DNA of 64,000 bases from Sphingomonas sp. M1-B02 (GTDB taxonomy: Bacteria > Pseudomonadota > Alphaproteobacteria > Sphingomonadales > Sphingomonadaceae): positions 62,001-126,000 of the forward strand of contig NZ_CP110679.1 of NCBI RefSeq assembly GCF_026167525.1. Reading direction: 5' to 3'. The notes beneath the pieces were generated by a model. That model was not told the origin of the DNA and ran no database searches. It saw only the letters and a program-made list of their open reading frames with translations. A program made the translations under genes and the position numbers. Shown here piece after piece: positions 1-64,000 of the stretch. Every line of letters begins with the position of its first letter. The first letter of the stretch is position 1.

Positions 1-729
1 CGCGAGCGGATTGCGCGTGAGCTCCACGACACCCTGCTGCAAAGCTTTCAAGGCGTGACGATGTTTTTCCAGTCCGTCGTCGATCGGTTCCCCGCAGGCA
101 GTCCATTGCGCAGCTCGATCGAAGAAGGCCTGAACTACGCCGATGCGGCACTAGCCGAGGGGCGCGAGCGGGTTCTCGAACTGCGCAGCGCGGCGGCTGG
201 GCAAGACTTTGCCGAGGCTTTGCAGCGGCGGGCGACCGCGATCATGACGGGTGCGACACCGCGTCTGTCCGTCCGCGTCGAAGGAACACCGCGACCGCTT
301 TTCGATCTGGTAAGCGACGAATTATTGCGAGTGATGCAGGAAGCGGTTCGCAACGCATTGCAACACGCCGGCGCGAAGACGATCCAGATCACGCTTGATT
401 ATGGGGCGTGGAAACTTGCTTTGGTGGTGCGGGACGACGGGGTCGGCATTCCGCACTCCATCCTCGATGGAGGCAGTCCCACGGGGCATTACGGTATCAT
501 GGGGATGCGAGAACGCGCGGCGCGGATCGGCGGGCGTCTCGTGCTGGGCCGACGGGCGGACAATGGCACCGAGATCGTCATGACCGTGCCTGCACGGTCT
601 GCATACCGGGATGGCAGGATGGAAATCCTCCGGTGGCTGCAACCACGCGAGTGGCGCGGCATGTGGCGAGCGGTGCGCAAAGGGGTCGCTAAGGGCACCG
701 CCCCCACGGTGGACCCTAGATTTCGATGA
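1..729 (+). CDS. Sensor histidine kinase, NarL/DegS type (C-terminal part)
   Basis: The reading frame is open from the first base, so the N-terminal sensory part lies outside the window. What remains is a HisKA_3 dimerisation domain with the H-box RELHDTLLQ (the phosphorylated His is residue 9 of the visible part), followed by a HATPase_c domain: N-box EAVRNALQHAGA near residue 114, G1 box DDGVGI near 146 and G2 box GIMGMRERA near 166. This family autophosphorylates on His and passes the phosphate to a LuxR-type response regulator. The convergent gene on the other strand is exactly such a regulator, and the two stop regions overlap by 14 bp, so they are a likely pair. The signal sensed cannot be read from this fragment. 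Confidence 0.9.
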   Translation, partial: RERIARELHDTLLQSFQGVTMFFQSVVDRFPAGSPLRSSIEEGLNYADAALAEGRERVLELRSAAAGQDFAEALQRRATAIMTGATPRLSVRVEGTPRPLFDLVSDELLRVMQEAVRNALQHAGAKTIQITLDYGAWKLALVVRDDGVGIPHSILDGGSPTGHYGIMGMRERAARIGGRLVLGRRADNGTEIVMTVPARSAYRDGRMEILRWLQPREWRGMWRAVRKGVAKGTAPTVDPRFR

Positions 730-1354
730 TACCACGCCTGAGCGCGACGGTGACCGCCTGGGTTCGGTCACCGACGTCGAGCTTCGAAAAGAGGCTGCGC
801 ATGTGCGTTTTGACCGTATCTTCAGAGATATCAAGTAACCAGGCGATCTCTTTGTTCGCCTTGCCGTCGGCAACATGGCGCAGGACTGCAATTTCACGTT
901 CGCTCAGCGTATCGTCCGCGGCGTGAAAGGCGATCTCTTGGGCGATCTCGGGCGGAATGTGCCGTCTCCCAGAATGAATGGCACGTATCGTATCGAGCAG
1001 ATCCTTACGCACCGTTCCTTTCAGGAGGTAACCAACCGCCCCGGCCTTAAGCGCACGCAGTGCCTGCGCGTCTCCCGCAAAGGTCGTCAGCACGATAATT
1101 CGCGCGTTTGAGAATTCTCTGCGGATTGCGGTGATCGCATCGATGCCGTTCATGCCGGGCATCTGCAAATCCATCAGCGTGACGTCGGGCCGCACGTTTC
1201 GATATTGTTCGATCGCCTCTTCCCCGGTGGTCGCTTCGGCGACAACCGTCATGTCGGCCTGACCCGCAATGATTGCGCTAACCCCGATACGGAGCACGGG
1301 ATGATCATCGACGATCAGGATGCGGATGGGGTGCGAAGGCACCGTCGTAGACAC
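716..1354 (-). CDS. Response regulator, NarL/FixJ family
   Basis: Two-component response regulator of 212 residues. The receiver domain starts with the acidic pair D16-D17 (ILIVDDHP), has the phospho-acceptor D62 in LMDLQMPG, the conserved T near 91 (VLTTFAG) and K near 111 (YLLKG). A LuxR-type helix-turn-helix occupies about residues 150-195 (LSEREIAVLRHVADG, EDTVKTHM). The start is a GTG with a good AAGGAG ribosome site 8 bases upstream. It converges on the neighbouring histidine kinase gene and overlaps its end. Phosphorylation should promote dimerisation and DNA binding; target genes are unknown. Confidence 0.93.
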   Translation of the reverse strand: MSTTVPSHPIRILIVDDHPVLRIGVSAIIAGQADMTVVAEATTGEEAIEQYRNVRPDVTLMDLQMPGMNGIDAITAIRREFSNARIIVLTTFAGDAQALRALKAGAVGYLLKGTVRKDLLDTIRAIHSGRRHIPPEIAQEIAFHAADDTLSEREIAVLRHVADGKANKEIAWLLDISEDTVKTHMRSLFSKLDVGDRTQAVTVALRRGIIEI

Positions 1355-1570
1355 GATTCAGGCTCCTTTTGCCCGGACTTGCCGAGATGGATCTCGGGAC
1401 TGTCCTGGCGCGCGCGGCAAAGGGCGTATCGAGTCGGATACCGAACGCCGGACTCGCCGATCCGCATTACCATCATGGCCGCAACTGACCGCTTCTATCA
1501 TGCATCCCCCCTAGGTTCTCGACGCATTGTGCGGCGCCCATGCCCGTCGCGCCAGTGGTGGCGCTGCGAA

Positions 1571-1610
1571 CGCACCGAAAGGATTATTCAATCCTAGTCC
1601 TTTCGGTGCG
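1571..1610. repeat. 13-bp perfect inverted repeat in a gene-free stretch
   Basis: The stretch 1355-1772 has no convincing gene. Inside it, CGCACCGAAAGGA (1571-1583) is repeated as its exact reverse complement at 1598-1610, separated by 14 bases. It could be an operator for the response regulator or for the winged-helix gene that begins at 1773, or an RNA hairpin. There is no T-run after it, so it does not look like a simple terminator. Confidence 0.6.
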
Positions 1611-1772
1611 TGCTCCCGCAACTCGCCTTCGCGGAAGCCCCTATCCGGCGCGCACCCGGCAGCGACGCGACCAGATGGGCACGCACTAGAGTGTAGTCTT
1701 CACCTCTACCGGACCGGGATGGATTCCCAATAGGCGCGCGCCTCTAGTGCGCTGGCATCAGGGAGACCAGGC

Positions 1773-2375
1773 ATGCGTGAACGGGCGATACGAAGGGTCG
1801 GGCTGGGGATTGATCAGAACCTCAAGGCAGAAGCAGCACCAGGCAGTTCAGCACAGGATGGCCCGCTTCGTTTCGGACAATTTCTGGTCTTTCCCAGGGC
1901 TCGCTCATTGGAACGAGAGGGCCTTGCCGTAGACTTGGGCAGCCGCGCCTTCGACTTACTGATGATATTACTGCAATCGCGAGGTCGCATCGTCAGTAAG
2001 GACGAGATCATGAAGTATGTGTGGCCCTCGACCTATGTCGAGGATGCCAACCTGCGCGTCCAGATGGCATGCCTGCGAAGAACGCTCGGGAGCGACAGCG
2101 AACTTATTAAAACGATCCCAGGTCGAGGCTATGTGGCAGTAGCCGATAACGAGGCATCTCGCTTCCTGACGGTCCCCTCGTTAACGAGAGATGCTGGTAG
2201 TAGTTCGCCAGTTGACGGCAAGCCCTCGATCGTCATCATCGATACCAACCCCGCGAATCGCGCAGCACTTCATCGTCTGCTCCAGCCGTTCCACGCACAT
2301 GTGCAGTCATTTGTATCGGTTGAAGCATTCTTCAGCAGCGGCTCCGCCACCCCGCAGACTCCGGAGTGGCAATGA
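1773..2375 (+). CDS. Winged-helix protein with a C-terminal receiver fragment
   Basis: A 200-residue protein with an OmpR/CadC-type winged-helix DNA-binding domain at about residues 30-115 (SRAFDLLMILLQSRGRIVSKD; then LRVQMACLRRTL and the wing motif IPGRGYVAV). After a short linker, residues 150-187 resemble the first third of a FixJ-type receiver domain (SIVIIDTNPANRAALHRLL, then VQSFVSVEAF). The protein ends before the strand that would carry the phospho-acceptor Asp. The order DNA-binding domain first and receiver second is the reverse of normal response regulators. It may be a truncated gene or a regulator in which the leftover receiver only dimerises. I see no continuation of the receiver in the other frames downstream. 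Confidence 0.7.
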   Translation: MRERAIRRVGLGIDQNLKAEAAPGSSAQDGPLRFGQFLVFPRARSLEREGLAVDLGSRAFDLLMILLQSRGRIVSKDEIMKYVWPSTYVEDANLRVQMACLRRTLGSDSELIKTIPGRGYVAVADNEASRFLTVPSLTRDAGSSSPVDGKPSIVIIDTNPANRAALHRLLQPFHAHVQSFVSVEAFFSSGSATPQTPEWQ

Positions 2376-2447
2376 AGTCGGCACCGACAACCAACGGTTC
2401 TCTTCACGTGCAGCGTTTGTAAATAGCGCGCGCGTCATTGTCGGCTC

Positions 2448-2861
2448 CTATCGAGCTATAAAAATTTCCCAATGATCTGAGTGCCCGATCGGGTGGTGCA
2501 TGGGGCACCATTCCCGGTCAAAACTGGGCACCACACTGCCGTCAGTAGGGATCCTGCTGACGGCGTGTGCCATTGCCTCTTTTGATCCGGAAATTTTGAT
2601 CTCGCCCGCGTCGAGCGCAACTTCGGATACGAACAGGGGGATGTGCGCCTTGCGCAGTGTTGGGTCGGGGCCGCGACGTCTTTCTCGGATCGCGACTGCG
2701 AAGCGCTCGACAAGTTCCGGCGTGATTTTACGGCGCCCCCGGTGAGCCTGCGACTCGAGTAGGTCCACAGTCGCGGTTTGCGAAGCTAGGCGCGTCTTCT
2801 CCCCAGCGAGCAGTTCGGCAAATATACGACCCTTGACTGACGCTTGCTCGTCGGTCTGCAT
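2448..2861 (-). pseudogene. C-terminal remnant of a large serine recombinase
   Basis: The 137-residue frame resembles only the C-terminal end of large serine recombinases: a coiled segment, then a region with ITPELVERFAVAIRERR, DPTLRKAHIPLFVSEVALD, IKISGSKEAMAHAV and a closing VPSFDREWC. In intact proteins this follows a resolvase catalytic domain (N-terminal Ser) and a recombinase domain; neither is present upstream, and a stop codon lies about 60 bases before the first Met (at 2922-2924). It is therefore most likely a relic of an integrated mobile element. The family call rests on memory of the characteristic tail. Confidence 0.6.
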
Positions 2862-2948
2862 CTCATAGGGGAAAGCATGCGGTTGAACGCGCCATCCTCC
2901 ATCCCGCCAAGCCCCGCAAACTCATTGTAGTGCTCAATTGCGCGCACG

Positions 2949-3278
2949 ATGTTGGACGCGTTCTTGCATCCTAGGGTGCGGAGCGCCGTGTTCGAGGCCC
3001 TGTTCCATCGGGACCCCGACCTTAGGGAGCTTGGTGATACCTTGCTCGATCTCTGGGAGGCGCAGGACAGCGATGATCGGTGGGAGGAGGTCGAATATGT
3101 CTTACGCTATGGAAAGTTCAACGCCTCCTTCACCTATCCTGACGAAATCGATCGCGAAGAAGATTCGTTCGATCGGCGCGACCGCGTGGTTCAGCGCCAT
3201 TTCGGGACAAGCCGATTCTATATCCCTCCCTATTCGATGAGAGCGGAGTGCCTCGATATGAATTGTAGCGCGAGATAA
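2949..3278 (+). CDS. Acidic hypothetical protein, possibly immunity-type (DUF600/YezG-like)
   Basis: A 109-residue acidic protein that looks like real coding sequence: a helical N-terminal half (RSAVFEALFHRDPDLRELG) followed by a strand-rich part with YGKFNASFTYPDEIDREED and FDRRDRVVQRHFG. The pattern of a Lys/Phe strand, an acidic turn and a DRR-R stretch before a terminal PPY recalls YezG/DUF600-type immunity proteins, but I cannot confirm this. No toxin gene is seen next to it. It lies beside the recombinase relic, so it may be cargo left behind by the element. There is no clear ribosome site before the ATG, and the N-terminus may be truncated. Confidence 0.45.
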   Translation: MLDAFLHPRVRSAVFEALFHRDPDLRELGDTLLDLWEAQDSDDRWEEVEYVLRYGKFNASFTYPDEIDREEDSFDRRDRVVQRHFGTSRFYIPPYSMRAECLDMNCSAR

Positions 3279-3435
3279 AGGGCTAGAGCGCGCGAAATCA
3301 AGATTCACGAAAGGGTCTGATTGCCTAGGTTCCTTTCGGCAACAATTTCCCCCATTCGAAATGCTGCGCTAGGGATGCTATCCAGCGGGTCGCGCTTCGT
3401 TCAGGGGGTGGGGGAGCCATTGCTTGGGAAGATCG

Positions 3436-3693
3436 ATGTCCGACGACTATGCGCATGGCCAGCGCGACGGCCTGAGATTGGCGCTGGCGATCCTGTCCGC
3501 GGAGGAGGCCAAATGGGCGGCGCTGGTCGGGCAGAGCCCGGCGTGGCGGACCAATGCGATCCGCGAAGTGCGGCGCAAGACGCTGGAAGTGGCGCAGAAG
3601 CGCATCCAGACCGTGCTCAACCGGCATACGCCCAAGGACGATGCCGATATCCACGTCGAACTGGCTTCGGCGCTCGACAAGATGGGGCTTTAG
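3436..3693 (+). CDS. Small hypothetical protein upstream of the photolyase genes
   Basis: An 85-residue mostly helical, charged protein without a signal peptide or membrane segment. An alternative TTG start lies four codons upstream, but the ATG at 3436 has a GGAAG ribosome site directly before it and gives a natural N-terminus (MSDDYAHGQRDG). It ends 45 bases before the first photolyase gene on the same strand and may be co-transcribed with it. I do not recognise a family. Confidence 0.65.
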   Translation: MSDDYAHGQRDGLRLALAILSAEEAKWAALVGQSPAWRTNAIREVRRKTLEVAQKRIQTVLNRHTPKDDADIHVELASALDKMGL

Positions 3694-3738
3694 CATCGGC
3701 ACGCATCCGCGGGCGCATCCGGGCGTTGGCCTAGCCGC

Positions 3739-5289
3739 ATGACCCTTCTCATCCCGATCCTGGGCGACCAGCTTTCGCACGACCTCGTGTCGCTGCGCGA
3801 CGTGGCGCCCGGCGATGCGGTGCTGCTGCTGATGGAAGTCGCCGAAGAGACGAGCTACGTGCGGCACCACAAGCGCAAGATCGCGCTGATCCTCTCGGCG
3901 ATGCGCCATTTCGCCGAGGAATTGCGCGCGGCCGGCTGGACGGTCGATTATGTGCGGCTCGACGATCCCGCGAACAGCGGCAGCTTCACGGGCGAGATCG
4001 CGCGCGCGGTGGCGCGGCATCGAGCCGAGCGGATCCGCATCGTCGAGCCGGGCGAATGGCGGGTCAGGGTCATGATCGAGGGCTGGGCGACGCGCTTCGG
4101 CGTGCCCGTCGACATGCTTCCCGACGATCGCTTCATCTGCGGGATCCTCGAATTCCAGACCTGGGCGCAGGCGCGGGGCGAACTGACGATGGAATTTTTC
4201 TATCGCGACATGCGCCGCAAGACCGGCCTGCTGATGACCGCCGAGGGCAAGCCCGAGGACGGGCAATGGACTCTCGACAAGGAGAATCGCGCGCCGCCCA
4301 AGCGCGGGCTCAACTATCCCGAACCGATGCGCTTCGCCCCCGACGCAGTGACGGCGGAGGTGATGGAGATGGTGGCGGATCGCTTCGCGGGCCATTTCGG
4401 CAGGCTCGAAGGGTTCGCGCTGCCGGTGACCGCGGCGGATGCGCGCCGCGCGCTGGCGCATTTCGTGCGCACCGCGCTGCCCGATTTCGGCACTTACCAG
4501 GATGCGATGGTGACCGGGCAGGACTGGCTCTATCATAGCTGGCTGAGCCCGGCGCTGAACCTGGGGTTGCTGACGCCGCTCGAGGTGGCGCGGGCCGCCG
4601 CCGATGCCTATGCGGCCGGCGACGTGCCACTCAACGCCGCGGAAGGGTTCATCCGTCAGATCATCGGCTGGCGCGAATATGTCCGGGGCTATTATTGGCT
4701 CGAAATGCCCGAGGTAGCGCAGGCGAATGCGCTGGAGGCCGTGCGTCCGCTGCCCGAATTCTACTGGACCGGCGAGACCGAGATGCTTTGCATGGCCGAG
4801 GCGGTGCGCAACAGCCGCGACAATGGCTATGCCCACCATATCCAGCGGCTGATGGTGCTCGGCAATTTCGCGATGCTCGTAGGCGTGCGGCCGCAGGACG
4901 TCGCCGACTGGTTTCTGGTGGTCTATGCCGATGCCTATGAATGGGTCGAACTGCCCAACGTGCTGGGCATGAGCCAGCATGCCGATGGCGGGCGGCTGGC
5001 GACCAAGCCCTATGCCGGCGGCGGCGCCTATATCGATCGCATGTCGGACCATTGCCGCCCGTGCCGCTACAATGTGAAGCTGAAGACGGGGCCCGATGCC
5101 TGCCCGTTCAACGCGCTCTATTGGGATTTCCTGGCGCGGCATGAGCGGCGCTTCCGGCGCAATCGCCGCATGGTCCAGATGTATGCGAACTGGGACCGGA
5201 TGCAGCCGGAGGTGCGTGAGGCCCATCGGGCCAGCGCCGCCGCGTTCCTCGAGACGCTCGAACCCGCCGCGCCGGGCTGGGCGCGATGA
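3739..5289 (+). CDS. FeS-type cryptochrome/photolyase (FeS-BCP, probable (6-4) photolyase)
   Basis: A 516-residue cryptochrome/photolyase of the bacterial iron-sulfur class, whose studied member, PhrB of Agrobacterium, repairs (6-4) photoproducts with light, using FAD and a lumazine antenna. The N-terminal alpha/beta antenna domain begins LLIPILGDQLSHD; the C-terminal helical domain carries the FAD site. The four cluster cysteines are visible: C351 (EMLCMAE), C439 and C442 (DHCRPCRYN) and C455 (DACPFN), each one residue from the Agrobacterium numbering as I recall it. The next gene, 31 bases downstream, is a CPD-class photolyase, so the pair would cover both major UV lesions. Confidence 0.9.
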   Translation: MTLLIPILGDQLSHDLVSLRDVAPGDAVLLLMEVAEETSYVRHHKRKIALILSAMRHFAEELRAAGWTVDYVRLDDPANSGSFTGEIARAVARHRAERIRIVEPGEWRVRVMIEGWATRFGVPVDMLPDDRFICGILEFQTWAQARGELTMEFFYRDMRRKTGLLMTAEGKPEDGQWTLDKENRAPPKRGLNYPEPMRFAPDAVTAEVMEMVADRFAGHFGRLEGFALPVTAADARRALAHFVRTALPDFGTYQDAMVTGQDWLYHSWLSPALNLGLLTPLEVARAAADAYAAGDVPLNAAEGFIRQIIGWREYVRGYYWLEMPEVAQANALEAVRPLPEFYWTGETEMLCMAEAVRNSRDNGYAHHIQRLMVLGNFAMLVGVRPQDVADWFLVVYADAYEWVELPNVLGMSQHADGGRLATKPYAGGGAYIDRMSDHCRPCRYNVKLKTGPDACPFNALYWDFLARHERRFRRNRRMVQMYANWDRMQPEVREAHRASAAAFLETLEPAAPGWAR

Positions 5290-5320
5290 TCCTTCTCTCT
5301 GACTCACAGCGGACCCCGAT

Positions 5321-6670
5321 ATGACCGAAACCTCGCTCGTCTGGCTGCGCCAGGATCTTCGCCTGGCGGACCAGCCCGCTCTTGCCGCCGCCGCCGAGGC
5401 GGGGGTCGTGATCCCGGTCTTTGTTCTCGACGACGAGACGCCGGGACCGCGCTGCCGGATGGGCGGCGCGCAGCGCTGGTGGCTGCACGGGTCGCTCGAG
5501 CGGCTGGCTGTCGACCTCGAGGCGGTAGGATCGCGGCTGGTGCTGCGGCGGGGCAGGGCCGATGTCGAGCTGGTAAGGCTTGCCGAGGAGGTCGGTGCGA
5601 CGGGCATTCATGCGTTGCGCCATGCCGAGCCCTGGTGGCGCAAGATCGAGGAAGCGCTGGGCGACCGGCTGACGCTCCACGACGGCAACAATCTCGCACC
5701 GCTGCGCCATATCGTCACCGGCGGTGGCCAGCCCTATCGGATCTATTCGGCTTTCTGGCGCGCGCTGCAGATGCAGATGCCGCCCCCGCCGCCGCTGCCT
5801 GCGCCGACCCGTCTTGCCGCACCCGAGCGCTGGCCGCATTCGGATTCGCTCGACAGCTGGGCGCTGCGGCCGACGAGGCCCGATTGGGCGACCGGCTTCG
5901 ACATGGTGCCGGGTGAGGCCGAGGCGGCGCGGCGGCTGTCCGACTTCGTCGATCGGGTCGACGAATACGAAGTGGATCGCAACCTCCCCGGCTCGGAAGG
6001 TACGTCGCGCCTGTCGCCGCATCTCCACTTCGGCGAGATATCGCCGGCGACGGTCTGGCACGGCGTGGAAGGCCAGGCGCAGTCGGAAAAGTTTCGCAAG
6101 GAGCTCGCCTGGCGCGATTTCACCCAAGGGGTGACGCTGGCGCTGTCCGATTATGCGCGGACCAACGGCAACCGCAGATATGATGCGCTCGGCTGGCGCC
6201 AGGGCCCGGAAGCCGAGGCCGATCTGCGCGCCTGGCAGCAGGGGCGGACCGGCTATCCGATCGTCGATGCCGGGATGCGCCAGCTGTGGGCGACGGGCTG
6301 GATGCACAATCGCGTGCGGATGATCACCGCCTCCTTCCTGGTGAAGCATCTCCTCATCGACTGGCGGCGCGGCTGGGAATGGTATTGGGACACGTTGCTC
6401 GATGCCGACTACGGCAACAACAGCGTGAACTGGCAGTGGGTCGCCGGTACCGGAGTGGATGCCAACATGTTCAGCCGGATCATGGCGCCGCTCGTCCAGA
6501 GCGAGAAGTTCGATGCGGGGGACTATATCCGCGCCTGGGTGCCCGAGCTGGCCGGAGTGCGGGGCGCCGCGATCCACGATCCCGGCCCGGTGAACCGCTA
6601 TCCCGCCAAGATCGTCGAGCATCGCGAGGGACGCGAGCGGGCTTTGGCCGCGGCTCGGATGCTGCGTTAG
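5321..6670 (+). CDS. phrB: Deoxyribodipyrimidine photolyase, class I (CPD type)
   Basis: A 449-residue class I photolyase that splits cyclobutane pyrimidine dimers using blue light and FADH-. The N-terminal antenna domain starts LVWLRQDLRLADQPAL; the C-terminal FAD-binding domain has the family signatures RLSPHLHFGEISP, ELAWRDF, GYPIVDAGMRQLWATGWMHN and YGNNSVNWQWVAGTG. The length is normal for the family. It follows the FeS photolyase gene closely on the same strand, probably as one transcript, and converges on the antiporter operon with 3 bases between the stop codons. Confidence 0.95.
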   Translation: MTETSLVWLRQDLRLADQPALAAAAEAGVVIPVFVLDDETPGPRCRMGGAQRWWLHGSLERLAVDLEAVGSRLVLRRGRADVELVRLAEEVGATGIHALRHAEPWWRKIEEALGDRLTLHDGNNLAPLRHIVTGGGQPYRIYSAFWRALQMQMPPPPPLPAPTRLAAPERWPHSDSLDSWALRPTRPDWATGFDMVPGEAEAARRLSDFVDRVDEYEVDRNLPGSEGTSRLSPHLHFGEISPATVWHGVEGQAQSEKFRKELAWRDFTQGVTLALSDYARTNGNRRYDALGWRQGPEAEADLRAWQQGRTGYPIVDAGMRQLWATGWMHNRVRMITASFLVKHLLIDWRRGWEWYWDTLLDADYGNNSVNWQWVAGTGVDANMFSRIMAPLVQSEKFDAGDYIRAWVPELAGVRGAAIHDPGPVNRYPAKIVEHREGRERALAAARMLR

Positions 6671-6673
6671 GGG

Positions 6674-7087
6674 CTATTGCTCCGAGGTTGCGGCCGGGGT
6701 GTGGGGCTGCGCGCTCTGGAAGGTTGCCCAGTCGCTTGTCCCGCCCGGATGCGGCGGGTCGCCGGCCCTGCTTTCGGGCTCGTCGGACAGGCCTGCCCGG
6801 CGCCGATGCAAATGGACTTTGGCAATCATGTTCGCGGTGATCGGCGCGGTGATGAACAGGAACAGGGTGATCAGCAGCTCATGCGCCGACCAGGTGCCGC
6901 GCTCGAGCTGGAAGAACAGAACCGACGCGACCAGCATCGCGCCGAGCCCGAGGGTGGTCGCCTTGGTCGGCCCGTGCAGCCGCTCCATCACGCTCGACAG
7001 GCGCACGATCCCCCAGCTGCCGACGAGCGCGAAGGCGCCGCCGAGGACAATGAGCGCCGAGATGGCGATCTGGATGAGCAACTCCAT
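6674..7087 (-). CDS. mnhG: Na+/H+ antiporter subunit G
   Basis: Last gene of the Mrp/Mnh/Pha-type antiporter operon. The 137-residue protein has three hydrophobic segments in its first about 90 residues (IAISALIVLGGAFALVGSWG; then the typical RLHGPTKATTLG motif; then LLITLFLFITAPITANMIA) and a polar tail of about 45 residues. Subunit G is a small membrane subunit needed for assembly of the multi-subunit cation/proton antiporter in the inner membrane. It starts 3 bases after the stop of mnhF. Confidence 0.92.
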   Translation of the reverse strand: MELLIQIAISALIVLGGAFALVGSWGIVRLSSVMERLHGPTKATTLGLGAMLVASVLFFQLERGTWSAHELLITLFLFITAPITANMIAKVHLHRRRAGLSDEPESRAGDPPHPGGTSDWATFQSAQPHTPAATSEQ

Positions 7088-7090
7088 CCT

Positions 7091-7360
7091 TTACTCCACG
7101 ATGTCGCCGCGCAGGACGAACTTGCAATAGGCCACGGTGCTGACGAAGCCGACCATCGCGAGAAGCAAGGCCGCTTCGAAATAGGTATCGTTCGCGCCGG
7201 CGATGCCGCTGAGCACGATGAGCGCGATCGCGTTGATCACCATCGTGTCGAGCGCCATGATTCGATCGCCGGGCGAGGGGCCCTTGAACAGCCGATACAG
7301 GTTGAGCGCGAAGGCGAGGCCGACGCAGGCGAAAGCGAAGGTGAGAGCTGCGGCGATCAT
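7091..7360 (-). CDS. mnhF: Na+/H+ antiporter subunit F
   Basis: An 89-residue protein with three membrane segments and the family motif GDRIMALDTMVINAIALI in the middle; its last segment is followed by KFVLRGDIVE. The start ATG overlaps the stop of mnhE (ATGA), which implies translational coupling. A longer open frame exists upstream, but that part only shadows mnhE. Small subunit of the Mrp complex. Confidence 0.92.
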   Translation of the reverse strand: MIAAALTFAFACVGLAFALNLYRLFKGPSPGDRIMALDTMVINAIALIVLSGIAGANDTYFEAALLLAMVGFVSTVAYCKFVLRGDIVE

Positions 7361-7848
7361 GCGAATACCTGCATCAGCCGCTTTTCGTAACGCTGCTTGA
7401 TCCGGGCGACTTCGGCTGCCTCGTCCGCGACATCGAGCGCGTGGACGAGCAGGAAGCGTCCGTCGGCGGACACGTCCGACGAGACGGTGCCCGGGGTCAG
7501 GCTGATCGTGCCGGCGAGGACGGTGATCGCCTCGGGCGTCGTCAGGCTGATCGGGATGACGAGCCAGCGCGAACGCAGATCGCGGTTGCGGCGGAACAGG
7601 ATCAGCCAGGCGATCTGGAAATTGGCGATCACGATGTCCCACAGGACGATCGCGACATAGCCGAGTGCGGCCAGCCCGAAGCGCACCCGCGGCCGGTCCG
7701 GCCAGAAGGGGGCGGTAAAGATCGGGAGCAGGATGCCGAAGATCAGCCCGAGCACTATGCCCCCGACGGTGATCGAATTGGCCATCAGCAGCCATACGAT
7801 CGCCAGCAGGACCGACAGCGCGGGGTGGGGGATGAGCCGGCGCATCAT
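7357..7848 (-). CDS. mnhE: Na+/H+ antiporter subunit E
   Basis: A 163-residue protein with two N-terminal hydrophobic segments, a third around residues 55-75 (YVAIVLWDIVIANFQIAWLI) and a cytoplasmic domain with the family motif TVLAGTISLTPGTVS. The start is the first of two adjacent ATGs and overlaps the stop of mnhD; the second ATG is equally possible. Its stop overlaps the mnhF start. Subunit E of the Mrp-type monovalent cation/proton antiporter. Confidence 0.92.
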   Translation of the reverse strand: MMRRLIPHPALSVLLAIVWLLMANSITVGGIVLGLIFGILLPIFTAPFWPDRPRVRFGLAALGYVAIVLWDIVIANFQIAWLILFRRNRDLRSRWLVIPISLTTPEAITVLAGTISLTPGTVSSDVSADGRFLLVHALDVADEAAEVARIKQRYEKRLMQVFA

Positions 7849-9374
7849 CGCACCGCGCCCTTGCCCAGCACCGCCTCGATATAGCGTTCGGGCGCGAAGA
7901 TCTGCGCGGCGGCGGCTTGCGTCTGCGCGGTGACCCAGCCTGCGCCGAGGGTCAGCGCGGCGAGCAGCGTCAGCAGCGCCGCGGGGGCGATCAAATCGCC
8001 GCGACGCTTCGAGCGATCGCGGCAGACGGCGTCGCCATGCTCGGACGCGCCCTTCCAAAAGATCGCGCTGCCGGTGCGGGCGAAACCGATAATGCCGATC
8101 AGCGTGGTGCCGAGGATCGTCGCCCAGATCCAGGGGGTCGCATCATAGCCGAAGCTGGTGCGCAGGATCAGCAGCTTGCCGATGAAGCCCGACAGCGGCG
8201 GAAGGCCGGCGAGCGCGATCGCCGCGAGCATGAACAGTCCCGCCAGCCCCTCCTGGTCGCGGAAGCGAGGAGAGGGGGTCGCGTTGCAGCCATAGGTGCC
8301 GCGCCTCCGATCGAGCGTATCGGCGATCAGGAACAGCGAAGCGCCCGCCAGGATCGAATGCGGCAGATAATATAGCGCGGCGGCCATTGCATCTTGGGTC
8401 CACATCGACACCGCGACGATCAGGACGGAGGTGGAGCCGACGGTGGCGTAAGCCGCCTGCTCGCGGACATCGCGCGCGACGAAGATGCCGGCAAAGCCGA
8501 GCCAGGCCGAGACCAAGGCGGCGGGCAACAGCCAAGGCGCCGGCACCCAGGCGGCGGCGCCTGCATCGTCTCCGAAGACCAACGGTACGACCCGGATGAT
8601 CGAATAGACCCCGACCTTGGTCATGATCGCAAACAAAGCGGCGACCGCGGGCGCGGTCACCGCATAGCTGCGCGGCAGCCAAAGATGTAGCGGGGCCAGC
8701 GCGGCCTTCAGCGCGAAGACCGCGACAAGCAGCAGCGCAGCGGCGCGCAGCAGGCCCTGGTCGCCGGGCGGCAAGGTGGCGACGCGGACCGCCATATCGG
8801 CCATGTTGAGCGTGCCGGTCAGCCCGTACAGCATGCCCAGCGCGACCAGGAACAGCGTCGAACCGACGACGTTGACGATGACATATTGGACCCCCGCCTT
8901 GAACCGCGCGGCGCCCTGGCCGTGCAGCATCAGTCCGTAAGAGGCGATCAACAGCACCTCGAAGAAAACGAACAGGTTGAAGAGGTCGCCGGTGAGGAAG
9001 GCGCCGTTGAGCCCGAGCAGCTGGAACTGGAACATCGGATGGAAATGCCATCCCTTGCGATCGAGCCCGGTCAGCACCGCGTGGAGCATCACCAGCGTCG
9101 CCAGGATCGCGGCGAGCACGAGCATGATCGTCGTCAGCCGATCGACCACCAGGACGATCCCGAAGGGCGGGGGCCAGGCGCCGAGCGCGTAGACGCGGAC
9201 CGCGCCATCCTGCGCCGTGAAGAAAAGGGCCAGCGCCACCGCCAGCATCGCCAGGCAGCCCGCCACCGACAGGCCCACGCCAACGATCCGCCGCCGCCGC
9301 ATCGCGAGCAGCGCCAGCGGTGCGACGATCGCCGGGATCAGGACGGGCAGCATGGCGAGGTGGAAGGGCGTCAT
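7845..9374 (-). CDS. mnhD: Na+/H+ antiporter subunit D
   Basis: A 509-residue polytopic membrane protein of the NuoM/NuoN/MrpD family. Visible landmarks are LFNLFVFFEVLLIASYGL with the conserved Glu in a membrane helix, the Lys-bearing helix LKAALAPLHLWLPRSY, and PPLSGFIGKLLIL near the C-terminal third. These subunits form the proton or cation channels shared with respiratory complex I. The open frame extends further upstream, but the ATG at 9374 overlaps the stop of mnhC and gives the usual length. Confidence 0.94.
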   Translation of the reverse strand: MTPFHLAMLPVLIPAIVAPLALLAMRRRRIVGVGLSVAGCLAMLAVALALFFTAQDGAVRVYALGAWPPPFGIVLVVDRLTTIMLVLAAILATLVMLHAVLTGLDRKGWHFHPMFQFQLLGLNGAFLTGDLFNLFVFFEVLLIASYGLMLHGQGAARFKAGVQYVIVNVVGSTLFLVALGMLYGLTGTLNMADMAVRVATLPPGDQGLLRAAALLLVAVFALKAALAPLHLWLPRSYAVTAPAVAALFAIMTKVGVYSIIRVVPLVFGDDAGAAAWVPAPWLLPAALVSAWLGFAGIFVARDVREQAAYATVGSTSVLIVAVSMWTQDAMAAALYYLPHSILAGASLFLIADTLDRRRGTYGCNATPSPRFRDQEGLAGLFMLAAIALAGLPPLSGFIGKLLILRTSFGYDATPWIWATILGTTLIGIIGFARTGSAIFWKGASEHGDAVCRDRSKRRGDLIAPAALLTLLAALTLGAGWVTAQTQAAAAQIFAPERYIEAVLGKGAVR

Positions 9375-9736
9375 CCGCGATGCGCCTCGTCTTCGTCGCG
9401 CTCGGTGTCGGCGACGCCGTCGACCTGATCCGAGCCGATTTCGAGATAGCTGCGCAGTGCGAGCGTCACGACCAAGGCGGTCATCCCGAAAGTTATGATG
9501 ATCGCGGTGAGCACCAGCGCCTGGGGCAGGGGATCGGTGTACGTCGTCGCCGTCTTCGACCAGATCGGCGGGCTGCCGACCACCAGCCGGCCCATCGCGA
9601 ACAGGAAGACGTTGATCGCATAGGAAAGAAAGGTCAGCCCGAGCACGACCTGGAAGGTGCGTGCGCGCAGGCAAAGATAGATGCCACCCGCGGTCAGCAC
9701 CGCGATCGCGCTCGCGACGAGGAGCTCCATGCTCAT
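9371..9736 (-). CDS. mnhC: Na+/H+ antiporter subunit C
   Basis: A 121-residue NuoK-like membrane protein with three helices: one in the first 20 residues, one around 30-50 (QVVLGLTFLSYAINVFLFAM) and one around 75-98 (LPQALVLTAIIITFGMTALVV). The polar tail is rich in Asp and Glu. Start ATG overlaps the stop of the MnhA/B gene. An alternative in-frame ATG lies two codons later. Confidence 0.93.
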   Translation of the reverse strand: MSMELLVASAIAVLTAGGIYLCLRARTFQVVLGLTFLSYAINVFLFAMGRLVVGSPPIWSKTATTYTDPLPQALVLTAIIITFGMTALVVTLALRSYLEIGSDQVDGVADTERDEDEAHRG

Positions 9737-12564
9737 GCCGACTCCTCCGTCTCGGAGGCGACCGCGGCGGCGTGGCTGCGCGCGGCGCGCTGGGCGACGT
9801 GGCTGAGCTGCGCCAGCGCCATCATCACTGCGCCGACCACCACCGACGCCACCCCCAGGTCGAACAAGGATGCCGTAGCGAGCTCGAACTCGCCGATCAG
9901 CGGCAAGTGAAAATAGCCGTAGGCGCTGGTGAACAGGGGCCGGCCGAAGAGGAGGGATCCCGCACCCGTCGCCACTGCGATCAGCACGCCATAGGCGATC
10001 AGCCGATGCTCGCCGATTTTCCGTCGCCGATCGGTCCAGTCGAATCCCGAGGCGAGATATTGCAACAGGAATGCGATCGAGAAGACCAGCGCCGCGATGA
10101 AGCCGCCGCCAGGCTGGTTGTGGCCGCGCAGGAAGATGTAGATGCCCGCGAGCATCGTCAGCGGCAGCAGGATGCGCGTCGAGATGACGAACATCATCGG
10201 ATGCCGCTCGGGCGAATGGACCATGTCGTCGCGCCAGGCTCGCAGCCTGGCCCCCGCCGCACCCCGCGATGCGGTATTCAGCAGGGCAAAGATTGCCAGC
10301 CCGGCGATGCCGAGCACGATGATCTCGCCCAGCGTATCGAATGCGCGGAAATCGACCAGGATCACGTTGACGACATTGGTGCCGCCGCCCCCCGCATAGC
10401 TGTTCGCCCAATGATAATCGGAGATCGGGTCGCGGGGCGCGCGGGTCATGATCGCCCAGGCCGCGCCGCCGACCAGCGATCCGCCCGCCAGCGCCAGGAT
10501 CGCGTCGCGCAGGCGCTTGGGGTTGGACGAAAGCACCGGCGGCATCTTGGGCAGCAGGTTGAGCGCGAGCAGCATCAGCAGGATCGTGACGACCTCGACC
10601 GAAATCTGGGTGAGCGCGAGATCGGGCGCGGAGAGGTGGACGAAGCCCAGTGCGATGACGAGCCCGACCACGCTGATGAAGATCAGCGCATGGAAGCGCC
10701 AGCGTTGCGCGACCAGCACCGCAACCACGCCCGCGATCAGCACGGCCCATGCAAGGATCGCGACCGGGGGCGCCGGAAGGGTCGGCCGGGTGCCCGGAGC
10801 GATATCGAAGCGGACAAGGGCGTCGATGCCGAGCAGGATGGCGGTGGCGAACAATGCGAACAGGTATCGCTGGAGCGAGGGGGTGTGGATGGCGAGCATC
10901 GCGCGACGCGTGCCGCGATCCGCCGCCGCCATTGCGCCGTCGAACCATGTCTTGGCGTCCGGAAGCCGCAAGCGCGACTGGCGTGCCGCGATCGGGGCGA
11001 AGCACCACAGGGTCGCCCCCCCGAGCAGGATCGCAGCCACGCTCATCGCCAGCGCCGGATTGAAACCGTGCCACAGCGCCAGCGAGAAAGCCGGCGCCGG
11101 CCCGCCGATCACCGCCGAAGCAATCGCTGCGACCGACGGGCCGGCGAGCGTCATCGGCAGCAGTCCCAATGCGATGACCAGAAGCACCAGGAGCGCGGAG
11201 GGCGCCCACATCCCGATCGAAGGATCATGCGCGCCCGACGGTGCATCGGCAGGTGCGCGGCGGAAATAAAGGAAGACGGCGTAGCGCAGCGCGTAAGCGA
11301 CCGACAATGTCGCAGCGACGGTGGCGAGCAGCGGGACCAGCCAATGCTGCCCGGCCCAGACCGCGTGCGCGCTCTCCTCGAGCATCATCTCCTTAGAGAG
11401 GAAGCCATTGAGCGGCGGCAGCCCCGCCATCGACGCGGCGGCAAGCGTACCGAGCAGGGCGGTGATCGGCATCAACGCCGCGAGCCCGCCGAGCCGGCGG
11501 ATGTCGCGCGTGCCGGTCTCATGATCGACGATCCCGGCATTCATGAACAAGGCCGCCTTGAAAGTGGCGTGGTTGAGGATGTGGAATACGCAGGCGACAA
11601 CCGCCATCCGGGTCGAGAAGCCGAGCAGCATGACGAGCAGGCCGAGCTGGCTGATCGTGGAGTAAGCGAGGATCGCCTTCAGATCGGTCCGGAACAAGGC
11701 CACCGCCGCGCCGAACAGCATTGTCGCCAGCCCGGTGGTCGCGACGAGGTAGAACCACCATTCGGTCCCCGCCAGCACCGGCCACAGCCGCGCGAGCAGG
11801 AACACGCCCGCCTTCACCATCGTCGCCGAATGGAGATAAGCGCTCACCGGGGTCGGCGCCGCCATCGCGTGCGGCAGCCAGAAATGGAACGGGAACTGCG
11901 CCGATTTGGTGAAGCAGCCGAGCAGGATCAGCACGAGCAGGATCGGGTAAAGCGGCGAGGCCTGGATCACGTCGCCACGGCCCAGGATCGTGGTCAGTTC
12001 ATAGGATCCGGCGGCCTGGCCGAGCAGAAGCATCCCCGCGATCAGCATCAGCCCGCCACCGCCGGTGACCGCCAGCGCCATTCGCGCGCCCTGCCGCGCC
12101 TCGGCCTTGTCGCGCCAGAAGCCGATCAGCAGGAAGGAAGAGAGGCTGGTCAGCTCCCAGAAGACCAGCATCAGTAGCACGTTGTTGGACAGGACGATGC
12201 CGAGCATCGCGCCCTGGAACAGCATCAGGAATCCGAAGAAGCGCCCGGTCGGCTCGCGCGCGGCGAGGTAGAAATGCGCGTAGATCACCACCAGCAGGCC
12301 GATGCCGAGGATCAGCCCGGCGAACAGCAGCCCGAGCGGATCGAGGAACAGGCTTGCGTCGAGCCCGAGCATCGGGACCCAGGGGATGCTCCAGGCCAAG
12401 GTCTCGCCGGCCAACACTCCTGGCGCCGCGGCCAGCACCAAGGCGAGCCCAGTTGCGCTGCCTGCGCCTGCGATCATGCTGTGCGCCGACCGGTTTCCGC
12501 GCGCAGCCAGCCCGAGCGCGAGCGCCGCGGCGAAGGGCAGCAAGGAGAGGGCGACGAGAAGCAA
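9733..12564 (-). CDS. mnhA: Na+/H+ antiporter subunits A and B fused
   Basis: First gene of the operon, 943 residues. Residues 1 to about 780 are an MrpA/NuoL-type subunit: LSNNVLLMLVFWELTSLSSF, the Lys-containing KSAQFPFHFWLPHAMAAPTP and TMVKAGVFLLARLWP are the typical channel motifs, followed by the MrpA-specific C-terminal helices with HLSAPDLALTQISVE. The last about 150 residues are an MnhB domain (MMFVISTRILLPLTMLAGIY, GHNQPGGGFIAAL). A and B fused in one chain is the arrangement described for PhaAB-type alphaproteobacterial systems. The start is a TTG without a strong ribosome site; no better in-frame start is visible upstream. Confidence 0.93.
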   Translation of the reverse strand: MLLVALSLLPFAAALALGLAARGNRSAHSMIAGAGSATGLALVLAAAPGVLAGETLAWSIPWVPMLGLDASLFLDPLGLLFAGLILGIGLLVVIYAHFYLAAREPTGRFFGFLMLFQGAMLGIVLSNNVLLMLVFWELTSLSSFLLIGFWRDKAEARQGARMALAVTGGGGLMLIAGMLLLGQAAGSYELTTILGRGDVIQASPLYPILLVLILLGCFTKSAQFPFHFWLPHAMAAPTPVSAYLHSATMVKAGVFLLARLWPVLAGTEWWFYLVATTGLATMLFGAAVALFRTDLKAILAYSTISQLGLLVMLLGFSTRMAVVACVFHILNHATFKAALFMNAGIVDHETGTRDIRRLGGLAALMPITALLGTLAAASMAGLPPLNGFLSKEMMLEESAHAVWAGQHWLVPLLATVAATLSVAYALRYAVFLYFRRAPADAPSGAHDPSIGMWAPSALLVLLVIALGLLPMTLAGPSVAAIASAVIGGPAPAFSLALWHGFNPALAMSVAAILLGGATLWCFAPIAARQSRLRLPDAKTWFDGAMAAADRGTRRAMLAIHTPSLQRYLFALFATAILLGIDALVRFDIAPGTRPTLPAPPVAILAWAVLIAGVVAVLVAQRWRFHALIFISVVGLVIALGFVHLSAPDLALTQISVEVVTILLMLLALNLLPKMPPVLSSNPKRLRDAILALAGGSLVGGAAWAIMTRAPRDPISDYHWANSYAGGGGTNVVNVILVDFRAFDTLGEIIVLGIAGLAIFALLNTASRGAAGARLRAWRDDMVHSPERHPMMFVISTRILLPLTMLAGIYIFLRGHNQPGGGFIAALVFSIAFLLQYLASGFDWTDRRRKIGEHRLIAYGVLIAVATGAGSLLFGRPLFTSAYGYFHLPLIGEFELATASLFDLGVASVVVGAVMMALAQLSHVAQRAARSHAAAVASETEESA

Positions 12565-12684
12565 GCTGGCGGTCCGGTCCTGAGGGGCGCACCTGCCTTT
12601 ACACGGCGGACCCGTCCCGTCGACAGCCGCTATGACCTAATCGAACCTTCGCCAGAGCGTCTGTGCTGCAGGGATATCGTGTAT

Positions 12685-12785
12685 CCCACCCCGGCGCAGG
12701 CCGGGGCCCAGTCGCCCCTCACTCTTGATCGTGGTGCGCCGCCGCAAGTTCGACGGCACTGGGCCCCGGCCTTCGCTGGGGCGGA
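12685..12785. repeat. Dispersed GC-rich inverted-repeat element, copy 1
   Basis: Two arms of about 27 bases (12685-12712 and 12758-12785) built around CGGCGCAGGCCGGGGCCCAG and its reverse complement, with a spacer of about 45 bases. The same arms occur at 48562-48673 and 63135-63236. This copy lies between the end of the His-rich receptor gene and the start of the antiporter operon, both on the minus strand, where it could act as a terminator. Confidence 0.75.
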
Positions 12786-12805
12786 TTAAACTGGTGGGAC
12801 GCGTC

Positions 12806-14950
12806 CTAAAAGCTGATCCGCGCCGCGACCCTGATGTCGCGGCCCGCAAGCGGCACGAAATCTTTGGTAAAGGAAGCATGCCGCCGCGCGTCGACGTCGA
12901 ACAGATTGTTCGCCGACAGGATCAGCACCGTCTCCTGGTGGTTCCCGAACGGATGCCAGGAGAGCGAGGCGTTGACGAGGGTGAAGTCCTCGGTCGGGGT
13001 CTCGAACGCGGCGACGCGATCCTGCCGCGTGACATGCTCGACCTCGACGCTGGTGCCGAACGGCCCGGCCTTGGCGGATAGGCCGCCGAGCACGCGCAGG
13101 GGAGGGATGCGGGGGACGGCGCTGCCATCTTCCAGCTCGGCGTTCACATAATCGCCGACCAGCCGGCCCTCGACGACGATCCCGCCTTCGGTGCGCAGCA
13201 AGGTCGCGGACAGCTCGCCCTCCAGCCCATAATAGCGCGCATTGGTCTGGTAATATTGGAACACGGGCAGCTCGTCGCGCTCGAGCGCGGTTTCATTCTC
13301 GTAGATATAATCGTCGAACCAGGTAGCGTAGCCGCTGAGCTGGAAGCGGATCGGTCCGGCCTTGCCGCGGGCATAGAGCTCCAGCCCCCAGCTCTTTTCG
13401 GTGCTGAAGTTCGGGTTGCCGACTTCATAGGCCTGGGTGGCGATATGCGGGCCGTTGGAGAACAGCTCCTCGCCCGAAGGCGCCCGCACTGCGCGCGATC
13501 CGGTGATGCCGATCTTCACGTCGGATGCCAGCGCGTAGGACAGTCCGAGTGCGCCGGAGAGAATGTCGAAATTGCGGGCAACCGAGCCGACCGGCGAATC
13601 CGCCTCGATCCCCAGCCGCACCTGATCCGAACGCACCGCGCTATGCTCGTAGCGGCCCGATGCTTCGAGCCCGATCCTGCCCAGCTCGATTTCCTGGAGC
13701 GTGAACAGGCCATATTGATCGGTGACGTTGGGCGGCACGAAGGCTTCCGCGCCAACCGCATCGAAGTCGCGGGTGAAGCCCTGGAGCCCGACCACGCCGC
13801 GCCAGCCGCCACGATCTGCCTGGACCAGCTCGAGCCGGCCTTCGAATGCCTGCGAATTGAAGACCGTGCCGACTTCGGCCCCTTCGAACTCGGTATGCTC
13901 ATAATCGGCATAGCCGGCGCGGAGGCGGATCTGATCGAGGAACGCGCCGCCGACATTGACCTGCGCGCGCAGGTCGGCGCGGAACTGCTGCATGCCGATC
14001 GTCACGTCGCCATGCTCATGCCCGGCTTCCTCCTCATGATGCGAGCCCATGCCGGGACGCTCGGCGACGCCATATTTGCTGTCATAGTAACCGGCGGAGA
14101 AGCCCAGGCTGCCGCCCTCGTTGATCAGCGCGATGCCGCCGCCCAGCGTATAGGTTTCGGTCGCACTGTTGGGCAGGCGTCCGCGTCCCTCGGCAAGCTC
14201 GATCGCCTCCGCGGCGTGATCCAGGTGACCTTCGGATGCTTCCTCCGCCGCGATCGTTCGCTGCTCGTCGCGCAAAGCGGGAGACAATAGATAGCCACCG
14301 ACGCGCAGGTCGCCGCTCTTGCGATAACTGCCGTCGCCGTGGATCACGATGTTCGGCGTCAGCGCCACGTCCAGCGCCGCACCCGCGCTGCGCTCCTCGG
14401 CGGCGGAGCCATAGGTGCCGATCGCGTCGATGTGGAAGCCCTTCTCCGGCACGCCGCGCGGAATGCGTCGATCGATCACGTTAACCGCGCCGCCGATCGC
14501 CTGGCTGCCGAACAGCAGCACCGCCGGCCCGCGCAGGATTTCGATCCGCTCGGCAGTGAGCGGATCGATCGTGACGGCATGATCGGCCGACGTGTTGGAG
14601 ACGTCGAGCGAGCCGAGGCCGTCGGTCAGCACCCGGATGCGCTCACCCTGAAAGCCGCGCAGCACCGGACGCGAGGCGCCGGGGCCGAAGGAAGTGGCGG
14701 AGACCCCGGGCTGGCGGGTGAGCGTCTCGCCGATCTGCGGGCGGATATCTTGAACCAGCTCATCGCCGGCCACCACCGACTTGCCCGCTAAAATGTCGAG
14801 ATCGCGGACATAGGGCGCGGTGATGACGATCTCCTCGTCGGTCTCCCCGTGTACCGCATTCGATTGGCGGGGCTGGGGCGGCGCGCTTTGGGCGAGAGCG
14901 GGGGCGGCCAAGCCGGTGCTGGCCAGGAGTATAGCTACGCGGTACAACAT
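12806..14950 (-). CDS. TonB-dependent receptor with histidine-rich loops (ZnuD-like?)
   Basis: Outer-membrane receptor of 714 residues. A signal peptide (LASTGLAAPALAQ) is followed by the plug domain (LTRQPGVSATSFG, RPVLRGFQGERIRVLTDGLG) and a beta-barrel ending in an aromatic F (RVAARISF). Two predicted outer loops are rich in His and acidic residues: one near residue 243 (EGHLDHAAE) and one near 307 (SHHEEEAGHEHGD). His/acidic loops of this kind are a feature of the zinc receptor ZnuD, so zinc or another metal is a reasonable guess for the ligand. The start at 14950 is chosen for the signal peptide and the AGGGAG site before it; a longer frame starts at 14998. Confidence 0.85.
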   Translation of the reverse strand: MLYRVAILLASTGLAAPALAQSAPPQPRQSNAVHGETDEEIVITAPYVRDLDILAGKSVVAGDELVQDIRPQIGETLTRQPGVSATSFGPGASRPVLRGFQGERIRVLTDGLGSLDVSNTSADHAVTIDPLTAERIEILRGPAVLLFGSQAIGGAVNVIDRRIPRGVPEKGFHIDAIGTYGSAAEERSAGAALDVALTPNIVIHGDGSYRKSGDLRVGGYLLSPALRDEQRTIAAEEASEGHLDHAAEAIELAEGRGRLPNSATETYTLGGGIALINEGGSLGFSAGYYDSKYGVAERPGMGSHHEEEAGHEHGDVTIGMQQFRADLRAQVNVGGAFLDQIRLRAGYADYEHTEFEGAEVGTVFNSQAFEGRLELVQADRGGWRGVVGLQGFTRDFDAVGAEAFVPPNVTDQYGLFTLQEIELGRIGLEASGRYEHSAVRSDQVRLGIEADSPVGSVARNFDILSGALGLSYALASDVKIGITGSRAVRAPSGEELFSNGPHIATQAYEVGNPNFSTEKSWGLELYARGKAGPIRFQLSGYATWFDDYIYENETALERDELPVFQYYQTNARYYGLEGELSATLLRTEGGIVVEGRLVGDYVNAELEDGSAVPRIPPLRVLGGLSAKAGPFGTSVEVEHVTRQDRVAAFETPTEDFTLVNASLSWHPFGNHQETVLILSANNLFDVDARRHASFTKDFVPLAGRDIRVAARISF

Positions 14951-15031
14951 TTCAGTCTCCCTGATATGCTGCGCTGCGTAATGGCGATGATACAACATCT
15001 CAAGCCCCTAATCGCCGAAGCGACTCGGTTT

Positions 15032-16063
15032 TTATGCGGGCGGCGGGGCCACCGACGCACGGCGGATAAGAGTCGAGACGAACAGCGACGTCTCGCTGTC
15101 CTCGCCGGGGCGATCGGCGCCTTCGCCGCTGACCAGCTTTAGCGCGGCGGCGCGCGCCATCGTCGCAATCGGCCAGCGCACGGTGGTGAGCGGGGGCCAG
15201 ATATGCGACGCGATCGGCGTATCGTCGAAGCCGATGATCGATAAGTCCTGCGGCACGTTCAGCCCGCGCTGGCGGGCAACATGGAGCACGCCGGCGGCCA
15301 TTTCATCGTTCGACGAGAAGACCGCGGTGGGGCGGGGCGAGAGGTCGAGCAGCTGCTCGGCCGCGCGCATTCCGGACTCGAAGCGATAGTCGCCCTGGAC
15401 GATCAGGGTGCGCTGCAGCGGAAGTCCCGCCGCCTCGATTGCTTCCTCATAGCCCTTTTGCCGCTCAAATGCCGAACGGAAGCCATGCGGGCCGAGCACC
15501 AGCCCGATGCGGCGATGGCCCGATGCGATGAGGTGCTCGACCGCGCCGCGCACGGCCTCGCGATCGTTGGACGCGACCATATGGCCCGGCTCGTCGAGCA
15601 CCGCGGAGCCCATCCGCACATAACGACAGCCGATTTCGGCGCATAGCGCGGCTAGCTGGTCATTCTCGGAAATCGGCGGCAGTATCATGACCCCGAACGG
15701 ACGCTGGCGCTCGAGGAACTGGTTCACGTCGGCCAGCATCGTCGGCGAGCCGCGGTCGACCGGGTGGACGATCAGCTCGAACTCGGTGTCGCGCAGCACT
15801 TCGAGCAGACCCTGCTGGACGTTGAGGACCATCTGGGCGTTCGGATTGTCGTGGATCAGCCCGATCAGGAAATTGCGGCGCAGCGCCAGGGCCCGCGCCT
15901 GCGGATTGGGCACATATCCCAGCTCGGCGATGACCTCCTCGACCTTGCGGCGCGTTTCGACGTTGAGCAGCGGAGACTGATTGATGACGCGACTTACGGT
16001 TTTCTTCGACACTCCCGCCATCCGCGCGACATCGTTGATGGTGGGCTGGGTGCTTCGCTTCAT
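15032..16063 (-). CDS. LacI-family transcriptional regulator
   Basis: A 343-residue LacI/PurR-type regulator. Residues 1-50 form the helix-turn-helix and hinge (TINDVARMAGVSKKTVSRVI; then GYVPNPQARAL), and the rest is a periplasmic-binding-protein-like effector domain (FLIGLIHDNP, AVFSSNDEMAAGVL, LSIIGFDDTPIASHIWPPLT). It is transcribed away from the large receptor gene. Four copies of an operator-like sequence with the palindromic core ACCGGT sit before this gene, the receptor, the kduI/uxaA pair and the hydratase gene, so it is the likely repressor of the uronate genes and of itself. The inducer is probably KDG or a related uronate product, by analogy. The longer open frame upstream lacks coding character. 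Confidence 0.93.
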   Translation of the reverse strand: MKRSTQPTINDVARMAGVSKKTVSRVINQSPLLNVETRRKVEEVIAELGYVPNPQARALALRRNFLIGLIHDNPNAQMVLNVQQGLLEVLRDTEFELIVHPVDRGSPTMLADVNQFLERQRPFGVMILPPISENDQLAALCAEIGCRYVRMGSAVLDEPGHMVASNDREAVRGAVEHLIASGHRRIGLVLGPHGFRSAFERQKGYEEAIEAAGLPLQRTLIVQGDYRFESGMRAAEQLLDLSPRPTAVFSSNDEMAAGVLHVARQRGLNVPQDLSIIGFDDTPIASHIWPPLTTVRWPIATMARAAALKLVSGEGADRPGEDSETSLFVSTLIRRASVAPPPA

Positions 16064-16277
16064 CGCGCGAACCCATAACCTGTCCCTGCGTCGGCGCCAA
16101 ATGCTCGCTGGCTGACACCTTTGGACAGCGGCGTTGCCCGTTCGCGGCCGGCTAGCCCGAACTCGCCTGTGCGCTCGAGCGAATCGAAAGGGATCGAGAC
16201 GGCGTGCGGACGCAAGCACCGCTCGAGCAGACGCGCGCGGCAGCCGCCTGCGCATGAAGTCGTCTGCCTTTTTGATC

Positions 16278-16291
16278 TGACACCGGTAACC
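16278..16291. promoter_or_regulatory. Probable LacI operator, copy 1
   Basis: TGACACCGGTAACC, 215 bases before the LacI gene. It matches the other three copies (16413, 23778 reverse, 25427) at 13 or 14 of 14 positions. The centre ACCGGT is palindromic, as expected for LacI-family sites with a central CG. This copy and the next are 135 bases apart in the region between the divergent regulator and receptor genes. Confidence 0.65.
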
Positions 16292-16412
16292 CATCGGGAC
16301 GGCTTGGCCTTGCTCAATGTTCCCGTATGTTGGGACATTCACTTTAAAGGGGCCCTGTTGCGGAACGAACACAGCGAGCAATTCTAATCGGGGCGATATC
16401 GGCGCCGGCTGT

Positions 16413-16426
16413 TGACACCGGTTTCC
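16413..16426. promoter_or_regulatory. Probable LacI operator, copy 2 (receptor promoter)
   Basis: TGACACCGGTTTCC, identical to the copy at 25427-25440. The base before it is T in both cases, so each overlaps a TTGACA hexamer that could serve as the -35 element; binding would then block transcription directly. The receptor gene starts 140 bases downstream. Confidence 0.7.
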
Positions 16427-16566
16427 AATCGTTGGATGCGTGTGCGGGACGACGCCGCATTCAGTCGGGATCAGTGCCCGCGATGCGCATCATCGGTGCC
16501 CGAACGGCGCCTGCAACCCGGATCCGCCACAAGAGCGGGACGACCGACTAGGCAGAGGAGGCTTGA

Positions 16567-19482
16567 ATGAAAGCATGCAATTCCCGATTCGACTGGCGTA
16601 CCGGCGCATCCGCGGCAGTGATGGTACTCGCGCTCACCGCAGCGGCGAATGCCTCCGCCCAGACCAGCGATACCGCGCCGCCCGCCGCGAACGATGCGCA
16701 GGCGGCGACCGAGCAGGACCAGACCGGCGAGGAAATCGTCGTTTCCGGCTTTCGCCAGTCGCTCGAAGCCGCGCTGAACGTGAAGCGCAACTCGGTCTCC
16801 TCGGTCGATGCGATCGTCGCCGAGGATATCGCCAAATTCCCCGATCAGAATCTGGCCGAATCGCTCCAGCGCATTCCCGGCATCTCGATCCAGCGTGACG
16901 GCGGCGAAGGGCGCGCGATCACCGTGCGCGGCCTGGGCTCGCAGTTCACGCGGGTGCGCGTCAACGGGCTCGAAACCGTCGCGACCTCGCACGACGGCGC
17001 CTCTTCCAACCGCGATCGCGCGTTCGATTTCAACGTCTTCGCATCCGAACTGTTCACCTCGATCGTCGTCCACAAGACCGCCGAGGCTTCGCTCGACGAA
17101 GGCTCGCTGGGCGCCGTGGTCGATCTCAACACCGGTAATCCGCTCGCGGGCAAGTCCGGCTTCACCGTCGTCGCCTCGGGCCAGGGCAGCTATAACGATC
17201 TCAGCGAGAATTGGGGACCGCGCGTCGCCGGGCTGATCGGCTGGAAGTCACCCGACGGCACGCTTGGCGCCTCGATCTCCGCGGCATGGCAGAAGACCGA
17301 TACGCTCGAACTGGGCAACAACACCGTCCGCTGGGCACAGGCGCGGTTCGACTCGGTCAACGGTGCGCCCTGTTTCTATTCGGCAAATGCCGGCGGCAAT
17401 CCCGTCGCCAATGCGGGCGGCAATTATCGCCCGAGCGCGGCATGCGATGCGGTCGGCCTCGCTTTCCATCCGCGGATTCCGCGCTACGGCGAAGTGCGCC
17501 ACGATCGCGAGCGGCTCGGCATCACCGGCAGCATCCAATGGGCGCCCACCGACGCGACCAAGATCTCGATCGACGGGCTCTTCTCGCGATTCAAGGAAGA
17601 TCGCGAAGAGAAATGGGGCGAGGTTCTGCTGCGTTCCAACGAGCGATCGATCGACGTCAGCAACTATACGATCGACGGCAACAACAATCTGATCGCCGCC
17701 ACGCTCAACGACGCCTGGGTGCGTACAGAGCATTTCCTGAAGCGTTCGGAGACCGAATTCTATCAGATCGGCGGTAGCTGGGATCAGGATGTGGGCGAGA
17801 ATTTCCGCTTCACGCTGCTCGGCGGCATTTCGAAGTCGAACGCGAACGTTCCGATCGAGACGACCTTCGTCTATGACGATCGCGACGCGCAGGGCTATCG
17901 CTACGACTATAGCGACATGAATCGGCCGGTCCTGACGTTCGGCACCAGCGTCACCAATCCGGCGAACTTCCAGCTCGCGGAGATCCGCGACCGTCCGTCG
18001 AACGTGACCAACAAGTTCCGCACCGCACAGCTGCGGACCGAGTGGGACGTCACCGAAGGCTTCCAGATCAAGGCAGGCGGCCTTTATCGCCGCTTCGAAT
18101 TCGAGTCCGAAGCCTTCACGCGCGATACCGTCGTGTGCGGCAATGGCGGGCTGGATCGCGTGCTCGGCACCGTCACCTGCTCGGCCTCTTCGGCATTCGG
18201 CCCGACCGCGGTCTATGGCCTCCCGGTGACGGCGGATCGCTCCGAGCTCTTCCAGCTCGGCAATGCCGGCCAGCCCAGCGGAACCTCGACCGAATGGCTG
18301 ATCCCCGATCTGGCTGCCACGGCCGCCTATACCAATCTGTACAGTCGGCCTACCGCGATCGACGCCGGCAACACCCGCGGCGTCGTCGAGGAAGTAAAGG
18401 GCGGCTATCTCCAATTCGATGCGCGGCGCGATTTCGGCACGGTCGGCGTCGCCGTCAACGCGGGCATCCGCTATGTTCGCACCGACCAGAGCTCGCAGGG
18501 CCTGACCAGCGGCGCGGTCGTGACGGTGAAGCGCGATTATGAGGACTTCCTGCCCGCAGTGAACCTGGCGATCACGCCGCACCGCGATCTGGTGATCCGC
18601 GCCGCGATCGCAAAGGTCATGACTCGGCCGACGCTTGGCAACCTGACCCCCGGCGGGTCGGTCGACGGCTTCAACTATCGCGTGAACTACGGCAACCCGT
18701 TCCTCGAGCCGTTCCGGGCCACCGCCTACGACGCCGGCGTGGAATGGTATTTCGCGCCGGGCTCGATCGCGTCGGTGGCGGTCTTCCGCAAGGAAATCCA
18801 GAGCTTCCCGGCCTCGGAAACGCGTAGCGGCACTTTTGCATCGACCGGACTTCCCGTCTCGATCATCCCGCCCAGCTCGCCAGCCGCGATCAATCCCGAG
18901 GGCCAGCTGTGGACGATCAACTCGATCGGAAACGGCGCGGGCGCCGAGCTAAACGGCGTAGAGCTCTCGCTGCAGGCACCGTTCCGCTTCCTGCCCGGCT
19001 TCCTTTCGAACTTCGGCGGGATCGTGAACGCCACCTTTGTCGATTCGGACGCCGACTATATCGTCGCGGGTCCGACGGTGAATGCCTGCGTGCCGGGTGC
19101 GACTGCGGCCGCGGCCTGCGGCTTCGGCGGCAATCCGGGATCGACGCGCACCTCGACCTTGTTCGGCCTCTCCAAGAAGGCGTTCAACGGCACGCTTTAT
19201 TATGAAGACAGCCGCTTCAGCGCGCGTGCCTCGGTCAGCTATCGCGGGCCCTATAACGATGCGAACAGCGGCACCGGCAATGTGTTCGAAGGCTATGCGG
19301 CGATCACCAACGTCGATGCGTCGATCCGCTACAAGCTGACCAGCCAGATCGAGCTGTCACTGGAAGGAACGAACCTGACCGACGCCTATCGCGAGCGCTT
19401 CACCGATCAGGATGCGCAGCGCAATTACGAGTATAACCATTTCGGCCGCACCATCCTGGTGGGTGCGCGCTTCAAGTTGTGA
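16567..19482 (+). CDS. TonB-dependent receptor (Caulobacter/Xanthomonas carbohydrate type)
   Basis: Large outer-membrane receptor of 971 residues. The signal peptide ends near ANASAQ; the TonB box region (GEEIVVSGF) leads into a plug with AEDIAKFPDQNLAESLQRIP, GISIQRDGGEGR and ITVRGLGSQFTRVRVNG, the signature of the large receptors often found next to polysaccharide-use genes in Caulobacter and Xanthomonas. The barrel closes with FGRTILVGARFKL. Position beside a LacI regulator and upstream of uronate genes suggests uptake of oligouronides. An AGGAGG ribosome site lies before the ATG. A strong terminator follows the gene. Confidence 0.93.
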   Translation: MKACNSRFDWRTGASAAVMVLALTAAANASAQTSDTAPPAANDAQAATEQDQTGEEIVVSGFRQSLEAALNVKRNSVSSVDAIVAEDIAKFPDQNLAESLQRIPGISIQRDGGEGRAITVRGLGSQFTRVRVNGLETVATSHDGASSNRDRAFDFNVFASELFTSIVVHKTAEASLDEGSLGAVVDLNTGNPLAGKSGFTVVASGQGSYNDLSENWGPRVAGLIGWKSPDGTLGASISAAWQKTDTLELGNNTVRWAQARFDSVNGAPCFYSANAGGNPVANAGGNYRPSAACDAVGLAFHPRIPRYGEVRHDRERLGITGSIQWAPTDATKISIDGLFSRFKEDREEKWGEVLLRSNERSIDVSNYTIDGNNNLIAATLNDAWVRTEHFLKRSETEFYQIGGSWDQDVGENFRFTLLGGISKSNANVPIETTFVYDDRDAQGYRYDYSDMNRPVLTFGTSVTNPANFQLAEIRDRPSNVTNKFRTAQLRTEWDVTEGFQIKAGGLYRRFEFESEAFTRDTVVCGNGGLDRVLGTVTCSASSAFGPTAVYGLPVTADRSELFQLGNAGQPSGTSTEWLIPDLAATAAYTNLYSRPTAIDAGNTRGVVEEVKGGYLQFDARRDFGTVGVAVNAGIRYVRTDQSSQGLTSGAVVTVKRDYEDFLPAVNLAITPHRDLVIRAAIAKVMTRPTLGNLTPGGSVDGFNYRVNYGNPFLEPFRATAYDAGVEWYFAPGSIASVAVFRKEIQSFPASETRSGTFASTGLPVSIIPPSSPAAINPEGQLWTINSIGNGAGAELNGVELSLQAPFRFLPGFLSNFGGIVNATFVDSDADYIVAGPTVNACVPGATAAAACGFGGNPGSTRTSTLFGLSKKAFNGTLYYEDSRFSARASVSYRGPYNDANSGTGNVFEGYAAITNVDASIRYKLTSQIELSLEGTNLTDAYRERFTDQDAQRNYEYNHFGRTILVGARFKL

Positions 19483-19518
19483 GGGCGCCGGGGTGAAAGC
19501 CCCGCCTGCCGGCAAACG

Positions 19519-19547
19519 AACGGCGCGGCTCCGGCCGCGCCGTTTTC
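19519..19547 (+). terminator. Rho-independent terminator after the receptor gene
   Basis: AACGGCGCGGC (19519-19529), a TCCG loop and the exact complement GCCGCGCCGTT (19534-19544), running into a short T-run. The hydrolase gene on the other strand ends 4 bases later, so the hairpin may serve both directions. Confidence 0.8.
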
Positions 19548-19550
19548 GTA

Positions 19551-20543
19551 TCAGGCGAAGCCTTGCGTCCGCGCCCAGTTCAGGAACAGCTCGGGCCACA
19601 ATTCCGCCGGCTTGCCCGCCGCCTTGCGGATGCCAAAGCCATGCCCGCCATGCGTGAACAGATGCGTCTCCACCGGTACCCCGGCGGCACGCAAGGCGGC
19701 GCGGAACAACAGGCTGTTCTCGACGGGAACGACGCCGTCATCCTCGGCATGGACCAGGAAGCAGGGCGGGGTCTCCTTCGTCACGTTGCGATCGGGCGAA
19801 TGCGCCGCCTCCAGCGTCGCCGAGGCGTGCTTCCCGATCAATTTCTCGCGCGATCCGCCGTGCGCGACCGGGAGCGTCATCGAGATGACCGGGTAGATCG
19901 GGGCCGCCACCGTCGGGCGTGCGATGAGCTTGTCCGACGGATCGACCGGATCATAGGTGCGGGCCGCAAAGCGGGTGGCAAGATCGGCGCAGAGATGCCC
20001 GCCCGCCGAAAAGCCGATCGCCGCCACGCGGCCCGGGTCGAGCCCGTCGCGGATGGCGCGCGTCTTGATGAGCCGCACCGCCCGCTGTGCATCGGCAAGC
20101 GCAACGTCGGGGCCTGCCGCCCAGCCTTCGCCCGGCAGCCGATAGAAGAGCACATAAGCGGTGAAGCCGCGCGCCACCAGCCAGCGCGCCAGATCGTAGC
20201 CCTCATGATCGATGACGATGCGGCTATAGCCGCCGCCGGGCATCACCAGCACCGATGCGCCGTTCGCGATGCGCGGGCGAAACGCGACCAGCCGCGGCGT
20301 GGCGATCCCGCTCACCGATCGATCGGCGACCAGCGGATCGCTGCTGCGCTGGTCGATCTTCTCGACCGGCAGCGTGGCGGGTCGACCCGGCGCGTCCTTT
20401 GGCCAGAGGTCGATCGTCTCGACCGGCTCGGCGAGCCCGGCGGGGGCCGGCTTGTCGCTGACGCCCGGCGGCGCGGTCTGCGCGCCTGCGGCTAGCGGCA
20501 GGGTCAGGCCCGCGATCAGGGCAGCGCGGCGGTCCAGCTTCAT
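19551..20543 (-). CDS. Exported alpha/beta hydrolase (esterase, acetyl-xylan/pectin esterase-like)
   Basis: A 330-residue serine hydrolase with an N-terminal export signal carrying two arginines (MKLDRRAALIAG, then TLPLAAGAQ). The fold is marked by the oxyanion motif MPGGGYSRI near residue 110, the nucleophile motif GFSAGG near residue 180, an acid in HAEDDGVVP and the His in HGGHGFG. Proteins of this kind usually remove acetyl groups from plant polysaccharides. It lies 29 bases after the carboxylesterase gene on the same strand, in the kduI-kduD operon. The start at 20543 is chosen over an upstream Met because it gives the signal peptide. Confidence 0.85.
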   Translation of the reverse strand: MKLDRRAALIAGLTLPLAAGAQTAPPGVSDKPAPAGLAEPVETIDLWPKDAPGRPATLPVEKIDQRSSDPLVADRSVSGIATPRLVAFRPRIANGASVLVMPGGGYSRIVIDHEGYDLARWLVARGFTAYVLFYRLPGEGWAAGPDVALADAQRAVRLIKTRAIRDGLDPGRVAAIGFSAGGHLCADLATRFAARTYDPVDPSDKLIARPTVAAPIYPVISMTLPVAHGGSREKLIGKHASATLEAAHSPDRNVTKETPPCFLVHAEDDGVVPVENSLLFRAALRAAGVPVETHLFTHGGHGFGIRKAAGKPAELWPELFLNWARTQGFA

Positions 20544-20572
20544 CGACACTTCTCTCCGGTCTTGCGCCCGGT

Positions 20573-22114
20573 TCAGGTGCCGGGCTGAATATAGGGTATG
20601 CGCGCGAACAGCTCGCGCTGCCATTTCCGGGGATCGTTCTCGATCCACGCGCGCGTGTCAAAGATCATCGTCGCGCGGCTGTCGAGCCGGTGGCGAGGCC
20701 AGGCGGGCAGGCCCCTGTGGTTGGGATCGCCGGTCTTGGCGAAGGCCACGAAACTGTCCTGCATCGCCTTGGAGGCCGCTCGGGCGTCCGCCGCGGTCCC
20801 GGTCTGCGAGCCGCTCGCTCCCAGCGTGCCGAACACCAGAGGGATGTCCATCGTGTGGAAAGCGCCCCGATTCGGCTCGGTCCGCGACGCGAAATCGAGC
20901 TGGTACACCCAGGCAGGGGCCCCGGCCTTTGCGCGCTCCTCCGCCTCGATCACCTGCCCGCGCCAGCTGCGTCCACAGGTTGTGGCGTCATAGAAAAGGT
21001 CGATGGGCGTCATGGTGGGAAATTTCGCCCGATATTCGGCGACCACCCATTCGGGCAGCACGTCGATCCGCAGCTCTGGCGCCATCCGCTCGGCCAGATT
21101 ATCCCAACCGAGCCCGCGCAGCTTGGCCGAATCCGGCGCGATGAATCCGCGCGTCTCGTCCCGCGTGTTGCCCAGCATCATCGGGATGTGCAGCGATTGC
21201 GGGTGCACATCGGGCCAGAAGGGGTGGCGGCTGAGCCAGCGCATGTCGAGGACCGGTCCGAAATAGACACCGCCGCCCAGGATGGGATCGGTTGCGTCGA
21301 GCGCGGCGACCAGCTTCTCGGCGGGCAGTTCGAGCACGGCGGACAGGTTGGTTTCCGGCACCCCCAGCCTTGCGAGATAGGCGCGGCTGCGTGCAGTCGC
21401 GTTGAGCGGTCCGGAGGCGGTGACCTGCTGCCCGCTCATTGTCGCAGCACGGTGGAACAGCCCCTTGGCGGCGGGCATCGCCATCATCGTGGCGATCTTG
21501 GCGCCGCCGCCCGACTGTCCGAAGACCATCACGCGAGACGGATCGCCGCCGAATGCGGTGATATTGTCGCGGATCCAGCGCAGCGCGAGGATCTGGTCGA
21601 GCTGGCCGGCATTGCCGCTGTCGGCGAGGCGCGGGTCGAGCCGCGCCAGATAGAGATAGCCGAACGCGTTGAGCCGGTGGTTTACGGTGACCACCACTAC
21701 GTCGCCGCGCGCGGCGAGCGCCTGCCCGTCGTTGAGCGGATCGGTGACGCTGCCGCTCGAATAAGCGCCGCCGTGGATGTAAACCATCACCGGCTTGGCG
21801 GCGCGGGGGTCGGCGTCGGCGGTCCAGATGTTGAGGAACAAACAGTCTTCGGACTGCGGCCCATAGCGGTCGCCCGATTGCGGCGAGACCGGGCCGAACG
21901 CGTCGGCGGGCAGGGTGGCGGCGGGGACGGGGCGGGGCGCCTGGAAGCGCTCGGCACGGCCATAGCGAATGCCGCGAAAGGCGCGGACGCCGCCCTCCAG
22001 GGTGCCCTGGAAGCTGCCCGCCGACGTTCTAACCGGCCCTTCGGCCTGTCCGAAGGCACGAGTGGCGACCAGCAATGCAGCGGAGCTGCCAATCAGCGTC
22101 CGCCGATCGATCAC
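20573..22114 (-). CDS. Exported carboxylesterase type B
   Basis: A 513-residue carboxylesterase/cholinesterase-family protein with an N-terminal signal (IDRRTLIGSSAALLVATRAF). Landmarks: SEDCLFLNIWT, the oxyanion stretch PVMVYIHGGAYSSGS, the nucleophile motif FGQSGGG and the C-terminal His in RGAFHTMDIPLVFG. Substrates are probably esters on uronate polysaccharides or aromatic esters; this is inferred from the operon. It starts with GTG overlapping the kduD stop (GTGA). An open frame that runs on upstream is only the shadow of kduD. Confidence 0.88.
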   Translation of the reverse strand: MIDRRTLIGSSAALLVATRAFGQAEGPVRTSAGSFQGTLEGGVRAFRGIRYGRAERFQAPRPVPAATLPADAFGPVSPQSGDRYGPQSEDCLFLNIWTADADPRAAKPVMVYIHGGAYSSGSVTDPLNDGQALAARGDVVVVTVNHRLNAFGYLYLARLDPRLADSGNAGQLDQILALRWIRDNITAFGGDPSRVMVFGQSGGGAKIATMMAMPAAKGLFHRAATMSGQQVTASGPLNATARSRAYLARLGVPETNLSAVLELPAEKLVAALDATDPILGGGVYFGPVLDMRWLSRHPFWPDVHPQSLHIPMMLGNTRDETRGFIAPDSAKLRGLGWDNLAERMAPELRIDVLPEWVVAEYRAKFPTMTPIDLFYDATTCGRSWRGQVIEAEERAKAGAPAWVYQLDFASRTEPNRGAFHTMDIPLVFGTLGASGSQTGTAADARAASKAMQDSFVAFAKTGDPNHRGLPAWPRHRLDSRATMIFDTRAWIENDPRKWQRELFARIPYIQPGT

Positions 22115-22866
22115 CGCGCGAGCCACCCGCCGTCGACCGCGAGGATATGGCCCTGGACGTAGTCGGAAGCCGAGGAGGCGAGGAACACGGCAGCGCCGCC
22201 CAGGTCGCTGGGGTCGCCCCAGCGGGCGGCGGGGATGCGCTCCAGGATCTGGCGGTTGCGGGTCTCGTCCGCCTGCAATGCCTCGGTGTTGTTGGTGGCG
22301 ATATAGCCGGGCGCGATCGCGTTGACGTTGATGCCCTTGGGTGCCCATTCGCAGGCGAGCAGCTTGGTGAGCCCCGCCACGCCCGACTTGGACGCCGTGT
22401 AAGAGGGCACGCGGATGCCGCCCTGGAAGCTTAGCATCGAGGCGATGTTGATGATCTTGCCCTTGCCTTGTCCCACCATGTGGCGGCCGGCGGCCTGGCA
22501 GAGGAAGAACAGGCTCTTCAGGTTGGTGTCGACCACCGCGTCCCAATCTTCCTCGCTGAAGTCGAGGCTGTCGTTGCGGCGGATGATGCCGGCATTGTTG
22601 ACCAGGATGTGCAGGCCCCCGAGCTTGTCCACGCTTTCGTCCACAATCCTGCCCACAGGCTCGATCGTCGACAGGTCGGCCGAGATCATCTCGGCCCGCA
22701 CGCCGAGCGCGCGGGCTTTCTCGACCGTCTCGGTCGCCGGCGAGCGGCCGACCGCGGCGATGCTGGCGCCGGCGGCGGCCAGCGCCAGCGCGATGCCCTG
22801 GCCGATGCCGGTGTTCGCACCGGTGACGATCGCGACCTTTCCGGTCAGGTCGAAGGGGTTGGTCAT
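22111..22866 (-). CDS. kduD: 2-dehydro-3-deoxy-D-gluconate 5-dehydrogenase, copy 1
   Basis: A 251-residue short-chain dehydrogenase/reductase. The NAD(P) motif is TGANTGIGQG, followed by NNAG and the catalytic YTASK (Y156, K160). KduD reduces the 2,5-diketo acid made by KduI to KDG. The protein is identical to the second copy at 31345-32100. The gene follows kduI after 5 bases and overlaps the esterase start. The final 64 bases differ from the other copy at about ten synonymous positions, whereas the rest looks base-identical. Confidence 0.93.
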   Translation of the reverse strand: MTNPFDLTGKVAIVTGANTGIGQGIALALAAAGASIAAVGRSPATETVEKARALGVRAEMISADLSTIEPVGRIVDESVDKLGGLHILVNNAGIIRRNDSLDFSEEDWDAVVDTNLKSLFFLCQAAGRHMVGQGKGKIINIASMLSFQGGIRVPSYTASKSGVAGLTKLLACEWAPKGINVNAIAPGYIATNNTEALQADETRNRQILERIPAARWGDPSDLGGAAVFLASSASDYVQGHILAVDGGWLAR

Positions 22867-23711
22867 GCGGGTCAGGCCAGCTGGCAGATATCGAGCACGT
22901 TCATGTCGGTATAATCCTGATTCTCGCCGGCCATCGCCCAGATGAAGGCATAGGCCTTGGTGCCCGAGCCCATATGCACCGACCAGGGCGGCGAGATCAC
23001 CGCTTCCTCATTGGCCATGACGATATGCCGCATCGCCTCGCCCTCGCCCATATAATGGAAGACGCGGTCGCTGGGGCCGTCGAGCTCGAAGTAGAAATAG
23101 ATCTCGCTGCGCCGCTCGTGGATGTGCGGGGGCATCGTGTTCCACACGCTGCCCGGCTTGAGTACGGTCAAGCCCATCACCAGCTGGGCTGAATCGCACA
23201 CGCCCGGGATCACCAGCTGGAAAATCGTCCGCTCGTTCGATTCCTCGAGGCTGCCGCGCTCGAGCGCATTGGCGTCGGCGATCGACAGTTTCCGCGTCTG
23301 GAACGCCTTATGCGCCGGGCACGACGCCAGATAGAAACGCGCGCCGTCCCCCGAAAACTGCACGTCCTTCGCGCCCATCGTCACATAGAGGCAATCCTTG
23401 TTGCCGAGCGTGAACGCCTCGCCGTCGACGGTCACAATGCCCTCGACCGACGACACATTGACCACCGCCAGCTCGCGCCGCTCGAGAAACGGATGCCCCG
23501 CCGCCGACGCCGGCTCGGTCTGGTCGGGCAGCTTCACGCTCCCCGAGCCCACCGCCACGCCGCCGATCACGAAGCGATCGGCATGCGTATAGTTGAGCAC
23601 GCACTCGCCCTCGCGAAACAGCCCGTCGATCAGATAGCGATCGCGCAGCTCGTCGTTCGAGACGCACTCCATCATGTCCGGATGCGTGGCGTAATAGGTG
23701 CGGTCGAACAT
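22174..23711 (-). repeat. Inverted duplicate kduI-kduD segment, copy 1
   Basis: This 1,538-bp stretch is the reverse complement of 30500-32037. Open frames in all six readings are the same in the two copies and the parts I compared by eye match base for base. The only mismatch I found is in codon 5 of kduI (ACC here, ACT in the other). Outside the segment, 5' flanks are unrelated; on the 3' side homology continues as diverged coding sequence to the kduD stop. Confidence 0.9.
22872..23711 (-). CDS. kduI: 5-dehydro-4-deoxy-D-glucuronate isomerase, copy 1
   Basis: A 279-residue cupin-type isomerase that converts 4-deoxy-L-threo-5-hexosulose uronate, the spontaneous product of unsaturated uronates, to the substrate of KduD. 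The zinc site is visible as HIHERRSE (H196, H198, E203) and the His of SVHMG (residue 246), matching the Escherichia coli enzyme closely. First gene of a minus-strand operon kduI-kduD-carboxylesterase-hydrolase. A LacI-type operator lies 67 bases upstream, shared with the divergent uxaA gene. The protein is identical to the copy at 30500. Confidence 0.94.
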
Positions 23712-23777
23712 CAGTCTCTCCCAAGGGAATCGCCGAATGCTGCCCTTAGCAGCAGCACCGGATCGCTTGCCATGCCG

Positions 23778-23791
23778 GGTAACCGGTGTCA
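23778..23791. promoter_or_regulatory. Probable LacI operator, copy 3 (kduI/uxaA divergent promoter)
   Basis: On the minus strand this reads TGACACCGGTTACC. It lies 67 bases before kduI and 105 bases before uxaA, which are transcribed in opposite directions, so one site could control both operons. The second kduI copy at 30500 has no such site. Confidence 0.7.
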
Positions 23792-23895
23792 GATGGCTTT
23801 GCAACGTTGCCGCCGCCGAAGCGGTTGCGCGATGCGAAGATACGACCCACATTCCAGCCAAGCGGCGGCACCCGGTCCGGCCGCGAAAGTGCCTG

Positions 23896-25377
23896 ATGAT
23901 CCCTGCGCTAAAAATCCACGCGAGCGACGACGTCGCCACTTTGTTAGAGGCCGCGCGGTCGTGTGATTCGGTCGAGATCGGCGCAGAGTCGATCCGTGCC
24001 GGAGCCGACATCCCCAAGGGCCACAAGATTGCGCTGCGCGACATCTCCGTGGGCGCCGAGATCCGCAAGTTCGGCTTTCCGATCGGCCGCGCCACTGCGC
24101 CGATCCGCGCCGGCGACCATGTCCACAGCCATAATCTCGCCACCGGCCTGAGCGGCACGCTCGACTATCGCTACGAACCTGCCGGCTCGCCTCGCGCCGC
24201 CGCAGCCGATGTGCGCAGCTTCCTGGGCTATGTTCGCGAGGATGGCCGGGTCGGCACGCGCAACGAGATCTGGGTCCTTCCCACCGTCGGCTGCGTCGGC
24301 CGCACCGCCGAGCGCATTGCTGCGCAGGCGGCCCCGCGCCATGTCGGCCAGGTCGACGGGGTCCATGCCTTTGCGCATCCCTATGGCTGCTCGCAGCTCG
24401 GCGACGACCTCGACGCAACCCGCAGTATGCTCGCAGCATTGGCCGCGCATCCCAATGCCGGCGGGGTTCTGCTGATCGGGCTGGGCTGCGAATCGAACCA
24501 GCTTTCACGCCTGCTCGAGGAACTGCCCGAGAGCGCGCGCGTCCACATCCGCACCGTGGTAGCGCAGAATTCGGCCGACGAGATGGCCGATAGCCTGGCC
24601 GCGGTGGCCGAGCTTGCCGAGATCGCGTCGCGCACCAAGCGCACGCCGGTCGGGCTCGATCGCTTGGTTCTCGGCGTGAAATGCGGCGGCTCGGACGGCT
24701 TTTCCGGGCTCACCGCCAATCCGCTGGTCGGGCGGATGAGCGACCTCGTCACCGCCGCCGGCGGGAGTGTCATCGTAACCGAAATCCCCGAAATCTTCGG
24801 CGCCGAGCAGATGCTGATGGATCGCGCCGAAAGCCGGCCGGTGTTCGATCAGGTCGTCGCAGTGGTGAACGACTTCAAAAGCTATTTCCTGAGCCATGGC
24901 GAGCCGGTTTCCGAAAACCCCTCCCCGGGCAATGTCGCCGGCGGCATCACCACGCTCGACGAGAAGTCGCTCGGCGCGGTGCAGAAGGCTGGCAGCGCGA
25001 CGCTTTCGGACGTCATCCGCTACGGCGCGCGCATCCGACGGACCGGGCTGACCCTGCTCGAAGCCCCGGGCAACGACGCGGTCTCGTCCACGGCGCTGGC
25101 GGCGGCGGGCGCGACCATGATCCTCTTCACCACCGGCCGCGGGACGCCGCTCGGCTTCCCGGTGCCCACGCTCAAGATCGCATCGAACAGCGAACTTGCC
25201 GCGCGCAAGCCCGGCTGGATCGACTATGACGCGGGACAGGTGCTGACCGAGGGCTTCGACGCCGCCGAGGAGTCGCTGATCGATCGGATCGTCGCGATCG
25301 CATCGGGCGCCGAGACCGCAGCCGAGCGCAATGGCGAGCGCGAGATCGCCTTCTGGAAACGTGGCGTCACGCTCTGA
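23896..25377 (+). CDS. uxaA: Altronate dehydratase
   Basis: A 493-residue UxaA-family enzyme that dehydrates D-altronate to KDG in the galacturonate branch of hexuronate catabolism. The N-terminal SAF domain (residues 1-90; [14 protein letters not shown]) is joined to the large catalytic domain with [44 protein letters not shown] and the C-terminal [19 protein letters not shown]. Both parts are in one chain of normal length. The ATG at 23896 is chosen because it matches the usual N-terminus; the frame runs open further upstream through the operator, which is not plausible coding sequence. Confidence 0.95.
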
Positions 25378-25426
25378 CGTCGCCGCGCTGAAAAGCGGCG
25401 CCATCCCCGCAGGCGGCAATTGCCAT

Positions 25427-25440
25427 TGACACCGGTTTCC
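25427..25440. promoter_or_regulatory. Probable LacI operator, copy 4
   Basis: TGACACCGGTTTCC between uxaA and the hydratase gene, 43 bases before the GTG start. It overlaps a TTGACA that could be the -35 box. Its presence inside what would otherwise be one operon indicates a separate, co-regulated promoter for the downstream genes. Confidence 0.7.
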
Positions 25441-25483
25441 CTTAAGCCACGACAAAACGAGCATAGCGAGAGGAAGGAGCCTG

Positions 25484-26275
25484 GTGGCATCCGTTCGAAC
25501 ATCCGATGAAACGCGCCTTATCGCCGAGGCGTTCGTCGCCGCGCGTCGCGAGAGTCGCGGCCTGCCCGATTTTCCGGGGGTGGTCCCGGCTACGCTAACC
25601 GAAGCCTATGCAGTGCAGGATCATGCGATTGCGATCGATGGTCGCACGATCGGCGGATGGAAGGTCGGCCGGATCAATCCCCCGATCGACGGTGTCGATC
25701 GCCTCGCCGGCCCGATCTTCACCGATGCCATCGTCGATGCCCGAGACGGGCTCGAAATGCCGATCTTCGCGGATGGCTTCGGCGCCGCGGAGGCGGAGTT
25801 CCTCCTGCGCTTCGGCGCGGCCCCGCCCACCGGCAAGCTGCGCTTCACCGAGTCGGAGGCCGCCGACCTGATCGACGCGGTCCATGTCGGGATCGAGATT
25901 GCGAGCTCCCCCTTCGCCGGGATCAATGATCATGGCGCGACCGTCACCGTCTCCGACTATGGCAATAATAACGGCCTCGTCATCGGCCCTGCGATCGCCG
26001 ACTGGCGCAGCGCGGACATCCGCCGCTGGCCGGTGGCGCTCGACATCAATGGTGAGCCGATCGGCGCGGCCACCGCGGAGACGATGCTCGACGGTCCCGT
26101 CGGCGCGGTACGCTTCCTGCTCGAGGCGCTGGCGGCGCGCGGCATCGCGATCCAGCCGGGCCAGTGGGTATCGAGCGGCGCGGTAACCGGGGTTCATCCG
26201 GTCAAGGTGGGCGATCGCGTCGCTACGCGGTTCGGCGACGGGCTGCGCGTCGATTGCGCTATCAGCGCCTCCTGA
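25484..26275 (+). CDS. 2-keto-4-pentenoate hydratase-like protein (FAH superfamily)
   Basis: A 263-residue protein of the MhpD/HpcG hydratase branch of the fumarylacetoacetate hydrolase superfamily: GWKVGRIN near residue 60, an acidic metal-site stretch GAAEAEFLLRFG near 95-110, VHVGIEIASSP, and the closing SSGAVTGVHPVKVGD. Such enzymes hydrate or decarboxylate 2-keto acids. In this context it may act on a keto-deoxy acid from uronate breakdown, but that is only inferred from position. It starts with GTG after a strong AGGAAGGAG site and has its own LacI-type operator. Confidence 0.85.
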   Translation: MASVRTSDETRLIAEAFVAARRESRGLPDFPGVVPATLTEAYAVQDHAIAIDGRTIGGWKVGRINPPIDGVDRLAGPIFTDAIVDARDGLEMPIFADGFGAAEAEFLLRFGAAPPTGKLRFTESEAADLIDAVHVGIEIASSPFAGINDHGATVTVSDYGNNNGLVIGPAIADWRSADIRRWPVALDINGEPIGAATAETMLDGPVGAVRFLLEALAARGIAIQPGQWVSSGAVTGVHPVKVGDRVATRFGDGLRVDCAISAS

Positions 26276-26297
26276 CGGGGCCCGGGATGGAGAGGTC

Positions 26298-26375
26298 ATG
26301 TCCGAAGCGACGTCCCTGAACGCCGCTCTCGCGAACGCCCGGGAAGAAGTGGGTACCGGGGGCCCGCCGCAATGA
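26298..26375 (+). CDS. Possible 25-residue leader peptide coupled to the DUF885 gene
   Basis: A short open frame (MSEATSLNAALANAREEV then a Gly/Pro-rich end) has a GGAGAGG site at a sensible distance, and its stop overlaps the ATG of the next gene as ATGA. This arrangement would couple translation of the two. The N-terminal words resemble the first helix of TPR proteins, so it could instead be the relic of a lost gene. It is too short for a family assignment. Confidence 0.4.
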   Translation: MSEATSLNAALANAREEVGTGGPPQ

Positions 26376-27637
26376 GTCTGTTGCGGCGCGATATGCTGCG
26401 CGGGATGAGCGCTGCGGCCGTTGCCGCCGCCGCACCCGCCTTCGCCCGCACTTCGGCCGACGATGCGTTGAAGATCGCGCTCGATTCGCTCGGCGCGCTG
26501 CCGGACTATCCGCAGCGGCTTGCCCGCCTCGCCGCCTTCGATACCGCCGCGCTGTCGTCTTCCGCGCGCATCGACTTGCTTACCGTGGTCCGCGCGCTCG
26601 AGATCGACGCCCGACTCGCCGATCTGGTCCCCGGCGGAAAGCGTGATGGACCCTATCGCCTGCCGGCCGGCGCGGCTCCCGGCGATGAGGCCTACGCCCT
26701 GCTTCTGGAACGGCATATCGGCGCGCCGAGCGATCCCGGGACGGCCCATGGTCGACTGGCTCGCGAAGCCGCGCGCCTGACGGCACGAGCCGACCGGCTG
26801 ATGCGCAGCCTGGGCCATGGCCGCGGCACTGTGGGCACACGCTATAAGGCGTTGTTCGCCGACCGTCGCCACCATTATCCCGACAGCGATTCGGGGCGCG
26901 ATGCGCTCGTCGCCGACATGAACCGCTGGCTCGATGCCGGACGTGCGCAGGTTGGCGCCCTGGTCGGGCCGCTGCTCCCACCAAGCAGCGACGTCTCGGT
27001 CCGCCGAATGACCCGCACCGAGGAGGCGGAGGGCAAGAGCGGCTATCGGCGCATGCCCGCCGCGGGGGCTTCGGGCGCCTATCTGGTCGATCTCAAACGC
27101 ATCGCCGATCGCCCGCGCTGGAGCCTGGAAAGCGTCGTCCATCATGAGACGCTGCCCGGACATATGGTCCAGCTGCCGATCGAAACCGCGGCCGGCGCAC
27201 ACCCGCTGCGGATCGCCTATCTGCCGGTGTTCTCCGAAGGCTGGGCGGTGCATGCCGAACAGATGATGGCCGATCATGGCACCTATCGGGGCAATCCGCT
27301 GGGTGAGTTGGGCCATATCCACTGGCTGCTGTTTCGCGTCGTGCGGGGGCTCGTCGACGTAGGCATCCATCACCGCCGCTGGAGCCTGGCGGCGGCCCGC
27401 GGGCAACTCGATATGCTCCAGGGGGTGCCGGCCTATTTCGCCGGGTTCGAATCCGACCTAGACCGGATTGCCCGCGATCCCGCGGTGCGCGCGGCAGAGG
27501 CGCTCCTATGGCTCGGCCTCGCCGATTTCACCCGCGGCCGCCGCGGCGCCTCGCTGCGCCTGGCGAATCGGGGAATTCTCGAACATGGCCGCAAGCCGCT
27601 GCGCCTGCTCGACCGAAATTTCGTCGGCGCGGCGTGA
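26372..27637 (+). CDS. Tat-exported DUF885 family protein (putative metallopeptidase-like)
   Basis: A 421-residue DUF885 protein. The N-terminus carries a twin-arginine type signal (LRRDMLRGMSAAAV, cleavage after AFA), so export in folded form is likely. The family's metal-binding motif is intact as HETLPGH at residues 258-264, with a downstream Glu in FSEGWAVHAEQM. It is somewhat shorter than typical DUF885 members, which often exceed 550 residues, and the missing part is in the N-terminal half. Its role in a uronate locus is unclear; it sits between the hydratase and transporter genes on the same strand. Confidence 0.85.
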   Translation: MSLLRRDMLRGMSAAAVAAAAPAFARTSADDALKIALDSLGALPDYPQRLARLAAFDTAALSSSARIDLLTVVRALEIDARLADLVPGGKRDGPYRLPAGAAPGDEAYALLLERHIGAPSDPGTAHGRLAREAARLTARADRLMRSLGHGRGTVGTRYKALFADRRHHYPDSDSGRDALVADMNRWLDAGRAQVGALVGPLLPPSSDVSVRRMTRTEEAEGKSGYRRMPAAGASGAYLVDLKRIADRPRWSLESVVHHETLPGHMVQLPIETAAGAHPLRIAYLPVFSEGWAVHAEQMMADHGTYRGNPLGELGHIHWLLFRVVRGLVDVGIHHRRWSLAAARGQLDMLQGVPAYFAGFESDLDRIARDPAVRAAEALLWLGLADFTRGRRGASLRLANRGILEHGRKPLRLLDRNFVGAA

Positions 27638-27744
27638 CGCGCGTCCGTCCGGTCCGGCCGTGCCTTTCATCCTGCGATGCTTGCCGTTACGACCGGGAAG
27701 GGCTGCGACCTTTGTATAACGCGGCAAATCTAGGGAGAGCTTGA

Positions 27745-29061
27745 ATGAGCGATACGCGAGCGGCGCCGGTTGCAGGCGTCCCCGAGCGTGTGGGACGTTA
27801 CCGCTGGATGATCGTGGGGCTGCTCTTCGTGGCGACCACGGTCAACTATATCGATCGCACCATGCTCGGCCTGCTCGCTCCCACGCTTGGCGCCGAGCTG
27901 AAGTGGAGCGAGAACGACTATGGTAACATCGTAACGGCGTTCCAGGCGGCCTATGCCTTCGGTTTCCTGCTCATGGGCTGGCTGATCGACCGGTTCGGTC
28001 CCAGGATCGGCTACTCGATTGCCATCACGGTTTGGACAATCGGCCATGTCGCACACGGCATGGCTTCGTCGGTACTGTCGTTCATGCTTGCTCGCGTCAT
28101 TCTGGGGCTCGGCGAGGCGGGACACTTTCCTTCCGTCGTGCGCGCCAGCAGCGAATGGTTTCCACAAAAGGAGCGCGCCTATGCCATCGGCTGGGTCAAC
28201 AGCGCCACGACGATCGGCGTGATCCTCACTGCGCCGACGATGTGGTTCTTCATGACCTGGCTCGGCCTCGGCTGGCGGGAGACCTTTATCTATACCGGCC
28301 TGGTCGGCGTGGTCCTGCTGGTGCTCTGGCTCAAGGTTTACAGCAACCCGCGCGAAAGCGGGAAGGTGACTCCTGGCGAGCTCGCCTGGATCGAGCATGA
28401 TCCGGCGGAAAAGATCGAACGTATCGGCTGGGCGAAGATCGTCACCAAGCGTGAGGCATGGGCGTTCGCGATCGGCAAGTTCCTCACCGATCCGGTCTGG
28501 TTTCTGATGCTCTTCTGGCTGCCCAAATATTTCGCCTCTACTTATGATGTCGACCTCAAGGTCGTCCTGCTGCCGATGATCATCATGTACCTATTGTCCG
28601 ACGCGGGCAGCATCCTCGGTGGCTGGACTTCGTCGAAGCTCATTCAGAAGGGCTATAGCGTCAATTTCGCGCGCAAGATCACCATGCTCGGCGCCGGCTG
28701 CTGCGTGCTGCCCTTGCTGTTCGTCAGCGGCATGCAGAATATGTGGCTCGCGATCGTGCTGATCGGTGTCGCCTTGGCCGGGCACCAGGCCTTCTCCTCG
28801 ACGATTCTGTCTATCCCGCCCGACATGTTCCCGAAGCGCGCGGTGGGATCGGTAATCGGCCTGGGTGGTTTCATGGGCGGCATCGGCGGAATGATCATGG
28901 CGAAGTCGACCGGCCTTGTGCTCGATGCGACGGACGGTAATTACACGATCATCTTCGCGGCCTGCACCACGGTCTATTTCCTCGCGGTGCTCGCCATCCA
29001 CCTGCTCAGCCCGCGGCTGGCGCCGGTTACCGACGACAAGATCGAGGCACGTCCCGCATGA
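27745..29061 (+). CDS. MFS hexuronate transporter (ExuT-like, anion:cation symporter family)
   Basis: A 438-residue inner-membrane transporter with 12 predicted helices. The NYIDRTMLGLLAP motif in helix 1, the loop WLIDRFGPRIGY between helices 2 and 3 and the GLGEAGHFPSVVRASSEWFP stretch mark the ACS family, which includes ExuT and related sugar-acid/H+ symporters. Next to uxaC, whose start overlaps its stop (ATGA), uptake of galacturonate or glucuronate is the best guess. A GGGAGAG site precedes the ATG. No LacI-type operator is seen in the 107 bases upstream. Confidence 0.92.
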   Translation: MSDTRAAPVAGVPERVGRYRWMIVGLLFVATTVNYIDRTMLGLLAPTLGAELKWSENDYGNIVTAFQAAYAFGFLLMGWLIDRFGPRIGYSIAITVWTIGHVAHGMASSVLSFMLARVILGLGEAGHFPSVVRASSEWFPQKERAYAIGWVNSATTIGVILTAPTMWFFMTWLGLGWRETFIYTGLVGVVLLVLWLKVYSNPRESGKVTPGELAWIEHDPAEKIERIGWAKIVTKREAWAFAIGKFLTDPVWFLMLFWLPKYFASTYDVDLKVVLLPMIIMYLLSDAGSILGGWTSSKLIQKGYSVNFARKITMLGAGCCVLPLLFVSGMQNMWLAIVLIGVALAGHQAFSSTILSIPPDMFPKRAVGSVIGLGGFMGGIGGMIMAKSTGLVLDATDGNYTIIFAACTTVYFLAVLAIHLLSPRLAPVTDDKIEARPA

Positions 29062-30470
29062 ATCGCCCGCTGAAGCTCGATCCGGACCGGCTCTTCCCGC
29101 CCGAGGAGCGCGCGCGTGCCATCGCGCGCACGCTCTACGGCGAAGTCGCCCGGCTACCGATCGTAAGCCCGCATGGGCATACGGACCCCAAATGGTTCTC
29201 GACCAACGCCAATTGGTCGAACGCTACCGAGCTGCTGCTGTCGCCCGATCATTATCTGTATCGGATGCTCTATTCGCAGGGGATCGCGCTCGACGATCTC
29301 TGCGTGCCGAGCTTGGCCGGAATGCCCGCCACCGATCCGCGCGCGGCGTGGCGGACGCTGGCGGAGAATTTCCATCTGTTCCGCGGCACGCCGTCGCGGA
29401 TGTGGCTCGACCATGTCTTCGTCGAGGTATTCGGATTCGCCGAGGCGCTCGATGGCTCGACCGCGGATCTTTATTACGACCGAATCAACGAGAAGTTGGC
29501 GAGCGACGCGTTCAAGCCGCGGGCCCTGTTCGATCGCTTCGGCATCGAATTTCTCGCCACCACCGAAGGCCCGCAGGACGATCTGTCGCCGCACCACGCG
29601 ATCCGGGAGTCGGGCTGGGGCGGCCGCGTCGTGACGACCTATCGTCCCGACGCGGTCATCGACGTCGAGCATGAACAGTTCGCCGGAGCGATGCGGATCT
29701 TCGCCGACAAGACCGGCGAGGACGTCTATTCGTGGGACGGCTATCTCGCCGCGCATCGCAAGCGCCGCGCCGATTTCCGGGCAGCGGGGGCGACCGCGAC
29801 CGACCATGGCCATCCGACCGCGGCGACCGCCAATCTCTCGCATGAAGAGGCCGAGCGGCTGTTCGCCACCATCCTCTCAGACGCCTGGACCCCCGCCGAC
29901 GCCGAGCAGTTCCGCGCGCAGATGCTCACCGAGATGGCGGCGATGTCGGTCGAGGACGGGATGGTCATGCAGATCCACCCCGGCTCGTTCCGCAATCACA
30001 ATGGCGGCCTGTTCGCCAGCCACGGGCGCGACAAGGGCGCGGACATCCCGATGCGCACCGATTATGTCCAGGGGCTCAAGCCCTTGCTCGATCGTTTCGG
30101 CACCAGCACCGAGCTTTCGATCATCCTCTTCACACTCGACGAAACCGTCTATTCGCGCGAACTGGCCCCCTTGGCAGGCCATTATCCCTGCCTCAAGCTG
30201 GGGCCCTCCTGGTGGTTTCACGACAGTCCGGAGGGCATGCGCCGCTTCCGCGAGATGACCACCGAGACCGCCGGCTTCTACAATACGGTCGGCTTCAACG
30301 ACGACACCCGCGCCTTCCTCTCGATCCCGGCCCGCCACGATGTCGCGCGCCGAGTCGATTGCGGTTTCCTGGCTCGCCTGGTCGCGGAGGGCCGTCTGCT
30401 CGACTGGGAAGCGGTTAAACTGGCCCACGAACTGACGAACGGCCTGGTCAAGCGCGCCTACAAGCTTTGA
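29058..30470 (+). CDS. uxaC: Glucuronate/galacturonate isomerase
   Basis: A 470-residue uronate isomerase of the amidohydrolase superfamily, the same length as the Escherichia coli enzyme. It converts D-glucuronate to fructuronate and D-galacturonate to tagaturonate. Landmarks: PIVSPHGHTDPKWF with the metal-binding HxH, FEFLATTEGPQDDLSPH-like stretch around residue 165-180, MVMQIHPGSFRNHN and the conserved WWFHDSPEGMRRF. Translationally coupled to the transporter gene. The next pathway enzyme, UxaB, is not found in the window. Confidence 0.95.
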   Translation: MNRPLKLDPDRLFPPEERARAIARTLYGEVARLPIVSPHGHTDPKWFSTNANWSNATELLLSPDHYLYRMLYSQGIALDDLCVPSLAGMPATDPRAAWRTLAENFHLFRGTPSRMWLDHVFVEVFGFAEALDGSTADLYYDRINEKLASDAFKPRALFDRFGIEFLATTEGPQDDLSPHHAIRESGWGGRVVTTYRPDAVIDVEHEQFAGAMRIFADKTGEDVYSWDGYLAAHRKRRADFRAAGATATDHGHPTAATANLSHEEAERLFATILSDAWTPADAEQFRAQMLTEMAAMSVEDGMVMQIHPGSFRNHNGGLFASHGRDKGADIPMRTDYVQGLKPLLDRFGTSTELSIILFTLDETVYSRELAPLAGHYPCLKLGPSWWFHDSPEGMRRFREMTTETAGFYNTVGFNDDTRAFLSIPARHDVARRVDCGFLARLVAEGRLLDWEAVKLAHELTNGLVKRAYKL

Positions 30471-30499
30471 GTTTCCCCATCCCAAATCCGGAGTAACCC

Positions 30500-31339
30500 A
30501 TGTTCGACCGCACTTATTACGCCACGCATCCGGACATGATGGAGTGCGTCTCGAACGACGAGCTGCGCGATCGCTATCTGATCGACGGGCTGTTTCGCGA
30601 GGGCGAGTGCGTGCTCAACTATACGCATGCCGATCGCTTCGTGATCGGCGGCGTGGCGGTGGGCTCGGGGAGCGTGAAGCTGCCCGACCAGACCGAGCCG
30701 GCGTCGGCGGCGGGGCATCCGTTTCTCGAGCGGCGCGAGCTGGCGGTGGTCAATGTGTCGTCGGTCGAGGGCATTGTGACCGTCGACGGCGAGGCGTTCA
30801 CGCTCGGCAACAAGGATTGCCTCTATGTGACGATGGGCGCGAAGGACGTGCAGTTTTCGGGGGACGGCGCGCGTTTCTATCTGGCGTCGTGCCCGGCGCA
30901 TAAGGCGTTCCAGACGCGGAAACTGTCGATCGCCGACGCCAATGCGCTCGAGCGCGGCAGCCTCGAGGAATCGAACGAGCGGACGATTTTCCAGCTGGTG
31001 ATCCCGGGCGTGTGCGATTCAGCCCAGCTGGTGATGGGCTTGACCGTACTCAAGCCGGGCAGCGTGTGGAACACGATGCCCCCGCACATCCACGAGCGGC
31101 GCAGCGAGATCTATTTCTACTTCGAGCTCGACGGCCCCAGCGACCGCGTCTTCCATTATATGGGCGAGGGCGAGGCGATGCGGCATATCGTCATGGCCAA
31201 TGAGGAAGCGGTGATCTCGCCGCCCTGGTCGGTGCATATGGGCTCGGGCACCAAGGCCTATGCCTTCATCTGGGCGATGGCCGGCGAGAATCAGGATTAT
31301 ACCGACATGAACGTGCTCGATATCTGCCAGCTGGCCTGA
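30500..31339 (+). CDS. kduI: 5-dehydro-4-deoxy-D-glucuronate isomerase, copy 2
   Basis: Identical in protein sequence to the copy at 22872-23711, including the zinc ligands H196, H198, E203 and H246. Here it is inside the plus-strand operon uxaC-kduI-kduD-kdgK, 29 bases after uxaC, with a GGAGTAACCC site before the ATG. It lacks the operator found before copy 1, so the two copies are probably expressed from different promoters. Confidence 0.94.
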
Positions 31340-32037
31340 CCCGCATGACCAACCCCTTCGACCTGACCGGAAAGGTCGCGATCGTCACCGGTGCGAACAC
31401 CGGCATCGGCCAGGGCATCGCGCTGGCGCTGGCCGCCGCCGGCGCCAGCATCGCCGCGGTCGGCCGCTCGCCGGCGACCGAGACGGTCGAGAAAGCCCGC
31501 GCGCTCGGCGTGCGGGCCGAGATGATCTCGGCCGACCTGTCGACGATCGAGCCTGTGGGCAGGATTGTGGACGAAAGCGTGGACAAGCTCGGGGGCCTGC
31601 ACATCCTGGTCAACAATGCCGGCATCATCCGCCGCAACGACAGCCTCGACTTCAGCGAGGAAGATTGGGACGCGGTGGTCGACACCAACCTGAAGAGCCT
31701 GTTCTTCCTCTGCCAGGCCGCCGGCCGCCACATGGTGGGACAAGGCAAGGGCAAGATCATCAACATCGCCTCGATGCTAAGCTTCCAGGGCGGCATCCGC
31801 GTGCCCTCTTACACGGCGTCCAAGTCGGGCGTGGCGGGGCTCACCAAGCTGCTCGCCTGCGAATGGGCACCCAAGGGCATCAACGTCAACGCGATCGCGC
31901 CCGGCTATATCGCCACCAACAACACCGAGGCATTGCAGGCGGACGAGACCCGCAACCGCCAGATCCTGGAGCGCATCCCCGCCGCCCGCTGGGGCGACCC
32001 CAGCGACCTGGGCGGCGCTGCCGTGTTCCTCGCCTCC
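30500..32037 (+). repeat. Inverted duplicate kduI-kduD segment, copy 2
   Basis: Reverse-complement partner of 22174-23711. The identity begins at the kduI start codon and ends at codon 231 of kduD, in the middle of coding sequence. The 6.8 kb between the two copies carries uxaA, the hydratase, DUF885, the transporter and uxaC, and could be inverted by recombination between the copies. Confidence 0.9.
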
Positions 32038-32100
32038 AGCGCCTCGGACTATGTCCAGGGCCATATCCTCGCGGTCGATGGCGGGTGGCTGGCACGATGA
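31345..32100 (+). CDS. kduD: 2-dehydro-3-deoxy-D-gluconate 5-dehydrogenase, copy 2
   Basis: Same 251-residue protein as the copy at 22111-22866 (TGANTGIGQG, YTASK at 156-160). It follows kduI after 5 bases and its stop overlaps the kdgK start as ATGA. Codon use in the last 21 codons differs from copy 1 (for example AGC against TCG, TAT against TAC) although the residues are the same. Confidence 0.93.
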   Translation: MTNPFDLTGKVAIVTGANTGIGQGIALALAAAGASIAAVGRSPATETVEKARALGVRAEMISADLSTIEPVGRIVDESVDKLGGLHILVNNAGIIRRNDSLDFSEEDWDAVVDTNLKSLFFLCQAAGRHMVGQGKGKIINIASMLSFQGGIRVPSYTASKSGVAGLTKLLACEWAPKGINVNAIAPGYIATNNTEALQADETRNRQILERIPAARWGDPSDLGGAAVFLASSASDYVQGHILAVDGGWLAR

Positions 32101-33116
32101 AGATGGATACGCGCCCGATCGCCTTTTTCGGCGAAGTCTTGCTGCGGCTGTCGCCCCCCGGGCGCGAACTGCTGTTTCAGACGCCTGCGCTGCAGATCCA
32201 TGTCGGCGGTGCGGAGGCGAATGTCGCCACCGGACTGGCCTGCCTGGGCCATGCGACGCGGATGGTGACTGCGGTTCCGGACAATCCGATGGGCCGCGCG
32301 GTGGTCGACGAACTGCGGCGGCGCGGCGTGGACGTTTCGGGCATCGCAGTCGAGGATGGGCGGCTAGGGCTTTACTTCCTCCAGCCAGGGGCGGGGCTGC
32401 GCGCCTCCGAAGTCATCTACGATCGCTCGCATTCGCTGTTCGCCGATCGTGCGGCCGACGCCTGGGATCTGGAGTCTGCGCTGGCGGGATGCGGGCGGCT
32501 GCACCTTTCGGGCATTACCCCGGCGCTGGGGCCCAATTCAGCCAATGCGGCGATCGCCGCGGCCGAGTTTGCGCGCTCGGGGGGCATGAAGGTATCGTTC
32601 GATGGCAATTACCGCGCGCGGCTGTGGGACGCGTGGGACAGCGATCCGCGGACCGTGCTCACCCAGCTCATCGGCCATGCCGACATCTTGTTCGGCAATC
32701 ATCGCGACATCTCGCTGCTGCTGGGCGAGACCTTTTCCGGCGATGGCGCGGATCGGCGGCGGGTGGCGGCAGAGGCGGCGTTCGCGGCCTTTCCGAACCT
32801 GCAACTGATCGCCTCGACCGCGCGGCATGTCGACGATGCCGACAGCCATCGTATTTCGGCGCGGGTCGATATGCGGGACGATGCCTATCAGACGCCCGAG
32901 GTGCTGGTGGCGGGGATCGTCGATCGGCTCGGGGCAGGGGACGCCTTTGCCGCGGGGGTGCTGCATGGCTTGCTGGAGGGCGGCGACGCGCGGGCGGCGG
33001 CGGAGGCGGGGCTTGCGCTCACCAGCCTCAAACATTCGCTGCCGGGCGACGCCAGCCTGTTCACCCGCGCCGATCTGGCCGCGTTCCATGCGGGCGGAAT
33101 GGACGTGCGGCGCTGA
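32097..33116 (+). CDS. kdgK: 2-keto-3-deoxygluconate kinase
   Basis: A 339-residue PfkB-family sugar kinase. Landmarks: FFGEVLLRLSPPG at the N-terminus, the glycine-rich HVGGAEANVATGLACLG, and the second PfkB signature DRLGAGDAFAAGVLHG with the catalytic Asp. KdgK phosphorylates KDG, the meeting point of the UxaA and KduD branches, to KDPG, which KDPG aldolase (not in this window) would cleave. The start codon overlaps the kduD stop. A longer open frame upstream is the shadow of kduD. Confidence 0.94.
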   Translation: MKMDTRPIAFFGEVLLRLSPPGRELLFQTPALQIHVGGAEANVATGLACLGHATRMVTAVPDNPMGRAVVDELRRRGVDVSGIAVEDGRLGLYFLQPGAGLRASEVIYDRSHSLFADRAADAWDLESALAGCGRLHLSGITPALGPNSANAAIAAAEFARSGGMKVSFDGNYRARLWDAWDSDPRTVLTQLIGHADILFGNHRDISLLLGETFSGDGADRRRVAAEAAFAAFPNLQLIASTARHVDDADSHRISARVDMRDDAYQTPEVLVAGIVDRLGAGDAFAAGVLHGLLEGGDARAAAEAGLALTSLKHSLPGDASLFTRADLAAFHAGGMDVRR

Positions 33117-33212
33117 GGGGTTGGAGGCTATGCGAACGGCTAAGACTGGATAGGTTGATCGAACATTCCGTAGAAGCGTAAATACCCCTCGGGTCCGAGC
33201 AGGAGAGCGGTG

Positions 33213-34439
33213 ATGGTCGATAATGTCATGACGCGACGAGGATTGATCGCAGCCGGCGGAGGCTTGGCAGCCGCGTCGGTCGCCGTGGCGTCCGTCCATG
33301 CTGGAGCATTCGCCCAGCAGCGGGAGGGCGCACGTGCCATGGGCCAACCCCTTCCGGGCAATGTCCGGCTTCCTTCCGCCCCGCCGGGCCGCAAGCGTTC
33401 GGACAGCGTCGGCTTCGCGATCGTCGGTCTTGGCGGCTATGCGCTCAATCAGATGATGCCGCGCTTCGAGCAGGCGGAGCGGGCGCACATTGCGGCAATT
33501 GTTTCGGGAAACCCGGAGAAGCTGCGGCGGGTCGGCGACGCCTACGGCGTTGCGGAAGACGCGCGCTATTCCTACGAAGCGTTCGAAAAGATCGCCTCGG
33601 ACGACCGTATCGACGCGGTCTATATCGTCTTGCCGACCGGCTTGCACGCCGAGTGGGCGATCCGCGCCTTTGCAGCGGGCAAGCACGTCCTGTGCGAAAA
33701 GCCGATGGCCCTCTCCAGCGCAGATTGCGAGCGGATGATCGCCGCGAGCCGCCGCGCCGATCGCAAGCTGATGATCGCCTATCGCTCGCATTTCGAGCCC
33801 TACAACCTCGAAGCCATGAAGCTGATGCAACAGAAAGCGGCGGGCGAGATCCGGCTCGTGCGGACCGAGCAATCCTATCGCATGGGTCCGACCAGTCCGA
33901 GCGAGAACTGGCGGACGAGTCGAGCGTTGGCCGGCGGTGGCCCGCTGGAGGATTTCGGGATCTACGGGCTTCAATCGGCGCTGTATCTCACCGGCGAAAT
34001 GCCGGAGAGCATCAGCGCGACGACGTTCCGGCCGGCCGGCGATGCCCGCTTCGCAGAGATATTCGCGCATGTATCGTCGCAATGGCGGTTTCCCTCGGGC
34101 GCAGTCGCCCAGCTCGTGACATCCTACGATTCCGCAGGCACCAACTTCGCCCATGTCCGCGGGACCCTGGGAGCGCTGATCATGGACCCGGCGACGAGCT
34201 ATTCCGGCCAGAAGATGCGGCTCGAAGGACAGAATACCCGGGACTTATCGCCTGGCGACCCGGCCGTTCAATTCGCAGGCCAGCTCAATAACTTCACTGA
34301 CGCGGTTCGGGACGGCGCGACGATCCGGACGCCCGGCGAGATGGGTCTGCGCGACCTCAGGCTGATCGAGGCAATTTATGCGTCGGCCGAGGCGGGACGA
34401 ACCGTCAGACTGGCACCGGACGGTAGAAGGCGCAGCTGA
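33213..34439 (+). CDS. Tat-exported Gfo/Idh/MocA-family oxidoreductase
   Basis: A 408-residue oxidoreductase with a twin-arginine signal (MTRRGLIAAGGGLAAAS) and then a Rossmann fold (VGFAIVGLGGYAL near residue 65), the family motif CEKPMAL and a C-terminal Gfo/Idh substrate domain. The layout is like the periplasmic glucose-fructose oxidoreductase of Zymomonas mobilis, in which a tightly bound NADP(H) allows work outside the cytoplasm. Here it follows kdgK by about 100 bases with its own AGGAGAG site and may process sugars in the periplasm. The ATG at 33213 is preferred to a GTG one codon earlier. Confidence 0.87.
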   Translation: MVDNVMTRRGLIAAGGGLAAASVAVASVHAGAFAQQREGARAMGQPLPGNVRLPSAPPGRKRSDSVGFAIVGLGGYALNQMMPRFEQAERAHIAAIVSGNPEKLRRVGDAYGVAEDARYSYEAFEKIASDDRIDAVYIVLPTGLHAEWAIRAFAAGKHVLCEKPMALSSADCERMIAASRRADRKLMIAYRSHFEPYNLEAMKLMQQKAAGEIRLVRTEQSYRMGPTSPSENWRTSRALAGGGPLEDFGIYGLQSALYLTGEMPESISATTFRPAGDARFAEIFAHVSSQWRFPSGAVAQLVTSYDSAGTNFAHVRGTLGALIMDPATSYSGQKMRLEGQNTRDLSPGDPAVQFAGQLNNFTDAVRDGATIRTPGEMGLRDLRLIEAIYASAEAGRTVRLAPDGRRRS

Positions 34440-34863
34440 ACCAGCGGGCGGCCCCTGCGTACGACGCGCGCCTGCCGCCGCCGGACGAAGAGCCCGGGAC
34501 CAGGCGGCAATTAGCGGGAGGTGATCGCGCAGTGGGAGGCGATCGTCGATCGCGACGGCGAGATCGTCCCGGCTTATGGCTTCACTCAGGCCGAGCGCGA
34601 ACTCCGGAGTCCGGGCGCTGACGCGTGATGGCCGTTCGGGCTGACCTTGGCCGTGCGAGCGCGGGCATCCTACCCTCCGCGCACGGGGCGCTTCTGCGGC
34701 GCCGCGACCTGATCGAAGTCGAACCCCAGATCGTGGCCACGAGATCTTCTGCAGGGCGTAAATAGCCATCGGAGACGCGGGCGGGGTGGGATCAACTCTC
34801 TGGGAGCGCTCGAACGTTGCGCGATCAAAGTCCCAAGGACCGAATCACGACGGCTCGAAGTGG
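34440..34863. other. Gene-poor stretch before tRNA-Thr
   Basis: No convincing gene in 424 bases. One short frame at 34521-34628 (35 codons, GTG start after a GGGAG site, with QWEAIVDRDGEIVPAYGF) reads like protein but is too short to assign and may be a relic. Frames on the minus strand here have poor composition and are probably shadows. Confidence 0.5.
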
Positions 34864-34936
34864 TGCCGGCTGCAGGAATCGAACCCGCGACATCCAGTTT
34901 ACAAAACTGGCGCTCTACCAACTGAGCTAAGCCGGC
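34864..34936 (-). tRNA. tRNA-Thr (anticodon TGT)
   Basis: A complete cloverleaf on the minus strand: acceptor stem GCCGGCT pairs with AGCCGGC, D-arm with AGCTCAGTTGGTAGAGC, anticodon stem CCAGT/ACTGG around the loop TTTGTAA (anticodon TGT) and T-arm with GGTTCGATTCC. The 3' CCA is not encoded. It reads ACA codons, and by wobble other Thr codons. Confidence 0.95.
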
Positions 34937-34955
34937 ATCCGCGCGTTCCCATGGC

Positions 34956-35819
34956 TCAGGGGACGCCGAAGGTCCAGCCCTCCGTTCGCGCAAGCTCCGG
35001 CGTGAGCCGCGATGGCGTCCAGAGTCCGCGCTGCTCGGCGGCAACGCGAAGCCCGGCGGCGGAGAGCATCGCGTCAGTGGCGTGATCGTCGTAGCGGGTG
35101 AGGGGCGCATGGGGTTCGGAGCCGAAGGCGGCGAGCATTCTGTCGAGCGTTTCGGGGTCGCGAATCTTGGAAATGCCCTTGCGCATGCCCGCAAGCCGCG
35201 CGGCGAGGGTGGTATAGATCTCGACGAGGATTGGACCGGTTTCGGGCAGCGGGTCGAAGGGCCAGAGGCCGAGCGTGCCGCGCAGACGATTGAGCACGCG
35301 CATGCCAGTCAGGCTCGATTTGCCGACCTGCGACGCGCCGACGAGGTTGAAGCAGCTGTAAGGCGAAAGGCGCATTTGCTCCTGGCCATGCTCGCAGACG
35401 CGGAAGCGACCGCGGCCGGGCGGAAACAAGTCGCCGCAATCGCCGCGCTGGCGGAAGTGGCGGCGGGCATGCGGATGGGTGACGAAGCTGGTGGCGGCGA
35501 GATGGGGGTCTTGCTCGCTGAGCTGGTCGACCAAGCGCCAGAGCGCGTGGCCGTGGGTCGGGCTCTCCTCCCAGCCGGGGAAGTAGGCGCCTTCGTCATC
35601 GAAAGGGAAAGCGGGGGAAAGGTCGAGGCCGATCAGCGCGCGGGTCTTGCTCGCGGCGATTTGTTCGAGCCAGCCGAGGATGTCGGGGCGGGACCAGCTG
35701 CGCTCGATCAGCTCAGGCGCGGCGGTGCCGGCGCGGGCGTGGGCGACCGCAAGTCCCTTGGGGCGTTCAACCGCCTGGCCGGACCAGTCGATCGCGATGA
35801 AATCGGTGAAATCGTCCAC
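34956..35819 (-). CDS. Hypothetical protein with RNase H-like fold features (DUF429-like)
   Basis: A 287-residue cytoplasmic protein. Its start FIAIDWSGQ, a second strand ALIGLDLSPAFPFDD near residue 65 and a C-terminal DDHATDAMLSAAGLR place acidic residues as in RNase H-like folds; DUF429 proteins have this pattern. No function is known for the family. It lies alone between tRNA-Thr and a repeat-rich gap. Confidence 0.75.
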   Translation of the reverse strand: MDDFTDFIAIDWSGQAVERPKGLAVAHARAGTAAPELIERSWSRPDILGWLEQIAASKTRALIGLDLSPAFPFDDEGAYFPGWEESPTHGHALWRLVDQLSEQDPHLAATSFVTHPHARRHFRQRGDCGDLFPPGRGRFRVCEHGQEQMRLSPYSCFNLVGASQVGKSSLTGMRVLNRLRGTLGLWPFDPLPETGPILVEIYTTLAARLAGMRKGISKIRDPETLDRMLAAFGSEPHAPLTRYDDHATDAMLSAAGLRVAAEQRGLWTPSRLTPELARTEGWTFGVP

Positions 35820-35971
35820 CTAAATCCTCCCACAGCTTGCCGGGGGAGGGGGACTGTCGCGCAGCGGTGGTGGAGGGGTCGCCGCGCAGACGGCGGTTGC
35901 ACCGCCGCCCCTCCACCTTCCTTCGGATGGTCCCCCTCCCCGAGACCAGCTCGGGGAGGAATTGCTTTGCG
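35820..35971. repeat. Intergenic hairpins between two minus-strand genes
   Basis: This gap holds two perfect short hairpins: CGGCGGT/ACCGCCG near 35891-35907 and CCTCCCCGA (35935-35943)/TCGGGGAGG (35951-35959). The second resembles the CCTCCCC/GGGGAGG hairpin at 45954-45976. It could terminate transcription of the gene at 35972-36319. Confidence 0.6.
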
Positions 35972-36319
35972 TCACGGGCGCTGTTCCATTCCCGCCGCCA
36001 GCCGCTGCGCCTTCTTGGCGCGGTCCCACCAGGCGCGTTGGATGTAGAGCTCGATCCGTTCGCGGGCTTCGGTGCCGTAGCGGACCAGGAGCATTGGGTA
36101 GTTGGCGTAGTGGGCGGTCTGCCAGAAGGTTTCGGGATCGGTTTCGAGGAGGATTTGCTTCTCCGGTGCGGTCACCGATAGCGCGAAGCTGCCTTCCTCG
36201 CGGCCGGGGGCCATGAAGCCCTTGGCGTTGATCTTGGGGCACAGGGCGCCCCACCACGATGCCATCGCAACGTCGGGCAGCGAAAGGGCGTAGCCGACCG
36301 CGTCTTCCCAGTCATTCAC
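35972..36319 (-). CDS. MmcQ/YjbR family protein
   Basis: A 115-residue single-domain protein of the MmcQ/YjbR family, small DNA-binding-fold proteins of unsettled function. Typical features are ALSLPDVAMASWWGAL near the N-terminus, INAKGFMAPG, and KQILLETDPETFWQTAHYAN in the middle, with WDRAKKAQRLA at the end. It starts with GTG and overlaps the end of rarA by 8 bases, so it is probably co-translated with it. Confidence 0.85.
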   Translation of the reverse strand: MNDWEDAVGYALSLPDVAMASWWGALCPKINAKGFMAPGREEGSFALSVTAPEKQILLETDPETFWQTAHYANYPMLLVRYGTEARERIELYIQRAWWDRAKKAQRLAAGMEQRP

Positions 36320-37631
36320 CGCCCGGCGTCCCGCGGCGCTCGTCCCACCAGGCCATGCGTTCGGCGATGCGCTTCTCCTGGCCGCGGTCGGTGGGGGTGT
36401 AGAAGGTCTGGGGCGGGAGCTCGTCGGGCCAGTAATTGGCGCCCGAGAAGCCGTCCTCGGCATCATGGTCATAGGCATAGCCCTTCCCGTAGCCGATATC
36501 GCGCATCAGCTTGGTAGGGGCGTTGAGGATATTCTGCGGCGGCATCAGCGAGCCGGTTTCCTTGGCGCTGCGCCAGGCGGCCTTCTGGGCGACATAGGCC
36601 GCGTTCGATTTGGGCGCGGTGGCGAGATAGAGGCAGGCCTGGGCGATCGCCAGTTCGCCTTCGGGAGAGCCGAGGAAATCGTAGGTGTCCTTGGCGGCGA
36701 TGCACTGGACCAGCGCCTGGGGATCGGCGAGGCCCACATCCTCGACCGCGGCGCGGGTCAGGCGGCGAAGGAGGTAGAGCGGTTCCTCGCCGGCGGTGAG
36801 CATGCGGGCGAGATAGTAGAGCGCGGCCTGGGGATCGCTGCCGCGGATCGATTTGTGGAGCGCGGAGATGAGGTTGTAATGGCCCTCGCGATCCTTGTCG
36901 TAGACCGCGACGCGGCGCTGGAGGAAATCGCCGAGCGCGGCGGAATCGAGCGGGGCGGGGAAGGTCACCGAGAAGAGCGTCTCGGCCTGGTTGAGCAGGA
37001 AGCGGCCGTCGCCGTCGGCGCTGGCGACGAAGGCGTCGCGGGCTTCGGGCGTGAGGGGGAGGGGCTTGGCCTCGAGCTCCTCGGCGCGGTCGAGCAGCTT
37101 GCACAAGGCTGTATGGTCGAGGCGGTGGAGGATCGTGACCTGGGCGCGGCTGAGCAAGGCGGCGTTGAGCTCGAAGCTCGGATTCTCGGTGGTGGCGCCG
37201 ACGAGGGTGACGGTGCCATCCTCGACATAGGGCAGGAAGCCGTCCTGCTGGGCGCGGTTGAAGCGGTGGATCTCGTCCACGAACAGCAAGGTACGCTTGC
37301 CGATGCGGGCATGGTCGCGTGCCTCGGCGAAGACCTTCTTGAGATCGGCCACGCCTGAAAAGACCGCCGAGATGGCGACGAAGCGGAGGCCCACGGCGTC
37401 GGCCAGGAGGCGCGCGATCGTGGTCTTGCCGGTGCCGGGCGGGCCCCAGAGGATGATCGAGCTGAGCTTGCCCGCCGCGACCATCCGGCCGATCGCGCCT
37501 TCGGGGCCGGTGAGATGTTCCTGACCGACGACCTGATCGAGCGTCTGCGGGCGCAGGCGATCGGCGAGCGGGCCGCCGGGGGGTGGCTTCGCCGGAGCGG
37601 GTTGTTCGTCGGTGGCGAAGAGGTCGGGCAT
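36312..37631 (-). CDS. rarA: Replication-associated recombination protein A (AAA+ ATPase)
   Basis: A 439-residue RarA/MgsA protein, an AAA+ ATPase related to the clamp loader that acts at stalled replication forks. Walker A GPPGTGKTT near residue 50, Walker B DEIHRFNRAQQDG near 100, sensor 1 GATTENPSF near 125, then the C-terminal tetramerisation domain with HKSIRGSDPQAALYYLARM and GYGKGYAYDHD. The ATG at 37631 gives the usual N-terminus; a GTG 33 bases upstream is possible. Confidence 0.95.
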   Translation of the reverse strand: MPDLFATDEQPAPAKPPPGGPLADRLRPQTLDQVVGQEHLTGPEGAIGRMVAAGKLSSIILWGPPGTGKTTIARLLADAVGLRFVAISAVFSGVADLKKVFAEARDHARIGKRTLLFVDEIHRFNRAQQDGFLPYVEDGTVTLVGATTENPSFELNAALLSRAQVTILHRLDHTALCKLLDRAEELEAKPLPLTPEARDAFVASADGDGRFLLNQAETLFSVTFPAPLDSAALGDFLQRRVAVYDKDREGHYNLISALHKSIRGSDPQAALYYLARMLTAGEEPLYLLRRLTRAAVEDVGLADPQALVQCIAAKDTYDFLGSPEGELAIAQACLYLATAPKSNAAYVAQKAAWRSAKETGSLMPPQNILNAPTKLMRDIGYGKGYAYDHDAEDGFSGANYWPDELPPQTFYTPTDRGQEKRIAERMAWWDERRGTPGGE

Positions 37632-37698
37632 CGGACCTAGATAGGGTCGATCGGCGAAAGTCACAAAAGGTCACACGAACGCACTTGCAAAGGCGCAA

Positions 37699-37714
37699 TC
37701 AAGATATATCTTGA
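37699..37714. promoter_or_regulatory. Perfect 16-bp palindrome before the PadR gene
   Basis: TCAAGATATATCTTGA, a perfect palindrome in otherwise GC-rich DNA, 31 bases before the PadR start. PadR regulators bind such AT-rich palindromes and usually control their own operon, so this is the probable operator. Confidence 0.75.
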
Positions 37715-37745
37715 GCGCATCAAAACCCTATTGGAGTTTACGGAA

Positions 37746-38345
37746 ATGCTTTTTCATCATCACAAGCGGCACGGCCGTCACGATACTGGGCCCGAGCGCA
37801 GCTTCGGCCGCCGCGGCTGGGCGATGAGCGGTTGGGGCATGCGCGAAGGCCCCGACGGCAGTCGCGGGGGAGGCCGCGGACGGCGCCGCATGTTCGACGG
37901 CAGCGAGCTCCGGCTCGTCCTGCTCAAGCTGATCGAGGAGCAGCCGCGCCACGGCTATGACCTGATCCGCGAGATCGAGACGCGCAGCGGCGGCGCCTAT
38001 GCCCCGAGCCCCGGCGTCGTCTATCCGACGCTAACAATGCTCGACGACATGGACTTGATCGCCGAGGCGAAGGCCGAGGGCGCGAAGAAGTCGTTCGCGA
38101 TCACCGAGGCCGGCTCGGCGCATCTCGCCGAGCATGCCGAGCAGGTGGAAGCCTTGTTCGCGCGGCTCTGCCAGCTCGCATCGATGCAGGCGCAGACCGA
38201 TGGCGGCCCGGTCCGCCGCGCGATGGGCAATCTTCGCGCGGTATTGCAGAACCGGCTGCACGCTGAGGGCGTCGAGGCCGATGCGCTCCACCAGATCGCC
38301 GATATCCTCGACGAGGCGGCGCGCAAGATCGAGAGGCTCAAGTGA
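37746..38345 (+). CDS. PadR-family transcriptional regulator
   Basis: A 199-residue protein: a His/Gly/Arg-rich N-terminal tail of about 50 residues (MLFHHHKRHGRHD), a PadR winged helix (LRLVLLKLIEEQPRHGYDLI, then APSPGVVYPTLTML) and a helical C-terminal domain for dimerisation. The His-rich tail may bind metal. It overlaps the downstream DUF2218 gene as GTGA and has a palindromic operator upstream, so the two genes are a small self-regulated operon, as is common for this pair. Confidence 0.92.
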   Translation: MLFHHHKRHGRHDTGPERSFGRRGWAMSGWGMREGPDGSRGGGRGRRRMFDGSELRLVLLKLIEEQPRHGYDLIREIETRSGGAYAPSPGVVYPTLTMLDDMDLIAEAKAEGAKKSFAITEAGSAHLAEHAEQVEALFARLCQLASMQAQTDGGPVRRAMGNLRAVLQNRLHAEGVEADALHQIADILDEAARKIERLK

Positions 38346-38665
38346 CGCTTGCTACCGTAACCGCATCGGCGGTGGTGCCGACCGAACATGCCAGCCGCTA
38401 TCTCCAGCAGCTCTGCAAGCATTGGCAGCACAACCTGCAGGTGGAATTCACGCCCGAGAATGGCACGGTGATCTTCCCGAAGGACGCGCGCGGCGCGGAC
38501 TATCCGGGAGACGCGGTGGTGACGTTCAACGTCGCCGAAACCGGGCTGGATCTGCGGATCGACGCATCGAGCGCCGAGCAGCTGGAGGGGCTGAAGGGTG
38601 CGGTCGCGCGGCACCTCGATCGCTTCGCCTTTCGCGAAGGCGAACTGACCTACGACTGGAAGTGA
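38342..38665 (+). CDS. DUF2218 domain protein
   Basis: A 107-residue DUF2218 protein (HASRYLQQLCKHWQHN near the N-terminus; then GLDLRIDASSAEQLEGLKG and the C-terminal FAFREGELTYDW). The family is often next to PadR regulators or siderophore/iron genes; its function is unknown. It starts with GTG overlapping the PadR stop and its last 16 bases overlap the end of the convergent TetR gene. Confidence 0.88.
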   Translation: MTLATVTASAVVPTEHASRYLQQLCKHWQHNLQVEFTPENGTVIFPKDARGADYPGDAVVTFNVAETGLDLRIDASSAEQLEGLKGAVARHLDRFAFREGELTYDWK

Positions 38666-39285
38666 GGCATCGAGGCGGCGGGCCAGCAGGCCATCGCCGT
38701 CTCGACCAGCCGAAGCAGCTTGTCGCGGCCGGCGCCGTCCTTGGCGAGCGTCGACATGCCCTGGATCACCGCCATGACATGGCCGGCGAGCGCTTCGGCG
38801 TCGCTGGCGGCGGGGAGCGCGCCGGCCGCGACATCGCGCTCGATCCGGGCGCGCAACCGCGCTTCGATTTCGCGGCGCATCGCCGCCAATTCCTCGCGGA
38901 CATCCGCCGCCGCCGCCGAACAGGTAACGACCGAGCTCGCCAGCAGGCATCCCGGCGGGGTGGCGTCCCCGGTGTCGCCGATGGCGGCCGTGCGCAGCAA
39001 GTCGCGCGCGGCGTCGCGGGCGCTGGGCGCGCCGTCGATGATTTCCGCGACCGCGCGCCCGCCGGTCATGTAGCGGGCGACGGATTCGCGGAACAAGCGC
39101 TCCTTGTCGCCGAACGCCGCATAAAGGCTGGGCGGAGTGATCCCCATCGCCTGGGTGAGCAGAGCCACCGAGGTCGCTTCATAGCCATGTTGCCAGAATA
39201 GCCGCATCGCCGCGTCGATTGCGGCGTCGCGATCGAAGGATAACGGCCTGCCGGGGCGGCGGGGTATGGCTGCACTTTGTTTCAT
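38650..39285 (-). CDS. TetR/AcrR-family transcriptional regulator
   Basis: A 211-residue regulator: N-terminal helix-turn-helix (DAAIDAAMRLFWQHGYEATSV; GITPPSLYAAFGDKERLF) and a ligand-binding C-terminal domain with PPGCLLASSVV, typical of the branch that controls oxidoreductases. It is divergent from an aldo/keto reductase gene, the likely target. A palindromic site overlaps its start codon region. Confidence 0.92.
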   Translation of the reverse strand: MKQSAAIPRRPGRPLSFDRDAAIDAAMRLFWQHGYEATSVALLTQAMGITPPSLYAAFGDKERLFRESVARYMTGGRAVAEIIDGAPSARDAARDLLRTAAIGDTGDATPPGCLLASSVVTCSAAAADVREELAAMRREIEARLRARIERDVAAGALPAASDAEALAGHVMAVIQGMSTLAKDGAGRDKLLRLVETAMACWPAASMPHFQS

Positions 39286-39297
39286 AACGATCGCTAT
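39284..39297. promoter_or_regulatory. Near-perfect palindrome between the TetR and aldo/keto reductase genes
   Basis: ATAACGATCGCTAT, symmetric around CGATCG with one mismatched pair. It touches the TetR start codon and lies 65 bases before the reductase start, a good place for an operator controlling both genes. Confidence 0.65.
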
Positions 39298-39361
39298 ATA
39301 ATCCTTGACGCAGGCGGGCAAGCAGTCTCTTGGGGGGCTACATCCTCACGAAAGCCAAATC

Positions 39362-40474
39362 ATGTCGCTCACCGATTATCGCACCCTGGGCCGTTCGGGC
39401 CTTGTCGTCAGTCCGCTTGCGCTGGGGACCATGACCTTCGGGATGGCGCGCTGGGGCATGGAGCGCAAAGCGGCCGAACTTGTGTTCGACGCTTATGTCG
39501 AGGCTGGCGGCAATCTGGTCGATACCGCCGACGTCTATGCAGGCGGGCAGGGCGAAGAGATGGTGGGCGGGATCATCGCCGATCGTGGGATGCGCGCCCG
39601 GCTGGTGCTGGCGACCAAATCGGGCTTCGCCACGGGGCAGGGCCCCCATGCCGGGGGCAACGGCGCCAAGCATGTCCATGCCGCGCTGGAGGGATCGCTG
39701 CGCCGGCTGGGGACCGATTATATCGATCTCTATTGGGTGCATGTCTGGGATTCGGTGACCCCCGCGGAGGAGCTGCTCGAGACGATGGCCGGGCTCGTCC
39801 GGGCGGGAAAGATCCGCTATTGGGGGCTCTCGAACGCGCCGGCCTGGTATGTCGCCAAGCTCGCGACGCTGGCCCATCTGCGCGGGCTGCCCGGTCCGAT
39901 CGCGATGCAATATTTCTATTCGCTTGTCAGCCGCGAGCCCGAATCCGAGCATATCCCGCTGGGACTCGACATGGGGCTGGGGATGATGCCGTGGAGCCCG
40001 CTCGCTTATGGCCTGCTCACCGGCAAATATGATCGCGCGACGGTGGAGGCCGCAGGGCCGCGCGACGGCGGATTGCCGAGCGATGCCGGCGACGGGGCGG
40101 CACGCGGCGAGGGGGACAAGCGGATGGATGGCGCCAATCCCTTTGGCGACATGCTGTTCACCGATCGCAACTGGCGGATCGTGGAGGCATTGCGCGGCGT
40201 GGCCGAGGCGATGGGCGAGACGCCGGCACGGGTGGCGCTGGCCTGGGTGCTGGCGCAGCCGGGGGTGGATACCGCGCTGATCGGGGTGAGCCGGGTCAGC
40301 CAACTGCACGACAATATCGGCGCGACCGACCTTGCCATCCCGGCCGAGCATCTCGCCACGCTCGATGCGGCCAGCACGCCCGATGCGGCGATGATCTATG
40401 GCCTGTTCAAGCCGGCGATGCGCAAGCAGGTGGTGTTTGGCGGAAGCGCGGTTCGCGGGCGGTTGGAGCGCTGA
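39362..40474 (+). CDS. Aldo/keto reductase
   Basis: A 370-residue NADPH-dependent reductase with a (beta/alpha)8 barrel. The catalytic tetrad region is visible: D and Y in VDTADVYAGG (near residue 50-57), K in LVLATKSGF and H in LYWVHVWD; the cofactor-binding end has LIGVSRVSQLHDNIGA. The substrate is not known. The start at 39362 gives the standard MSLTDYRTLGRSG N-terminus; the longer frame is not needed. Confidence 0.92.
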   Translation: MSLTDYRTLGRSGLVVSPLALGTMTFGMARWGMERKAAELVFDAYVEAGGNLVDTADVYAGGQGEEMVGGIIADRGMRARLVLATKSGFATGQGPHAGGNGAKHVHAALEGSLRRLGTDYIDLYWVHVWDSVTPAEELLETMAGLVRAGKIRYWGLSNAPAWYVAKLATLAHLRGLPGPIAMQYFYSLVSREPESEHIPLGLDMGLGMMPWSPLAYGLLTGKYDRATVEAAGPRDGGLPSDAGDGAARGEGDKRMDGANPFGDMLFTDRNWRIVEALRGVAEAMGETPARVALAWVLAQPGVDTALIGVSRVSQLHDNIGATDLAIPAEHLATLDAASTPDAAMIYGLFKPAMRKQVVFGGSAVRGRLER

Positions 40475-40476
40475 GT

Positions 40477-41628
40477 TCAGCGCCCGCGGCGCGCCATCAG
40501 CGCGAGATAGGCGTCGAGCACCTTCTGATTGATCGCCGGCCAGACATAGTCCTGCGCCCTCAGGCGACCCGCATCGCCCTGCGCGCGGTGAAGCGTTGGA
40601 TCCTGCGCGAGGCGCGCGATGCTGTCGGCATAGGCGTCGACGTCGCGCGGGGGGACGAGGAAGCCGTTGACGCCGTCTTCGATCAGGTCGACCGCGCCGG
40701 TCGCGCGCGCCGCCACGACCGGGACGGCGCAGGCCATCGCCTCGAGCGTGACGTTGCCGAAGGTTTCGGTGATCGAGGGATTGAACAGGACGTCCATCGA
40801 GGCGACGGCGCGGCCGAGATCGTCGCCGCGCTGGAAGCCGGCGAAGGCGGCGTTGGGCACGCGCTCGGCGAACCAGTCGCGCGCGGGGCCATCGCCGATC
40901 ACGAGCACCCGGTGCGGCACGCCGCGCGCGTGGAGCGCCTGGCAGACGTCGGCGAAGATATCGAGGCCCTTTTCCAGCACCAGCCGGCCAAGGAAGCCGA
41001 CCGCGAAGGCATCGTCGGCGACGCCCAGCGAACGGCGCCATTCGAGGTTGCGCCGGGCGGGATTGAAGCGATCATGATCGACCCCGCGCGACCAGATGCC
41101 GATCGGGCTGGTCACCCCCCATGAACGGAGAAGCTCGGCGGTCGAAGGGCCCGGAGTCACGACCTGATCGACCCGGTTGTAGAAGCGGGTGAGCCCGCGG
41201 ATCATCAGCGGCGCGAGGAAGCCGATGCCGTAATAAGCCGGATAGGTCTCGAAGCGAGTGTGGAGCGAGGCGAAGGTGGCGATGCCGCGCGTCCGCGCCC
41301 AGCTGATCGCGCGATGGCCGAGGATTTCGGGCGCCGAGACATGGACGATATGCGGATCGAACGCCTCCAGATTGCGGCGGGTCTCGGCGGGCAGATGCCA
41401 GGCGAACTTATATTCGCTGCGGCCGCCGGGCACGGGCAAAGCGGGCACGCTGACGAGATCGCCGGTGGGGGGGAAGGCCGGGGTATCGGTGGTCGGCGAA
41501 TAGACGCGGACGGTGACGCCCTGCGCCAGCAGATGGCCGACGAGCATGTTGAGCGCCTGGTTCGCACCATCGCGAACATAATTGTAATTGCCGCTGAAGA
41601 TGGCGACGCGAAGGTCCGACGCTTGCAT
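40477..41628 (-). CDS. GT4-family glycosyltransferase
   Basis: A 383-residue GT-B glycosyltransferase similar to GDP-mannose-dependent mannosyltransferases (MgtA/PimB type) and sulfoquinovosyl transferases. The N-terminal domain has the loop FSGNYNYVRDGANQ; the C-terminal donor site has the retaining E-x7-E motif in SITETFGNVTLEAMA. It probably makes a glycolipid at the inner membrane; the acceptor cannot be told from sequence. It converges on the aldo/keto reductase gene with 2 bases between stops. Confidence 0.88.
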   Translation of the reverse strand: MQASDLRVAIFSGNYNYVRDGANQALNMLVGHLLAQGVTVRVYSPTTDTPAFPPTGDLVSVPALPVPGGRSEYKFAWHLPAETRRNLEAFDPHIVHVSAPEILGHRAISWARTRGIATFASLHTRFETYPAYYGIGFLAPLMIRGLTRFYNRVDQVVTPGPSTAELLRSWGVTSPIGIWSRGVDHDRFNPARRNLEWRRSLGVADDAFAVGFLGRLVLEKGLDIFADVCQALHARGVPHRVLVIGDGPARDWFAERVPNAAFAGFQRGDDLGRAVASMDVLFNPSITETFGNVTLEAMACAVPVVAARATGAVDLIEDGVNGFLVPPRDVDAYADSIARLAQDPTLHRAQGDAGRLRAQDYVWPAINQKVLDAYLALMARRGR

Positions 41629-41756
41629 GCGCGCGGGGCTTAGCGGCGGCGGGGTGGGGGGTCCATGAAATTGCGCTTCGCTCGCCCGTGGGGTGGGGAT
41701 TCACCCCGGATTTGCGGTCTGGCGGAGTCGTGATAGGCTCTGCCCGGTCGCAGGCG

Positions 41757-43391
41757 ATGGAGGGTGGCTTGGCTTACCGGAATCCTGTCATTTTGGCTGG
41801 CTTGTTGGCGAGTGTCCTGCTGGCGGGGGAAGGGGCGGCGCAGACCCGGCCCTCGGCGTCCGACCAGGAGCTCACGGTGCGCGGGCAGCGGATGCCGGGC
41901 GCCGAGGCGCCGCGTTCGGCGACCTGCGAGGCTCTGGCGCGCGACACCCATTTTCGCGCCCTTTTTGCGACGGCGGCCGCGAACGGCGTGCTGGGTCCGT
42001 CGATCCTCCTCCCGACGCGGCTGCCGCGAAACCCCGATTATAGCGCGCCCCCGCGGGTTGCGCCCGGATCGCCGCTGCCGGCGCTTTCGCGGCAGCGCTT
42101 CGGTCAGCGCATCGGTGTGGTCGACGAGGCTTCGAGCAGCGTCGGCGGCAGCGAAATACTCTCCGAGGTCACGCCGGGCGACAGCGCCGGGAATGCGCTC
42201 AACCAGGGCAATCTGGATACGGCGGTGGCGGCGTGCCGCAGCGCCTATACGCGCGGCGGCGGAATGAGCTCCGGCATTACTGGCTATTTCCCGGCGAGCA
42301 GCGGGCTCTCCGAAGGCTATCCGCCCCACGCCAGTCCGGAATTCCGGGTGGCCGCAGCGCAGGGACGCTATATCGCGGCACGTGCGTTCATCGCGAGCCG
42401 CGACCAGACCCTGCCGATGGGCTTCGCCTTGTTCGACCAGGGGCGCTATGCCGAATCGCTCGACTGGTTTCGCAAGGCTGCGGACAAGCTCCAGTTTCGC
42501 GAGGGCGGAGACGAGGCGGCCTTGTTCGTCGGCAAGCTCTATCTGCAGGGGCTGGGGGCAAAATCGGACCCCGTCGAAGGGGTGAAGTGGCTCAAGAAGG
42601 CGGCGACCGCGCCGTTCGATCCGATCAACGAGACGCCGGTCTTCGATCCGAAGCAGCCCGAGCGGAATACGGCGGTGGGCGAGGCGGCGGTGATCCTGGC
42701 CAATGTCTATCTGCGCGGCTTTGCCGGGATCGCCAAGGATGGCGACGAGGCGCGCAAATGGTTCGATCGGGCGAGCGACGTCGGCCATATCCCGGCGACC
42801 AAGCGGCTGGGCGACCTCTATCTCGAGGGGATCGAGACACCGCGCGATGCCAGGAAGGCGGTCGCTTTCTATCGACGCGCGGCGAAGCTCAACCATCCCG
42901 GCGCGCAATATGCGCTGGCGGAGCTGCTCTATCGCGGCGAGGGCGTGAAGCAGGACCGCAAGGAGGCGCTGGCCTGGTATCAGGCGGCGGCGGCGAGCGA
43001 GCATGTCGACGCGCTCTATGCGCTGGGGCGGGCCTATGACCTGGGCGAGGGGGTGAAGGCCGATCCGCAGCTGGCGATCGGCTTCTACAAGAACGCGGCG
43101 TTGCGCGGGAGCTCGGCGGCCAAGGTGGCGATGGGCACCTATTTCTACGAAGGCACGCTGGTCGCGAAGGACGATGCGGTGGCGCGGCGCTGGTTCGAGG
43201 AAGGCGCGGCGGCGGCCGATCCCGACGGCGCGTTCAACCTGGCGGCGATGGTGCTGAAGGGCGAAGGCGGTGCGAAGGACACGGCCAGGGCGCTCGAACT
43301 GCTGCGACGGGCGAGCGCGATGGGCCATCCGGCGGCGCCGCGCGCGGTGGCGGCGCTGGAGCGGCGGGTCGGGGTCCTGCCCGCGCGCTAG
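41757..43391 (+). CDS. Exported Sel1-repeat protein
   Basis: A 544-residue protein with a signal peptide (ILAGLLASVLLAGEGAAQ). Residues from about 230 onward are Sel1/TPR-like repeats of about 36 residues (ALYALGRAYDLGEGVKAD, AALRGSSAAKVAMGTYFYEG, AFNLAAMVLKGEGGAKD), which form a protein-binding solenoid. The first 200 residues are not repeated and contain two Cys. It is likely periplasmic. A TTG at 41769 has a better ribosome site (GGAGGG) than the ATG chosen here and would remove four residues. Nearby radA does not suggest a role. Confidence 0.85.
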   Translation: MEGGLAYRNPVILAGLLASVLLAGEGAAQTRPSASDQELTVRGQRMPGAEAPRSATCEALARDTHFRALFATAAANGVLGPSILLPTRLPRNPDYSAPPRVAPGSPLPALSRQRFGQRIGVVDEASSSVGGSEILSEVTPGDSAGNALNQGNLDTAVAACRSAYTRGGGMSSGITGYFPASSGLSEGYPPHASPEFRVAAAQGRYIAARAFIASRDQTLPMGFALFDQGRYAESLDWFRKAADKLQFREGGDEAALFVGKLYLQGLGAKSDPVEGVKWLKKAATAPFDPINETPVFDPKQPERNTAVGEAAVILANVYLRGFAGIAKDGDEARKWFDRASDVGHIPATKRLGDLYLEGIETPRDARKAVAFYRRAAKLNHPGAQYALAELLYRGEGVKQDRKEALAWYQAAAASEHVDALYALGRAYDLGEGVKADPQLAIGFYKNAALRGSSAAKVAMGTYFYEGTLVAKDDAVARRWFEEGAAAADPDGAFNLAAMVLKGEGGAKDTARALELLRRASAMGHPAAPRAVAALERRVGVLPAR

Positions 43392-43428
43392 GCTTGTTCC
43401 CTTCCTGTTCTTGCGCTAGCCTGCGCGC

Positions 43429-44796
43429 ATGGCAAAACCCCAGAAGCGCTATGTCTGCCAGGCCTGCGGCTCGGTTTCGTCCAAATGGGCGGGGCAGTGC
43501 GTCGATTGTTCGGACTGGAACACGCTGGTCGAGGATGCCGGGGCGACTGTGACGCCGTTCATGGCGCGGCACAACCTCCAGTCGGGCGGGCGCGCGATCC
43601 TGTTGTCGGACCTCAACACCGACATTGCCTTGCCCGATCGCCTGGCGACGGGGATCGCCGAGCTTGATCGGGCGCTGGGGGGCGGGTTCGTGGAAGGATC
43701 GGCGACTTTGATCGGCGGCGATCCGGGGATCGGCAAATCGACCCTGCTGCTGCAGGCGGCGGCGAAGATCTCGTTGCGCGGCGAAGCGGTCGCCTATGTC
43801 TCGGGCGAGGAAGCGGCGGACCAGGTAAGGCTGCGCGCGCGGCGGCTGGGGCTGGGCAATGCGCCGGTGCGGCTCGCGGCGGCGACTTCGGTGCGCGATA
43901 TTCTGACGACGCTGGGGGAGGGGCCGGCACCCGCGCTGGTGATCATCGATTCGATCCAGACGATGCATTCGGACCTGATCGAGGGCGCGCCGGGGACGGT
44001 GAGCCAGGTGCGGGCGAGCGCGGGCGAGCTGATCCGCTTCGCCAAGGAGCGGGGGACCGCGGTGGTGCTTGTGGGGCATGTCACCAAGGACGGCAGCATC
44101 GCCGGGCCGCGCGTGCTCGAGCATATGGTCGACACCGTCTTGGCCTTCGAGGGCGAGCGGAGCCACCAGTATCGGATCCTGCGTGCGGTGAAGAACCGCT
44201 TCGGCGGGACCGACGAGATCGGCGTGTTCGCGATGCAGACCGAGGGGCTGGCGGAGGTGGGCAATCCCTCGTCGCTGTTCCTGACCCAGCGCGACGAGAG
44301 CGTGACCGGCACGATCGTGTTCCCGGCGCTGGAGGGGACAAGGCCGGTGCTGGTCGAGGTGCAGGCGCTGACGGTGCGGCTGGCGTCGGGCGCGACGCCG
44401 CGGCGCGCGGTGGTGGGCTGGGACAGCGGGCGGCTGGCGATGGTGCTGGCGGTGCTGGAGGCGCGCTGCGGGCTGAGCTTTTCGGCCTGCGAAGTCTATC
44501 TCAACGTTTCGGGCGGCTACCGGGTGCAGGATCCGGCGGCGGACCTGGCGGTGGCGGCGGCCCTGGTCTCGGCGCTTGCCGAGCGGCCGCTGGCGGCGGA
44601 TGCGGTGGCGTTTGGCGAGATCGCGCTATCGGGTGAAGTGCGGCCGGTGGCGCACGGCGCGCTGCGCTGTCGCGAGGCGGCCAAGTTGGGTTTCGGGCGC
44701 GCGCTGGCGCCCGCCGCGCAGGCCGACGCGGGCGGGCTCCAGCTGGCGGGGTTTCGCAATTTGGGGGCGTTCGTGGATCATCTGCTGGGGCGGTGA
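43429..44796 (+). CDS. radA: DNA repair protein RadA
   Basis: A 455-residue RadA/Sms protein, a RecA-like helicase that helps branch migration in recombinational repair. N-terminal zinc finger (CQACG and CVDC), Walker A GGDPGIGKST near residue 100, the family KNRFG motif near 262 and a Lon-protease-like C-terminal domain (LEARCGLSFSACEVYLNVSG; LSGEVRPV). Length is normal. It follows the Sel1 protein gene after 37 bases. Confidence 0.96.
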   Translation: MAKPQKRYVCQACGSVSSKWAGQCVDCSDWNTLVEDAGATVTPFMARHNLQSGGRAILLSDLNTDIALPDRLATGIAELDRALGGGFVEGSATLIGGDPGIGKSTLLLQAAAKISLRGEAVAYVSGEEAADQVRLRARRLGLGNAPVRLAAATSVRDILTTLGEGPAPALVIIDSIQTMHSDLIEGAPGTVSQVRASAGELIRFAKERGTAVVLVGHVTKDGSIAGPRVLEHMVDTVLAFEGERSHQYRILRAVKNRFGGTDEIGVFAMQTEGLAEVGNPSSLFLTQRDESVTGTIVFPALEGTRPVLVEVQALTVRLASGATPRRAVVGWDSGRLAMVLAVLEARCGLSFSACEVYLNVSGGYRVQDPAADLAVAAALVSALAERPLAADAVAFGEIALSGEVRPVAHGALRCREAAKLGFGRALAPAAQADAGGLQLAGFRNLGAFVDHLLGR

Positions 44797-44815
44797 CCGG
44801 CACCGCCCCGCTGGA

Positions 44816-45307
44816 TTATCGCGGCGTGGCGGCGGCAGCCGGGGGCGTGCGAACCGGCGTATAGTGGGCGGAGGCCAGCTTCCAATCCGTCCCCGAACGA
44901 ATCGCCAGATAGGTCACCCGCACCGCGACGCTGCGGCTCGTGCCGTCGGGGAGCGGCACGTCGAAGCCCAGCCGCGCGATGATCGAGGCGGCGTTGCCAT
45001 AGTGGCGCACCAGCGGTTCGCTGAGCGCGGTGGTGGGAACGGCGCGCTTCTTGTCGGGCGCATAGAAGCCGATGAACTCGGCCTTCGGATCGACTTCGCC
45101 GACGGGCGAGATTTCGACATAATCGTCGGTGGTCAGATCCGACAGCCGCTTCTGATCGAAATTGGCTTGCGCATCGACAAAGCTGCGAGCCAGTGCCACG
45201 AGCGCGGCGTCGCTGGCATCTGCAGTCTGGACGGGCATCGCCTGGACCGTAGCGGGGAGCATCGCGGCCGCGGCGAGGGCGATTGCGAGGCGGTGTGAAC
45301 TCTTCAT
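44816..45307 (-). CDS. Exported DUF4440/SnoaL-like protein
   Basis: A 163-residue protein with a signal peptide (RLAIALAAAAMLPATVQA) and an NTF2-like fold of the DUF4440 kind: DAALVALARSFVDAQANFDQ, then DLTTDDYVEISPVGEVDPKAEFI and TDWKLASAHYTPV at the end. Function unknown; many such proteins are binding domains without catalysis. Divergent from cvpA. Confidence 0.8.
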   Translation of the reverse strand: MKSSHRLAIALAAAAMLPATVQAMPVQTADASDAALVALARSFVDAQANFDQKRLSDLTTDDYVEISPVGEVDPKAEFIGFYAPDKKRAVPTTALSEPLVRHYGNAASIIARLGFDVPLPDGTSRSVAVRVTYLAIRSGTDWKLASAHYTPVRTPPAAAATPR

Positions 45308-45384
45308 CGGGGGCAGGCTCCGTGCTCGGTCGTGGTTTCGTTAGGTGTGTTAGACGTGTATAGCGCGTGCGGGAGGGCTTTTCC

Positions 45385-45951
45385 ATGACTTTGACCGGAC
45401 TCGACATCATCGTGCTGCTCGTGATCGGCGGCGCCGCCGTGCTGGGCTTCCTGCGCGGGTTCGTGACCGAGGTTCTGGCGTTGCTCGCCTGGCTGCTGGT
45501 GGTGGTGGTGATCAAGCTGTTCCACACTTCCGCGGCCTATCATCTGGCCGGATTGGTGGGGACGGCGCAGGGCGGCGCGGTGCTCGCCTTGGCGATCCTG
45601 GCGGGGCTGACCTATTTCGGCGGCCGGCTGATCGCCAATGCGATCGGCTCCAGGACGCGCGAGAGCTTCCTCGGGCCGATCGACCGCGCACTGGGCTTTG
45701 GTTTCGGCGCGCTCAAGGGGCTGGTGCTGGTGAGCGTCGCCTTCCTGCTGCTGGTGTTGCTGTTCGACACCGTCGGCGGGGGCCCCGCGACGCGGCCCAA
45801 ATGGATCACGAGCAGTTCCACCTATCCGTTGCTCGACACGGGCAGCGCGACGATTGCGGATTTCGTCGATCGGCGGCGCAAGGGCGAGCCGGTGTTCGGG
45901 GAGCGGACCCGGGTGCGCAAGCCGGTGGGGAATTCGGTGGAGGCGGAATAG
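45385..45951 (+). CDS. cvpA: CvpA family membrane protein
   Basis: A 188-residue inner-membrane protein with four hydrophobic segments in the first 130 residues (LDIIVLLVIGGAAVLGFLRG; VLALLAWLLVVVVIKLF; AVLALAILAGLTYFGG; GFGALKGLVLVSVAFLLLVL) and a polar tail. CvpA proteins support colicin V production and envelope integrity in Escherichia coli. The ATG at 45385 has a GGGAGGG site in front. Confidence 0.88.
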   Translation: MTLTGLDIIVLLVIGGAAVLGFLRGFVTEVLALLAWLLVVVVIKLFHTSAAYHLAGLVGTAQGGAVLALAILAGLTYFGGRLIANAIGSRTRESFLGPIDRALGFGFGALKGLVLVSVAFLLLVLLFDTVGGGPATRPKWITSSSTYPLLDTGSATIADFVDRRRKGEPVFGERTRVRKPVGNSVEAE

Positions 45952-45953
45952 GT

Positions 45954-45976
45954 ATCCTCCCCGTACAGGGGAGGAT
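45954..45976. terminator. Hairpin after cvpA
   Basis: ATCCTCCCC (45954-45962), loop GTACA, GGGGAGGAT (45968-45976), perfect 9-bp stem. There is only a short T-poor tail, so it may be an intergenic repeat that works as a weak terminator; a similar hairpin is at 35935-35959. Confidence 0.55.
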
Positions 45977-46018
45977 TAGGGGTCGCACTTCGGCCTGCGG
46001 ACCCTTAAGTCTGACGCG

Positions 46019-46438
46019 ATGAACGCGCCGCTCTACAACACCCAGATCCTGCGGCTGGCCGCGTCGATCCCCTATCACGAGCGGCTGGCCGCGCCCGATG
46101 CGACTTCGGAGAAGCGTTCGCCGGTGTGCGGCAGCCGGGTGACGGTGGATGTCGAGATGGCGGACGGGCGGGTCGCCGCGGTGGGAATGCTGGTGCGGGC
46201 CTGCGCGCTGGGACAGGCCTCGGCCTCGCTGATGGCGATGCATGTCGTCGGGCGTTCCGCTGACGAACTGGCAGCGGCGCGCGATGCATTGGCGGCCTGG
46301 CTGGCGGGCGAGGGCGACATGCCCGACTGGCCGGGGCTCGAAATTTTCGCGCCGGCGCTGCCGCATCGCGGGCGACATGCCTCGATACGGCTGGCGTTCG
46401 AGGCGGCGGCCGAAGCGGCGGCGGGGGGCGAGCGCTGA
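46019..46438 (+). CDS. Iron-sulfur cluster assembly scaffold-like protein (IscU/NifU N-terminal type)
   Basis: A 139-residue protein of the IscU/NifU-N fold. Two cluster-ligand positions are present, C37 (SPVCGSR) and C62 (VRACALGQASAS), but the third Cys of canonical IscU (near the C-terminus) is missing, so it may be a divergent or partial scaffold, or a SufU-like helper. Its stop overlaps the start of the antiporter gene (TGATG), which suggests co-translation with it. Confidence 0.8.
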   Translation: MNAPLYNTQILRLAASIPYHERLAAPDATSEKRSPVCGSRVTVDVEMADGRVAAVGMLVRACALGQASASLMAMHVVGRSADELAAARDALAAWLAGEGDMPDWPGLEIFAPALPHRGRHASIRLAFEAAAEAAAGGER

Positions 46439-48219
46439 TGGAAGACCATGCCGAAGTCTCGATCCTCCACGACGCCGTGCCGCTGCTTGGATTTGCGCTG
46501 ATCTTCGTCCTGATCTTCCGCCGGCTCGGGCTCGGTGCGACGTTGGGCTTCCTGGTAGCGGGCGCGGTGGTCGGGCCGCAGGTGCTGGGGCTGGTCGGCG
46601 ACGCCGAGGGCAAGCTGGGCATCGCCGAACTGGGCATCGCCTTGCTGCTGTTCCTCGTCGGGCTCGAACTGAGCCCGAGCCGCTTGTGGCGGATGAAGCG
46701 CGACATCTTCGGGCTTGGGCTACTGCAGGTGACGATCTGCGGCATCGCGCTGGCGGCGATCGTCTGGACCGCGACGCAATTCTCGCTCGGGGCGGCGCTC
46801 GCCCTGGGGCTGCCGCTGGCGCTTTCCTCGACCGCGCAGGTTCTGCCGATGCTGCAATCGGCTGGGCGGCTGCGCACCGATTTCGGCGAGCGCGCCTTCG
46901 CGATCCTGCTGTTCCAGGATCTGTCGCTGGTGCCGCTGATCACGATCGTCGCGGCGATGTCGCGCAATCCGGCCGATGTCGGCGGGCCGCCGGGGTGGCT
47001 GCTGGGGCTTTACACCGTGGCGGCGATCGTCGGTCTGGTGCTGGCGGGGCGCTATCTGTTGCGGCCCTTCTTCCGGCTGATCGGCAATCTGGGCGAGCGC
47101 GAGATGTTCGTCTTCGCCGGGCTGTTCGCGGTGATCGCCAGCGCGGCGGTGATGGAATCGCTGGGGCTCTCGGCGGCGCTGGGCGCGTTCATCGCCGGGG
47201 TGATGCTCGCGGACTCGCCCTATCGGCATGAATTGGAGGCCGATGTCGAGCCGTTTCGCGCGATCCTGCTCGGGCTGTTCTTCCTTGCGGTCGGCATGAC
47301 GCTGGACCTGGGCGCGATCGCCGAGCGTCCTTTCTTCGTGGCGGCGATGGCGGCGGCGCTGATCGCAACCAAGACTGCCTTGATCATGGGGCTGGGCGTG
47401 CTGTTCGGGCTCAAGCCGCGCCAGGCTTTCGCGATGGGCCTGATTCTCAGCCAGGGCGGCGAGTTCGGCTTCGTGCTGTTCGCGCAGGCGCAGGCGGGCC
47501 TGCTGATCGAAAGCGAAGCGGCGAGCCTGTTCGGCGCGATCGTCACGGTTTCGATGGCGACCACGCCGTTCCTGATGATGCTCACCAAGCGGCTGCGCGC
47601 CGATCCCGCGCCGAGCACCGACGGGGTTGAGGAGCCGCGCCAGGACGGCAGCAACGCGATCGTCGTCGGCTATGGCCGTTTCGGGCAGACGGTGGCGCAG
47701 ATGCTGATCGGGCAGGGCATTCCGGTGACGATCGTCGATACCGATGTCGAGATGATCCAGACCGCGGGCGATTTCGGGATGAAGGTCTATTATGGCGACG
47801 GCACCCGAATCGACCTGCTGCGCCAGGCCGGCGCCGAGCATGCCGAGCTTTTGCTGTTCTGCCAGGATGGCGACGGGCTCGATACCGAGCGGCTCGAGGG
47901 CATCCACCACAGCTTCCCCGATGCGACGATTTTCGTACGCGCCTATGACCGGCGCTCGGTGATGAAGATGAAGGGCGCGCCGATCGCTGGCGCGGTGCGC
48001 GAGCTGTTGGAGAGCGCGATCGTGATGGCGCGGCGGGCGATGCAGGCAGTGGGCGTCGACGAGACCCAGATCGGCAAGACCGAAGCCGAATATCGCCAGC
48101 GCGATTATGAGCGGCTGAAGGTGCAGCGCGAGACGGGCGACCTGCGCGCAGGCATCGACGGCATCTTTACCCAGGCGGGGCAGGCGGCGGCTGCGGGAAC
48201 GGACCTGGAGAAGCAATGA
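46438..48219 (+). CDS. Kef-type cation/proton antiporter (CPA2 family) with RCK domain
   Basis: A 593-residue membrane protein. Residues 1-380 form the CPA2 exchanger with 11-12 helices (LGIALLLFLVGLELSPSRLW; LSSTAQVLPML; AILLFQDLSLVPL with the ion-binding QD). From about 400 a TrkA-N/RCK domain follows (IVVGYGRFGQTVAQML, then VYYGDGTRIDLLRQAGAE), which in KefB/KefC binds NAD(H) and glutathione adducts. It probably exports K+ under electrophile stress; the ancillary KefF/G is not next to it. Confidence 0.92.
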   Translation: MEDHAEVSILHDAVPLLGFALIFVLIFRRLGLGATLGFLVAGAVVGPQVLGLVGDAEGKLGIAELGIALLLFLVGLELSPSRLWRMKRDIFGLGLLQVTICGIALAAIVWTATQFSLGAALALGLPLALSSTAQVLPMLQSAGRLRTDFGERAFAILLFQDLSLVPLITIVAAMSRNPADVGGPPGWLLGLYTVAAIVGLVLAGRYLLRPFFRLIGNLGEREMFVFAGLFAVIASAAVMESLGLSAALGAFIAGVMLADSPYRHELEADVEPFRAILLGLFFLAVGMTLDLGAIAERPFFVAAMAAALIATKTALIMGLGVLFGLKPRQAFAMGLILSQGGEFGFVLFAQAQAGLLIESEAASLFGAIVTVSMATTPFLMMLTKRLRADPAPSTDGVEEPRQDGSNAIVVGYGRFGQTVAQMLIGQGIPVTIVDTDVEMIQTAGDFGMKVYYGDGTRIDLLRQAGAEHAELLLFCQDGDGLDTERLEGIHHSFPDATIFVRAYDRRSVMKMKGAPIAGAVRELLESAIVMARRAMQAVGVDETQIGKTEAEYRQRDYERLKVQRETGDLRAGIDGIFTQAGQAAAAGTDLEKQ

Positions 48220-48551
48220 GACTGGTCTCGATGCTCGCCGCGCTGTCCGGCGCGTTGGCGGTGGCGATGGGTGCGTTCGCCGCGCATGGCGCCGAGGGGC
48301 AGGCGGCGGAGTGGCTCAGGACCGGGGGGCAGTATCAGCTGATCCATGCCGTGGCGGCGCTGATTGCGGTGCGGATGCAGGCGCGGGGGCCGGCCTGGTT
48401 GTTCGTGGGCGGCGGGGCGGTGTTCGCGGGGACGTTATATGCGATGGGGCTTGGGGCGCCGACCTGGCTCGGGGCGGTGACGCCGGTCGGGGGCGTGGGG
48501 TTGATCCTGGGGTGGTTGTGGTTGGCTTGGGCTTCGTGGGGGAAGCGCTAG
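48216..48551 (+). CDS. DUF423 family membrane protein
   Basis: A 111-residue protein with four hydrophobic segments and the family marks ALSGALAVAMGAFAAHG at the N-terminus, YQLIHAVAALI in the middle and TPVGGVGLILGWLWLAW at the end. Function unknown. It overlaps the stop of the Kef gene (ATGA), so it belongs to the same transcript. Confidence 0.88.
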   Translation: MRLVSMLAALSGALAVAMGAFAAHGAEGQAAEWLRTGGQYQLIHAVAALIAVRMQARGPAWLFVGGGAVFAGTLYAMGLGAPTWLGAVTPVGGVGLILGWLWLAWASWGKR

Positions 48552-48561
48552 CCCCCTTCTT

Positions 48562-48673
48562 CGTCACCCCCGCGAAGGCGGGGGCCCATCTCCCGCCCGC
48601 GCTTCGGCTACCACCGCTGTTGTCCTTCCCGGCTTCTCTCCGAAATGGGCCCCGGCCTTCGCCGGGGTGACGG
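48562..48673. repeat. Dispersed GC-rich inverted-repeat element, copy 2
   Basis: Arms at 48562-48589 and 48645-48673 pair around CGAAGGCGGGGGCCCAT and ATGGGCCCCGGCCTTCG. It fills the gap between two convergent genes and could end transcription from both sides. Same family as 12685-12785 and 63135-63236. Confidence 0.75.
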
Positions 48674-48690
48674 ATAGGGCGGGACTGCGC

Positions 48691-50562
48691 CTACTTCGCG
48701 GTGACGATCTTCTCGATCTGCGCAGCGGTGCTGGGATGATAGGTGCCGCGCGCTTTCTCGAACAGGTCGCGCGCGATCGGGCGGCCCCAGTCGCCCTGGG
48801 CCATCAGCGCCTCGTAGATCGGGCGGATCAGCAGGCCGCGGCCGACGCTGGTGGCGAAGGCGCGGATCGATGGGAGCGCGGGTTCGTAGCGATTGGCGAT
48901 GGCGAGTTCCGCCCAGGCCGAGCGGACATAGGCGTTCGACGAGGCGGACAGGCCGAGCGTGTCGTCCAGCTCCTTGAGCCGCGCCGGGGTCTGCTGGCGG
49001 GGGAGGCCGTTGAGGAAGCGCAGCCATTGCTGGGTGGCCCAGCCTTGGGTGTTCACCGCCGAGACCGGACCGCCGGCTTTCACCGCGGCAAGCAGACCGT
49101 CGACCTGCGCCAGCGTCGCCGAAGTCACGTGAACGGCGTTTTCGGGGAGGCCGGGCTGATAGGTCCAGCGATCGAGCTGGAGCTTCGCCTCGAGCGCCTT
49201 GTCGCTTTTGATGAGGTTCTTGCGGATGTCTGCCAGGAAGCCCGCGCTGGTCTGCGGCTGGAAGGCGTGGCGATCAAAATAGGAGCGGAGATAGGCGTCG
49301 AAAGCGGGGCGGCCGACCGCGACTTCGATCGTGCGCAGGAAGACCGAGCCCTTGAAATAATCGAGCTGGCCCGCGGTCGCGCCGGGATCGCCGTGGAGGC
49401 GGGTGGTGGGGGCATTGTCGCCGCCTGCTTCCTTTATGTCCTTGACCAGCCCGTCCCAATCGAGATCGGCGTAGAGCGCGGCGCGCTCCTTGCCATAGAC
49501 CGCTTCCATGATGCGGTTCTCGAAATAGGTGGTGAACCCCTCGTTGAGCCAGCTGTCCGACCAGGTGGCGTTGGTGACGAGATTGCCCGACCAGCTGTGC
49601 GCGAGCTCGTGCGCGACGACATCGGTGTTCGAACGGTCGCCGGTGATGATCGTCGGGGTGAGGAAAGTGAGCGTGGGGTTTTCCATGCCGCCGAACGGGA
49701 AGCTGGGGGGCAGGATCAGCATGTCGTAGCGGCCCCAGCGATAGGGGCCGTAGAGCGCCTGCGCCGCGTCGATCATCTTCTCGACATCGGCGACTTCGTC
49801 CGCGGCGGCATCGACCATGCTCGGCTCGGACCAGACGCCCGAGCGGGGGCCGGTCGCCTTGAAGGCGAGATCGCCGACCGCGAAGGCGATCAGATAGGGC
49901 GGGACCGGCTTGTCCATGCGATAGGTGAAGACGCCGGGGGTGGGGCTGGGGGGCTCGACATACTCGCCGCTCATCACCGCGCGGAGGTTTTGCGGCACGC
50001 GCAGCGTGGCGCTCCAGGTCTGGCGGATGCCGGGGCTGTCCTGGGTGGGGATCCAGCTGCGATTGTTGATCGGCTGGCCCTGGCTGAACAGATAGGGCGA
50101 TTTCTTGCCGGCGGTGAGCGCGGGCGGGAGCCATTGCAGCGCGGTGGCGCCTGGCCTGGTCGTGTAGCGTATCTCGATGCGACGGGCGGTGCCGAGCTGG
50201 ACCGTGAGGGCCTGGCCGAGCTCGGGATCGTCGGCGCCCAGCGACCATTGGAGCGGCTTGCCTTTGGCGTCGGTGATCGCGGCGATGTCGAGATCGTCGA
50301 CGTCGAGGATGATTTCCTTCGCGCCGGGCGCGGCGAGGATATCGAGCGCGGCCTTGCCGGTGAGCGTCTTCGCGGCGAAATCGGCGGTCAGGTCGAGATC
50401 GACATGGGTGACGCGGGCGATTTCGGGCCGGGCGTGGGTCCAGACGTCCTTTGCCTCGGGGGTGGTGAGGATCGGGGCGGGCTTCGCGACCTGCTGGGCG
50501 GCGGCGGGGGCGGTCATGGCAAGGAGCGAGACGGCGGCAAGAGCGGTGTGAAGGGTTCGCAT
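48691..50562 (-). CDS. Exported M1-family aminopeptidase
   Basis: A 623-residue zinc aminopeptidase with a signal peptide (ALAAVSLLAMTAPAAAQ). The exopeptidase motif is FGGMEN, the zinc site HELAHSW with the third ligand Glu in WLNEGFTTYFE, and the C-terminal helical domain resembles that of leukotriene A4 hydrolase-type M1 enzymes. It would cleave N-terminal residues from peptides in the periplasm. The ATG at 50562 is chosen for the signal peptide. Confidence 0.94.
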   Translation of the reverse strand: MRTLHTALAAVSLLAMTAPAAAQQVAKPAPILTTPEAKDVWTHARPEIARVTHVDLDLTADFAAKTLTGKAALDILAAPGAKEIILDVDDLDIAAITDAKGKPLQWSLGADDPELGQALTVQLGTARRIEIRYTTRPGATALQWLPPALTAGKKSPYLFSQGQPINNRSWIPTQDSPGIRQTWSATLRVPQNLRAVMSGEYVEPPSPTPGVFTYRMDKPVPPYLIAFAVGDLAFKATGPRSGVWSEPSMVDAAADEVADVEKMIDAAQALYGPYRWGRYDMLILPPSFPFGGMENPTLTFLTPTIITGDRSNTDVVAHELAHSWSGNLVTNATWSDSWLNEGFTTYFENRIMEAVYGKERAALYADLDWDGLVKDIKEAGGDNAPTTRLHGDPGATAGQLDYFKGSVFLRTIEVAVGRPAFDAYLRSYFDRHAFQPQTSAGFLADIRKNLIKSDKALEAKLQLDRWTYQPGLPENAVHVTSATLAQVDGLLAAVKAGGPVSAVNTQGWATQQWLRFLNGLPRQQTPARLKELDDTLGLSASSNAYVRSAWAELAIANRYEPALPSIRAFATSVGRGLLIRPIYEALMAQGDWGRPIARDLFEKARGTYHPSTAAQIEKIVTAK

Positions 50563-50913
50563 AGGGGCACTGCTATGCGCATCCCCGCTGAACGGCAACT
50601 GACGCTGGGTGCGGCGGCGCGGCGATTCGGAGCGCTTAGCTTCCCACTTTTCCCGCGAATCGTGATGTTTCGTTGCGCAGCTGGGTAACGTTGTTGCGTC
50701 GAGGGCGAAGCGTGGGCGTGGCGAGCGTAGGAACATATAAGGAACATGACACATTTCGGCGCTGTAGGAAAGGCTTTCAGGGCACCTCCGAAGGCCAGTG
50801 GGACAGGCAGCTAAGGACCCAGACGTGGACGTTCCAGACCAGCTTTCAGCTTCCTGATTGCAGACGCTCGTTCAACAACGCAGCATGCACTCGAAGTGAA
50901 GGGCGGTCACACG
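50563..50913. other. Gene-free stretch with a possible SOS-type box
   Basis: No credible gene. At 50731-50745 is GAAC, seven bases, GAAC, the pattern of the alphaproteobacterial LexA box, but one such match per window is expected by chance. A 22-codon frame starts right after it (ATG 50746) with little support. Confidence 0.4.
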
Positions 50914-51383
50914 ATGTCAATAATCCCGATGAATGGACAAGCGACGCGGCGGTCGCCCTTATTGTTGCTGGCGGCGCTCTGCTCAGGTGCTTCCTCGCCT
51001 ACGCAAGACGAGCCCCTACATTGCCATCAGATGGGGCCTTACATCGTGTTTTTTAATCGGACTCGGCGGAGCTGTCGCGAGAGGCGAAACGCACATTAGA
51101 CTTCGTCATCAAAGCCAATGAGAGCGCATGTTCGTTGCCGATGGGGTGGCTAGTGGGGCATACCGACACGCGCGAGAGCCCTAGCCTCGCGAGCACACGG
51201 ACCGGAGCGATCTGGCATTATCTACGAACGCACGGATGGCGCATCGAGGCAGTCGGATCGAAAGGCTATGGCGCGAGCCGACCTCGTATCGCCACACCGC
51301 CTGGTGTGAGCGAACGGCAAAACCGTCGCGTGGAAATCTTCTATTCGACAGCAGACGGCCCGGGCAAATTGAGGCTGCTATAG
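50914..51383 (+). pseudogene. OmpA-family protein, frameshifted
   Basis: The N-terminal frame (MSIIPMNGQATRRSPLLLLA, then GPYIVFF) ends soon after a run of six T at 51049-51054. In another frame the sequence goes on as SDSAELSREAKRTLDFVIKA, VGHTDTRES, VGSKGYGASRP and VSERQNRRVEI, a complete OmpA-like peptidoglycan-binding domain. Joining the parts needs one extra base at the T-run, giving FFNSDSAEL, which fits the family. So this is either a recent frameshift or a sequencing error. An intact product would be a small exported OmpA-domain protein of about 155 residues. Confidence 0.75.
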
Positions 51384-51410
51384 TGGCGGTTATCACATGT
51401 CCCTCGCTAC

Positions 51411-51450
51411 AAGCCGCCAGTCGCTTAACCACCCACTTTCAGCCATCTGG
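51411..51450. repeat. Short intergenic repeat unit, copy 1
   Basis: Contains GTCGCTTAACCACCCACTTTC; related to units at 51991-52017 and 52616-52653. Consensus is roughly GTCSGCTAACCACCCAATTTC. It lies just after the OmpA-family relic. Confidence 0.5.
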
Positions 51451-51506
51451 CTCTGAGCGCGTCGCGCTCGAAGCCGCCAGACCGGAAACGACCCGCTTGC
51501 GCACGT

Positions 51507-51968
51507 TCAAGTCACAGGCTGGCACTGGATCGTGATGCGGCTGTGGCCACCCCTACGCCCCGGCGGCAAGCGGGGGATAGACCAAAGGTCGTTGGGGGCA
51601 GAGCGTCGAAACCTCGCCACACACGCCAACCTGTCTGGAGCGGTTTCACCGAGATACGTTGCGACTCCGCCATCTCGCAAGAGTCCGAACTGACAACGAA
51701 GCAGTGTCGGGCCGCCGCTGCAAAGCAAGTTTTGGATGTGCTGTTGAGGCGCATTGTCGACATCGCGACCTGCATTTGCCCATCGAGCGGCGAGCTCGTT
51801 TCCGTTTCCGATCATCGCGTTCGATTGAAGGTCGCTCCAGATTGCTGCGCGAAGTTGCCTTGCATACTCTTCTGCGGGAGGAGCCATCTTGACACGTTCG
51901 ATCGGCGAGACCGCGCATCCAGACGTAAGGGCCGACGCGAAAGCGAGATGAATGAAAGTGCGCCTCAT
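51507..51968 (-). CDS. Small hypothetical lipoprotein
   Basis: A 153-residue protein with a lipoprotein-like N-terminus (IHLAFASALTSGC). The mature part has two Cys 10 residues apart in LLCSGG and LLRCQFG that could form a disulfide. The lipobox is not ideal because Thr is at -3. No family recognised. It is flanked by copies of a short intergenic repeat and is possibly accessory DNA. Confidence 0.55.
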   Translation of the reverse strand: MRRTFIHLAFASALTSGCAVSPIERVKMAPPAEEYARQLRAAIWSDLQSNAMIGNGNELAARWANAGRDVDNAPQQHIQNLLCSGGPTLLRCQFGLLRDGGVATYLGETAPDRLACVARFRRSAPNDLWSIPRLPPGRRGGHSRITIQCQPVT

Positions 51969-51990
51969 TGCATCGGTGTAGCCGATCGAT

Positions 51991-52017
51991 GTCCGCTAGC
52001 CACCCAATCTCGGACAT
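51991..52017. repeat. Short intergenic repeat unit, copy 2
   Basis: GTCCGCTAGCCACCCAATCT followed by CGGACAT. Related to the units at 51411 and 52616. It lies upstream of the lipoprotein gene. Confidence 0.5.
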
Positions 52018-52102
52018 CGGGACGCGCGACAGCCCTGACTGAAAGCGGACGGGCAGGAAACGACCCAGCGCTAGTCGTTCGGTCGCCTGCGCTGAATACC
52101 TA

Positions 52103-52564
52103 TTAGCGGACCTTCGTGGAATCGTTCGGCCACGCACCATCTCGAATTACCTGCGCCAGCCCTTCGATTGTAAGATGGCGCTTCGGCTTTGCTGGCAAAA
52201 GCCAGCCAACGCAGAGCCACAATGCGAAGAACGTCACCACCCCGACGAGCCCCCCTATATGGGTCGTGAGATCGAAGACGGTCGCGATCCACACGGTTAG
52301 CGCTGTAGACGGAACCATCAACGCTAGGCCCAAAAGGAAGCCCCGAAGAGTCCCGCCTTCGTTGTGAAAAAACTCTGGCCATTGCTCATTGAGCGCCGAG
52401 AAGTTTGTTCCAAAGCGTTCATGAAGCCGCTGGAACAAGTCCGATGCGTCGTCACCATCTACGCCTAAATCATGCCCAAGCCTCGCGGTAGGGCTGAGCT
52501 TAGCCACAGGGATGCCGTGCTCATCATGCAAGAGATCAGTAATCACCGCCAGCGGGTCGTCCAT
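52103..52564 (-). CDS. DUF1493-like protein with two membrane segments
   Basis: A 153-residue protein. Residues 1-75 resemble DUF1493, an acyl-carrier-protein-like fold (ARLGHDLGVDGDDASDLFQR), with an Asp-rich turn where true carrier proteins have the phosphopantetheine Ser. Two hydrophobic helices follow (FLLGLALMVPSTALTVWIA and GLVGVVTFFALWLCVGWLL), then a polar tail with LTIEGLAQVIRDGAWP. The carrier-like domain probably does not carry a prosthetic group and may be a protein-binding module at the membrane. Confidence 0.7.
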   Translation of the reverse strand: MDDPLAVITDLLHDEHGIPVAKLSPTARLGHDLGVDGDDASDLFQRLHERFGTNFSALNEQWPEFFHNEGGTLRGFLLGLALMVPSTALTVWIATVFDLTTHIGGLVGVVTFFALWLCVGWLLPAKPKRHLTIEGLAQVIRDGAWPNDSTKVR

Positions 52565-52615
52565 GGTCCGACAATAGCGCACTGCCGCGCGTCCGCTATA
52601 GGCCTCAACTCACCG

Positions 52616-52653
52616 AAAGCCGCCGGTCGGCAAACCACCCAATTTCCGGACGT
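52616..52653. repeat. Short intergenic repeat unit, copy 3
   Basis: AAAGCCGCCGGTCGGC followed by AAACCACCCAATTTCCGGAC; related to 51411 and 51991. It lies between aroB and the DUF1493 gene. Confidence 0.5.
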
Positions 52654-52681
52654 ATCCCGCTCTGCTTGCGGGCGAGAGAGG

Positions 52682-53782
52682 TTACCGCGACTGCGCATCG
52701 AGGAATCCCGCGACGTCGGCAAGTTCGACCGTCTTGTCGAGGAAGGTCTGGCCGATGCCGCGGGCGAGGAGGAAGGGGAGGGTGCCGGCGGCCATTTTCT
52801 TGTCGTGGAGCATATGCTCGACCAGCGCTGCGCCCGATGCGGTGATGCCGGCGGCGGCTAGGCCGTCGGGGAGGCCGACGCTGCGGAGGTGGGCGGCGAC
52901 GCGCTGCGAGTCCTGGGTGGGGCAGAGGCCCCGTCGCGCGGAGTAAGCGAAGGCCAGCGCCATGCCGGCGGCGACGCCTTCGCCGTGGAGGAGCTTGTCG
53001 GAGAAGTCGGTTTCGGCCTCGAGCGCGTGGCCGAAGGTGTGGCCGAGATTGAGGAGGGCGCGCTTGCCGCTGGTCTCGCGCTCGTCTTCGCCGACGATGC
53101 GGGCCTTGGCGGCGACCGAATGGGCGATGGCGTAGGCGCGCGCTTCGGAATCGCCGGCGAGCAGGGCGGCGGCGTTGGCTTCGCAATATTCGAAGAAGGC
53201 GAAATCGTCGATCAGGCCATATTTGACGACTTCGGCATAGCCGGCGCGGACCTGGCGGGGATCGAGCGTGGCGAGCAGATCGGGGTCGATCAGGACCAGC
53301 GCCGGCTGGTGGAAGGCGCCGATGAGATTCTTGCCGGCGCGCGTGTTGATCGCGGTCTTGCCGCCGACCGAGGAATCGACCTGCGCGAGCAGCGTGGTGG
53401 GTATCTGGACGAAATTGCAGCCGCGCTTGACGATGCTGGTGGCGAAGCCGACCAGATCGCCGATCACCCCGCCGCCGAGCGCAATGACATGGTCGCTGCG
53501 CTCGACGCCCAGTTCGAGCAGGCGATCGGTGAGCGCTTCGAGCTGGCGCCAGCTCTTGGTCGCTTCGCCGGGGGGCAGGAGGATCGCCTCGCTGGCAATG
53601 CCGGCGGCGGCGAGGCTGGACTGGAGCGTCGCCAGATGCGGGCGGAGATTTTCGTCGGTGACGATCGGCATCGCCCGGCCGCGGGCGAGCGGGGCGAGTG
53701 CTTCGCCAGCGCAAGCGAGCAGCCCGGCTTCGATGCGAACGTCGTAGCTGCGGTCGCCGAGCGCGACGGGGATGCTTTTCAC
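52682..53782 (-). CDS. aroB: 3-dehydroquinate synthase
   Basis: A 366-residue enzyme for the second step of the shikimate pathway: it cyclises DAHP to 3-dehydroquinate using NAD+ and Zn2+. The nucleotide-binding GGGVIGDLVGF, the stretch PTTLLAQVDSSVGGKTAIN, the metal-ligand Glu in YAEVVKYG and the metal-ligand His in NLGHTFGHALE are all present. The start overlaps the stop of aroK, which precedes it in the operon. Confidence 0.96.
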   Translation of the reverse strand: MKSIPVALGDRSYDVRIEAGLLACAGEALAPLARGRAMPIVTDENLRPHLATLQSSLAAAGIASEAILLPPGEATKSWRQLEALTDRLLELGVERSDHVIALGGGVIGDLVGFATSIVKRGCNFVQIPTTLLAQVDSSVGGKTAINTRAGKNLIGAFHQPALVLIDPDLLATLDPRQVRAGYAEVVKYGLIDDFAFFEYCEANAAALLAGDSEARAYAIAHSVAAKARIVGEDERETSGKRALLNLGHTFGHALEAETDFSDKLLHGEGVAAGMALAFAYSARRGLCPTQDSQRVAAHLRSVGLPDGLAAAGITASGAALVEHMLHDKKMAAGTLPFLLARGIGQTFLDKTVELADVAGFLDAQSR

Positions 53783-54318
53783 GGGGCGATGGCTTTCAAT
53801 ATCTCTTCGACGGTGAAGTCGTGCGGCGCGGCTACGCTCTGCACCCGAACCGGGGCAAGCGCGTAAAAGGGATTTCGCACCTTGGCGAGTTCGGTGAGGA
53901 CGGTGTGGGGATCCTTGCCGCGGAGCAAAGGGCGGGTGTTGCGGCGGCCGACGCGCTCGGCGAGCACCGCGGGCTCGGCGTCGAGCCAGATCGCGATCGC
54001 CTGATCGAGGATGAGCGCGCGGGTCGCCTCGTTCAGGAAGGCGCCGCCGCCGGTGGCGATCACCTTGGGGGTGCCGTCGATCAGCCGGGCGATGACCCGC
54101 CGCTCGCCGTCGCGAAAATGGGGTTCGCCGAATCGCTCGAAGATTTCGCTTATGGTCAGGCCCGCCGCAGCCTCGATCTCATGGTCGGCATCGACGAAGG
54201 GCAGGCGCATGCGCTGGGCGAGGCGGCGGCCGACGGTGGTCTTGCCCACACCCATCAGCCCGACCAGGACGATCGGCTTGCCCTTCCACGGCCAAATAGG
54301 TGCATGCGTTTGCAACAT
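53779..54318 (-). CDS. aroK: Shikimate kinase
   Basis: A 179-residue P-loop kinase that phosphorylates shikimate. Walker A GLMGVGKTTVG, the shikimate-binding DADHEIE, RDGERRVIARL and GGGAFLNEATR (Walker B-like) are visible, and the adenine lid carries RNTRPLLRG. First gene of the aroK-aroB operon, divergent from a small membrane protein gene. Confidence 0.96.
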   Translation of the reverse strand: MLQTHAPIWPWKGKPIVLVGLMGVGKTTVGRRLAQRMRLPFVDADHEIEAAAGLTISEIFERFGEPHFRDGERRVIARLIDGTPKVIATGGGAFLNEATRALILDQAIAIWLDAEPAVLAERVGRRNTRPLLRGKDPHTVLTELAKVRNPFYALAPVRVQSVAAPHDFTVEEILKAIAP

Positions 54319-54389
54319 CGTGCGGGGGCTATACAGCGAGGCAGGGTCTCGGGCAAAAGGCCGGCGCAGTCTTAATTCAGGTCCGTTCC

Positions 54390-54527
54390 ATGTCCCGCTT
54401 GATCACAATCGTCGTCATCCTCCTCGTGCTGCTGATCGGGGGAATCGTCTTCCTTTCGACCCGCAGCACCGAGCAAGAGCCGGTCCGCATGGAAAAGGCG
54501 GTCCCGCTTGATAACCTCACCAACTAA
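54390..54527 (+). CDS. Small single-pass membrane protein
   Basis: A 45-residue protein with one strong membrane helix (LITIVVILLVLLIGGIVFLS) and a short polar tail. Its end overlaps the start of the next gene by 20 bases, so the two are probably translated together. No family is recognised. Confidence 0.65.
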   Translation: MSRLITIVVILLVLLIGGIVFLSTRSTEQEPVRMEKAVPLDNLTN

Positions 54528-56310
54528 GCGTTCGCGGATCGCGCTGGCGGCATCGCTGCTGGCGGGCGTCGCGCTGGTTGCGGGCATAGGCATGCCCGCA
54601 TCGGGGCAGGACACGCCCGAATCGCTGCTGCCGCCCGGTTTCGACGATCCGGCGCCGACCGCTGCGCCCACCCCTGCGCCGACGCGCGGGGGCGAAGTCG
54701 TGCAGCCGATCCCGGCGCCCGACCTGCTCCCCGACGATTCGATTCCGGCCAATGTGAGCGAGGCAGCGCTTGGCAACGAACAGGATGTCGCCGAAGTCGA
54801 CCTGACCAAATATGAGCTGCCCGAATTCGCCCGCCATTCGCTGGCGCGGGTGGGCGTGCTGGCGGCGGGCAACACGCCCTTCCCGGCGAACGCGTTCGGC
54901 GCGACCGACGGGCGCTATCTGCAGACGCTGATGCGGCGGCTCGATGCGCCGGTCGCGTCGCGCTGGGCGTCGATCGTGCTGCGGCGCGCGCTGATGTCGC
55001 CGACCGATACGCCGGCCAATATCGGCGGCGCGGACTTCGCGGCCGAGCGCGCCTGGCTGCTGGTGCGGATGGGCGAGGCGATCGCGGCGCGCGCGGTGGT
55101 GAGCGACGTCGATATCGACAATTATACGACGCGACTGTTCCAGGTCGCGGAGCAGGTTTCGCTGGCGACCGCCGATCCGGCAGGCCTCTGCCCGATCGCC
55201 GAGCCCGCATCGGTGGCGATCGGGCAGCGCGGCTGGGCACTCGCCAAGGCGATGTGCGCGGGACTGGCGGGGAAGCCCAACGAGGCCGGGCAATTGCTCA
55301 GCCAGGCGCGGCGGGGAACCGGCGCGGGCAATATCGACAATCTGCTGGCGGAGAAGATCGTCGGTGCGGGCGCGCAGGGCCGGCGCGCGGTGACGATCGA
55401 GTGGAACGGGGTGAGCCAGCTTACGTCGTGGCGCTGGGGGCTGGCGACGGCGACCGGCCTCGAGGTTCCCGCCTCGCTCTATCAGACCGCCGGTCCGCAG
55501 GTGCGCTATTGGCAGGCGCTTTCGCCTTATATCGATCCCGCGGCGCGCGCGCCCGCTGCGGAGCTTGCGGCAACCGCAGGCGTCTTTTCGAACGCCGGGC
55601 TGGTCGACCTCTATTCGGAGATCGACCAGGCGGGTGAAGGCGGCAACGGTCCGATGGCGATCGCGCGCGACCTGCGCACTGCCTATACCGACAGCGAAGC
55701 CGGGGATCGGCTGACCGCGATCCGGACATTGTGGAGCGGCGCGCAGTCGCCGCGGATGCAATATGCGCGATCGATCCTGACCGCGCGGGCAGCATCGTGG
55801 ATCCCGGCGAACGCCGAGGTCGAAGAGCCCGAGAAGCTGATCGCGTCGATGCTCTCCGCAGGGCTGGAGGCGTCGGCGCTCGAATGGCGATCGGTGGTGC
55901 CGCGCGGAAGCATGGGCTGGGGGCTGCTGGCGCTGGCCGATCCGGCGACGACGCCGGTGGCGTTCGGCGATTTCGATACGTTCCGCGAGGCGACGACGCC
56001 GCGCAAGGCACAGATGATGCTGGCCGGACTGGCCGGGCTCGGACGGCTGGAGACGGCGGATGCGCAGCGCGGGGCGGTGGCGGTCGATGTCCAGATCGGC
56101 GGCTTCAACGACTGGACCCGCGCGATCGATGCAGCCGGGATTCGCGGCGATGGCGCGACGGTGGCGCTGCTGGCGGCGGTGGGGATGCAGACCAGCGGCT
56201 GGGAGCGGGTGACGCCCGAGGCGTTGTTCCACATCGTTGCGGCGATGCGCGCGGCGGGGATGACCAATTATGCGCGGATGATCGCCGTCGAGGCGGTCAC
56301 GCGCGCATGA
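54508..56310 (+). CDS. Large exported hypothetical protein between aroK and xerD
   Basis: A 600-residue protein with a signal peptide (IALAASLLAGVALVAGIG, cleavage near ASGQ), a Pro/Ala-rich linker (TAAPTPAPTRGG) and then a long, Ala-rich, helical region without membrane segments, perhaps made of degenerate helical repeats. Two Cys lie near residues 230 and 250. It is probably a periplasmic repeat protein. It starts with TTG and overlaps the small membrane protein gene; its end is 10 bases before xerD. I do not recognise a characterised relative. Confidence 0.8.
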   Translation: MITSPTKRSRIALAASLLAGVALVAGIGMPASGQDTPESLLPPGFDDPAPTAAPTPAPTRGGEVVQPIPAPDLLPDDSIPANVSEAALGNEQDVAEVDLTKYELPEFARHSLARVGVLAAGNTPFPANAFGATDGRYLQTLMRRLDAPVASRWASIVLRRALMSPTDTPANIGGADFAAERAWLLVRMGEAIAARAVVSDVDIDNYTTRLFQVAEQVSLATADPAGLCPIAEPASVAIGQRGWALAKAMCAGLAGKPNEAGQLLSQARRGTGAGNIDNLLAEKIVGAGAQGRRAVTIEWNGVSQLTSWRWGLATATGLEVPASLYQTAGPQVRYWQALSPYIDPAARAPAAELAATAGVFSNAGLVDLYSEIDQAGEGGNGPMAIARDLRTAYTDSEAGDRLTAIRTLWSGAQSPRMQYARSILTARAASWIPANAEVEEPEKLIASMLSAGLEASALEWRSVVPRGSMGWGLLALADPATTPVAFGDFDTFREATTPRKAQMMLAGLAGLGRLETADAQRGAVAVDVQIGGFNDWTRAIDAAGIRGDGATVALLAAVGMQTSGWERVTPEALFHIVAAMRAAGMTNYARMIAVEAVTRA

Positions 56311-56320
56311 GCCCGGGCGC

Positions 56321-57223
56321 TTGAGCGCGCTCGACGACCGCGGGCTGATCGAGCGTTTCCTGGAAATGATGCGCGCCGAGGCGGGCGCGGCGGGCAATAC
56401 GATCGCTGCCTACGGCACCGATCTGCGGCTGGCGTCGGAACTGCTCGAGGGGCGTCTGGGCGAAGCTATCGCGGCCGACCTCGAGCGGCTGGGGGCCGCC
56501 TGGCAGACGCTGGCGCGCACTACGGTGGCGCGGAAATCTGCGGCGCTGCGGCGCTTTTTCGCGTTTCTGGCGGACGAGGGACTTCGGTCCGACGATCCGG
56601 GCGGGGCGCTGCCGCGGCCGGGTTCTTCGCGGGGACTGCCGAAAGTGCTGAGCACCGGCGATGTCGACCGGCTGTTTGCGGTGATCGCCCGCCGGCAGGC
56701 GCGGGTGCCGGCGGATCCGAACGATCTGCGGCTGAGCGCGCTGGTCGAACTGCTCTACGGATCTGGTCTGCGCGCGACCGAATTGGTGTCGCTGCCGCGC
56801 AATGCGATCGCGCCCGATCGGCCCTATCTGATCCTGAAGGGCAAAGGCGGGCGCGAGCGGCTGGTGCCGATATCGGATCGCGCGCGGGCGGCGGTGGCGG
56901 CATGGCGGGCGCATGTCGACGTCGGGCGGGCCTGGCTGTTTCCCTCGGGCAAGGGGCATCTGTCGCGGGTGCGGCTGCACCAGATCATCCGCGCGCTGGC
57001 GGCGGAGGCGGGGATCCCGCCCGATCGGATCAGCCCGCATGTGCTGCGCCACGCCTTCGCCACGCATCTGCTGGAGGGCGGCGCCGATCTGCGCGCGCTG
57101 CAGGCGATGCTGGGGCATGCCGATATCGCGACGACCGAAATCTATACGCATGTCGACAGCAAGCGGCTGGTCGAGCTGGTCAATTCCCGGCACCCGCTGG
57201 GGGAGGCTCTGGCGCGGAAGTGA
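56321..57223 (+). CDS. xerD: Tyrosine recombinase XerD
   Basis: A 300-residue tyrosine recombinase with the N-terminal SAM-like core-binding domain and the catalytic domain holding the full set: R in SGLRATELV near residue 150, K in LKGKGGRERLVP, HVLRHAFATHLLEGG (His and Arg), LGHADIATTEIYTHV with the nucleophile Tyr near 281. XerC/XerD resolve chromosome dimers at dif. The neighbourhood next to accA supports XerD over XerC. Start is a TTG with no strong ribosome site. Confidence 0.9.
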   Translation: MSALDDRGLIERFLEMMRAEAGAAGNTIAAYGTDLRLASELLEGRLGEAIAADLERLGAAWQTLARTTVARKSAALRRFFAFLADEGLRSDDPGGALPRPGSSRGLPKVLSTGDVDRLFAVIARRQARVPADPNDLRLSALVELLYGSGLRATELVSLPRNAIAPDRPYLILKGKGGRERLVPISDRARAAVAAWRAHVDVGRAWLFPSGKGHLSRVRLHQIIRALAAEAGIPPDRISPHVLRHAFATHLLEGGADLRALQAMLGHADIATTEIYTHVDSKRLVELVNSRHPLGEALARK

Positions 57224-57228
57224 GTTGG

Positions 57229-57378
57229 TTCGCGCAACGACGCAACGACGCGACGAAGGCACTGCCTCCGGCGGTGTCAGCCGCCGCTCGATCCTCAGGC
57301 CAAGCGGCAACGGTTCGTGATGGAAGGCCGCTAGCGCGGCAAGCTCTACATCGTTGCGTCGTCGCGTCGTTGCGCGAA
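57229..57378. repeat. REP-like inverted repeat between xerD and accA
   Basis: TTCGCGCAACGACGCAACGA begins the left arm (57229-57258), and the right arm 57351-57378 ends with CGTCGTTGCGCGAA, its complement. The outer 14 bases pair perfectly and the rest pair with register slips. The 250-base gap 57224-57472 has no gene. Tracts of CGACG units could form alternate structures. Confidence 0.6.
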
Positions 57379-57472
57379 CATCTTCTTCGCGCCTTTGCGC
57401 CTTCGCGTGATCCAACTCTCCTTGAGGCCGCACGCGTTGACGCAAAGGCCGGCGCGTCCTAACCGCGCAACG

Positions 57473-58423
57473 ATGGCAACCTTCCTCGATTTCGAGAAAC
57501 CGATCGCCGAGCTGCAGAGCCGGATCGATGAGCTTCGTCGCACCGCCGAGGGCGGCGAGGTCAATATCGATGCGGAGATCGAGCCGCTCCAGGTCAAGTC
57601 CGATCGGCTGCTGCTCGATACCTATGCGCGGCTGACCCCCTGGCAGAAGACGCAGGTCGCGCGGCATCCCGAGCGCCCGCATTTCAAACATTATGTCGCG
57701 GGGCTGATCGAGGATTTCATGCCGCTGGGCGGCGACCGCGCCTTTGCCGACGACGCCGCGATCATCGGCGGGCTCGGGCGCTTTCGCGGGCGCCGGGTGA
57801 TGGTGATCGGCCATGAGAAAGGCGACGACACCGCGAGTCGGCTCAAGCATAATTTCGGAATGGGTAAGCCCGAGGGCTATCGCAAGGCGATCCGGCTGAT
57901 GCGGCTGGCCGACAAATTCCATATCCCGGTGGTGACCTTGGTCGATACGTCGGGCGCGTTTCCCGGTGTCCAGGCCGAGGAGCGTGGCCAGGCCGAGGCG
58001 ATCGCGCGATCGACCGAACAGTGCCTGAACCTGGGGGTGCCGCTGGTGGCGTCGATCCTGGGCGAGGGCGGTTCGGGCGGCGCGGTGGCGCTGGCGGCGG
58101 GCAACCGGGTGCTGATGATGGAGCATGCGGTCTATTCGGTGATCTCGCCCGAGGGCTGCGCATCGATCCTGTGGCGGACGTCGGACAAGGCGTCGGACGC
58201 GGCCGAGGCGATGAAGGTCACCGCGCAGCATCTGAAGGAATTGGGCGTGATCGACGGGATCGTTCGCGAGCCGCTGGGCGGGGCGCACCGGGCTCCCGCG
58301 GCTGCGATCGAGTCGCTGGGCGATGCGATCGCGGAGGCGCTCGACGAACTGGAGGGGCTTTCGCCCGACGGGCTGCGCCAGGCGCGGCGCGCGAAATTCC
58401 TGGCGATGGGCCGGCTTCAGTAA
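57473..58423 (+). CDS. accA: Acetyl-CoA carboxylase carboxyltransferase subunit alpha
   Basis: A 316-residue AccA that transfers the carboxyl group from biotin to acetyl-CoA with AccD, the first step of fatty acid synthesis. Typical features: [19 protein letters not shown] at the N-terminus, [14 protein letters not shown] and [32 protein letters not shown], and the oxyanion-hole region [10 protein letters not shown]. The ATG at 57473 matches the usual start of the family. Confidence 0.96.
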
Positions 58424-58442
58424 CAGCCCGAGCGGATGCACG

Positions 58443-58475
58443 AAAAAGGGCGGCGGAACCTTGGTTCCACCGCCC
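58443..58475 (-). terminator. Rho-independent terminator shared by accA and the Flp pilin gene
   Basis: GGGCGGCGGAACC (58448-58460) and GGTTCCACCGCCC (58463-58475) form a 13-pair stem with one mismatch. On the minus strand the stem is followed by five T, so it terminates the pilin transcript; accA may use the same hairpin from the other side. Confidence 0.8.
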
Positions 58476-58500
58476 CGATCCGTTTTCAAGTCGATGAGGC

Positions 58501-58665
58501 TTAGCTCTTCATGTTCGACGAGACGTTCGTGAAGGTCTTGTTGAGCTGGTTGCCCAGACCCTGCATCGCGGCGATGGCGGCGACTGCGATGAGCGCGGCG
58601 ATCAGGCCATACTCGATTGCGGTGGCGCCCTTGGAATTCTTGAGGAAAGTGCGAATCTTCTGCAT
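58501..58665 (-). CDS. Flp/Fap-type IVb pilin
   Basis: A 54-residue pilin precursor: a short basic leader (QKIRTFLKNSKGA), then the hydrophobic pilin helix starting TAIEYGLIAALIAVAAIAAM with the prepilin Glu five residues after the G-A cut site, and a polar tail. A GGAGA site is 6 bases before the ATG. Flp pilins are assembled by a Tad secretion system, none of whose genes are in the window. Confidence 0.9.
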   Translation of the reverse strand: MQKIRTFLKNSKGATAIEYGLIAALIAVAAIAAMQGLGNQLNKTFTNVSSNMKS

Positions 58666-58795
58666 ACCGGTCTCCATCGTTTCAACTGTGCTTCATTCAC
58701 CCGGCCTCCCCGGAAAACCGGTTCGGCACGAGGAGCGTAGGACAGAGGAGGTAAAGAAACGGATAAGGCGCAGCGTTACGATCGAGTAACGATGT

Positions 58796-58996
58796 TCAGC
58801 CCCCGCTGGCCGTGACCTTGTCGTTGATATTGCTCCACAGATTCATGCTGGCGTCGCCAAGCGCGATTAGGCCGATCATCAAGCTGATCACGATCAGCGC
58901 CAGGATCAGGCCATATTCGACGGCGGTGGCAGCGCGCCGATCGCGGAGCAGCCTGGCAGTGACGTGGTACAGGCTTCGCATCGGCAGAGACTTCAT
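58796..58996 (-). CDS. Second Flp-type pilin or pilin-like protein
   Basis: A 66-residue protein with a longer basic leader (VTARLLRDRRAA) and a pilin helix TAVEYGLILALIVISLMIGL, then a tail different from the first pilin. It may be a minor pilin or a pseudopilin. It lies 131 bases upstream of the first pilin gene on the same strand. An alternative start at residue 6 (MRSLYHV) would give a leader of more usual length. Confidence 0.85.
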   Translation of the reverse strand: MKSLPMRSLYHVTARLLRDRRAATAVEYGLILALIVISLMIGLIALGDASMNLWSNINDKVTASGG

Positions 58997-59036
58997 CGCT
59001 ATGGTGTGACGTGGGTAATGAAGGGCAGTTAAGGAA

Positions 59037-59456
59037 GTGCTGATCGATACGTCTCCCTTGTTGCTGGTGGTCGCCGCGGCGCTGGTCGACGGTGGTGGGC
59101 GCGTTCTCGTGCAGCAGCGGCCGGCGGGTAAGCCGATGGCCGGGCTATGGGAGTTCCCCGGCGGGAAAATCGAAGGCGGCGAAACGCCCGAGGCGGCGCT
59201 GGCGCGGGAGCTCCACGAGGAATTGGGGATCGATGTCGACCCCGCCGCGATGGCGCCGCTCGCCTTCGCCAGCGAGGGGCTTGGCGGGCGGCACCTGCTG
59301 CTGATGCTTTATGTCGTGCGGGCGTGGGACGCAGTGCCCGAGGCGCGGCATGCCAGCGCGCTGCGCTGGGTAACGCCGGCCGAGCTGCGCGGGCTGGCGA
59401 TGCCGCCGGCGGATGCGCCGCTGATCGGGGCGCTGGAGCGTCTGCTTAGGGGGTGA
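59037..59456 (+). CDS. mutT: MutT-type Nudix pyrophosphohydrolase
   Basis: A 139-residue Nudix protein. The 23-residue Nudix box starts at GGKIEGGETPEAALARELHE and ends EELGI, with all metal-binding Glu present. The conserved WEFPGGK before it is typical of MutT, which removes 8-oxo-dGTP and so prevents mutations. Start is a GTG after AAGGA. Confidence 0.9.
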   Translation: MLIDTSPLLLVVAAALVDGGGRVLVQQRPAGKPMAGLWEFPGGKIEGGETPEAALARELHEELGIDVDPAAMAPLAFASEGLGGRHLLLMLYVVRAWDAVPEARHASALRWVTPAELRGLAMPPADAPLIGALERLLRG

Positions 59457-59459
59457 GGC

Positions 59460-60293
59460 TCAGCCTTTCGGCTTGAGCGCCTCTGCCAGCGAGGAAGTGG
59501 CGCTGCCGGGACGGGCGGGCTTGGGTTGCGACGGGTCCGGGGCCCAGCCGGTCAGATAGACGATCTCGAAACGTTCGGGGACGCGGCCATCGGGGTCGGC
59601 GCGCCCTGCAAAGGCCTGGGCGGCGGCGAACAGCGTCTCGCGGCGCAGCGGGCTGGCATCCCGGAGCAGATTGGTGCCGGCCATGCCGCGCAGGTCGCGG
59701 AGCAAATTGGGCAGGCCGGCATAGCGGACGGTGAGCGTCTCCACGTCCGAGACCGGCAATGCGAAGCCGGCGCGGGACAGCAAATCGCCGGCCGAGCGGA
59801 CGTCGATCTGGGGGTGGAAGCGCGCGGCGGGGCGATCGGTCTCTGCCGCAAGGAAGGCGCCGCGCAACGTGGCGAGCGTCCCGGCGCCGAGAAAGGCGCC
59901 CAGAAAGAGGCCGTCGGGGCGCAGCACGCGGCGGGTGAGGGTGAGCGCGCCGGGGACGTCGTTGACCTGATCGAGCGTGCCGGCGGCAATCACCAGATCG
60001 AAGGAGGCGTCGGCAAAGGGGATGCGATCCTCGTCGGCCTGGACGCCGCCGGCGGCCTTGGCGAAGCGGAAGCCTGCGTCGAGATGGGCTATGCGTGCGC
60101 CGGGGATGGCGAGATCGCCGGCGAAACTGCCCAGATCGAGGACGTCGCGGAACTCGCGCTTCACGGCATCCAGCCGCTCGAGCAATCCTTCGAGCATATG
60201 ATCGCGCAGGAAGGCGAAATCGCCAAAGCCGGGCGCGGCCCGGTCGCGGCGAAGCCGGCGGCGGGCGCGGGCAAAGATCTCGGAGTCGGACAC
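59460..60293 (-). CDS. SAM-dependent methyltransferase (class I)
   Basis: A 277-residue methyltransferase similar to the BioC/NDUFAF5 group. The SAM site is VLDLGSFAGDL near residue 50, then IPFADASFDLVIAAGTLDQVND and ALTLTRRVLRPDGLFLGAF. The first loop has D-L-G-S rather than the usual D-x-G-x-G, a known variation in this group. It starts with GTG and is divergent from comF with 42 bases between starts, as in many alphaproteobacteria. Confidence 0.88.
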   Translation of the reverse strand: MSDSEIFARARRRLRRDRAAPGFGDFAFLRDHMLEGLLERLDAVKREFRDVLDLGSFAGDLAIPGARIAHLDAGFRFAKAAGGVQADEDRIPFADASFDLVIAAGTLDQVNDVPGALTLTRRVLRPDGLFLGAFLGAGTLATLRGAFLAAETDRPAARFHPQIDVRSAGDLLSRAGFALPVSDVETLTVRYAGLPNLLRDLRGMAGTNLLRDASPLRRETLFAAAQAFAGRADPDGRVPERFEIVYLTGWAPDPSQPKPARPGSATSSLAEALKPKG

Positions 60294-60335
60294 GGAGCGG
60301 CTTGTGCAGCGGCGGCGCGCCCGCGACAAGGCTGT

Positions 60336-61067
60336 GTGGCTCTTCTCGCGCCTCTTGCCCGGCTCGCCGACCTCGCGCTCCCGCCGCGCTGCCCCGGCTG
60401 CGGCGAAGTCACCGGGGCGGACCATCGCTTCTGCGCGAAATGTTGGGGAAGCCTGCGCTTTCTGGGGCCGCCCTGGTGCGCAGGCTGCCAGCTGCCGTTC
60501 GACTATGACCGGGGGGAGGGCGCGCTGTGCGCCGAATGTATGGCCGATCCGCCGCCCCATGCCGGGGTGCGCGCGGCGGTGGCCTATGGCGACGTGGCGC
60601 GCAGCGTGGCCCTGAAGCTCAAATATGCGCGGCGGCTGGCCTGCGCCGAGACGATGGCGCGGGCGATGGCGCGGCTGATGCCGCAGGACGCGGACCTGCT
60701 CGTGCCGGTGCCGCTGCACCGCTGGCGGATCTGGTCGCGTGGGTTCAACCAGGCGGCGTCCGTCGCGCAGGCGCTGGCGAGGGCGAGCGGCGTGGCGACG
60801 GACGCGGAGCTGCTACGACGGGTGAAGGCGACTCCGATCCTGCGCGGGCTGGGACCGAGGGGGCGGGCAAAGGCGGTAGCGGGCGCCTTTGCGCTGGCAC
60901 CGGGCGCCCCGGAGAAGCTGCGCGGAAGGACCGTGGTGCTGGTCGACGACGTCCACACCAGCGGCGCCACCGCGGCGGCATGCACCCGCGTCTTGCTGCG
61001 GGGCGGCGCGGCAAAAGTGATCCTTCTGTGCTGGGCGCGCGTTCTTCCCGGTGAGGCGCTGGATTGA
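60336..61067 (+). CDS. comF: ComF family phosphoribosyltransferase-like protein
   Basis: A 243-residue ComF-type protein. N-terminal zinc-finger Cys pairs (CPGCGEV, FCAKCWG, CAGC and CAEC) precede a phosphoribosyltransferase domain with VPVPLHRWRIWSRGFNQA and the PRPP motif VVLVDDVHTSGAT. ComF is needed for DNA uptake in naturally competent species, but the gene is widespread beyond them. The GTG at 60336 is the first usable start in this frame after the divergent gene's start. Confidence 0.9.
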   Translation: MALLAPLARLADLALPPRCPGCGEVTGADHRFCAKCWGSLRFLGPPWCAGCQLPFDYDRGEGALCAECMADPPPHAGVRAAVAYGDVARSVALKLKYARRLACAETMARAMARLMPQDADLLVPVPLHRWRIWSRGFNQAASVAQALARASGVATDAELLRRVKATPILRGLGPRGRAKAVAGAFALAPGAPEKLRGRTVVLVDDVHTSGATAAACTRVLLRGGAAKVILLCWARVLPGEALD

Positions 61068-61099
61068 CAAGCCCACGCCCGTCACAGCACGAGGATTGC

Positions 61100-61357
61100 A
61101 TGGCAAAGATCGAAATCTACACGAAGGCATTCTGCCCTTATTGTTCGCGGGCGTTGAAACTGCTCGGCGAAAAGGGCGTCGAATATCAGGAATATGACAT
61201 CACGATGGGCGGGCCGAAGCGGCAGGAAATGCTCGAGCGCTCGAACGGCCGCTCCACCGTCCCGCAGGTCTTCATCGACGACGAGCATATCGGCGGATCG
61301 GACGATCTTGCCGCGCTGGACCGCGAGGGCGGACTGGACCCTTTGATCGCGGCATGA
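61100..61357 (+). CDS. grxC: Glutaredoxin 3
   Basis: An 85-residue class I glutaredoxin with the dithiol active site CPYC (C12, C15), the cis-Pro motif TVPQVFID and the glutathione-binding GGSDDL. It reduces disulfides with glutathione. Its stop overlaps the next start (ATGA). Confidence 0.95.
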   Translation: MAKIEIYTKAFCPYCSRALKLLGEKGVEYQEYDITMGGPKRQEMLERSNGRSTVPQVFIDDEHIGGSDDLAALDREGGLDPLIAA

Positions 61358-62178
61358 CCCGCGCCGCCCTGCTCCAGATGACGAGCGGGATCGATCCCGC
61401 GGCCAATGCGCGCACGCTTGTCGAGGGCGTGGCACAGGCGGCTGCGGGCGGGGCGGCGATGCTGTTCACGCCGGAAATGTCGGGGCTGCTCGATCGCGAT
61501 CGGGATCGGGGGGCGGCTTCGCTGGCGCACGAGGACGAGGATCGGGTGCTGGCCGCGGTGCGCGAGGCGGCGGCGCGGCACGGCATCTGGGTGCATATCG
61601 GCAGCCTGGCGGTCCGCCGCGACGCGGGGAAGCTGGCGAACCGCGGCTTCGTGATCGACTCGAGCGGCGGAATCCGCGCGCGCTACGACAAGGTCCACCT
61701 GTTCGACGTCGATTTGCCGAGCGGCGAAAGCTGGCGCGAATCGAACAGCTATGCGCCCGGCGAGCATGCCGTGGCCGTCCAGACGCCGCTGGGCGTGCTG
61801 GGGCTGTCGATCTGTTACGATCTGCGCTTCCCGGACCTCTTCCGCACGCTGAGCGATGCCGGGGCGACGATCCTGGCGGTGCCGGCGGCCTTCACCCGAC
61901 AGACGGGCGCGGCGCACTGGCACGTGCTGTTGCGCGCGCGGGCGATCGAGGCGGCGGCGTTCGTGATCGCCGCAGCGCAGACCGGCGTGCACGAGGATGG
62001 CCGCGCGACCTATGGCCATTCGCTGGTGGTTGATTCCTGGGGCGAGGTGCTGCTCGATCAGGGCGAAGCGGCGGGTATCGGCTTTTTTGAAATCGATCCA
62101 GCGCGGGTGGAGGCGGCGCGGGAGCGGGTCCCGGTGCTGCGCCATCGCCGTGCCATCCCCGCGGCGGAACTGCTATGA
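61354..62178 (+). CDS. Carbon-nitrogen hydrolase (Nit1-type, deaminated glutathione amidase-like)
   Basis: A 274-residue nitrilase-superfamily amidase with the catalytic triad E41 (FTPEMSG), K113 (RYDKVHLFD) and C154 (SICYDLRFPDLFR). Members of the Nit1 branch remove the deaminated form of glutathione, which fits its place after grxC. It is translationally coupled to grxC upstream and DUF1178 downstream. Confidence 0.92.
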   Translation: MTRAALLQMTSGIDPAANARTLVEGVAQAAAGGAAMLFTPEMSGLLDRDRDRGAASLAHEDEDRVLAAVREAAARHGIWVHIGSLAVRRDAGKLANRGFVIDSSGGIRARYDKVHLFDVDLPSGESWRESNSYAPGEHAVAVQTPLGVLGLSICYDLRFPDLFRTLSDAGATILAVPAAFTRQTGAAHWHVLLRARAIEAAAFVIAAAQTGVHEDGRATYGHSLVVDSWGEVLLDQGEAAGIGFFEIDPARVEAARERVPVLRHRRAIPAAELL

Positions 62179-62630
62179 TCGCGTTCGACCTCAAATGCAG
62201 TGGCGGGCATATCTTCGAGGGCTGGTTCGGATCTAGTGCCGCCTATGAGACGCAGCGCGAGGGGCAGCTGATCTCCTGTCCCTTCTGCGGCGACGCCGAC
62301 GTCGCCAAGGCGGTGATGGCGCCCAATATCGGCACGAAGGGCAATCGGCAGAGCGTCGTGCCGGCACCCGCGCCCGTCGACGGGCCTCCGCCCGAGGTCG
62401 TGAAGGCGGCTATGGCGGCGCTGGCCGGGGCGCAGGCGAAGCTGCTGGAGAAATCCGAGTGGGTGGGCGTCGCCTTTGCCGACAAGGCGCGGGCGATGCA
62501 TCTGGGCGAGACTCCCGCCGCGCCGATCCACGGCCAGGCGACGCTGGATGAGGCGCGCGCGCTGGCCGACGAGGGCGTGCCGGTCGCGCCGCTTCCGCTG
62601 CCGGTGATCCCGCCGGAGCGCCGCAATTGA
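62175..62630 (+). CDS. DUF1178 family protein
   Basis: A 151-residue protein with an N-terminal zinc-ribbon-like part (FDLKCSGGHIFEGWFGSS, then ISCPFCGDADV) and a C-terminal helical part ending in EWVGVAFADKARAMHLGE, the typical closing motif of this family. Function unknown. Overlaps the nitrilase stop by 4 bases. Confidence 0.92.
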   Translation: MIAFDLKCSGGHIFEGWFGSSAAYETQREGQLISCPFCGDADVAKAVMAPNIGTKGNRQSVVPAPAPVDGPPPEVVKAAMAALAGAQAKLLEKSEWVGVAFADKARAMHLGETPAAPIHGQATLDEARALADEGVPVAPLPLPVIPPERRN

Positions 62631-62664
62631 TTCTCCGCCCGGCTGTGCGTACCAGCGCTCGCGT

Positions 62665-62741
62665 GGCCCGGTAGCTCAGCAGGATAGAGCAAGCGATTCC
62701 TAATCGAGAGGTCGGAGGTTCGAATCCTCTCCGGGTCACCA
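62665..62741 (+). tRNA. tRNA-Arg (anticodon CCT)
   Basis: 77 bases including CCA. Acceptor GGCCCGG pairs with CCGGGTC (one G-T), D-arm GCTC/GAGC, anticodon loop TTCCTAA (anticodon CCT) and T-arm GGAGG TTCGAAT CCTCT. In the anticodon stem only the three pairs next to the loop are Watson-Crick; the two outer pairs are A-G and G-A mismatches. It would read AGG codons. Confidence 0.88.
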
Positions 62742-62761
62742 AAGGCGGCGAAGGGGAGCGC

Positions 62762-63109
62762 ATGACTCACCGCATCTACGGGATGACGTTCAAGGGGCTG
62801 TACCCCGCTTATGTCGCGAAGGCGGAGAAGAAGGGACGGAGCCGGGCCGACGTCGACACGATCCTCTGCTGGCTGACCGGGCATTCGCCCGCCTCGCTGG
62901 AGGCGGTGCTGGCGAGTGCGCAGACGGTCGAAGAATTCTTTGCGCATGCGCCGCATATGAACCCCGCCCGCGATCTCGTGACCGGAACGGTGTGCGGGGT
63001 CCGGGTGGAAGCGGTGGAGGAGCCGCTGATGCGCGAGATCCGGCGGCTCGACAAGATGATCGACGAACTTGCCAAGGGGCGGGCAATGGAGCGGATTTTA
63101 CGCGCCTAG
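62762..63109 (+). CDS. DUF2200 family protein
   Basis: A 115-residue DUF2200 protein ([20 protein letters not shown] at the N-terminus; [11 protein letters not shown]; then [20 protein letters not shown] and the closing [15 protein letters not shown]). Small conserved cytoplasmic protein of unknown function. It begins 20 bases after tRNA-Arg with a GGGGAG site before the ATG. Confidence 0.93.
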
Positions 63110-63134
63110 AGCGAGATTCGGCGCGCTAGAATTT

Positions 63135-63236
63135 CCCCACCACGGCGCAGGCCGGGGCCCAGTATCGGTGCGCAGGCAAAGGCATCCTGCGATCTCAATC
63201 GCTTCGCAGCTGGGCCCCGGCCTGCGCCGGGGTGGG
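63135..63236. repeat. Dispersed GC-rich inverted-repeat element, copy 3
   Basis: Arms at 63135-63163 and 63210-63236 around CGGCGCAGGCCGGGGCCCAG and its complement, spacer of about 46 bases. It lies between two convergent genes, like copy 2. Confidence 0.75.
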
Positions 63237-63307
63237 TATTTGGCTCAAGTCTGCGCAACCAGTGCGAGGATCCGACCTCGCACTCCCGACGGGAGAGGGA
63301 AGCGCTT

Positions 63308-64000
63308 TTACAAATCCAGCGAGGCCGAGAGCTTGAAGGTCCGCGGCGCGCCCTGGAGCAGGGCCGCGTTGAAGGCGTCGTAGGCGGAGGCCCAATAGCG
63401 CTTGTTGGCGACATTATCGACGTTGACGCGCAGCGTCAGCGGGGTGGTGCCGAGCAGGGCGACGTAGCGGGCGCCGAGATCGAAGCGAGTCCATTCGGAG
63501 ATTTCGAGCGTGTTGGCGGCGTTGACCTGTTGCTTGCCGGTCTGGACGAAGCGGCCGGTGAGGGTTGCGCCGGGCAGGAAGGGCGTATCCCATTCGATAT
63601 TGGCGTTGACCAGATAGTCGGGCACGCCGACCGCCTTGTTGCCGTCGTTGGCGCCGGCGGGGGTGTCGCGCAGCTTGGCATCGTTGAGCGAGGCGCCGGC
63701 GATGAGGCGCAGGCCGGTGGTCAGCTCGCCGTCGACGCTGAACTCGAGGCCGCGGTTGCGCTGTTCGCCATAGACGTCGAAGCGCAGGAAGCCGGGGGCG
63801 GCGGGGTCGGGGGCGGCGAAGGCGGTCGGCAGCGTCGTCTGGAAGGCGGCGAGGCTCAGGTTCAGCGCGCCGATCGCGAGCTTGCCGCCGACTTCATATT
63901 GGGTGGATTTGTAGGGCGCGAAGACCTCGCCCGGATTGATCAGATTGGGGTCGATCGGCGCAGTCGGGCCCTGCGACAGGCCTTCGATGCGGTTGGCGAA
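63308..64000 (-). CDS. TonB-dependent siderophore receptor (C-terminal part)
   Basis: The frame runs from the end of the window to a stop at 63308 and gives the last 230 residues of a receptor barrel. Strand pairs such as KSTQYEVGGKLAIGALNLSL, NRGLEFSVDGEL, RLIAGASLNDAKL and the closing LRVNVDNVANKRYW followed by FKLSASLDL are typical of FhuA/FptA-type siderophore receptors. The signal peptide and plug lie outside the window, so the ligand cannot be assigned. Confidence 0.88.
   Translation of the reverse strand, partial: FANRIEGLSQGPTAPIDPNLINPGEVFAPYKSTQYEVGGKLAIGALNLSLAAFQTTLPTAFAAPDPAAPGFLRFDVYGEQRNRGLEFSVDGELTTGLRLIAGASLNDAKLRDTPAGANDGNKAVGVPDYLVNANIEWDTPFLPGATLTGRFVQTGKQQVNAANTLEISEWTRFDLGARYVALLGTTPLTLRVNVDNVANKRYWASAYDAFNAALLQGAPRTFKLSASLDL

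Follow-up and report, generated by a model that had tools for sequence, protein, structure and literature searches.

Introduction

That paired genes of bacteria undergo gene conversion is well established. A close known case is the tufA/tufB pair of Salmonella, which, in the passages of PMC5485169 and PMC8262849 cited here, consists of two near-identical genes, inversely oriented like the pair reported below, whose likeness is maintained by intragenic conversion that is confined to their region of identity. The tuf genes differ from this pair in that EF-Tu is encoded by a highly expressed core gene, whereas kduI-kduD is a catabolic operon, with one alike tract that runs across two genes and a second copy that is absent from many relatives. 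A broader precedent is the iSeeCE list of 26 prokaryotic genes with recurrent concerted evolution (e.g., tuf, amoCAB, psbA, Dxs, and tkt), which, as described in the cited part of PMC6053082, resemble kduI in having within-genome copies that are more alike than orthologues, together with synteny that reveals an older pair. The kduI-kduD copies differ from these genes in their patchy homogenization and in a copy number that varies between species, and neither kduI nor kduD is found in Tables 1 and 2 of that source, which hold the 26 genes.

Here we describe two opposed kduI-kduD copies in the window (the whole 64,000-nucleotide stretch of DNA that was analyzed), and we argue that an older pair has very probably (roughly 90%) undergone interlocus gene conversion, with about 1.5 kb being copied from one operon into the other. 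In the literature searched (most subscription papers lie outside its scope), kduI was not found together with gene conversion; titles and abstract openings on kduI in Sphingomonas, with the same scope, hold nothing on gene copies, and the titles of the matches listed in a looser search name no conversion of kduI. As a repeatedly homogenized gene, kduI (5-dehydro-4-deoxy-D-glucuronate isomerase) appears to be new, and we suggest this catabolic gene as an addition to the small set of repeatedly homogenized bacterial genes.

Results and Discussion

Two opposed kduI-kduD copies share an identical tract and differ in a short tail

The features of both loci are collected in Table 1. The carboxylesterase gene, whose GTG overlaps the stop codon of kduD A, served as the marker of the A locus in relatives, and the kdgK-like gene served as the marker of the B locus. 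The names uxaA, FAH-like, and kdgK were assigned by us or in a first-pass annotation of this DNA, with their NCBIfam matches lying below the cut-offs; the FAH-like protein had no match in Pfam.

Table 1. Features of the two kduI-kduD loci and their neighbors (positions in the window)
Feature	Position	Strand	Evidence
Carboxylesterase gene, directly 3' of kduD A	20573..22114	-	Pfam COesterase; synteny
kduD copy A	22111..22866	-	NCBIfam TIGR01832 kduD equivalog, 404 bits vs cut-off 338.85
Diverged kduD A tail, outside the tract	22111..22173	-	10/63 bases differ, all synonymous
Identical (putatively converted) tract, copy A	22174..23696	-	1,523 identical bases
kduI copy A (carboxylesterase-linked, adjoins uxaA intergenic region)	22872..23711	-	NCBIfam NF002091 equivalog, 373 bits vs cut-off 250; Pfam KduI
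kduI codon 5 mismatch (ACC in A), adjoins tract 5' end	23697..23697	-	Base comparison; same alleles in G101 (ACC on uxaA side, ACT on uxaC side)
GGTAACCGGTGTCAG, invariant element between the A gene (kduI or carboxylesterase) and uxaA	23778..23792	.	Identical in 10/10 aligned species
uxaA-like altronate/galactarate dehydratase, first gene of the intervening segment	23896..25377	+	Pfam GD_AH domains; NCBIfam galactarate dehydratase below cut-off
uxaC, glucuronate isomerase, directly 5' of kduI B	29058..30470	+	NCBIfam NF002794, 560 bits vs cut-off 387
kduI copy B (uxaC-linked)	30500..31339	+	Protein same as copy A
Identical (putatively converted) tract, copy B	30515..32037	+	Base-by-base comparison
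kduD copy B	31345..32100	+	Protein same as copy A
Diverged kduD B tail, outside the tract	32038..32100	+	Base comparison
kdgK-like sugar kinase, directly 3' of kduD B	32097..33116	+	Closest NCBIfam models below cut-offs (scored on 32103-33116); synteny

In a base-by-base comparison, 22174-23711 and 30500-32037 are reverse complements with one mismatch in 1,538 bp, at codon 5 of kduI (copy A, ACC; copy B, ACT), which is the count that the first-pass annotation had given. Over the 1,601 bp from the kduI ATG to the kduD stop, the copies differ at 11 positions (15, 1539, 1540, 1541, 1544, 1547, 1553, 1580, 1592, 1595, and 1598 from the kduI ATG), and the 1,523 bp at positions 16-1538 are identical. 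The same annotation had described a single sharp edge, as opposed to scattered differences, followed by about ten synonymous changes at the end of kduD; the 3' edge lies exactly where it had been placed, at 22173/22174 in copy A and at 32037/32038 in copy B, and the last 63 bp of kduD carry 10 mismatches in 8 of 21 codons, none of which alters the protein. The KduD proteins of A and B are the same over all 251 residues, as are the two KduI proteins. One serine pair in the tail is TCG versus AGC, and no single base change converts one silently into the other. At the other end, the 5' flanks, also taken to be unrelated in that annotation, have no relation past the kduI start codon; because codon 5 differs, the 5' edge of the tract may lie inside kduI and not at its start. 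An ungapped search with a seed of 16 found no other repeats of at least 60 bp in the 64-kb window.

Assuming even spacing, the hypergeometric p for finding 10 of the 11 mismatches within the final 63 bp is 4.6e-14. A fairer control is the distribution of differences between species: when copy B was compared with eight relatives, 72 of 1,551 kduI-kduD differences (4.6%) fell in the last 60 coding bases, and against this share the p value is 4.9e-13. With 10 differences between A and B, and a mean of 9 (range 3-13) between orthologous tails of different species among the same eight relatives, the divergence of the tail is, on these counts, ordinary and equal to that of orthologues between species. 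Scaling from the tail gives an expectation of ∼205 mismatches outside it, where one is observed and where the mean of the eight relatives is 185. A longest-run permutation on kduI alone yields p = 0.033 for the window pair, because only a single mismatch falls there, and a meaningful test has to take in the tail. The window shows one feature that interlocus gene conversion calls for, namely an identity tract with sharp edges in otherwise diverged homologous sequence.

kduI at the A site predates the identity of the copies

Relatives were taken from the matches listed in a KduI search of 201 genomes of the genus (125 matched), from the best 80 of 338 relatives in a KduI search of a named genome collection, and from the matches listed in a nucleotide search with the A locus, in which 196 of 295 genomes of the genus matched. 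G236 shares the layout of the window, less kduD at the A site: carboxylesterase(-), kduI(-), uxaA(+), FAH-like, DUF885, MFS, uxaC, kduI(+), kduD, and kdgK. In G101, the pieces seen in G236 are spread over three contigs, each broken off within kduI (carboxylesterase-kduI; kduI-uxaA...uxaC-kduI; and kduI-kduD-kdgK), with an ambiguous pairing of the outer contigs with the ends of the middle one. Since both genomes have kduI beside the carboxylesterase gene and uxaA, the kduI loci were paired before their identity arose. Neither genome has kduD at the A site, so that it is the diverged tail that argues for an old kduD there. The occurrence of lacI-kduI-kduD-carboxylesterase in other clusters of the genus (G175, G271, G067, G208, and G207) makes an old kduI-kduD-carboxylesterase operon plausible. 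Both the orthologue-like tail and the A-site kduI of G236 and G101 bear out the first-pass proposal that an older pair was overwritten by conversion that stopped in kduD.

Among the 11 group relatives in the matches listed, kduI is present at the A site in two (G236 and G101) and absent from eight (G041, G051, G088, G154, G182, G204, G227, and G242), in which the carboxylesterase gene and uxaA are adjacent with no kdu genes between them; in the eleventh, G111, contig ends interrupt the site. Its carboxylesterase and kduD contigs start with the same 77 bases, the kduI end included, and this genome probably also has an A-site kduI. All 10 aligned species (the window, G236, and G101 included; G088 and G111 left out) have a homologous intergenic sequence from uxaA to the A gene, with GGTAACCGGTGTCAG unchanged, an element that is operator-like by inference only. 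A tree of six neighboring genes (a quick method with SH-aLRT support only, in which G111, G004, G175, and G271 have under half of the columns) placed the window and G041 outside a 10-species group (support 100) that holds G236, G101, and G111. A-site kduI is scattered on this tree, for which several losses or gains must be assumed. In the kduI tree, the two window copies pair with each other, as do the two G236 copies, each with full SH-aLRT support.

The eight relatives whose A site is free of kdu genes are what a fresh inverted duplication would predict, in which the B kduI-kduD was recently copied into such an empty site. But a fresh copy would leave no homologous tail with 10 synonymous changes, and G236 and G101 have kduI at the very same site; we consider this alternative strongly disfavored and very improbable.

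A separate observation concerns G088 (L157), in which kduI, uxaC, and the FAH-like gene (5349-7042 and 13851-14638) each appear split into two matches, perhaps through sequencing errors of the assembly.

Alike stretches of different extent recur in related species

The two kduI copies of G236 are identical at 1-74 and 271-862, with all 13 of their mismatches falling within 75-270 (longest-run permutation, p = 0.0002); their identity runs 22 bases past the kduI stop, beyond which the flanks are unrelated. In both the window and G236, the copies are closer within the genome than to other genomes, which is a criterion used in PMC6053082. The copies of G101 differ at 15, 99, and 102, have no differences in 497-617, and have 22 in 618-840. 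Their alike stretch would span about 103-617, of which only 497-617 is readable, with the contigs ending within 103-496; the pattern suggests that 103-496 is identical between the copies as well. Three species (the window's, G236, and G101) thus each have a different alike stretch, and because those of G236 and G101 cover different ranges, conversion, as read from these stretches, has recurred in this cluster. An older pair is present at this site in at least three species (window, G236, and G101), where the criterion in PMC6053082 asks for at least five together with synteny. With one locus that has a different alike stretch in each of three related species, tract length, direction, and gene choice become testable.

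G101 matches the window at kduI codon 5, where its uxaA-side copy reads ACC and its uxaC-side copy ACT. This bears on a one-ended alternative, in which there was no more than kduD (or the end of it) at the A site, and recombination ran from kduD through kduI until it ended, without homology, at the start codon. The match between the window copies, codon 5 apart, does stop exactly at the kduI ATG, with unrelated flanks beyond. A difference at codon 5 is, however, what one expects of an A site that already had a kduI start of its own, and the A-site kduI of G101 has the same ACC/ACT difference, although at a single site chance may produce this; we regard one-ended copying as very unlikely.

At kduI positions 99 and 102, G236 (L149) and G101 (L167) both differ between A and B with the same two alleles on opposite sides, which are perhaps old differences moved between loci, or perhaps due to chance.

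A model for interlocus gene conversion

Under interlocus gene conversion, the window would have started with two old opposed kduI-kduD operons: operon A, starting at the uxaA intergenic region and followed by the carboxylesterase gene, and operon B, located after uxaC and before kdgK. Homologous recombination, presumably of the RecA type, would have copied a continuous stretch of ∼1.5 kb between them, which would stop right after codon 5 of kduI at its 5' edge and 63 bp short of the kduD end at its 3' edge, and would leave the old diverged tail outside. The transfer would have been non-reciprocal, in a single event for the whole tract, with the direction from A to B being slightly favored. The model draws on the tract of identity and its edges, on the divergence of the tail, and on the A-site kduI genes of two other species with alike stretches of their own, and a continuous tract bounded within homologous genes is the expected product of recombinational repair between repeats.

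In the cited passages of PMC5485169, conversion of tuf in Salmonella starts anywhere in the gene and proceeds with a processivity of ∼0.998 per base, as estimated from nearly identical genes in strains without mismatch repair, and mismatch repair shortens the tracts. With 0.998 per base, our formula puts 19% of tracts at 1,523 bp or longer; a tract of 1.5 kb would fit this processivity, with 19% being an upper view for a mismatch-repair cell with more diverged copies. Copies that are roughly 13% diverged should recombine poorly. As this is the divergence that the tail implies, earlier rounds of conversion may have kept A and B closer than the tail suggests. Further points count against conversion: with its 63 bp, the tail does not suffice for placing A or B in a phylogeny, kduD is missing from the A site of G236 and G101, and the patchy A-site kduI (present in 2/11 and absent from 8/11) needs repeated loss or gain.

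That the assembler or polishing made the second copy or its identity is barely credible: several relatives' assemblies do break inside the copies, but such breaks are an effect of near-identical copies, and the present genome is one contig of 3,605,070 bases, in which the copies have different flanks and preserve their tail and codon 5 differences.

Direction of the transfer

Both window copies have 5 bp between kduI and kduD, where the B loci of 10 group relatives have 102-160 bp. In its simplest interpretation, this contrast hints at transfer from A to B, in which B would have received the compact junction of A, and it weakly favors the carboxylesterase-linked copy as the donor. Short gaps are also frequent in many uxaC-linked loci of other sphingomonads, so the gap serves as a hint to the donor and nothing firmer, and a deletion in B followed by copying from B to A accounts for it equally well. 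Two further approaches were set aside. Third-position distances of the tract to relatives carried no signal on the donor, and assignment of the tails to an A-type or B-type lineage by identity over 60 bases gave no decision from the matches obtained (B nearest to G154, 57/60; A nearest to G051 and G227, 54/60).

Many sphingomonads (e.g., L149, L009, and L013) have a palindromic GC-rich element (CCCTCCCGC ... GCGGGAGGG) in the kduI-kduD gap; it is frequent in the 102-160 bp gaps of relatives and absent from the 5-bp gap in the window.

kduI pairs in other genomes

We compared 20 genomes with two close full-length kduI copies each, leaving out genomes with a more distant second copy (e.g., G105 and G141) or with broken copies. 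In 12 of the 20, the copies were nearer to each other than to the kduI of any other genome in the set; one genome (G058) gave a tie, and in seven (G024, G071, G098, G140, AS12, nzgw535, and PP-CE-1A-559) the copies were less close, with the nearest kduI of another genome being 3.5-7.3% away. The kduI tree grouped the pairs of the window, G236, G031, G018, G047, G146, G160, QA11, AP50, D43FB, and Ant17 as sisters and did not resolve those of G024, G058, G071, G098, G140, AS12, and nzgw535 as such.

Among the 13 genomes with both kduD copies, kduI was less diverged than kduD in 12 (the exception being nzgw535), with a gap that is small in several (e.g., 6.8% vs 6.9% in G071), and kduI is the more conserved gene in any case. 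The clearest cases are G140 (kduI 8.7%, kduD 21.9%) and G018 (kduI 5.1%, kduD 18.6%); on a tree, the kduD copies of G140 fall in different groups and those of G018 are not sisters. The copies of G096 share kduI 13-107 and 767-861, with the middle missing, and their kduD neighbors are unlike (84% and 77% to the window). Through their unlike kduD neighbors, G096, G140, and G018 point the same way as the window. For many other pairs, the longest-run permutation on kduI alone was not significant, and the two-copy cases beyond the window, G236, and G101 are candidates for conversion, for which recent duplication is to be weighed as well.

Contig breaks inside kduI or kduI-kduD occur in six assemblies (G101, G111, G112, G096, G092, and G085); the ends that were compared are shared, as expected of near-identical copies. 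Two warnings follow from these pairs: the history of species or of loci need not be mirrored in kduI trees of sphingomonads, and kduI copies can break up short-read assemblies.

Two further arrangements were noted. A 13,279 bp contig of G112 (L173, G112:C114) ends on both sides in facing kduI 3' ends and so represents a convergent, not a divergent, pair. The host genome of the window has a third kduI outside the window (G000:C1:1580024-1580863; L166), with 81% protein identity to the pair; it lies apart from the pair in the kduI tree, and no kduD was found alongside it within 18 kb.

Orientation of the 6.8 kb segment

The first-pass annotation had also raised the possibility that the opposed copies flip the 6.8 kb between them. 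This is possible: like the inverted repeats in the cited passages of PMC8262849, the arms in the window are opposed, 1.5 kb long, and 6.8 kb apart, and could flip the segment. Actual flipping found no support: the window and G236, the only two genomes able to show it, have the same orientation. The contigs of G101 and G111 end in the repeat, where the orientation of the segment is not readable. Inverted cassettes in Salmonella gave inversions in 5/59 (8%) of selected recombinants, as reported in the cited part of PMC8262849, and by this analogy the 6.8 kb segment may flip at some rate. It is a long shot that the opposed arms form a standing switch, in which conversion would keep them identical, crossover would flip the 6.8 kb, and the carboxylesterase and kdgK operons would swap upstream control. 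Such a switch, if true, would set a promoter element on the uxaA side against read-through from uxaC and so provide two expression states for uronate use.

Within the segment, the MFS transporter at 27745-29061 is just 47-50% identical to the transporter in the same place in the close relatives compared, and 83% identical to a Sphingomonas soli (L085) transporter that lies between the FAH-like gene and uxaC; by these identities, it looks like a replacement in place.
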